Of a DNA stretch of 38,806 nt, positions 1-38,806 are shown one piece after another. The stretch is from assembly GCA_949290735.1 (NCBI GenBank), contig CASESV010000007.1, forward strand, positions 1-38,806, written 5' to 3'. The DNA comes from an uncultured Mycoplasmataceae bacterium. GTDB taxonomy: Bacteria; Bacillota_I; Bacilli_A; Mycoplasmatales; Mycoplasmoidaceae. Under the pieces are notes generated by a model. The model made no database searches, was not told where the DNA came from, and worked only from the letters and a program-made list of their open reading frames with translations. Every line of letters begins with the position of its first letter. The stretch's first letter is position 1. Position numbers and translations under genes: made by a program.

Positions 1-41
1 AAATAAAAATATACTTTAAATTACAATTTAAATAACTTAAT

Positions 42-932
42 TTAAATTTTTATTTCATTTCTTATAAAATTTTTTATTTCATCACTTATTTCTTTATCTC
101 TTAATGCAAGATAGATTGTAGCCTCAACATATCCTTTTTTAAGACCAATATCAAATCTTCTACCGCTAAAACATTTTGCATATACTGATTCTTTTTTGCA
201 TAAGCTATTAATTGCATCAGTTAATTCAATTTCGTCTCTAATATCTTTTTTTGTATTTTTCAATTCTTTAAATATATTTGGAGTTAAAACATATCTACCT
301 AATACAGCTAATTTACTAGGTGCATCCTGAGGTTCTGGCTTTTCTATTAATGAAGTTAATAAAATTGATTCTTTCACATTATCTATTTTTTTAGATTTAG
401 GTTTTACAATTCCATACTTAGATACATCTTCTAATTTAACTTCTTGTACACCTACAATTGATTTTTTGGTTTTGTTGAAGGCTTGGATGCATTGTTTTAG
501 TGCATAATCATCCTTCTTTGTTGGAATTACAATATCATCACCTAATAAAACAGCAAATGGTTCATTATTAATAAATTTTTCTGCTTGTAAAATTGCATGC
601 CCCAATCCTAATTGTTCTTTTTGGATTACAAATTGAATGTTCATAACTTCTGTAATTTCATTAATCTTTTTTATTTCATTAAATTTCTTTTTCTTTGCTA
701 AAACATCGTTTAGTTCTTTATTGTAATCAAAGTAATTTAAAATTGAATGTTTATTTCTTGAAACAATAAAAAGCAAATCAGTGATACCACTTTTATATGC
801 TTCTTCAACTATTAAATGAATTGTAGGTTTATCAATAATAGGAAACATTTCTTTTGGTATTGATTTTGATGCTGGCAAAAATCTTGTACCATATCCTGCA
901 ACTGGAATAACTGCTTTTGTAATTTTTTTCAT
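42..932 (-). CDS. galU: UTP-glucose-1-phosphate uridylyltransferase
   Basis: This 296-residue cytoplasmic enzyme makes UDP-glucose from UTP and glucose-1-phosphate, the donor for glycolipid and polysaccharide synthesis. The N-terminal nucleotide-binding motif GYGTRFLPASKSIPKEM (about residues 13-29), the LIEKPEP segment and the late FSGRRFDIGLKKGY segment are typical of the GalU family, and the length is normal (about 290-300). The ATG at 932 is preceded by a good AAGGAG site, which fixes the start. It is the last gene of the minus-strand block after the exonuclease gene, whose stop (936-938) lies only a few bases upstream. The neighbouring glycosyltransferase suggests a shared role in surface glycolipid synthesis, which is an inference. 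It has no in-frame TGA. Confidence 0.95.
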   Translation of the reverse strand: MKKITKAVIPVAGYGTRFLPASKSIPKEMFPIIDKPTIHLIVEEAYKSGITDLLFIVSRNKHSILNYFDYNKELNDVLAKKKKFNEIKKINEITEVMNIQFVIQKEQLGLGHAILQAEKFINNEPFAVLLGDDIVIPTKKDDYALKQCIQAFNKTKKSIVGVQEVKLEDVSKYGIVKPKSKKIDNVKESILLTSLIEKPEPQDAPSKLAVLGRYVLTPNIFKELKNTKKDIRDEIELTDAINSLCKKESVYAKCFSGRRFDIGLKKGYVEATIYLALRDKEISDEIKNFIRNEIKI

Positions 933-935
933 TTA

Positions 936-1481
936 TTAACTCCTTCTTTCTTTTAATAGTGATTTCAACTTAAATCATATCTTTTCAATTGTTGCAACAT
1001 CATGACTTGCATTATATCATTTGCTTTCATTAAAATCTAGATTCAAACTAATTGCTAAATCTTCAAGTGATACTTCATCTGGATCTTTAATGAGTTTAAA
1101 TTCTTTGGCAATATCAATAACATCAACTGTTGGATTTTTTAATTGATAATCAAAAAGAAATCATAACATTTGAAGATAATAAAAATTTCCTTTGTAAGTA
1201 ATAATTGTGTGATTGGAAATAAAATTCCTTATTAATTCTCTAGCTTTTGTTAAACTTATCCCTTTATTTTTAAGTAATTTATAACTAATTCTTGTTCTTT
1301 TTTTAAAATCATCACTAAGATTAATATTTTTGTTATTAATTAAAATATTTAATTTATCAACCATTTTATTTCCTCTATATTTTCTAGCTGCAAACTGTAC
1401 TAGTACATCTTCATCTAATACAAAACTAGTTGTTTCCATATCAATGATTACAAATTCATTTAAATTAAATAAATTAACCAT
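936..1481 (-). CDS. DEDD-type 3'-5' exonuclease (DnaQ/PolC-exo-like), divergent
   Basis: The reading frame is 181 residues once TGA at 1161-1163 and two later TGA codons are read as Trp. It has the exonuclease I motif of the DnaQ/RNase T fold near the N-terminus (VIIDMETTS, Asp and Glu), and a C-terminal segment NASHDVATIEKIW that resembles the third exonuclease motif. It lacks a polymerase domain, so it is a stand-alone nuclease, possibly for proofreading or RNA trimming. The second motif reads TYKGNFYYLQML where families usually have HN..FD, and the usual His of the third motif looks like Tyr, so activity is uncertain. Its start overlaps the end of the glycosyltransferase gene by 8 bases, implying translational coupling. 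Family is fairly sure; substrate is unknown. Confidence 0.75.
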
Positions 1482-2259
1482 TTTTATTTTCCTTTCTAGA
1501 AGATTTATTTAATGATAAAAATAATAATCTAAAAGTTTGTTTTGACATGTATTTAATGATATTTGATTTTTTAGTGAAACTACCATCTCCATGTTCTCTA
1601 TTAAACACTTGTGTTGAAATTTCTTTTATCTTTAATTTTTTTGACTTTGTTATATATGCAATTGATGATGGCTCAACATCCATTTTAGGATTATTTAAAA
1701 ATTCTTCCATTACAACTCAATTGTATAATCTAAGGCCACATGTTGGATCCGTTATTTTTTGATGTGTTTTCAAATAAAACAATGTTTTTAAAAATTTATG
1801 CGCTATCTCCTTACTTTTAGTTAAATTGTTATTATTAAAATATCGTGAAGTTACAATGATATCATAACCTTTTTGTGCATAAAAAATCATCTCTATTATA
1901 TCTTCTGGATTATGTTGCCCATCACCATCATATTGAATAACATATCTATAACCCTTATCAATTGCATATTTAACACCATTTCTAAAAGAACCTGATAAAC
2001 CTAAGTTCTTTTCATTTGATATATAATTTCATTTATTTTTTTTAATAATTTCTAGGGTATTATCAGTTGAACAATCGTTAACTAAAAGAAAATCAATATT
2101 AATTGTTTTTTTTAAATTATTAATTGCTTTTACAATATTTCTAGCTTCATTGTAACATGGGACAATAACTAGTACTTGATTTATAATATTTACATTATTT
2201 AATGAAATATCTATATTACCTTCATACTTTTTTGTTTTTGATAAATTTATTGCCATCAT
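1474..2259 (-). CDS. Family 2 glycosyltransferase (dolichol-phosphate-mannose-synthase-like)
   Basis: This protein of 261 residues has the GT-A signature order of family 2 glycosyltransferases: VIVPCYNEARNIVKAI (nucleotide binding), FLLVNDCSTDNT, LGLSGSFRNGVKYA and a DXD-type YVIQYDGDGQHNPED. Several TGA codons, including 2029-2031, are Trp. There is no obvious transmembrane segment, so it resembles the soluble catalytic domain of DPM1-like enzymes and should act at the inner membrane face on a lipid acceptor. The donor cannot be read from the sequence; UDP-glucose is plausible because galU lies two genes downstream. The start (ATG 2259, or ATG 2256) lies 15 bases after the gyrA stop, so it is probably co-transcribed with the gyrase genes. 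Confidence 0.85.
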
Positions 2260-2274
2260 GTTATCCCACTTAAA

Positions 2275-4935
2275 TTATTTATCCTTATTTATTTTATATT
2301 GACTATCTTCACTATTGTTTGATGAGAAACCTGAATTACTTGTTTGTGTTTTTATATTATTCTGTTTAATTTCTTGATTTTCTAATGAGTCTGTTGATTT
2401 TGTTTGTTCAGATAAAGAAACATTGCCTTGGTTTTCTAAATTAGAATTTTTTTCTTGATTATCATTTTCAGCTTTAAAAATAGCAACAGATTGAATTTTT
2501 TCTTTATCTTCAACATTCATTAATTTAACACCTGAAGTATTTCTTGAAATAGTATTAATTTGTGAAATCATAGTTCTAATAACTTTTCCACTTGTTGTGA
2601 TCATTAATAATTCTTCATCACCATTTACAATTTTAATCGATGCAAGCTTACCTGTTTTTTCATTAACTTTTAAAGTTGTAACCCCTTTTGCACCTCTATT
2701 TGTTAATCTATAATCAGAACTTGGAGTTAATTTTCCTACCCCTTTTTCACCAATAGATAAAACGAAACTTCCTTCTTCACTAGTACCACTACCAACAACA
2801 AATTCTTTTTCTTCAAGTGAGATTGCTTTAACCCCTGTAGCTGTTCTTCCCATATCTCTAACTAATGATTCATTGAATCTAACCAATTTACCATTATTAG
2901 CTCCAATAAATACTTCTGAATTACCACCTGTTTTATGAACTGCAAATAATGAATCATTATCTCTTAAATTAATTGCAATTTTACCATTACATCTAATGCT
3001 CTCAAACTCACTTAGATCTGTTCTCTTTGCTAACCCATTTTTAGTTATAAATAACAAGAATCCGTTTTCATAATTATCAATAGGTAGCATTGATAATATT
3101 TCTTCACCTTTTTCGATGTTAATTATATTAAGTGCTGGAATACCTTTTGATTGTCTACTACCTGGTGGAACTTCATGAGCTCTTATTCTATAAACCTTAC
3201 CAACTTGAGTAAAGAATAATAAATCAGTATGTGTTGTAGTAACAATCATTTTCTCTACATCATCATCTTCATTAACTTTTAATCCTTGAACCCCAACTCC
3301 TCCACGGTGTTGTGTCTTGTAAGTATCAATTGGTAATCTTTTTAAATATCCACGTTTAGACATTGTTATAACAACATCCTGAACAGGGATTAATGCTTCA
3401 TCATCAATTGACCCGGAAACACCATAAAGAATTTCTGTTTTTCTTTCATCTCCATATTTATTAATTAGTTCATCTAACTGATCACATATGATTGTTGTTT
3501 GTCTGTCTTTATTAGCAAGAATATCTTTATAATCATTAATTGTTATTCTTAGTTGTTCTAATTCATTTTTAAGTTTTTCAATTTGAAGACCAGTTAATTG
3601 TCTTAGTTTCATATCAAGAATATGTTTTGCCTGAATTTCAGTCAATTTAAATTCTGACATTAATGTATTTTGTGCTTCTTCATCAGTTTTTGAGTTTCTA
3701 ATAATTTGCACAGTACGATCAATATTATCGACAGCAACTACTAATCCTTCAAGAATATGAGCTCTTTCTTCTGCTTTTCTTAAATCATATGTATATCTTT
3801 TATTTAACACATCATATTGGTGGTTCAAATATTCACCAATTAATTCTCTTAAATTTAGAATTTTAGGTTCACCATTAACAAGAGCTAAATTATTTACTCC
3901 AAAGTTAACTTGTAAAGATGTTGTTTTAAATAATTTATTTAATAAAACTTCTGGAATAATATCACGTCTAAGTTCAATAACAACTCTAATGCCGTCACGG
4001 CTACTTTCATCTCTTAAATCTGTTATTCCATCAATAACCTTTTCATCTACTAAATCAGCTATTTTTGAAATTAAGGTTGCTTTGTTTACTTGATATGGAA
4101 TTTCAGTTACAATAATTTGACTCTTACCATTATCTAATTCTTCAATTTCGTACTTAGATCTAATGGTAATTGAACCTCTACCAGTTTCAAAATAATTTCT
4201 GATTCCAACCTCACCTACAATTTCAGCACCTGTTGGAAAATCAGGACCTTTGATATATTCCATAATTTCATCTAAGCTAATATCTGGATTTTTAGCAACT
4301 GCTTTAGCTGCATTACAAATTTCAGTTAAATTATGAGGAGGCATATTTGTAGCCATACCTACTGCTATACCACTCGTTCCATTTGCTAATAAGTTTGGAA
4401 AAATAGCTGGCAATACACTTGGTTCTTGTTCACTACCATCATAATTGTCAACAAATTCAACTGTTTCTTTGTCAATAAATTTTAAAAGTTCACTTGATAT
4501 TTTTGATAGACGTGCTTCAGTATATCTCATGGCTGCTGCGCTATCACCATCAATAGAACCAAAGTTACCATGACCATCAACAAGTGTGTATCTTAATGAA
4601 AAATCTTGTGCCATACGCACCATAGTTTCATATGCTGCACTATCACCATGTGGGTGGTATTTACCAATTACTTCCCCGACAAGTCTTGCAGATTTCTTAT
4701 ATGGTTTATCATGTGTCATGCCTAAATCATAAGCTGCATACAATATTCTTCTATGAACTGGTTTAAATCCATCTCTTACATCTGGTAAAGCTCTTGATAC
4801 AATGATTGACATTGCATAATCCATAAATGAGTTTTTTAACTCAGATACTATAGGTTGTTCCTTGATTGTTGTTTTTGCAAGTTTATCTTTAATTTCTTCT
4901 GGTGATAAACGACCTTTATTTGATTTAATTGCCAT
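2275..4935 (-). CDS. gyrA: DNA gyrase subunit A
   Basis: This 886-residue gyrase subunit breaks and rejoins DNA to introduce negative supercoils with GyrB. The catalytic tyrosine is Tyr138 in [10 protein letters not shown], and the quinolone-resistance region [18 protein letters not shown] carries Ser99 and Glu103 at the positions equivalent to E. coli 83 and 87. The GyrA box appears as QHRGGVG, separating gyrase from topoisomerase IV. After the beta-propeller domain there is a tail of about 70 residues rich in Asn, Gln, Ser and Glu that normal GyrA lacks, explaining a length above the usual 800-840. The start lies 14 bases after the gyrB stop, and the stop codon region TAGGAGAG supplies the ribosome binding site. 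It has no in-frame TGA. Confidence 0.98.
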
Positions 4936-4949
4936 ATTCTATAACTCTC

Positions 4950-7147
<2,198 letters not shown>

Positions 7148-7288
7148 AACAATTATAATATTTATAATATTATAACATAAAATGTTATTTATTTTGCTTA
7201 TATTTAACGTTTTTAATAAAAATGATATATATGTCTATTTAATAATTTTCGTTGATTAGATGCGATTTTTGTAAGTTTTAAAGTGATT
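7148..7288 (-). promoter_or_regulatory. AT-rich gap between dnaN and yaaA with clustered TATAAT boxes
   Basis: This 141-base gap is the longest non-coding stretch in the window. On the minus strand it contains at least two TATAAT-like hexamers within 7152-7175, immediately upstream of the yaaA start, so yaaA, gyrB and gyrA probably have their own promoter. I see no strong hairpin with a T-tract after dnaN and no gene in it. Confidence 0.4.
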
Positions 7289-8449
7289 TTATCTCAATGG
7301 CGCTAACATTTGTATAAAATTTTGATCATTTTTACCTTCAAATAATATTCTTTGGATACCTGTATTTATTGCATACAATGTTACATCAGTGTTATTAAAA
7401 GCTTTTAAGATACTTAGTAGATATTTAGAATTAACCTTCACAGTGTAATTTGAATTAAAACTGTTTGAAATCATATTAATTTTTTCATTTGAATGACCCA
7501 ACTCCAATGAATTTGTAGATAAAGATAAACTATCATCTTTAAAACTTAGTTGAATTGGAAATGTTGATTGATTGTCTGTTAGAATCATCACTCTTTCAAT
7601 AGCATCACTAAATTCTTTTGTATTTAGTGTAAATACATTTTCAGTTTCATTTTTTATTAAAATTTTATCTAAATTCGGATATGCACCAATTAATAAATTA
7701 CTATTAACTTCTATGTTGTCATTAATTTTAAAATAAATACTTTGTTCATTTGGAGAAATATAAAAAGTTGTTTCTTGATTCTTATCTGTAAGAATGTCAA
7801 TAAAATTTAGAATGGATGCACTAATTACAAAATTTAAATCTTCATTTGTATTGCATTTCATTTTATTAAGAGCCATTCTTGCCGAATCTGATCCTCTCAT
7901 TTCTAATATATTTTGTTCTTTATTTGTTATAACATTCATACCAGTTAAAATCATTCCATAGATTTCTATTATGTTTGTTTCAGTTTTAGCTGGAATACAG
8001 TGTAAACATTTGTTAAAACATTTTTTAAATTCTTCTAAATTTACTGTGAATTTTTTTTGTCAATCAATATCAAACACAAAAGTATTAAACAATTCTGGAT
8101 CTATAGTGTTGATGTTATAAATCAAATCTTTTTGTTTGATTGTCATAACATTAGAATCTACTTCTTCTAATATTATTTTTTCCTCTTTTAGTTTAGAAAC
8201 AATATTTTCAAAGAATTTTGTTTTTATTAATATTTTTCCAGAATTAGTTATTGTTATATTTTCATTTATTGTGTATTTTATTTTTATTTCATTGTTAAAA
8301 AAAATAAAACTAGCCTCATTTTTTTCTTTATTGCATTCAATATGTATTGTTTGTGTTAGTAAATTATGTGATGATGTATCAACAATTTTACTAGCAATCG
8401 ATAAAACATTTTTTAAATCTTTTTTATTTATTTCTAAATATAATCCCAT
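7289..8449 (-). CDS. dnaN: DNA polymerase III beta subunit (sliding clamp)
   Basis: This 386-residue protein is the ring-shaped processivity clamp of the replicative polymerase. The frame is continuous when TGA at 8060-8062 is read as Trp. Sequence conservation is low, as usual in Mollicutes, but recognisable segments include LEINKKDLKNVLSIASKIV at the N-terminus, GMNVITNKEQ with the family's typical RMALNK-like second-domain region, and the C-terminal KVNSKYLLSILKAFN...FIQMLAPLR, where the terminal M-x-P-x-R/L motif is diagnostic of beta clamps. Length fits the family (about 370-380). It heads the minus-strand block ahead of yaaA, gyrB and gyrA. dnaA is not beside it, which is unusual for bacteria generally. 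Confidence 0.93.
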
Positions 8450-8530
8450 AACGATTTGATTATATAATATATTACATAATAATTAAATTTTATTTATTAT
8501 ATTAATTATTAATATTAAGGATGTGGAAAA
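8450..8530. promoter_or_regulatory. Divergent promoter region between dnaN and pth, with a DnaA-box-like site
   Basis: This 81-base AT-rich spacer separates the leftward replication genes from the rightward block. The complement of 8459-8464 reads TATAAT for dnaN and 8463-8468 reads TATAAT for pth, so overlapping divergent promoters are likely. AAGGA at 8517-8521 is the ribosome binding site of pth. TGTGGAAAA at 8522-8530 matches the DnaA box consensus TTWTNCACA on the minus strand. One box alone does not make an origin. Confidence 0.45.
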
Positions 8531-9106
8531 GTGGAAAACAACAATAAATTAATAATTGGATTAGGCAATCCAGGAGATACTTATAAGAATAATCGCCACA
8601 ACATTGGATTTAAAGTTATTGATAGCTTATGTAAGAAATTAAATGTAGAACTTGATAAAGAACAATTTAATGGTAAATATGCAGTTGTTATGATAAATAA
8701 TTTTAAAACAGTTATTGCGAAACCTATGACATATATGAATTTATCAGGTGATTTTGTTTCACAATTTTCAAGATATTATAATGTTGATCCAAAAAACATT
8801 GTAATAATTCATGATGATATTGATACAAAAGTAGGTGAAATTAAACTAAGAACATCTGGAAGTTCAGGTGGTCAAAATGGTGTTAAAGATATCATTAATA
8901 AACTTCATACAGAAGAATTTAAAAGAATTAAGGTAGGAATTGGTCCTAAACCCAAAAATATTGATTTAGCAAAATATGTTCTTTCAAATTTTACAAGAGA
9001 AGAACAAGATGCTAATGCTAAAGTTATTAATTTAATTTGTCAAATGATTCTTAAAATTTATGATGTTGATTTTTCTAATTTATTAGCTCATGTAAGTAGG
9101 AAGTAA
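8531..9106 (+). CDS. pth: Peptidyl-tRNA hydrolase
   Basis: This 191-residue enzyme releases peptides from peptidyl-tRNA that drops off ribosomes. It shows GLGNPGDTYKNNRHNIGF with the catalytic His in RHNIG, KPMTYMNLSG, and IHDDIDTKVGEIKLR with the conserved Asp, followed by SGGQNGVKDI. The length is normal. The start is a GTG at 8531, chosen because AAGGA lies at 8517-8521 with a spacing of 9 bases and because the ATG at 8521 is out of frame and yields only a short peptide. It is followed after 2 bases by tilS, a pairing common in Mollicutes. Confidence 0.97.
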   Translation: MENNNKLIIGLGNPGDTYKNNRHNIGFKVIDSLCKKLNVELDKEQFNGKYAVVMINNFKTVIAKPMTYMNLSGDFVSQFSRYYNVDPKNIVIIHDDIDTKVGEIKLRTSGSSGGQNGVKDIINKLHTEEFKRIKVGIGPKPKNIDLAKYVLSNFTREEQDANAKVINLICQMILKIYDVDFSNLLAHVSRK

Positions 9107-9108
9107 AT

Positions 9109-9987
9109 ATGAAAAAATATATTTTTGCAGTATCAGGTGGTCCTGATTCAATGGCTATGTTAAATATGTTTTATAAAAAAGCACAGGCTGTTTGTGTTGT
9201 TAATTATAACAAACGTAAAACTTCAGATTATGATGTATCATTAGTTGTGGATTTTTGTAATTTACATAATATAGAATATTATGTACATAATGTGGATAAA
9301 AAAATATACAAAAATGTAAAAAATGTGAATTTTCAGGCTTTTGCACGGCAAATTAGGTATGATTTCTTTGAAAAAGTGGCAAAAATTGAAAAAAATCATA
9401 ATTTAATGGTTGCACATAATTTAAATGATCATTTAGAAAGCGCTTATATGCAAAAAAGCAAGAATTCTAGGGCACTTTTTTATGGTATTAAGCAAAAAAG
9501 CGCATATAAAACACTTAATATTTATCGTCCATTACTTAATTTACAAAAATCATGTTTAAAAAGATATTGCATTGAAAATAACGTTAAATTTGCAATAGAT
9601 GAATCAAATGATATGGATATATATGAAAGAAATAGAGTTCGTAAAATTATAAATTCATGAAACCAAGAACAATTAATAAAATTTATTAAAGAAATCAGAA
9701 AATACAATAAAAAAAATAAAAAATTAAGTAAGAAAGTAGAAAAAAATTTTAATCAATGAAAACTTGAATCATTTTCAATAAATTTCTTTAATAAATTGAA
9801 GAATGATGATGACATTAAGTACCATCTGATTTATAATTTTTTATCTCATTTTAATGAAAGAAATAATTCATATAATAAAATAGTAGAAATCATTAAATTT
9901 ATTGAGAAGCAAAATTCAAAAGGTACTTATAGATTAGAGAACAATAAAAAAATATTTAAAAAGGATAAAAAATTAATTATTATTTAA
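9109..9987 (+). CDS. tilS: tRNA(Ile)-lysidine synthase
   Basis: This 292-residue N-type ATP pyrophosphatase converts the wobble cytidine of the tRNA-Ile with anticodon CAU to lysidine so that it reads AUA. The P-loop SGGPDS is at residues 9-14, followed by VVNYNKRKTSDYD, VAHNLNDHLES and the YRPLLNLQKS segment. TGA at 9658-9660 and one more are Trp. The length is short compared with the 430 residues of E. coli, since Mollicutes usually lack the C-terminal domains. The ATG follows the pth stop by 2 bases, with AGGAAG inside pth as the ribosome binding site. The tail after the catalytic domain is Lys and Asn rich. Confidence 0.93.
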
Positions 9988-9992
9988 ATATT

Positions 9993-11069
9993 ATGCAAAC
10001 ACATTTAAGACCAGATAATGATTCATTTAGAACACTATTCACAATAGCTGATTTTGATTTTGGATGATATCCATTTTTATTTATTATTGGTTTTTTTGTT
10101 TGTATTATCATTGCATCATTAGTAGCGAGATATAGATATAAAGTTTCATATGATATTATTTTATGGTTAAGTTTGATCATTATTCCATCAGCAATTTTAG
10201 GAGCGAGATTATGATCGGCTATGATTGGGGATTTAGATTGAAAAAATTTCTTTAAATTTCAAACGGGCGGACTTGCAATTCAAGGTGGAGTAGTATTTGC
10301 TTCTATTGCAAGTATTATCTTTTTATCCATTATTCTAAAAAAACCAAAATTTCATGTTAGAGTTGAATATAATGATTTAGTAAAAATTGAAAAACCATCA
10401 ATTTGAATTTTTATTGATATATTATTGCCATTAATTCTCTTCGGGCAAGCAATAGGAAGATGAGGTAATTTTTTTAATGGAGAAATATTTGGTCAACAAG
10501 TAAGTGCTGAATCATTAAATTGATTAAAAATTTTAATGCCAGGTGTATTTGATCATATGCAATGTGTTCAAGGTGATTTAGCTTTAGCAAATGGTTTAGT
10601 TAATGGAGCATATTATCAACCATTATTTTTATATGAATCAACAATTAATATTATTTTCTTTCTATTTATATATTTCTTGTTACCATCATTTAAAAAAATA
10701 AAAATAGGGGTAATAGGAAGTTCATATTTCATAATTTATGGAGTAATTAGATTTATTTTTGAACCATTAAGATTTCAATCATATGCTTTTGCAGGGACAT
10801 ATGTAATAAATTCAATACTATTGGTAACTGGTATTGTTTTAGTAATATTAACTCAATTTATTCTTCCAAAATATAGACATAAACAAATTTTATACATGAT
10901 TTGAATCAAATATATTAGATTTTACTTAATCAAAACCGGTATTAAATTAAAAATTAATAAAGCTATTGAATACACTTATCATGATAAAAATTTAGAAAAT
11001 TATGGTTTTGAAAAGAAATATGATTTTGATAGAGATAAAAATAATCCTATCTATTATGGTAATCGTTAA
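9993..11069 (+). CDS. lgt: Prolipoprotein diacylglyceryl transferase
   Basis: This 358-residue polytopic membrane enzyme transfers diacylglycerol from phosphatidylglycerol to the lipobox Cys of prolipoproteins. TGA codons throughout are Trp. It carries GGLAIQGG, the Lgt signature GRWGNFFNGEIFG (residues 155-167), YYQPLFLYEST and the late VIRFIFEPLR segment, with about seven hydrophobic helices. A charged C-terminal tail of about 60 residues (YTYHDKNLEN...) exceeds the usual family end. The start ATG lies 5 bases after the tilS stop without a nearby Shine-Dalgarno sequence, suggesting coupling to tilS. The next gene encodes a substrate-binding protein that itself lacks a lipobox. Confidence 0.95.
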
Positions 11070-11110
11070 ATATTATTTAAATAATAAATTTATATTAATT
11101 TATTAAAAAA

Positions 11111-11141
11111 TTAACAAATTATGATTTTTTTTTGATATATT
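11111..11141 (+). promoter_or_regulatory. Promoter of the nucleoside-type ABC transporter operon, with T9 spacer
   Basis: TTAACA at 11111-11116 and TATATT at 11136-11141 resemble -35 and -10 elements with a 19-base spacer. The spacer contains a run of nine T (11125-11133). Transcription would start near 11148, giving a leader of only about 11 bases without a Shine-Dalgarno sequence before the ATG at 11159. Confidence 0.45.
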
Positions 11142-11158
11142 GAAATTGTTAACTCTTT

Positions 11159-12580
11159 ATGCTTAGAAAAACTAAATTGACCTTAATTACAACAATAAGT
11201 TCATTATTAGTTGCAACCGGATTAATTACTGGTGGTTATTTTTTGTTTTCAAAATTAGATAAATATAAAGAATATTATATTAACCCTGTTAACAACTCTC
11301 CAAACGGCCTAGTTGATGCATATAAAGGGGCAAAGATGAGAGGGGCAGAAGCAATTATGTGTGCTGGGTTTGATCATCAAGCACCAATTGAAGCAGCATT
11401 TAATACTTATCCTACAACGTTTAATGATACTGCATTCTTACTATTTGATAGTGTTGTATCAAAAACATCAGCAGCAGCAGCAAACACTTGAAACATTAAT
11501 TTTAGATCTGATTTAGGGTCAATTCAAGTCGGAATAGCAGCTGCTGTTTTTTTAAATTATTATCAAGATGTTTTTATGGATGATAATAAGTTAACATGAG
11601 CAACATGAGGGGGGCAACCCTACTCGTCAGTTACTTCTTTTATGGGTGGCTTTCAAAAAGGTATAGAATGAGCAAACAAGAATTTAAAAGGAAAACAAAT
11701 TAATAATAATCCATATAAGGAAATAACACAAATAACATCTACTATAGGTAGTGATATGACAGGTGGTTTTGGACCAAGTGATGGAATTTCTACTATGATT
11801 GATTTTATTAAACAAAGACCAGATATTTTAATGCCTGTAGCTGGTCCACAAATTTGAACCGCTCAAACTGAAATTGAAAAATTACAAGATAGTAAAACAA
11901 TTTTAATTGGAGTTGATGCAGCAGTTGAAGATGATTCTAAAAATAATAAACTAAAATTTAAAACAAAGGATGGAAAAGAAATTGGTAATGGTAAAAGAGT
12001 TCAATTTTCTTCTTTAAAAGATCTTTCCAGAACAGGTCAAATTGCATTAGAAATTATTAACAATGGAAACATTATTCCAGAACAACATCCAGATGATCCA
12101 GATAGGTTTAAAAATTTTTCTGTTACAGGTGCAACTGGTGAAGTTTCTGGATTAGGAACAACTGCAGTTGGAGATAGTATTAATGGGTCAGTTGGGGTTA
12201 GTGAACCTGGTAAAAAATATTTGCAAGAAGCATTAAAGATTACAGGTCTTGATGATCCTTCACTTGATGAGAAATATAGTGAACCTGAAAATATGAAATA
12301 TTATGGTAGTAATAATAATGTTTTTGATTACGGTTCAGGAGATTTTGGACTACAGCAAAAATTTAGTTTAAACAATGATACTGAAAAATCAAATTTAAAT
12401 ATTAAAGGATTTATTAGTAATGGGGAACAAGCTGATTCATCCAAAATAAAAGTTATCTTATCATCTGCTGAATCAATTTTGATGGATTCAAGCTTCTCGC
12501 AATCTTGCTATACAGGTTTATATTATTTTTTTAAATCCATGTCTATTAACATTCCAGCACCAGTAGGAGGTAGTAAATAA
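11159..12580 (+). CDS. BMP/PnrA-family substrate-binding protein of ABC transporter
   Basis: This 473-residue extracellular protein belongs to the basic membrane protein family (PnrA/Med-like), which delivers nucleosides or related ligands to ABC importers. Family features are ANTWNINFRSD, GIAAAVFLNYY, TWATWGGQPYSSVTSFMGGFQKG, LMPVAGPQIWTAQTE, ILIGVDAAVED and the genetic context with an RbsA-type double ATPase and two permeases. Many TGA codons are Trp. The N-terminus has a basic start and one long hydrophobic segment (about residues 8-30), but no Cys before residue 68, so there is no lipobox; it is probably anchored by an uncleaved helix. It stops in a 1-base overlap with the ATPase gene, preceded by AGGAGG. 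The ligand is inferred from family and from nearby purine salvage genes. Confidence 0.88.
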
Positions 12581-14490
12581 TGTCTAATAATCCTCGCTAC
12601 TTAAGAAATGAATCTGTAAAAGCTAGTTCAGTGATCACATATAAAGAAAAAAAATTACCACTTGAAGAAATATATTTTATATCAATGAGTGAAAAAATTA
12701 AAGAACTTGAAAATAGACCTAAATTTCATAGATATGATAATATCTCAAAATCGAGTGATTTGAATCAAAAAATAATTAATGATAAATTTTCTTCTTTAGA
12801 TAAAAAAAATGATAGTGATATAACAAAAAATAAAGAAGATAAACAAATAGTTAAATCCCAAAATAAGCCTAATAGTTTTACAAAAAATGAAATATTTAAT
12901 CAAAATAATGATAATAAAAATAATGATGATTCAATTATAAATATTTCATATGAAGACCAACAAATAGAAAACTCACCATATGCAATAGAATTAATTGATA
13001 TATACAAAAGCTTTAATAACGGATTAATTAAGGCTAATCAAGGTATCACATTAAAAGTTAAAAAAAATTCAGTTCATGCACTTGTTGGAGAAAATGGGGC
13101 TGGTAAATCTGTTTTAATGTCAATATTATTTGGTATATATTCACCAGATAATGGACATATTAAAATCAATGGTGAAATTGTTAATATTAATTCTACTAAA
13201 CAAGCTTCTTTTTATGGTCTTGGTATGGTGCACCAACATTTTAAATTAGTTGATTCAAACACTATATATGAAAATATTATTTTGGGTAACGAAGATTGCA
13301 CTAAGATTGGATTTATGAAACATCATGATTCTAAACAAAAAATCAAGAATCTAATTGATAAATATGGATTCAATCTTGATATAAACAAAAAAATTTCTAA
13401 ATTAAATGTTGCTGAACAACAAAAAACAGAAATTTTAAAATTATTATATAGAGATGCAAATATTCTTATTTTTGATGAGCCAACGGCTGTTTTAAGCCAA
13501 CACGAAATACAACAATTTTTAAATATTGTAAAACGTTTAAAAGAAGAAGGTAAAACAATTATACTAATTACTCATAAATTTAATGAAATTGAACAAGTTG
13601 CAGATCATGCAACAATTATTCGTAGAGGTAAATATATATCAGATTATCCAATAAACGAAACTAATAAAGATAAAATGATAGTTGATATGATTGGAAACGA
13701 ATTAGTTGAAGTTACAAATAATTCAAGCTTTATAAGTGATAATGTAGTACTAAATATTAAAAAATTAAATCTTTTTGGTGATTATAAAAATAAATCAGTT
13801 AGCTTTAAAATTCATGAAGGTGAAATACTAGCTATTGCAGGGGTTACAGGAAATGGACAAACTGAGCTTGCATTATCATTAGCAGGAGTCAAAAAAAACA
13901 ATAAAGATCAAATCATAATTAATAATGAAGATATTTCTAAAAAATCAATTAGAAATAGATATATTGCTGGTCTAGCTAGTGTTCCAGAAGATAGACATAA
14001 ACATGCTGTTATATTAGATATGCCTACATATATGAATATTGTTTTAAATGATATCGAAAATGATAAGAACTCTAAGTATGGATTTATTAAATATAATGCA
14101 ATCAAAACTCATTCTAGACAATTTATCAAAACTCATGATATTAGAGGTACTAATAATGCTGAATCCCCAATTAGAAACTTATCAGGTGGTAATCAACAAA
14201 AATTAGTTGTAGGTAGAGAGATTGAATCAAAACACAAAGTTTTAATGTTAGTACAACCAACAAGAGGATTAGATGTTTTGGCAATTAATAATATTCATAA
14301 AATGATAATGGAAGAAAAAGAAAAGGGTAAAGCTATCTTATTAATTTCATATGAACTTGATGAAATATTATCATTAGCTGATACGATTGCAGTAATGAGT
14401 AAAGGTGAAATTGTAACAATGAAACCAGCTAATCAAATTTCAAGAGAAGAAATTGGTAAAGCAATATTAGGAGAGGTATATGAGCATTAA
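12580..14490 (+). CDS. Double ATP-binding protein of BMP-type (nucleoside) ABC importer
   Basis: This 636-residue cytoplasmic ATPase has two ABC domains. The first has Walker A GENGAGKS (170-177), a divergent signature LNVAEQQKTEI, Walker B ILIFDEPTAVLS and the switch His in ITHKFNE. The second has the degenerate GVTGNGQTEL loop, a canonical signature NLSGGNQQKLVVGREI and the QPTRGLD Walker B region, as in YufO/NupO and RbsA-like proteins. Unlike the usual proteins of about 510 residues, it has an N-terminal extension of about 133 residues rich in Asn, Lys, Asp and Ser, probably disordered. AGGAGG at 12564-12569 is a strong ribosome binding site, and the start overlaps the preceding stop by 1 base. 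Confidence 0.94.
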   Translation: MSNNPRYLRNESVKASSVITYKEKKLPLEEIYFISMSEKIKELENRPKFHRYDNISKSSDLNQKIINDKFSSLDKKNDSDITKNKEDKQIVKSQNKPNSFTKNEIFNQNNDNKNNDDSIINISYEDQQIENSPYAIELIDIYKSFNNGLIKANQGITLKVKKNSVHALVGENGAGKSVLMSILFGIYSPDNGHIKINGEIVNINSTKQASFYGLGMVHQHFKLVDSNTIYENIILGNEDCTKIGFMKHHDSKQKIKNLIDKYGFNLDINKKISKLNVAEQQKTEILKLLYRDANILIFDEPTAVLSQHEIQQFLNIVKRLKEEGKTIILITHKFNEIEQVADHATIIRRGKYISDYPINETNKDKMIVDMIGNELVEVTNNSSFISDNVVLNIKKLNLFGDYKNKSVSFKIHEGEILAIAGVTGNGQTELALSLAGVKKNNKDQIIINNEDISKKSIRNRYIAGLASVPEDRHKHAVILDMPTYMNIVLNDIENDKNSKYGFIKYNAIKTHSRQFIKTHDIRGTNNAESPIRNLSGGNQQKLVVGREIESKHKVLMLVQPTRGLDVLAINNIHKMIMEEKEKGKAILLISYELDEILSLADTIAVMSKGEIVTMKPANQISREEIGKAILGEVYEH

Positions 14491-16219
14491 AATAAAAATG
14501 TTTAAAGATAAACTTTTTTATAGCAATAAAAATAGGTCTAATACCAAAACTTTTATTGCTTCAATTGCTTCAATTCTAATTGCTTTAATTGTAGCATTAT
14601 TAGTTGCCACCATGATGGGTTATGATCCAATATATGTAGTAAGTAAACTTTTTACAGTTGGTTTTAGTGATGGCAAACAATTATTTAATTATATTGGGAT
14701 TTATGTTTTAGCTGCTTTTGCTTTTTGTATTACATCCAAGGCCGGTGTATTTAATATTGGAATTTCAGGTCAAATGTTAGCATCTGGAACGGTCATTGTG
14801 TTTGTTATTCAAATTATGCAGCATTTTGGTATTGCATCTAGTATCCCAAATGGTGTTGGTCAAATTCTAATTTTATTAATTGCTATTGTTGTTGGTTCTT
14901 TAGTTTCTTTATTTGTTGGTTCATTAAGTGTTTATTTAAAAGTAAATTCTGTTGTATCAGCTATTCTTTTAAACTGAATTATATATTTTGTATCATTTTA
15001 TTTATTAGTGACTTCATGAGACTCAATTGGATATAGTCCAACTATAAGTGGGAACTATATTGTAGGTAGTGCTACTATCCCTGATAATTTTAGATTTATT
15101 GATACCACAACTAATACAGGAGCAATTATTCCTATCATAGTTATTATTTTAACTATTGGAATTGCTATATTAGTTTTATTCAAGTTTACAGTGTTTGGAC
15201 ATAAAATAAATTCAATTGGACTATCAGAAGAAGCATCAAAATATGCAGGATATAATACAAATAAAATTAAATTAATGGTATTTGCTATTAGTGGTTCTAT
15301 TGCTGGAATATTAGCATGTATTAACTACACAACAGGATCAATTCCAATGATACCTTTAAACACTTCTCTTGATTCTATTCCAACAGAAGGATTTGATGGA
15401 ATTGCTATTTCGTTGATAGCAAATAATAATCCAATTGGAATCATTGCTATTGGATCATTATTTGGTTTATTTAAAAATTCAATGGTTGGTATTACTATTC
15501 CACCATCATATTTTAATGTGCTTATTGGATTAATTATGTTAGGTGCTACGTTAAGTATTCTTTTATATAGATTCAAGCCATGATTATATTTAAAAAGTTT
15601 AAAATATAAAAAAGATATTTATTTAATAAAAGATAAATTAAATAATGATTTGAGTAATAATGCTTATGAGTATTATGAACTTATAATGAAAAGTAAATCA
15701 ATTCCTAAAATTGAACTTAATTCAATTTATAGGAAATATTTAGAATCAAAAAAATCATATATTAATGCTTATCAATTTGAAAAAATCATTTTATATATCA
15801 ATAATAAACTTTCATTTAATGAAATTTATAATTCTACTTATAATAAAATTTATTTAGAAAATAACAAAAGATATTCTAAAAAAATTATAAAGCTTGAGGA
15901 AAAGAAAAGAGAAATTGAAAATCACATTAAACATAATAAAAATAAGCATCATAATGATGAATTAATGAAAAAAATTGAAGGAATTCAATCAAAAATATAT
16001 GATGTGATAAATATTTCAAATATCAGCTTTGATCATGAGTGAATTAAAGCAAAAAATAAAATAGAAAAGAACCAATTATCAAAAAATTATATTGATAAAC
16101 ATATTCAATATATTGATAATAAAATTATGAAATTAAATAATCAAGAAGATGCAAATAAACTTAAAGAATATTTAAACAACATAATTAATTCACAAATTAA
16201 TAACAAGGAGGTTATTTAA
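14480..16219 (+). CDS. Permease 1 of BMP-type ABC importer (YufP-like) with long C-terminal tail
   Basis: The membrane domain (about residues 1-367) has the family pattern of inner-membrane BPD-type permeases for branched-chain amino acids, ribose and nucleosides: VATMMGYDPIYVV near the first helix, KAGVFNIGISGQMLASG, and GLSEEASKYAGYN...AISGSIAGI. TGA codons at 14975-14977, 15581-15583 and others are Trp. After the last helix the frame continues for about 210 residues of Lys-, Asn- and Ile-rich, probably helical and coiled-coil sequence, giving 579 residues instead of about 350. The start overlaps the ATPase end by 11 bases. The tail should face the cytoplasm, and its role is unknown. Confidence 0.9.
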
Positions 16220-17193
16220 TGGCTTTTGATATAAGTTTGTTTATAAATTCTTGTTTATTAATTTTTGCAGTACTTGGTCTTGGATCATTAGCAGGCTACT
16301 TTTGTGAAAAAGTCGGGATTATCAATATTGCCATAGATGGACAAATGATATTTGGGGCATTAATATTCAGTATCTTTGGAATGATATTTAACCAATTATT
16401 TGGTAATTTAAGAGGTATTTTTATCCTCATACCTATATTATTATCAGCAATTTTTTCTTTATTATTAAGTTGGATATATGGCTTACTTACAATAAAACTT
16501 AAGGCAAATCATGTTGTTGTAGGAACATCTATTAATCTAGTTGTTGCAGGTATTGCAACATTTATGACAAGCCCACTAGGTGTATCTATAAGTTCTGGTG
16601 CTTCACAAAAGCTAAAAGTAGATTATATTCCTGAGTGGAAAATATCAGATGGATTTTTTGGTGAAACAATTTTAATTTTTGCAATCACTGCTATTGTCAT
16701 AGTAGTATGTATTTTATTAATGAATAGAACAAGATTTGGTTTAAGATTTAAAGCAATTGGTGAAAATCCAAATGCAGTTGATGCACAAGGAATTAATGTT
16801 AATAAATATAAGTGATATGGGATGATGACTTCAGGATTATTTGGAGCAGTTGCTGGATCGATATTTATTTTAGGGGGAGCAGCAATGTATCCACAATCAT
16901 CATTCTTTGAAGGTAATGTAGCTGGTCTTGGATTCCTTGCTTTAGCAATTGTTGTTTCAGGTGCATGAAAAATACCATTCATGATGATATCAGCTATATT
17001 CTTTGCTGGTTTAATATCAGCAATTAATATTTTATCTAATGAACCATCATTAAAAGAAGTCTTTGGTGAATATGTGAAATATATTTCAAAAGCTATTCCA
17101 TTCATTCTATCATTAATTGCACTTATAATATTCTCTAGAAAAGGATATGGACCAAAAGCATTAGGAAAGCATTTTGATAAGGAGTTGAGATAG
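16219..17193 (+). CDS. Permease 2 of BMP-type ABC importer (YufQ-like)
   Basis: This 324-residue permease is of normal size and pairs with the product of the preceding gene to form the transmembrane channel. The N-terminal segment GLGSLAGYFCEKVGIINIAIDGQ is the equivalent of the family's SERSGVVNIGIEG motif, and FKAIGENPNAVDAQGI plus SGLFGAVAGSIFILGG are typical cytoplasmic-loop and helix features. About eight to nine hydrophobic helices are visible. It starts in a 1-base overlap with permease 1, preceded by AAGGAGG, and ends in a 1-base overlap with the next gene. The long opposite-strand frame here is only a shadow. Confidence 0.93.
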
Positions 17194-17747
17194 TGAATGA
17201 TAAAATTCAAAATTCAACTGTTGATCTACTTAAGAGAATTAGTAGTGATGAAAGAAAATTATTTTCAATGTTAATTCAAAATAATTTCAAAAAATATTTA
17301 GATTTAAAGAAAGATATAAAAAGTATTTTATTTGTCTACAATTCGGATTTTGAACCTAATATTGAGCCAATTATACAAATGTGCAATGAATTAAAAATTG
17401 AATGTCATTGCTATTGTATTATAAGAAAAAAAGAAGATATAACACAAATTGATTTTAATAACCAGCAAATGCAATTTTTTAAATACACTAAACTACCATA
17501 TTATGATAATACTGAATCAAGTTTTAAGAAAGAATTTGATTTAGTATTTTTTCCTATTATGGCTTTTAATTCCAACAAAGAATGTATTGATTATGAATTT
17601 AAGATAAATTATGTAAGAATAATGAATTTACCACCTAAAACAATTAAATGTGCATATTGTTTTAGCATTCAAGAATATTTTGATCTTGACCAATGCAAAA
17701 ATAAATTTTTAGTTGATAATATTATAACTGAGTTAATTATCATTTAG
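17193..17747 (+). CDS. Divergent 5-formyltetrahydrofolate cyclo-ligase-like protein
   Basis: This 184-residue protein resembles the 5-formyltetrahydrofolate cyclo-ligase family in its C-terminal half: FDLVFFPIMAFNSNKECIDYE aligns with the DLVIVPGLAFD segment, CAYCFSIQEYF with the glutamine-containing strand, and the protein ends DNIITELIII where the family has a D..ITE. The glycine-rich GYGGGYYDR loop, which binds ATP and substrate, is replaced by DYEFKINYVR, so catalysis is doubtful. The start is a GTG at 17193 overlapping the permease stop, with AAGGAG at 17179-17184. The gene is the last of the transporter operon, and its end overlaps the convergent Z1 gene by 3-4 bases. Family assignment is moderate; function unknown. 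Confidence 0.6.
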   Translation: MNDKIQNSTVDLLKRISSDERKLFSMLIQNNFKKYLDLKKDIKSILFVYNSDFEPNIEPIIQMCNELKIECHCYCIIRKKEDITQIDFNNQQMQFFKYTKLPYYDNTESSFKKEFDLVFFPIMAFNSNKECIDYEFKINYVRIMNLPPKTIKCAYCFSIQEYFDLDQCKNKFLVDNIITELIII

Positions 17748-19810
17748 TCTTTCTTATTTTCAACATAATATTTACCACTAAAAATATTATCTTTTGGTAA
17801 ATGTAGAGAAACATAATATTTTAATTTATTATCTAATTTATCTCTAATTTTATGTAAACATATTATAACTTTATCATTAAGTCCATTAATTTTATATAAT
17901 GCTTGTTCACCAGGAAAGCCTGTGTCATCACTAGAACCTTCAAATAATTGGTATTTTCCATTTTCTGGTGTTCTTTCTCTATAGTTATTTTTACCTGCAT
18001 TATCAAAAAATAATATTACAAATTTATAAGCTTCTGCTTTCTTTTTTAGTTCTTGTCAAAAATAGTAATCAATTCCAATTGTTTCATAAATTTTATTTTC
18101 TTTAATTTGTTCACAAAAATCAAGAAAACTTAAATCTAATATACCTGTGTATGGTCTTGAAATGATATTTATATTATTTTTAGGTTTTTGATTAAAATGC
18201 AGATAAATCGATTTAGAATTTCTTTCCACTTCAATATCTCGTTCAACTCTAGAATCATAAAACAATATCTTATCATGGGCACTTCTTAATGTTCTTACTT
18301 TATTTGTTGGTGCTGACTTTCCACTCAATGAAATGTATTTTTCAAACTTTGTAAAATTATCATTTATTTCAGCATCTTTAAGTCGTTCTCATAATTCATT
18401 TTCACTTGGCATAATATATTCTTTGTATTGTTTATATAATGATGGGACAATGTATATAGTTAGACTATCTTTTATATGATTTCTATATCCAAATCATCTA
18501 GCTCTTTGTAGGATTGTATCAACAGCAGTTGTTCCTTCATGGAAATTAGTTATATATGTCAATAATAAATTATCTAATGTTACCCCACGTTCTACTTTTT
18601 TTGATCCAAGCACAATATTGTTAGTATTTTCAATTATTGAATCATCAGATTCAGAGTTGATAATATTAATATTTGTGTAGCTAATTATTTTTTTAATTAG
18701 ATTAATATATTCGTCATCTCATGTCAAAATATTAGCATATGAATTATCGAATATAGATTTAAATTTATTAGCTGTTTCAATATAATCTAATGAAGATTTA
18801 TCTTGATTTAAATAAAGATATAAATTATCCTTAAATTTAATTAATAGTCTCATAATTTTATAATGATCTTCAATTGCTATTGAAGTATGGATTAGCATTG
18901 TAGTAGGTTCTATTTTTTCATTTTTAATTATGAAATGTGAAATATTAATAATATATCTCATTACTGCTTCTTTTAATGATTCTGGAAGTTGTGTTATATC
19001 ATTATCATCTTTTCAATCATCAGCATTAATAAATTTAAAAAAAGAATCATCATTAAAAAATTCATTAATCCCCATATACCCATTTCCAGGTTCATATGTA
19101 AAAACATGTTTTGGTTTAACTGCATCATCATCATTAATCAATACTTGTGCTTGCGGAGTAGCTGTTACTGATAAATAATTATAATTTGAAAGAGATTCAA
19201 GCATATTTTTAATTGCATTATTTGCATATCTAACATCATCTATATCATTTGATCCTGTACTAGCTAAATCTGCTTCATCATCTACAATTAATATTTTTTT
19301 ATTTTTTCATATTTTATTTTCAAGAAAGACCTCATTGATTTTTTCTATTTGTTTATTTTTTAAAATGGTAATAATATATTTGTTTCCATTTTTTAAATCA
19401 TCTCTAATTTTTTCAATTCTTCTCGTTGTGTTTCTTATCATAAAAGCATCATAGTTATAAACACTAACCTTTGATGGATTATGTGAACAAAATACTTCTT
19501 TCATTCTTTCATTTGTCTGGTTGTTTAATAAATTTTCAATTGATGTAAGGATTACACATACATCATATCCTTTGTCAAAATATCTAGATATAACTCCACT
19601 AAATACAGTAGTTTTACCTGATTGTACTTTACCAACTAACATCCCAATATCTTTTCTTTTTACAGATAATTTTTCATGAATCTGTTTAGCCTTTTCTAAA
19701 TAATAATTTATAGCATCATTATCTAATCCACGTTTTTTTAAATATTTCACAAAAGTTTCACTAAAAGAACCAATTTCAAATAATTCTAATGCTTGCTTAT
19801 TATTTATCAT
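17744..19810 (-). CDS. Z1-domain superfamily 2 helicase-like protein
   Basis: This 688-residue protein has at least six TGA codons read as Trp. It shows a P-loop GKVQSGKT (residues 60-67), a DEAD-like motif ILIVDDEAD (177-181), a motif III TATPQ (216-220), and QRARWFGYR around Trp439, which is characteristic of the Z1 domain. Z1 proteins are superfamily 2 ATPases found in restriction-modification and defence neighbourhoods, usually beside GHKL ATPases, nucleases and methyltransferases. Here the start overlaps the upstream GHKL gene by 11 bases, so the two are translationally coupled. The last 100 residues (FVILFFDNAGKNNYRER...) have no recognised domain. No nuclease motif was recognised, and its end overlaps the convergent cyclo-ligase-like gene. 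Family is confident; function is inferred. Confidence 0.85.
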
Positions 19811-21248
19811 TATGTTCCCTCAATAATTTATTTATTTCATATTTTATTTGAGTTACTGGTGATCCATCTAATCTTGCGATACATTCTGCAATAGCATAAC
19901 AAATAACAAAGTGTTCTCATTTATGGATGAATTCTGGTTTATCTACAAGATCAACAAAATATGGATGATTAAGGTTTAATTTAAGATCATATTCATAAAT
20001 TTGTTCTAATCGTTCTTCATTAATTGGTATTAATTGTAGTCATTCATTTTTAATATCTTTTTGTTTTGATTTAATAAGATTCATTGTTATTTTTTTTCCA
20101 TCATCAGCTGTATATGTAAATCTTAGCTTATCCTTAATAATTTCAAAATCATCAAAATTACTAATTTTACCTGTCTCTTTAAAAATCTTTGTTAAGAAGC
20201 GTTTTGTTTCATTTAAATTATCATTTGAATCTAAAAACTTTTTAGTTGCAGTGGATTTTGGTTCAGTATGATTACTATTATTCACACTTTTGAATGGTAT
20301 AAGTTTTTCTTTAATCGAATCAATTATTTGGTTCATAGTTATTTCATCAAATACGACTGATGTTCTATATAAATCCATATAATTATCTTTAACTTGAATA
20401 TCAACAAAAATATTTTGATAATTAATGTTAAATCAAGGCGGAATAATTAGATTGTTTATTGGTGTATAGTATCTATCATTACAACTAAAAGCAATTCCAA
20501 AAATTTCTTTATTTTCACTATTTTTATAAATATTTGTAGTGAATGAAAGTTTTTTATTATCAACAAAAATTGATTCATTATCAACTATTAGTTTCATATC
20601 TGAATCATTACTAATAGTGATTTTTTTAATTTGATTAATAGCTTCAACCTTTTTATATTCTTTTTTTGAAACATCATAAGTTTGTTTATTATCCACATAT
20701 GTTACAATAATTGAAATATTATTTTTCTTAATTATTTTTTCAAATGCAAAAGCAATATATTGATATAAAGTGTGTGCATCATTAATACTTAATTTAAAAT
20801 CCACATTATCTATAGTTACTCTAAAACCACTAGAAAAAGTTCTCATCATTTCTGAGCTTTTAAAATATTCAATTGGTGCATATTCATTTGGTTCATTTAA
20901 TTTAACTGATGTTTTATATCCTTCATTAGTATCTTTTGATTCGATGGTAACAATATCTCCTAATCTAAAACAAGATGCAATAAATCCAATATTATAATTA
21001 TTTTTATAACTTTGTCATATTTTTGAAATATCAAAACACAATAACCCATTGCTATTATCCATAACTTGTATTCAGTTACCATCATTGTTTCAATAAACAA
21101 CAATTACACTTTTTTCATTTAAACTATCAGTGCTTTTAAAATTATCAATACTTTGATCTATAATTCTGCATACAGCAGAAAATGCGCCTAAATTAGTTTT
21201 TTTAAAACTCTTATAAATTTCAAAATCATCTATTTTTAATTTGTCCAT
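19800..21248 (-). CDS. GHKL ATPase of MutL/MORC (paraMORC) type
   Basis: This 482-residue protein reads through at least four TGA codons as Trp. The N-terminal fold motifs are in the order expected for GHKL ATPases: FSAVCRIIDQSIDN (residues 23-36), the Asp64 motif VMDNSNGL, and IGFIASCFRLGDIVTIESK (87 onwards), then SSGFRVTIDNV. This arrangement is very like prokaryotic MORC-type proteins, known from restriction-modification neighbourhoods with superfamily 2 helicases. Position 28 is Arg and position 32 is Gln where most relatives have the catalytic Glu and the magnesium-binding Asn, so ATP hydrolysis may be altered. The gene heads the two-gene minus-strand operon, with Z1 overlapping its last 11 bases. 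Confidence 0.75.
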
Positions 21249-21362
21249 AAACTTAATATAATAATCTTCTTATATTTATTAAAATTATATAATTTTTTTA
21301 TTATAATATTAAATAACTTTATTTAATAATATATAAATTTTATAGTAAGAAAATAGGTGAAT
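21249..21362. promoter_or_regulatory. Divergent promoter region between GHKL gene and DUF2156 gene
   Basis: This 114-base AT-rich spacer drives two divergent units. The complement of 21284-21289 reads TATAAT for the GHKL-Z1 operon, and 21302-21307 reads TATAAT for the plus-strand pair. AGGTGA at 21355-21360 precedes the plus-strand ATG at 21363. No clear operator was recognised. Confidence 0.4.
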
Positions 21363-22289
21363 ATGATTAGTGATCTAACATGAAATAATTACTTAGAATT
21401 AAACGATTATATTAATTCTATGAAATTTAAAAAAGAATATTTGACTCCAGTAGTAATAATTCAATGAGAATTTTATGGTCTAAAATTTAAATTTAGAAAA
21501 ATTGGAGATGAGGCTGTTATTATGTATATTCAAAATTCAAATCAAATAAATTTATTTAATATAAATATGCAAAATAAATGAATGCTATATGCAAGTTATT
21601 ATAATGAAAATTTTAATTTTAAAAAATATAAAGATTTAATTTGAAAAGATTTACAAGAATTAAACAATGGAGATAAAACATTTATATTAACTGACTTATT
21701 AGAAGAAACATACACAGATTGGGAACTTAACAAAGAAAACTTATTAAAATCAAAATATATATCTAACTACATTTATGAAATAGAAAAAATGAAAACTTTT
21801 GCAGGAAAAAAGTTACAAAAAAAACGAAATCATCTAAATTCTTTTATAAAAGATAATCATAATTTAGAAATTAAAAATATTAGAGATGTTGATCCAAAAA
21901 CTTTAATAGAATTTTCAACATATCATATTAAAAAATATGCTGAAAATTTTAGGCAATATGAAATTGATGTTTACAAGAAGTATTTATTTGATGAGATGAA
22001 GAAAGATGATAGATATCAAGGAGCAGTTATTTATATTGATGATAAAATAGTTGCATTTACACTAGGATTTGTAAATCACGATACATATGAAGTTATTATT
22101 GAAAAAGCGGAAAGAGATATAAGAGGTTTATATCAATATACAATATCAGCAAATTTAAAATTCAATAATATACAATGTCAATATATGGATCGTGAAGATG
22201 ATGCTGGGCTTGAAGCTTTAGCTAAATCAAAAGCATCTTATTATCCTTTAATAGCTGTCAAAAGATACAGTACAATTATTTATGAATAA
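21363..22289 (+). CDS. DUF2156 (LPG-synthase C-domain-like, GNAT-fold) protein
   Basis: This 308-residue protein has the marks of the DUF2156 family, related to the catalytic C-terminal domain of lysylphosphatidylglycerol synthases: GKKLQKKRNHLNSF (about residues 148-161), GAVIYIDDKIVAFTLGF, and the C-terminal DREDDAGLEALAKSKASYYP, close to the family's REQDLGI-GLRKAK-SY-P pattern. There is no membrane part, so it is a cytoplasmic aminoacyl or acyl transferase of unknown substrate. TGA codons in the N-terminal 100 residues are Trp. The upstream AGGTGA supports ATG 21363. It overlaps the following acetyltransferase gene by 8 bases, a pairing that suggests the two act together. Confidence 0.82.
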
Positions 22290-23115
22290 TATTAACTATC
22301 AATATAATTTAAAAAAATATTTTAATGAATTAATACAATTATATTGTTTATGTTTTGATACTAATAAGATAGATGCAGAACATGATTTTTTAAATTACAT
22401 TAATATGAAAAAATCTTGTGCGATTATTATTAATGAAAAAGTTGTTAGTTTTGTTGGGGTCAGTATTAAAAAAATAATTATTGGTAATAAAAAACAAAAA
22501 ATTATGTTATTAGGAGCAATTATGACTCATCCTGATCATCGAGGTAAAGGATATTCTAAACTTCTCATTGATAAAATAGTTAATAAATTTAAAAATAAAT
22601 ACTATTCCATAGTTATTCAAACAAAACATTGAAATATTTATAAGAAAGTTGATTTAATAAATCCGATTATTAAAGCGCAAGTTAAATTAAACAAAGATAT
22701 TCAAATTAAATTAAAAAGTGATTTAAATTTTGTGCCAACATATAAGATTATTAAGAATATTGAAAAAAGTAAAAATCAAGAATATACAAGTTTAATAAGA
22801 ACAAGAAAACAAATTAATAATAATATTAAATTAGCTTCCAATCAAAAATTAATATTTATTTCAAATCAGTATGCTTATGTTTGATATGATAGCCAACAAA
22901 AAATTATAGATAGTATGTTTTATAGTGATTTTAAATACTTGGTTCAAATTTTAAAATATTTAGAATATGATAAAGATATACTTGTATTTAAAACTAAAGA
23001 ATTAGAAAAATATAAATCATTTTTTGAGTTTAAAAAAGATGTGATAACAACATATACATTAAAACTTAGTAAGCATACAATAAATAATTTAAATATCATA
23101 GATTATGAATTATAA
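22282..23115 (+). CDS. GNAT-family N-acetyltransferase (Eis-like)
   Basis: This 277-residue protein has a GNAT fold in its N-terminal half. The acetyl-CoA binding motif A is MTHPDHRGKGYSKLLID (about residues 79-95), preceded by the strand SFVGVSIKKIIIGN and the LGAIM segment. TGA at about 22630 and another at about 22882 are Trp. The C-terminal half has low similarity to anything recognised but fits the two-domain layout of Eis-like acetyltransferases with a second GNAT-like domain. The acceptor is unknown. It overlaps the DUF2156 gene and has no separate ribosome binding site, so it relies on coupled translation. Confidence 0.78.
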
Positions 23116-23135
23116 TATTGTGATATAATCATTTT

Positions 23136-23930
23136 ATGAATGAAATAATTTCTTATACATACAAGCAGAAAATATTGAATTACTTCAAATCATATAAACT
23201 TCATAACTATATTGGTTTAATTGGCTTATTTATATTTACAGTCACTATTGCATTTTTGATCAGAAATTTTGTTACATATGCTTCTGGTCCCTCTTGAAAA
23301 ATCTTTTTTGGTATATTTGATAGATTTACATGACAAAGCAATGTCTTATTATTTGTATATATGTTTTTGCATTTTATAAAACCAAAACATTCAATATTTA
23401 AAAATAATAGATTTTTAATAATGGCAATGGTTTGGATCTTTTTTACTTTTTTTGGCTATAATGTTGTTCTTGTAGGAATTAGTAAAGATAGAGGTTATAG
23501 TGGAAGCGCTATACAAGTAGTAATTAATGCTTGGGTTCATGCAATAGCACCAATTTGATTTATTATATATGGTATATGTTTTATGTTATCAAATCCAAAT
23601 AAAGAACCTACATTCTGAAAAACATTAGGATATGGAATGATATATCCAGTTATATATGCAATTTATTTAATCACTATTCCATATACATTTAGTGATTACA
23701 GATTAAATCCAGAAATATATGATAATGTTAGTGGTTTGGCATATTCTGTGTATGGTAAAGCTACAAATACCTATGAATCTTCTATAGCATATGCTTATAT
23801 ATTATCAATGCTTATAGTGTTTATTCCAGGCTCATTTGCTTTATTCTATTATTCATGAAAAGGAATTAATTTATTGTATAAAAAAGGAATTTTTAAATTC
23901 AATCAACCACGACATAAATCATTTATATAG
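23136..23930 (+). CDS. Multi-pass membrane protein, DUF1600/Pr6Pr-like
   Basis: This 264-residue protein has about six hydrophobic segments and TGA codons read as Trp. It shares a pattern with the product at 31304: FTWQSNVLLF, a hydrophobic block, and YPVIYAIYLITIP, aligning with FTQQNNILCW and YPIFYGIYLYTLP. The pattern recalls DUF1600 or Pr6Pr-like membrane proteins, though this family name is tentative. Its function is unknown. The start ATG at 23136 lies 6 bases after TATAAT (23124-23129), a leaderless arrangement, and there is no Shine-Dalgarno sequence. It is followed directly by the tRNA promoter. Confidence 0.6.
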
Positions 23931-23951
23931 TTCAATATTTTAATATAATAC

Positions 23952-23979
23952 TTGAAATTTTTAATTTGATAAGTATAAT
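23952..23979 (+). promoter_or_regulatory. Promoter of the tRNA-Ile/tRNA-Ala pair
   Basis: TTGAAA at 23952-23957 and TATAAT at 23974-23979 are separated by 16 bases and place transcription initiation near 23986, a few bases before tRNA-Ile at 23994. A second TATAAT at 23980-23985 overlaps it. Confidence 0.6.
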
Positions 23980-23993
23980 TATAATGTTGTTCT

Positions 23994-24070
23994 AGTCGTG
24001 TAGCTCAGCTGGTTAGAGCACTCCCCTGATAAGGGAGAGGTCGATGGTTCAAGTCCATTCACGACTACCA
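23994..24070 (+). tRNA. tRNA-Ile (GAU)
   Basis: The 77-base gene folds as a standard tRNA: acceptor stem AGTCGTG pairs with CACGACT, the anticodon loop CTGATAA gives anticodon GAT, the T-arm GGTTCAAGTCC is canonical and the CCA end is encoded at 24068-24070. It reads AUU and AUC; AUA depends on the lysidine tRNA modified by the TilS of this window. It is 1 base from the next tRNA. Confidence 0.97.
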
Positions 24071-24071
24071 C

Positions 24072-24147
24072 GGGGCCTTAGCTCAGTTGATAGAGCGCCT
24101 GATTTGCACTCAGGAGGTCGTGGGTTTGACTCCCATAGGCTCCACCA
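24072..24147 (+). tRNA. tRNA-Ala (UGC)
   Basis: The 76-base gene has the acceptor stem GGGGCCT/AGGCTCC containing the G3-U70 wobble pair that alanyl-tRNA synthetase recognises. The anticodon loop TTTGCAC gives TGC, which can read all four GCN codons in Mollicutes. The CCA end is encoded. It is cotranscribed with tRNA-Ile. Confidence 0.97.
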
Positions 24148-24158
24148 TATTAAATACT

Positions 24159-24183
24159 AAATGCTAGCAATAGCATTTTTTTT
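24159..24183 (+). terminator. Intrinsic terminator after the tRNA pair
   Basis: AAATGCTA (24159-24166) and TAGCATTT (24171-24178) form an 8-bp stem closed by the tetraloop GCAA, and the T-run continues to 24183. It is the clearest rho-independent terminator in the window. Confidence 0.85.
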
Positions 24184-24226
24184 GTTTTATAAAGAGCTTG
24201 AGTAGAATTTTGGATAATAATTATTG

Positions 24227-24267
24227 TATAATCAAATTATTGTTGATTAGATTTAAATTTAAAGAGG
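24227..24267 (+). promoter_or_regulatory. Promoter -10 and ribosome binding site of the purA operon
   Basis: TATAAT at 24227-24232 gives a likely start near 24239 and a leader of about 33 bases. No convincing -35 hexamer at the right distance was seen. AGAGGA at 24263-24268 precedes the ATG at 24272. Confidence 0.4.
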
Positions 24268-24271
24268 ATAT

Positions 24272-25546
24272 ATGAATAATGTAAATGTAATTATAGGTTT
24301 ACAATATGGCGATGAAGGTAAAGGTAAATTTACAGATTTAATATCAGATGATTATGATTATGTTGTTAGATATCAAGGTGGTGATAATGCAGGACACTCA
24401 ATAGCTTTTGATAATCAAAAATATTCTTTAAGATTAATTCCTTCAGGTATTTTTAAATCAAAAAAAGTTGTTATTGGAAATGGTTGTGTAGTTAATCCTG
24501 AAACACTATTATTTGAAATAGAGTATTTAAAGAAAAATAAATTTAAAATAGAAAATCAACTTTATGTATCAGATCAAGCACATGTTATTTTTGATTTTAA
24601 TATTTTAATGGATAAACTAATTGAAGATAATAAAGGAAATAAAAAAATTGGCACCACAATAAAAGGTATTGGACCAACATACACTGACAAATATTCAAGA
24701 ATAGGAATAAGAATTTGTGACTTATTTAATATCGATATTTTAAAGCAAAAATTAACACTTTCATTAAGAGATAAAAATATTATTTTTAAAAATTATGGAT
24801 ATAAAAAAATTAATGTTAATCAAGTTGCAAAAAAATATTATGAACTAGGTAAGAAAATTAAAAAATATGTATGTAATACCACTAAATTATTAAACGAAGC
24901 AATAAATTCCAATAAAAAGATTTTATTAGAAGGTGCTCAAGGTGTGTTGCTTGATATCGACTTTGGGACTTATCCTTATGTAACATCATCTAATGTTGCA
25001 ACAGGCATGAGTTCAGGAACTGGAATTGGAATTTCAAAGATAAATAATGTTCTAGGTATTGTTAAAGCATATACATCAAGAGTAGGTGAGGGACCGTTTT
25101 GTTCTGAAATTAAAGACCAGAAAATAGCAAATTCAATTAGAGAAAAAGGTAATGAATTCGGAACTGTAACAAAAAGACCTAGAAGGATAGGATGAATTGA
25201 TCTTGTTGCATTAAAATATGCAATTGAAATAACTGGAGCAACAGAATTAGCTATTACATTATTAGATGTTTTATCAATAATGGATAAAATCAAGATTTGT
25301 ATTAATTATTCACTAAATTCAAAAACTATAGACTATATTCCAACAAGTGTTGATTTATACAGCAAATGTAAACCCAAGTATATTGAAGTTCAAGGATGAA
25401 AATCAGACATATCAATGATAAAAAAATATGATGATTTACCTTTAAATTGTAAAAAATATTTAACTACTATTCAGAAAATTTTAAATGTTAAAATTTCATA
25501 CATTTCAGTTGGACCGAAAAGAGATCAAACAATAAAGGTAAAGTAA
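24272..25546 (+). CDS. purA: Adenylosuccinate synthetase
   Basis: This 424-residue enzyme joins IMP and aspartate using GTP to make adenylosuccinate. It has GLQYGDEGKGK (the phosphate-binding loop with the catalytic Asp), GGDNAGHS with the catalytic His, GTTIKGIGPTYTDK, GTYPYVTSSN, VGEGPF and TKRPRRIGW. TGA codons at 25193-25195 and later are Trp. The length is normal for the family. The ribosome binding site AGAGGA fixes the start. purB follows after 2 bases, so both steps from IMP to AMP are encoded in one unit. Confidence 0.97.
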
Positions 25547-25548
25547 TT

Positions 25549-26847
25549 ATGATAAAAAGATATGAAGTTAAAGAAATAATTGAAATTTGATCTGATGAAA
25601 ATAAATTCCAAAACTGATTAAATATTGAATTATTAAACTGTGAAGCCTTATCTAAATTAAAAGTCATACCTATAAATGAAATAAATGAGATAAAGAAAAC
25701 TATTGGTTTTAATATTAATGATGTTTATGAAATAGAAAAAGAAACAAAACATGATGTTATTGCATTCACTAGAGCAATAAGTAAATTTATGAATAATGAT
25801 GTTAAAAAATGAATTCATTATGGTTTAACATCAACAGATGTAGTTGATACAGCAAATGCAGTTGCTCTAAGGCAATCAAATGACATTATTGAAAAAGAAC
25901 TCAAAAACCTTAAAAAAGAATTAACTAAAATTTCATTAAAACATAAATATTCATATATTATTGGTAGGACACATGGTATGCATGCTGAAATTACTACTTT
26001 TGGTTTAAAAATACTAGGATGAGTAAATGAATTAGATAGACATATAAAAAGATTTGCTCTAGCAAGAAATGATATAGAAGTTGGCAAGATAAGCGGTGCA
26101 GTAGGAACATATGCAAATACTCCACCATTTGTGCAAGAATACATTTGCAAAAAATTAAAAATTAATTCTGCTTTATTCTCAACTCAAATCATATCAAGAG
26201 ACAATCATTCTTTTTATTTTGACACATTAAATAATATAGGTTTGTCACTAGACAAATGAGCAACAGAACTTAGACATTTACATCGTACTGAAATTGAAGA
26301 GATTTCTGAATATTTTGATTTAAATCAAAAAGGTTCTAGTGCAATGCCACACAAAAAGAATCCTATTAATTTTGAAAATATTTGTGGATTAACTAGATTG
26401 CTATCAGGATATGCTCTTAGTGCAAATCGTAATGTTAATTTGTGACATGAAAGAGATATATCACACTCATCAGTTGAAAGGATAATATTTCTAGATGCTA
26501 TTAATATTTTAGTTTATGTATTAAGAAGATTTATAAAAACAATATCTGAAATGGGTGTTAATAAAAAAAAGATGTTAGAAAATATTAAGACCTCAAATGC
26601 AAAAATTTTTAGTGGTTCTATCTTAAATTATCTTATTAAAAATAATAATTTATCAAGAGAGGATGCATATGATAAGATACAGATTATTACAAATAAAAAA
26701 CTTACTAATAAAAATGATTTTATAAATGAAATAGAAAAGAGTAATTTATCTAAATATATAGAAAATATAGATGAATTGTTATCATATGATTATCATTTAA
26801 AAAATATTGATTATATTTACAACAAGGTTTTAGGTAAGAAAAAATAA
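25549..26847 (+). CDS. purB: Adenylosuccinate lyase
   Basis: This 432-residue enzyme of the fumarase/aspartase superfamily releases fumarate from adenylosuccinate to give AMP. Motifs are HYGLTSTDVVDTANA, GRTHGMHAEITTFG, the superfamily signature KGSSAMPHKKNP with the flexible catalytic loop, and WHERDISHSSVER. Many TGA codons are Trp. It follows purA by 2 bases and overlaps hpt by 1 base. The C-terminal 100 residues are Lys and Asn rich but in frame. The opposite-strand frame at 25818-26150 is a shadow. Confidence 0.96.
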
Positions 26848-27392
26848 TGAAAAAGAATTTTGAAAAAATACTTTATAAAAAAAGAGAAATTGTTGCAAGA
26901 ATTAAATCTTTAGCAAAAGAAATTAATAAATATTATGCAGACAAAAAAGATGTATTAGTTGTACCAATATTAGATGGTTCTATAGTATTTGCTGGATACA
27001 TATTACCACTATTAAATTTTGATTTATCTGTTAGAGCAACAAAAATATCATCATATGGTAACGATATAAAATCAAATAAAAATCCAAAAATTAATATTCA
27101 TATTGATATGTCTATAGTTAATAATCGAACAATATTAATATTAGAAGATTTAATTGATAAAGGATATACATTAAATATGTTTAAAAAATATCTATTGGAA
27201 AATGGAGCAAAGGATGTAAAAATTTGTGTTTTATTTAATAAAAAAATAAAAAACTATAAAGACAGAAAAATTGTTCCTGATTGGAATGGGTTTATGATAG
27301 AAGATGAATGAGTTGCTGGATTTGGAGTTGATAGCAAATCAAAATTTAGAAATTTACCTTTTTTTGGAGTAGTTAAAAAAGATCACTTTTAA
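26847..27392 (+). CDS. hpt: Hypoxanthine phosphoribosyltransferase
   Basis: This 181-residue enzyme makes IMP (and GMP) from hypoxanthine (or guanine) and phosphoribosyl pyrophosphate. It has VPILDGSIVFAGYI, VRATKISSYGND, the phosphoribosyl-pyrophosphate motif ILILEDLIDKGYT and the C-terminal FMIEDEWVAGFGVD expected for HPRT; TGA in that segment is Trp. The usual EDxxDTG reads EDLIDKG, a minor change. It overlaps purB by 1 base, so the operon encodes the route from hypoxanthine to IMP to AMP, matching the nucleoside-type transporter encoded earlier. Confidence 0.92.
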
Positions 27393-27393
27393 T

Positions 27394-27443
27394 TATCTAA
27401 TTCAATAGTAATAAGTAATAATATTAGATATTTATTTTTTTCT
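27394..27443 (+). terminator. Possible intrinsic terminator after hpt
   Basis: TATCTAAT (27394-27401) and ATTAGATA (27423-27430) form an 8-bp A/T-rich stem with a 21-base loop, followed by a T-rich tract to about 27443. The large loop makes it weak. Confidence 0.4.
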
Positions 27444-27513
27444 ATTTTATGATTAGTTTTAACTATACATATTAAAAATCAAATATTTTGATAAAATAAT
27501 ATAAATTATAATT

Positions 27514-30500
27514 ATGTATTCAGATAATAGACGAGCAAAATTAATTAACGATGTTAAATTAAAAATCAAAAAAGTTTCGCCAAGAATTAGAGTTCTTGAA
27601 AAAGCTTCTGAGATTGCAGATTTAGTGTTGTCTAAAGAAGAGAAATATGCCTCTATCTCAACTAAAGAGTTAAGAAATTTATCTTATCGTATGATGGACC
27701 AAATTCAACAAGGGGCACAACTTGATAATTTTTTAATTGATGGGCTTGCTATAGCTAGAGAAATCATTTATAGAGTTCATAAAATGAAAGCGTATAAAGT
27801 CCAACTAATTGGTGCTATAGTTGCACATTTTGGTGACTTTGCAGAAATGAAAACTGGAGAGGGGAAAACCTTAACACTTTTATTAGTTTCATATGTGAAT
27901 GCATTATCAAAAAAAGGTGTACATATTGTTACTGTTAATGAATATCTTGTTGAGCGTGATATGAAATTTTCTCAAGAAGCCTTGGGAGAATTAGGTATTA
28001 CAGTCGGGTGTGTATTATCAACAATGCAACCTGATGAAAAACGGAAAATGTATGCTTGTGATATCACATATGTATCAAACTCAGAATTGGGATTTGATTA
28101 CTTAAGAGACAATATGGTAGAAAAATATGAAGATAAAATGCAAAGAGGCTTAAATTTTGCGATTGTTGATGAGGCTGACTCAGTTTTAATTGATGAGTCC
28201 AGAACTCCATTAATTATTGCAGCTAATCCTGATGAAGGAGTTGAACTTTACATTGAAGTTGATGATTTTGTTAAGTCACTAAAACCTGATGATTATGTAA
28301 TTGATTTGGAATCACATGCAATAAATTTAAATGATAATGGAATTAGAAAAACAGAAGAACATTTTAAAATTAAAAATTTATATGATATTGAAAATAGTGA
28401 GATTGTCCATAAAATAATGAACTCATTAAGAGCGAATTATATTATGGAAATAGGAAAAGAATATATTATTCAAAAAAATAAAGAAACTGGAGCTAATGAA
28501 ATTGCATTGGTCGATACATTTACTGGTCGGGTAATGGAAGGAAGAATGTATTCAGCGGGATTACATCAAGCTATTCAAGCAAAAGAAAGAGTGGAAATTG
28601 AACCTGAAAATAAAACAGTCGCTACTATTACATATCAATCATTTTTCCGTTTGTATAATAAATTAGCAGGTTTTTCAGGGACAGCATTAACAGAAAAGAA
28701 TGAATTTTTGAACATTTATAATATGGTTGTTGTTGATATTCCAACAAATAAACCAGTAAAAAGAATTGATCAGCCAGATTATATTTTTTCAAGCAAACAA
28801 GCAAAATGAAAATATGTTGCTGCTGAGATTAAACGTCGTCATGAAAAAGGACAGCCAGTATTAGTGGGTACAGTTTCTGTTGAAGACTCGGAATTATTAC
28901 ACCGATTACTAGATCATTTAAAAATTCCACATCAAGTATTAAATGCAAAAAATAATCAGTTAGAGGCTGAAATAGTTAAAAAAGCAGGTCAAAAAGGTGC
29001 AGTTACTATTGCAACAAATATGGCAGGTCGGGGAACTGATATTAAATTAGGTGAAGGTGTTAAAGAACTTGGTGGATTATATGTTCTAGGAACAGAAAGA
29101 AATGAATCTAGAAGAATTGATAACCAACTTAGAGGTCGTTCTGGAAGACAAGGTGATCCAGGCGAATCTAGATTTTTTATTTCACTTCAAGATTCATTGT
29201 TCAGAAGATTTGCTAGTGATAAATTTGATAAAGCACAATACAAACTTGGAGAAGAAATGATTGATTTAAAATTCTTTTCTAGATTATTAGATAGAACACA
29301 AAAAAGAGTTGAAGGATCAAATTTTGATATCAGAAAAAATTTAATTGATTATGATTATGTATTAAGTGAACAAAGAGAATTAGTTTATAAACAAAGAAAT
29401 AACATTTTATTATCAAAAAATATGTTGGCAATTATACAAAAAATGGTTCCAAGAGTGATTGATGTTTTTGTTTCAACTAATCGTGACGAACAAAATGTTA
29501 ACATGATTGATTATGATAATTTGATAAAAGAAATCTATGTGTCTTTAAATTATCAATTAAAATTAAAACCTGAACAACTAAAAGATTTAACAGATGTAAA
29601 AGTTTATGAATTAATTGTTAATGAAATTTCAAATGAGTTAGTAAGAATTTATAATGAAAATGATAAAGAAGCAAATAATGAACAGTGAAAGTCAATAACC
29701 ATTTCTACATTAGATAGATATTGAACAATCTTTTTAGATAAAATACAAAAATTAAGAGATGGAGTTTCATTAAGAAGTTATGAACAAAAAACCCCATTAA
29801 ATATTTATGTAGAAGATTCTGATAGATTATTTTATAATATTACTATAGATATTGCAAAAGAAGTTATATCTTCAATAATGAATTCACAAAATGGTTTTGT
29901 TCAAAAAACAGAACTAAAATTACAAGATAAAAGTAATTTAATAATGGATAGTAGTCAACTTGATATTAAAAATTTAATACCAAGAAAAAATACAATTGAA
30001 GATTTAGAGTTAAGTAATGTCTCAAATTCTGATAATAAGTCAGATAATGAATTAATTAGATTTGATCAACAAAATCAAATGAGTAAGAAAGAAGGTAAAG
30101 GTATGAATGATAATAAGATTGGAAATAATGTACAAGATGTTGTAGATGAAATTTTAAATGGTGAGAAAAATATAGAAACTGTTGAACCTCAACAAATTAA
30201 AACTACTCCACCACCTATTCCACAACCCCAACACAATACAATGCCTCCACCTCCACCACCTATCCCACAAGAGATTAAATCAAAACCACAAAATGATGAT
30301 AATGATTTCTTAAAGCAAGTGATGGATGTTGTTAATAATGATATTGATGTTAAACCAATAGATTTAGAAGGTATCGATGAGATAATTAATGAAGTTAAAA
30401 ATGAAGAACAAAAATCTCAATCAGCATCACCAATTCCAACTATTCCAATTGATACTAAAGTTGAAACGTACAATGTTGAACCTTCAAATGAATTTGTTAG

Positions 30501-31320
30501 ATCTGAGTTTATTATTGATGAACAAAATCAACCAACTAATAGACAAGATTTTAATTTAGAACCAAAGCCAGTATTTGAAAATACTACACCATCATATAAC
30601 AATTACAAATCTCCAAGAGATGATGGTAAATTTGCAAGATCTGATAATTTAAAACCAGAATCATATAATCATAATTTAAGAATAGAAAGACCGAATTATT
30701 TTGAAATTGAAAGAATTCAAAGAGAATTAGATGATAAACATATTAACTTAATTAATGAAAAGTATCAAAATATTATTGATGTAAAAGATCAAAATATTGA
30801 AGCTTTGATGAATCATTCTGATGACTTGATTAAAGAAATTGAAAATGAAAAATTAGAATACTCAAAACAAATTGAAGAAATTTACAAAAAAGAAAATGAT
30901 GAATTACGTGACATTAAAGATAGATTAGTATTATTACTTGATGAAAAAGAAAAACTTGAAAAAGTTGTTTATGATTATCAATTAAAAGAATTAGAAGAAG
31001 CTCATCGTAAGATGAAAGAAGAAAGAGAAAGATTGGAAAGAGAAAGACTATTAGAAGAAGCAAGAAAACGTGAAGAATATGAACGTGAACAAGCTCGTTT
31101 AAAAGAAATTGAAAGAGCAGAAAATGAAAGAAAAATGCAATTAGAACAAAGATCACTTAATCAAAGAAGACCTATGCATCCAAGTCAAAGATCTATCAAT
31201 CTTGGACAAAGACCTAATACATCATATAGATCAGGTCAAGTAAATAGAGGACCAAGTGCTATTAATCATAGACCAAACCCAAATCAAGTAGTTTCATTAC
31301 GTGATGCAATTAAAAAATAA
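27514..31320 (+). CDS. secA: SecA translocase ATPase with a long C-terminal extension
   Basis: SecA drives protein export through SecYEG. The first 785 or so residues are a complete SecA: Walker A MKTGEGKT (112-119), AIVDEADSVLIDE, the preprotein-binding domain, GRMYSAGLHQAIQAKE, LAGFSGTALTE, ATNMAGRGTDI, QLRGRSGRQGDPG, and the helical scaffold ending LDRYWTIFLDKIQKLRDGV. TGA codons at 28807-28809, 29686-29688 and 29722-29724 are Trp. No stop follows; the frame continues to 31320, giving 1268 residues against the usual 800-900. The extension has an acidic Asn-rich part, a proline-rich stretch (about 899-918), an alpha-helical coiled coil (about 1060-1215) and a basic Arg/Gln/Asn/Pro tail. No Shine-Dalgarno sequence precedes ATG 27514. 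Confidence 0.88.
30091..30105 (+). promoter_or_regulatory. Internal ribosome-binding-site-like sequence and ATG inside the secA extension
   Basis: GAAGG at 30091-30095 lies 7 bases before an in-frame ATG at 30103-30105 (residue 864 of the SecA frame). Internal initiation here would yield about 405 residues containing the proline-rich, coiled-coil and basic parts without the ATPase. It could also be chance in a Lys- and Gly-coding stretch. Confidence 0.3.
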
Positions 31321-32464
31321 TTACTCTTCTGATATTATTAATAAAATATCAATAAGTTGTATTGTATCTATAATGCAACTTATTTTATTAATACCAATTA
31401 TTGTTTTATTTTACTATACTATTTATTCATTTAATATTTATGGATGGGCAATTCTTGATGTTGGAGAATTGCCTGTAATATATAACACAATAAGATCTTG
31501 ATGATTGTTTTTGAGTATATTTTATTTAGCATTACTTTTTATTAATTTAAGATTAATTATTATATATAAACTATACGGTGTGCATAATTTTATATTTTGA
31601 TTAAGCTCTCTTGTGCCATTCTCTTCAATATATCTATTTGTGATATTAATTAAAAATCGATATCTAAAAATCTTTATTAGATATATTTTTTCTAACAAGT
31701 ATGAAACACAACAAATAGATCACAAAGAGTTTATTGATTGATTAAAAGGAAAAATAAGTATTAATAAAGTAATTAGAAATACTATCCTATATTATTTCAC
31801 TTTATTAATATTCTCTATCGGTTTAATTTTGATTTTCATTCCTACAAATGAGCAAAATTCATTAAATAAAGATGAACATTATTTTATTTTTAATGTTGCT
31901 TCATATTTTACTCAGCAAAATAATATATTGTGTTGGTTATTTCTTTTTTTCTTTTTCTTTTTCAATAAAAAAAGATTCTTTGCTCATAATACTTTATTAA
32001 CATATAACACATCATATATATTTATAGTTGGTTTAGTTGCAAATGTAATGATTGTTCCTTATTTAATTTTTAATAATATCAATGAAATGATAACATTAAA
32101 TATTGTTAAATTTTTTTGGCTACATCTAATTAATCAAATATTTTTTATATGATTTGCAATTAATACATTTTCAATTAATAAAGAGTATAAACTTGAATCA
32201 ACATATGATTATTATTCCAAGGGTGTAATCTATCCAATATTTTATGGAATATATTTATATACTTTACCATTTATTGCAAGACATAGTGTTTATGGGTGGC
32301 TAACAAATTTAAATTGAATGATGAAAACAGTAAATGGAACACCTGCGGGTAGTCCAATTGTTGTTCTAGGTCTATTGGGTTTAATTGGGTTATTTATTTT
32401 TACTCTTTGATTTTTTAGAAGACTAAATAAAATAATCATTAAAAATTCACAAAAATTTTATTAA
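31304..32464 (+). CDS. Multi-pass membrane protein, DUF1600/Pr6Pr-like
   Basis: This 386-residue protein has about eight hydrophobic segments and several TGA codons read as Trp. It shares with the product at 23136 the patterns YFTQQNNILCW and YPIFYGIYLYTLP, so the two are paralogues of one poorly known mycoplasma membrane family; the DUF1600 or Pr6Pr name is tentative. A run of nine or more Phe codons (FLFFFFFFFNKKR, nt about 31945-31975) is encoded by a nearly pure T/C tract. ATG 31304 (GTG 31301 is also possible) overlaps the end of secA by 17 bases with no ribosome binding site, suggesting coupling. Function unknown. Confidence 0.6.
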
Positions 32465-32483
32465 CATATATTAAGAGGATTTT

Positions 32484-34427
32484 ATGTTTAAATTAATTAC
32501 CGATAAAGTGCCAAGTGGTGATCAACCAAAAGCAATCGAATCAATAATTGATAATTTTAAAAAAACTAAATCACAAGTACTATTAGGAGCTACTGGGACT
32601 GGTAAAACTTTTACTATAGCCAATATTATTAATAAAATTCAGAAAAAAACATTAATAATGGTTCACAACAAAACATTAGCTGGACAATTATATCAAGAAA
32701 TAAAAGCATTATTTCCACAAAACAGAGTTGAATATTTTGTCTCTTACTTTGATTTTTACCAACCAGAAGCATATTTACCAAGTTCAGATACATACATTGA
32801 AAAATCATCAAAAGCAAATCAAGAAATAGAAATGATGCGTTTATCAACATTAAACTCCTTAGCTTCTTATGATGACGTTATTGTTGTTGCATCTGTTGCT
32901 GCAATTTATGCATCTGTATCAAAAGCTCAATTTAAGGAGTTTCAAAGCTATTTGCATGTTAATCAAGAATATGGTCTAGATAAATTGAAATCCACACTTG
33001 TTAACTTAAAATATCAATTTAATAATGTAGATTTAAAACCAGGTACTTTTAGAGTTAAAGGTGATATTGTTGATATAGCATACGGATATACTGATGAGTA
33101 CATTATTAGAATATCTTTTTTTGGAGATACTATAGAAAAAATTACTAAAATAGAACCTTTGACAGGTAAGGTTATAGAAAATTTAAAAGGCATTATAATT
33201 TCACCAGCTGAAGAATATATTGCAGATATTTATAAATCAAAAGATGCTTTTGAATCTATAGAAGAAGAGTTAAAAGAAAGAATTAAATATTTTAAATTAA
33301 ATGAAAAACTTATTGAAGCACAAAGAATTGAACAAAGAACTAAATATGATTTAGAAGCAATAAAAGAATTTGGATTTTGTTCTGGAATTGAAAATTATGC
33401 TCGTCATTTTGAACATCGTAAGCCAGGAGAAACACCATATACAATATTAGATTTTTATGGTGATGATTGGTTGTTAGTTATTGATGAATCACATATTTCA
33501 TTACCACAATTTAGAGGAATGTATGAAACAGATAAATCTAGAAAAACAACATTAGTAGAATATGGATTTAGATTACCATCGGCATTAGATAATAGACCAT
33601 TAAAATTTGATGAAATGCAATCAAAGATGGATAAAGTTATTTATGTTAGTGCAACTCCTAATGAATGAGAAATAAATGAAAGTAAAAATTATGTTGTTGA
33701 ACAAATTGTTAGACCAACATTTTTATTGGACCCAGAAATCGAAATAAGACCAACAAAAAATCAAATTGATGATTTAATAAACGAATTATTTAATCAAAGA
33801 AAACAAAATAATAAAACTTTTATTTCTGTAATGACGATTAGAATGGCTGAAGAATTAACAGATCTTTTACAATTAAGAGGATTTAAAATTGCATATCTTC
33901 ATAATGAATTAAAAACTCTTGAAAGATCAAGAATCTTAAATGATTTAAGAAGAGATAAATATGAAGCTATAGTAGGAATTAATTTACTAAGAGAAGGTAT
34001 TGATGTTCCTGAAGTTAGCTTAGTTACTATTTTTGATGCTGATAAACCAGGTTTATTTAGGAATGAAAAATCATTAATTCAAATGATTGGAAGAGCTGCA
34101 AGAAATATTAATGGAAGAGTTATCATGTATGGTGATGAAGTTACTAAAGATATGAAAAAAGCAATTGACGAAACAAATAGAAGAAGGCAAATACAAATTG
34201 AATACAATAAACAACACAATATTACTCCAAAAACTATTTCAAAACCAATTCATAATGATCTAGATTATTTTGATATTGATGAAAAAACTACAAAGAAAAA
34301 CAAAACACTTTCTATTAAACAATTAAAAGCAATGATGTTAAAAGCTGCTAAAAATCAAGAATACGAACTAGCTGCTGAATTGAGGGATCAAATAATCAAA
34401 ATATCAGAATCTAAATTATCTGAATAA
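32484..34427 (+). CDS. uvrB: Excinuclease ABC subunit B
   Basis: This 647-residue DNA-damage recognition helicase works with UvrA and UvrC in nucleotide excision repair. It has Walker A GATGTGKT (35-42), the beta-hairpin region [37 protein letters not shown] (TGA is Trp), [25 protein letters not shown], and a C-terminal UVR domain [19 protein letters not shown]. Length is near the usual 650-670. AAGAGG at 32472-32477 supports ATG 32484. uvrA and uvrC are not in the window. Its end overlaps the convergent gene at 34416 by 12 bases. Confidence 0.97.
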
Positions 34428-35276
34428 TGATAAATCAAATTGTTCTTTTTGTATTTCGTATTCTCCACGAACTTTTTCTTTTATTTGTAAACATAAAAGA
34501 ATTAATGATGCTAATAAGCAAGCTCCACTAAATAAAAATAAACTAAGTGATGCAAAAAATAAAACCCTAACATCATTTACTTTATTATTGAAAGCCAATT
34601 CATTATTAAAACTTTCTAAATTTAATTTAACTAAATTATTTATTTCATTAATATTATTTCTACTATCATTTATTTTTGTTCTATCATCTTCTTTCTTTAA
34701 GATTTCTTCAATAAGTGAATATTCTTGTTCATAACTATTAAATTGATTTTTTAAAGTATTTAAATTTTGAATTTGTGTTGCAATAGATTTTGATCTTTCA
34801 TTCATAAAATCATTTAATTGTTTATATTTAGGATTTAAGCTACTCACAGTTGTTTTTAAAAAATCTTGAAAAGTTATTTGATTATTGTAAGTATTAAGAT
34901 TTTTACTAGCATTTTCTACAGAAGCACTATTAATTTTTGTTGCATTATTTCAACCGATAGATAAATTAACATTCACTTTAAAAATAGAATTATTTAAATT
35001 GTATTTATCTATCAGTGTTATATTAAAAGTCTTACCACTTTGAGTATCCATAGAAGCTTTTCGAGATTTTATATTATCTATATCTAGAACTCATGGTTTT
35101 ATTAATTCTTGATTATCTGTATTATTTTGAGCTAAAGCATAATATGTAATGTTTGTGTTTACATTTAATGTGAATCCAAATAAACAAATAAGACCAGCAG
35201 CAAATGTACTACCAAAAAATAATGATAAGATCAAAGTTGCTAATTTATATTTTTTGTATCTAGTTTCGAAAGCCAT
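34416..35276 (-). CDS. Two-helix membrane protein with central coiled-coil region, unknown
   Basis: This 286-residue protein, read through TGA codons as Trp, is not recognised as any family. It has one hydrophobic helix near the N-terminus (about residues 12-37), an outside-facing region of about 200 residues rich in Asn, Ser and Lys with heptad-like helices in its second half ([20 protein letters not shown]...), and a second helix at about residues 237-263, followed by a short charged cytoplasmic tail ([18 protein letters not shown]). It is transcribed divergently from the transglutaminase-like gene across an 80-base spacer and converges on uvrB with a 12-base overlap. A surface-anchoring or secretion role is only a guess. 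Confidence 0.7.
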
Positions 35277-35301
35277 ATACTTCTATTTTACAATAAAAAA
35301 A

Positions 35302-35329
35302 TTGTTATATTAAAATAATAATATATAAT
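35302..35329 (+). promoter_or_regulatory. Promoter of the transglutaminase-like gene
   Basis: TTGTTA at 35302-35307 and TATAAT at 35324-35329 are separated by 16 bases, placing the start near 35336 and leaving a leader of about 20 bases. AAGG lies within 35345-35350 before ATG 35357. Confidence 0.5.
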
Positions 35330-35356
35330 TAATAAATTAAAAAATAAGGTATTTAT

Positions 35357-38300
35357 ATGAAAAAAATTAAATCGAAACTAATATTAATTGGTTCTATGTG
35401 TTCATTAATATTGGGGTTAACAATAATTCCAATAGTTTTAGTTTCATTATCTAATGCTAAAAAAGCTGTTGCATCTAATGAAAAACCGTTTAATATATCA
35501 TTTAAAACATCTAATGATTTTATAGATTTAGAATTTAGTAATAAATTAGCATCAAGTGTTGATGCAATGTTTATTAAAAAACAAGTAATAAATAATAAAG
35601 AAAAAATATTTAATAATGCCGATCAAAAAAATGATGATTTTTATGATCAAAATTTAGTTATTAGTAATATTAATTCAAATGATTATGATGGCACTGTAAC
35701 TTTTAAATTAGAACTTAATAATTGTAATAGTAATAATGAAAGTATTAGCAAACCCTTTAAATTTACCGGCTTTCAAATAAATAACCAAAATAATTATTAT
35801 ACAATTTCATTCAATGAAACCACAACTTATAACTATGGTGATCAAAATTATTATGCATCAGATTCAACTATATCATCAACCTGAATTAAAAATAAACTAA
35901 TTGCAAATAAAGGGTATGTTTTTAAAACTAATAATCTTTCATCAAGTTATAATTGAAATGCTAATTTAAACATTTCTTCTATTTTACCTAATGATGATGA
36001 AGGTAAATTAACTTTTGTAGCAACATTAAATGAAGCTACAAATGATCCAAGTAAATCATCAATAATTGAAAAAAAATTAACATTTACAGGCTTTTCTAAA
36101 ATACAACCACCTAATCCAGATGAAATTATTATTGATGATAATCCAAATGACATTCCAAGTGATAGACCAGGAAAGGAACCTATTACACAAGAAGAAATTA
36201 AGTGAGGGAATGTTTTACTTCCAAAAGTTGACGATAACAAAATTACAATGGATGATCTAGTAGAAATGCTAGATAAACATATTGGAAATATGAATTATGT
36301 TGAAGTGACTTTCGGAGAAAGAAGAATTAATGCATCATTAATGGCAGATGCTTTTGCAAAATGAATTACAACAAGATGAAAATATTTTCCTTATTTAGCA
36401 TTTTCAAACCCAGTATTTAAAATCAATATCAAAGATGAATCAGGACAAGAAATTTCATGAAAAAATAGAGATTGAAATAATGAAGCAACAATGAATGAAA
36501 CATTTTATGTTCACTCATTATCTACATATAAAGGAGCAATATTTGATTATTATGCTGATAAATGATTAAATCAAGGTTTCTATAAAGATTCATTTATTGA
36601 GTTTGTAAATAATTTTTTGAATCTTATAAGTCATGATATGAGTGGTATTGATAAAGCATGAACTGCATACTATTATGTAGCGAATTATTTAAATTATGAA
36701 GATTCATCTTCAATCGAGGCAACAATAGTAAATCATAAAGGAGTATGTGCTGACTATGCAAGTTTAATGTCTTTATTATGTAATATTGTAGGTGTTCCAT
36801 CACTTCCAATGGTTACTTCTCATAATAATATAAATTATTCAGCAATGCATGAAATTGTTTGAGTTTATATTGATGATTTATTAGGAACAAATACTAAAAA
36901 ATGATATGCAATGGATCCTACATTTGCTTATGGAAGAAATGGAAGTTACAATGCTCCAATTTCATTTTGAGCAACCAATTTAATTCTTGAAAATGTCATA
37001 TTTAATTTTTCTTCTAACCCATATGAGATCTATCCATCTGATGAACACTATAATTCAAATTTATTTTTTAATGTTCCTTGAAAAAAACTATATGATAATA
37101 ATTCACTAGAAACTAGAAAAATTCCTGATACTTTGGTAAGTACAAAATATAACTACAAGAGTAATCCTGTATATTATGATGGTTATTGATATTATTATTG
37201 TTATGATAATAAATATCAAACAGATAGCAGGAATAATAATAAATTGGTAAGATCTAAATTTGTAACATCTAATACTTATGAAGTTGTAATTGATTTTGGT
37301 AATCCTTCAAATCCTGATCCAAACAAGTTTGGATTTAATGTAAGCAATGAAATATGCAACATCTTTAAATGATTTAGCCAATCTTCTTTTAGATATCATT
37401 CATTTGGTTATAATGAGAAGATTGTTTTAGCTACAAATGTTAAAAAAACTGATCTTGATAATTCAGTAAAATTTTTAATTATTGATTTAAAAACTAAAGA
37501 ATGTAAGTTGATTAACCAAACGTTTGAGTATCATAAAGCAACATTAAGAGATTTTAATTTCTATATTAAAGATGGAAATATATACTATACATCCAATCCT
37601 TATGGTGAGGGACAAAATTTATGAAAAAACAAAACATATTCAAAACTTGATTTAACTAGTGAAGAATATGGCTTTTTAAACTCAACAAGTGATAATAATT
37701 CTAAATTATATAGAAAAATATTACTATATAGAACTATTGCAAGTACATATATGATTGGTACAGATCCAGTTAATAATGTTTCTAAAGAATCAAAAAAAGA
37801 GTTTTTACAATATTTGTATAATTTAGAGCAAGAATTAAATAATGGTCAAATTAAAAATTTCGATGATACTATAAAACAACTCGAAATAAAATATAATTCA
37901 TTTATTCCAAAAATTACTAGTGAAGGAATTATTAAAATGAATGAATTAAGTGATGTTTATCAATATGAAGAAGATTATGTAAATCAAATTGATGCATTAC
38001 CGCTAAATAAATTACTACTAATTGATAATTTATCTGACTTAATTAGCAATAATAACAATATTGCTTTTGATATTTATCATTCTAAATCAAAAAGTGGTAA
38101 CTTTAAAAAAGTTAGAGAAGAGCTTTATTTAGATAGTACAGGAATTAATGTTAGATTAAAGGATGTTGATGGTAGTTATCAAGGATATTATTATTTTGAA
38201 TATTATCCATATGGTTTGAATAATGAAAAAAAACGTACTAAAACTTTTGAAATTCAAATAGTAAAAACAAAAACATTACCTGATTATGAAGGTTTATTTT

Positions 38301-38683
38301 CACAATCTAAAAAGAATACAAATTATTATGACAATAGTAAGAATTGATATGAAAATAAAATAGCTTTAAATATCACATTACACAACATGTTAAATATTAA
38401 AAATGAAATTACATTAAAACTTAAGTATTTAAATCCAGAAACAAAACAAGAAATTGTTTTGGATACTTTAAAATTGAATAAAGGTAATTCTTCAATAACA
38501 CATAAATGAGCTATTGATAAACCATCAAAAAATAATCACGGTATTTATTGAATAGAATATGATACCATTTTCAATGAAAAAACAGCTAAATTCTATTCTA
38601 ATTTTTATTATCATTTTACAAAGGATGATATTGATAACTTTGATGTGAGTAAATGATCAACTTTGTCAAATATGATAAGATAG
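35357..38683 (+). CDS. Large surface protein with transglutaminase-like core and lipoprotein-type repeats
   Basis: This 1108-residue protein reads through many TGA codons as Trp. Residues 8-32 form a signal or anchor helix; Cys15 lies in it but GSMC is not a standard lipobox. Two N-terminal repeats end with GTVTFKLEL...KFTGFQ and GKLTFVATL...TFTGFS, close to the mycoplasma lipoprotein-17 domain pattern. A transglutaminase-like (papain-fold) core follows with Cys464 in HKGVCADYASL, His498 in AMHEIVWV and Asp520 in WYAMDPTFAYG. The remaining 580 residues have no domain I recognise and are Asn, Ser and Tyr rich. It should be exported by SecA and act on the surface; cross-linking or protease activity is inferred. 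Ends in a weak terminator. Confidence 0.8.
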
Positions 38684-38694
38684 CTTATTTTTTT
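38674..38694 (+). terminator. Possible intrinsic terminator overlapping the transglutaminase-like stop codon
   Basis: ATAAG (38675-38679), loop ATAG and CTTAT (38684-38688) form a short 5-bp stem extended by a G-T pair, followed by six T. It is short and A/T-rich. Confidence 0.4.
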
Positions 38695-38769
38695 AATTAC
38701 TATTTTTATTCAGCTAATACTTAGCGAAAATGAGCCCTACTTATAAAAATTAACATATTTAGCATTTCT
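38695..38769. other. Spacer before the last gene
   Basis: This AT-rich stretch contains TTATAAAAA-like elements at about 38741-38749 that could be a -10 for the next gene. I see no gene or RNA in it. Confidence 0.3.
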
Positions 38770-38792
38770 TCCTAATAATATATGTATTAGGA
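38770..38792 (+). promoter_or_regulatory. Hairpin enclosing the ribosome binding site of the last gene
   Basis: TCCTAATA (38770-38777) and TATTAGGA (38785-38792) form a perfect 8-bp stem with a 7-base loop. The 3' arm contains AGGA of the AGGAGA ribosome binding site (38789-38794) for the ATG at 38800, so the fold could limit translation. Confidence 0.5.
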
Positions 38793-38799
38793 GAACATT

Positions 38800-38806
38800 A
38801 TGGCAA
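38800..38806 (+). CDS. Start of a gene cut off by the window end
   Basis: ATGGCAA begins a coding sequence (Met-Ala...), with AGGAGA 5 to 6 bases upstream. Only two codons are visible, so the product cannot be named. Confidence 0.5.

What the first reader, a model, noticed from the sequence alone, without database searches (positions are those of the whole stretch)
35357..38683. Large secreted transglutaminase-like protein with lipoprotein-type repeats
A Cys464-His498-Asp520 core follows two repeats typical of variable mycoplasma surface lipoproteins, in a 1108-residue protein without a standard lipobox. The 580-residue C-terminal part is uncharacterised. It could modify host or own surface proteins.
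Basis: partly seen in the sequence, partly recalled or inferred. Interest (0 to 1): 0.6.

Follow-up and report, generated by a model that had tools for sequence, protein, structure and literature searches.

The report
Mycoplasma surface enzyme, transglutaminase-protease fold
A gut-type mycoplasma encodes a large cell-surface protein with the catalytic core of the transglutaminase/cysteine-protease superfamily; it belongs to a widespread but little-studied mycoplasma lipoprotein family, and this copy has lost the cysteine that would anchor it with a lipid.

Summary
ORF 35357-38683 (+, TGA=Trp) encodes 1108 aa with a Pfam Transglut_core hit (E=1.3e-8, above cut-off) and Cys464/His498/Asp520, invariant in every relative whose core was aligned. 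Two ~100-aa repeats precede it. They do not hit Lipoprotein_17 themselves, but the aligned repeats of close relatives do (to 5e-12). The ~500-aa C-terminus matches no family and is conserved as one unit.

Relatives occur patchily in Mycoplasmatales (34 of 320 genomes searched), with signs of horizontal transfer; the genome also holds a 39%-identical paralogue. Eleven of 13 family members with a readable N-terminus have a true lipobox. In the window protein the lipobox cysteine is Leu31 (TTA; relatives TGT), although lgt is present (in the window). No type I signal peptidase was found, so an uncleaved signal anchor fits better than free secretion.

Best reading: a membrane-anchored surface cysteine enzyme, more likely a protease or amidase than a cross-linker, acting on host mucosal proteins. 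Some relatives lie beside an M60 peptidase or a PL8 lyase gene, but this genome showed no M60. Activity is untested and the core could not be modelled reliably. New member of a known kind; interest modest.

The parts
35357..38683 (+). Gene for the 1108-aa transglutaminase-core surface protein (code 4)
35346..35349 (+). AAGG, possible ribosome-binding site 7 bases before the ATG
   Evidence: sequence; inference
35378..35449 (+). Hydrophobic signal/anchor segment, residues 8-31 (only strong N-terminal hydrophobic stretch)
   Evidence: hydropathy
35447..35449 (+). Codon TTA = Leu31 at the position of the lipobox Cys (TGT in the two same-genus relatives)
35489..35773 (+). Repeat 1 (about residues 45-139), diverged Lipoprotein_17-type
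   Evidence: modelled with pLDDT mostly 70-87
35798..36094 (+). Repeat 2 (about residues 148-246), diverged Lipoprotein_17-type
   Evidence: modelled with pLDDT mostly 75-90
36203..36598 (+). Conserved module before the core (residues 283-414, from the WGNV motif)
   Evidence: 90% identical to same-genus relative L006, 66-78% to the other close relatives, 36% to the paralogue
36635..36919 (+). Transglut_core domain (residues 427-521)
   Evidence: Pfam PF01841 E=1.3e-8
36746..36748 (+). Catalytic Cys464 in GVCADY
36848..36850 (+). Catalytic His498 in MHEIVWV
36914..36916 (+). Catalytic Asp520 in KWYAMDPTF
37157..38680 (+). C-terminal region (residues 601-1108), strand-rich, tandem Ig/FN3-like towards the end at low confidence; no Pfam family

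Best explanation
It is a surface-exposed ectoenzyme of the transglutaminase/papain-like cysteine superfamily. The N-terminal hydrophobic segment takes it through Sec and most likely stays as an uncleaved membrane anchor, replacing the ancestral lipid anchor. Two Lipoprotein_17-type repeats act as a stalk or variable exposed part. The Cys464-His498-Asp520 centre attacks an amide bond in an extracellular protein through a thioester intermediate, and the C-terminal strand-rich region binds the substrate or partner proteins. The most likely net reaction is hydrolysis (protease, isopeptidase or deamidase) of host mucosal or immune proteins, rather than cross-linking. Shown by sequence: gene, domain match, conserved triad, repeats, family distribution, lipobox loss. 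Inferred: topology, chemistry, substrate, and the roles of repeats and C-terminus.
For: Pfam Transglut_core in the window protein and in every other relative scanned that contains the core. Cys, His and Asp invariant in every relative whose core was aligned, down to about 25% identity. Strong constraint on the core: 91% aa identity at residues 415-560 against L081, with conserved codons agreeing at the third base only about 70% of the time. Lipobox in 11 of 13 family members with a readable N-terminus. lgt encoded in the window, no type I signal peptidase found. Gene neighbours in relatives: M60 enhancin-like peptidase beside L083 and L085, polysaccharide lyase 8 near L081. Precedent for a lipid-anchored form and an uncleaved-signal homologue: M. 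hominis P120/P120', and P80 (PMC539234).
Against: No activity data. The core was not modelled with confidence (mean pLDDT 48.6) and its fold search gave no transglutaminase. M60 and Lyase_8 were not found in this genome (the Lyase_8 control did not ring, so that absence is weak). PF01841 includes enzymes with measured transglutaminase activity such as TgpA (PMC3507681), so hydrolysis is not favoured by sequence alone.
Confidence: 0.5

Rival explanations
1. A true transglutaminase: it cross-links glutamine to lysine, or attaches amines, on host matrix or the cell's own surface proteins.
For: PF01841 match and full Cys-His-Asp triad. A membrane-bound bacterial PF01841 protein, TgpA of P. aeruginosa, has transglutaminase activity in vitro (PMC3507681).
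Against: The superfamily contains many hydrolases (PMC10318531); nothing in the sequence selects cross-linking. No sequence similarity to any solved transglutaminase was detected.
Confidence: 0.2
2. A processing enzyme for the mycoplasma's own surface: it trims or sheds neighbouring lipoproteins.
For: Same compartment as the Lipoprotein_17 proteins, of which the genome has 12 matches. Mycoplasma surface antigens are known to be processed and released (PMC539234). PF06035-type transglutaminase-like proteases cut adhesins in other bacteria (background knowledge).
Against: Patchy presence, 12 of 95 family genomes, argues against a housekeeping role. Neighbouring genes in relatives point to host substrates.
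Confidence: 0.17
3. A catalytically idle binding protein that uses the transglutaminase fold as an adhesin scaffold.
For: Large non-catalytic portions; inactive members of the superfamily exist (PMC10318531).
Against: All three catalytic residues and their motifs are invariant across diverged relatives, which an idle scaffold would not need.
Confidence: 0.08

Closest known systems
Full-length relatives in uncultured Mycoplasma/Ureaplasma genomes (L081-L087, e.g. Candidatus Ureaplasma intestinipullorum)
   Same: Same order of parts: N-terminal signal, Lipoprotein_17-type repeats, conserved module, transglutaminase core with triad, ~500-aa C-terminus; 54-68% overall identity.
   Different: They keep the lipobox Cys, except L081, and L085 whose N-terminus is missing; two or three repeats.
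Paralogue in the same genome (G000 C3, L022:5115-7823, 902 aa)
   Same: 39% identity over residues 255-1104, same triad and C-terminus.
   Different: Has a lipobox (VSSC) and lacks the repeats.
Pfam PF01841 Transglut_core proteins of other Mycoplasmatales
   Same: Transglutaminase core; 72 of 298 genomes sampled. IPR002931 was reported as 100% present in ruminant and 0% in pig and human mycoplasmas of one study (PMC5293770).
   Different: The more distant long relatives are only about 12-35% identical segment by segment; many matches cover the core alone.
TgpA of Pseudomonas aeruginosa
   Same: Membrane-anchored extracytoplasmic PF01841 domain (PMC3507681).
   Different: Multi-pass membrane protein with DUF3488; no repeats or comparable C-terminus.
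M. hominis P120' and P80
   Same: Mycoplasma surface proteins with an uncleaved signal sequence instead of a lipid anchor, P120' being a homologue of a lipoprotein (PMC539234).
   Different: Not known as enzymes of this family; resemblance in anchoring only.

Membership tests
Transglutaminase-like superfamily, PF01841 | Profile match above curated cut-off | tested here: met
   35.5 bits against 23
Transglutaminase-like superfamily, PF01841 | Ordered Cys-His-Asp triad, conserved in relatives | tested here: met
   Invariant in all aligned relatives
Transglutaminase-like superfamily, PF01841 | Papain-like fold of the core | tested here: inconclusive
   Model pLDDT 48.6; the predicted order (Cys just before a helix, then strands carrying His and preceding Asp) is as expected, but Foldseek gave no significant match
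Transglutaminase (enzyme EC 2.3.2.13) | Gln-Lys cross-linking activity | not testable with these tools
   No activity data
Lipoprotein_17 (PF04200) surface proteins | Profile match of the repeats | tested here: inconclusive
   No match in the window protein; matches in aligned repeats of relatives, over cut-off in L083 and L087
Bacterial lipoproteins | Lipobox with modified Cys | tested here: not met
   Leu31 where relatives have Cys; Cys15 lies in GSMC, which does not match
Freely secreted proteins | Signal peptidase I cleavage | tested here: inconclusive
   AVA-S at residues 37-40 could be a site, but no PF10502 peptidase was found in a 95.6% complete genome

The most novel reading that the evidence does not exclude
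A horizontally mobile family of mycoplasma surface cysteine enzymes with a new C-terminal substrate-recognition region cuts or modifies a specific host mucosal or immune protein, and lineages switch it between lipid-anchored and peptide-anchored (possibly releasable) forms by losing the lipobox.
Probability: 0.15. Interest if true: 0.6.

Novelty: new member of a known kind. Interest (0 to 1): 0.3.

Why it matters
Mycoplasmas have few recognised extracellular enzymes. A conserved, patchily distributed family with an intact catalytic triad in gut mycoplasmas and ureaplasmas is a concrete candidate for how they act on host surfaces, and the lipobox loss gives a natural comparison of anchoring modes.

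Tried and rejected
Direct Lipoprotein_17 match in the window protein: none up to E=1; replaced by the test on relatives. PDB sequence search with the single protein, the full alignment and the core alignment: no match. Full-length AlphaFold model from 9 sequences: mean pLDDT 55, core below 50; Foldseek best E=1.3e-3, Ig/FN3-like sandwiches (biofilm, receptor and antibody chains), not interpreted further. Core-only model: pLDDT 48.6, Foldseek uninformative. Viral and plasmid carriage: no relative in viral contigs or plasmids. M60 and Lyase_8 in this genome: not found. Literature: one paper on the domain in mycoplasmas, no functional study found in the held library. First genome contigs attempt failed because fragments diluted the alignment. 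The near-identity of L006 to the window at residues 361-405 (98% nt) was not used as evidence of recombination, because it lies at the end of a metagenomic contig and may be an assembly chimera.

Full report
Observation. The ORF at 35357-38683 (+) is open under code 4 with 20 TGA=Trp codons and gives 1108 aa. Order-1 Markov copies of the window never exceeded 187 codons. Pfam finds one domain, Transglut_core, at residues 427-521 with E=1.3e-8. The two repeats before the core align to each other at 35% identity, far outside shuffles. They fail Pfam Lipoprotein_17 on their own, yet the corresponding repeats of relatives hit it at up to 5e-12, so calling them diverged Lipoprotein_17-type repeats is justified. 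The genome has 12 Lipoprotein_17 matches elsewhere.

Family. The genome holds one paralogue, 902 aa, 39% identical over residues 255-1104, with a lipobox and without repeats. Full-length or partial relatives occur in 12 of 95 genomes of the same family and 34 of 320 of the order; some of these partial matches cover only the repeats or only the core. The bare core occurs in 72 of 298. Named records are uncultured Mycoplasma and Ureaplasma genomes, including Candidatus Ureaplasma intestinipullorum, a name that occurs in a chicken-gut study (PMC8035907). All three catalytic residues are invariant in every relative in which they could be aligned. Among the close relatives the N-terminal repeat region diverges fastest (33-54% identity where well covered), while residues 415-560 keep 61-91%. 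There, conserved codons agree at the third base only about 70% of the time against L081, which is what purifying selection on the protein gives.

Horizontal transfer. UvrB of the window organism is 65% identical to same-genus G004 but 50-52% to G318 and G296 of another family. Residues 281-560 of the transglutaminase protein, however, are 78-81% identical to G318 and 70-74% to G004. In the protein tree L082, which has the same sequence as the G296 copy (L093), branches with two Ureaplasma-type sequences (87/99 support). Together with the patchy distribution this favours gene transfer, with the caveat that these are mostly metagenomic bins.

Anchor. Eleven of 13 family members with a readable N-terminus carry a lipobox. 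The window protein has Leu31 (TTA) exactly there, against TGT in two same-genus relatives; L081 has lost it too. Whether this was one loss or two is open, because the relation of the window sequence to L081 and L006 is not resolved; L006, the closest relative over residues 281-414, keeps the Cys. The lipid-transfer gene lgt lies in the window itself at 9993-11069, so the organism should still modify lipoproteins. No type I signal peptidase was detected. LspA was not detected either, so such absences need care. M. hominis provides a precedent: P120 is a lipoprotein and P120' its homologue with an uncleaved signal sequence (PMC539234). A membrane-anchored ectoprotein is therefore the simplest reading; free secretion is possible but unsupported.

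Mechanism. The superfamily does amide chemistry through a thioester on the Cys; its members include cross-linking enzymes, deamidases, proteases and inactive proteins (PMC10318531, PMC3507681). Sequence cannot decide among these. Hydrolysis is preferred here because it is common in bacterial members (background knowledge) and because two relatives sit beside an M60 enhancin-like peptidase gene and one near a polysaccharide lyase 8 gene, enzymes usually aimed at host mucus or matrix (background knowledge). This is circumstantial: those genes were not found in this genome, and the window contig ends 123 bases after the gene, so its own right-hand neighbour is unknown. The C-terminal 500 residues have no family but are conserved as one unit down to the paralogue, which suggests a functional part, perhaps substrate binding. 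The structure models are too weak to say more.

Novelty. The domain is known in mycoplasmas (PMC5293770), and this is a new member of a known kind with an untested function. The family-wide architecture and the lipobox loss appear undescribed in the papers that could be searched, but most subscription literature is not held. Interest 0.3.

Noticed in passing
window 17744-21248 (-): Two adjacent genes: a Z1-domain/ResIII helicase-like protein (688 aa) and a 482-aa protein without a Pfam match; may be part of a restriction or defence locus.
   Followed up: no
window 34416-35276 (-): 286-aa protein with hydrophobic segments near both ends and a probable coiled-coil middle, transcribed divergently from the transglutaminase gene; no family over cut-off.
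   Followed up: partly
whole genome G000: No PF01252 (LspA) match in a genome with lgt and clear lipoboxes; a gap in the assembly or a very diverged enzyme.
   Followed up: no
L006 1501-2733 against window 36437-36571: About 98% nucleotide identity over residues 361-405 next to a region of about 60-70%, at the end of a metagenomic contig: recombination or chimera.
   Followed up: partly
L083:8652-12848 and L085:2707-6897: About 1400-aa M60 enhancin-like peptidase genes directly downstream of the transglutaminase gene in two Ureaplasma-type genomes.
   Followed up: partly
G276: Twelve transglutaminase-core matches in one mycoplasma genome, an unusual expansion.
   Followed up: no
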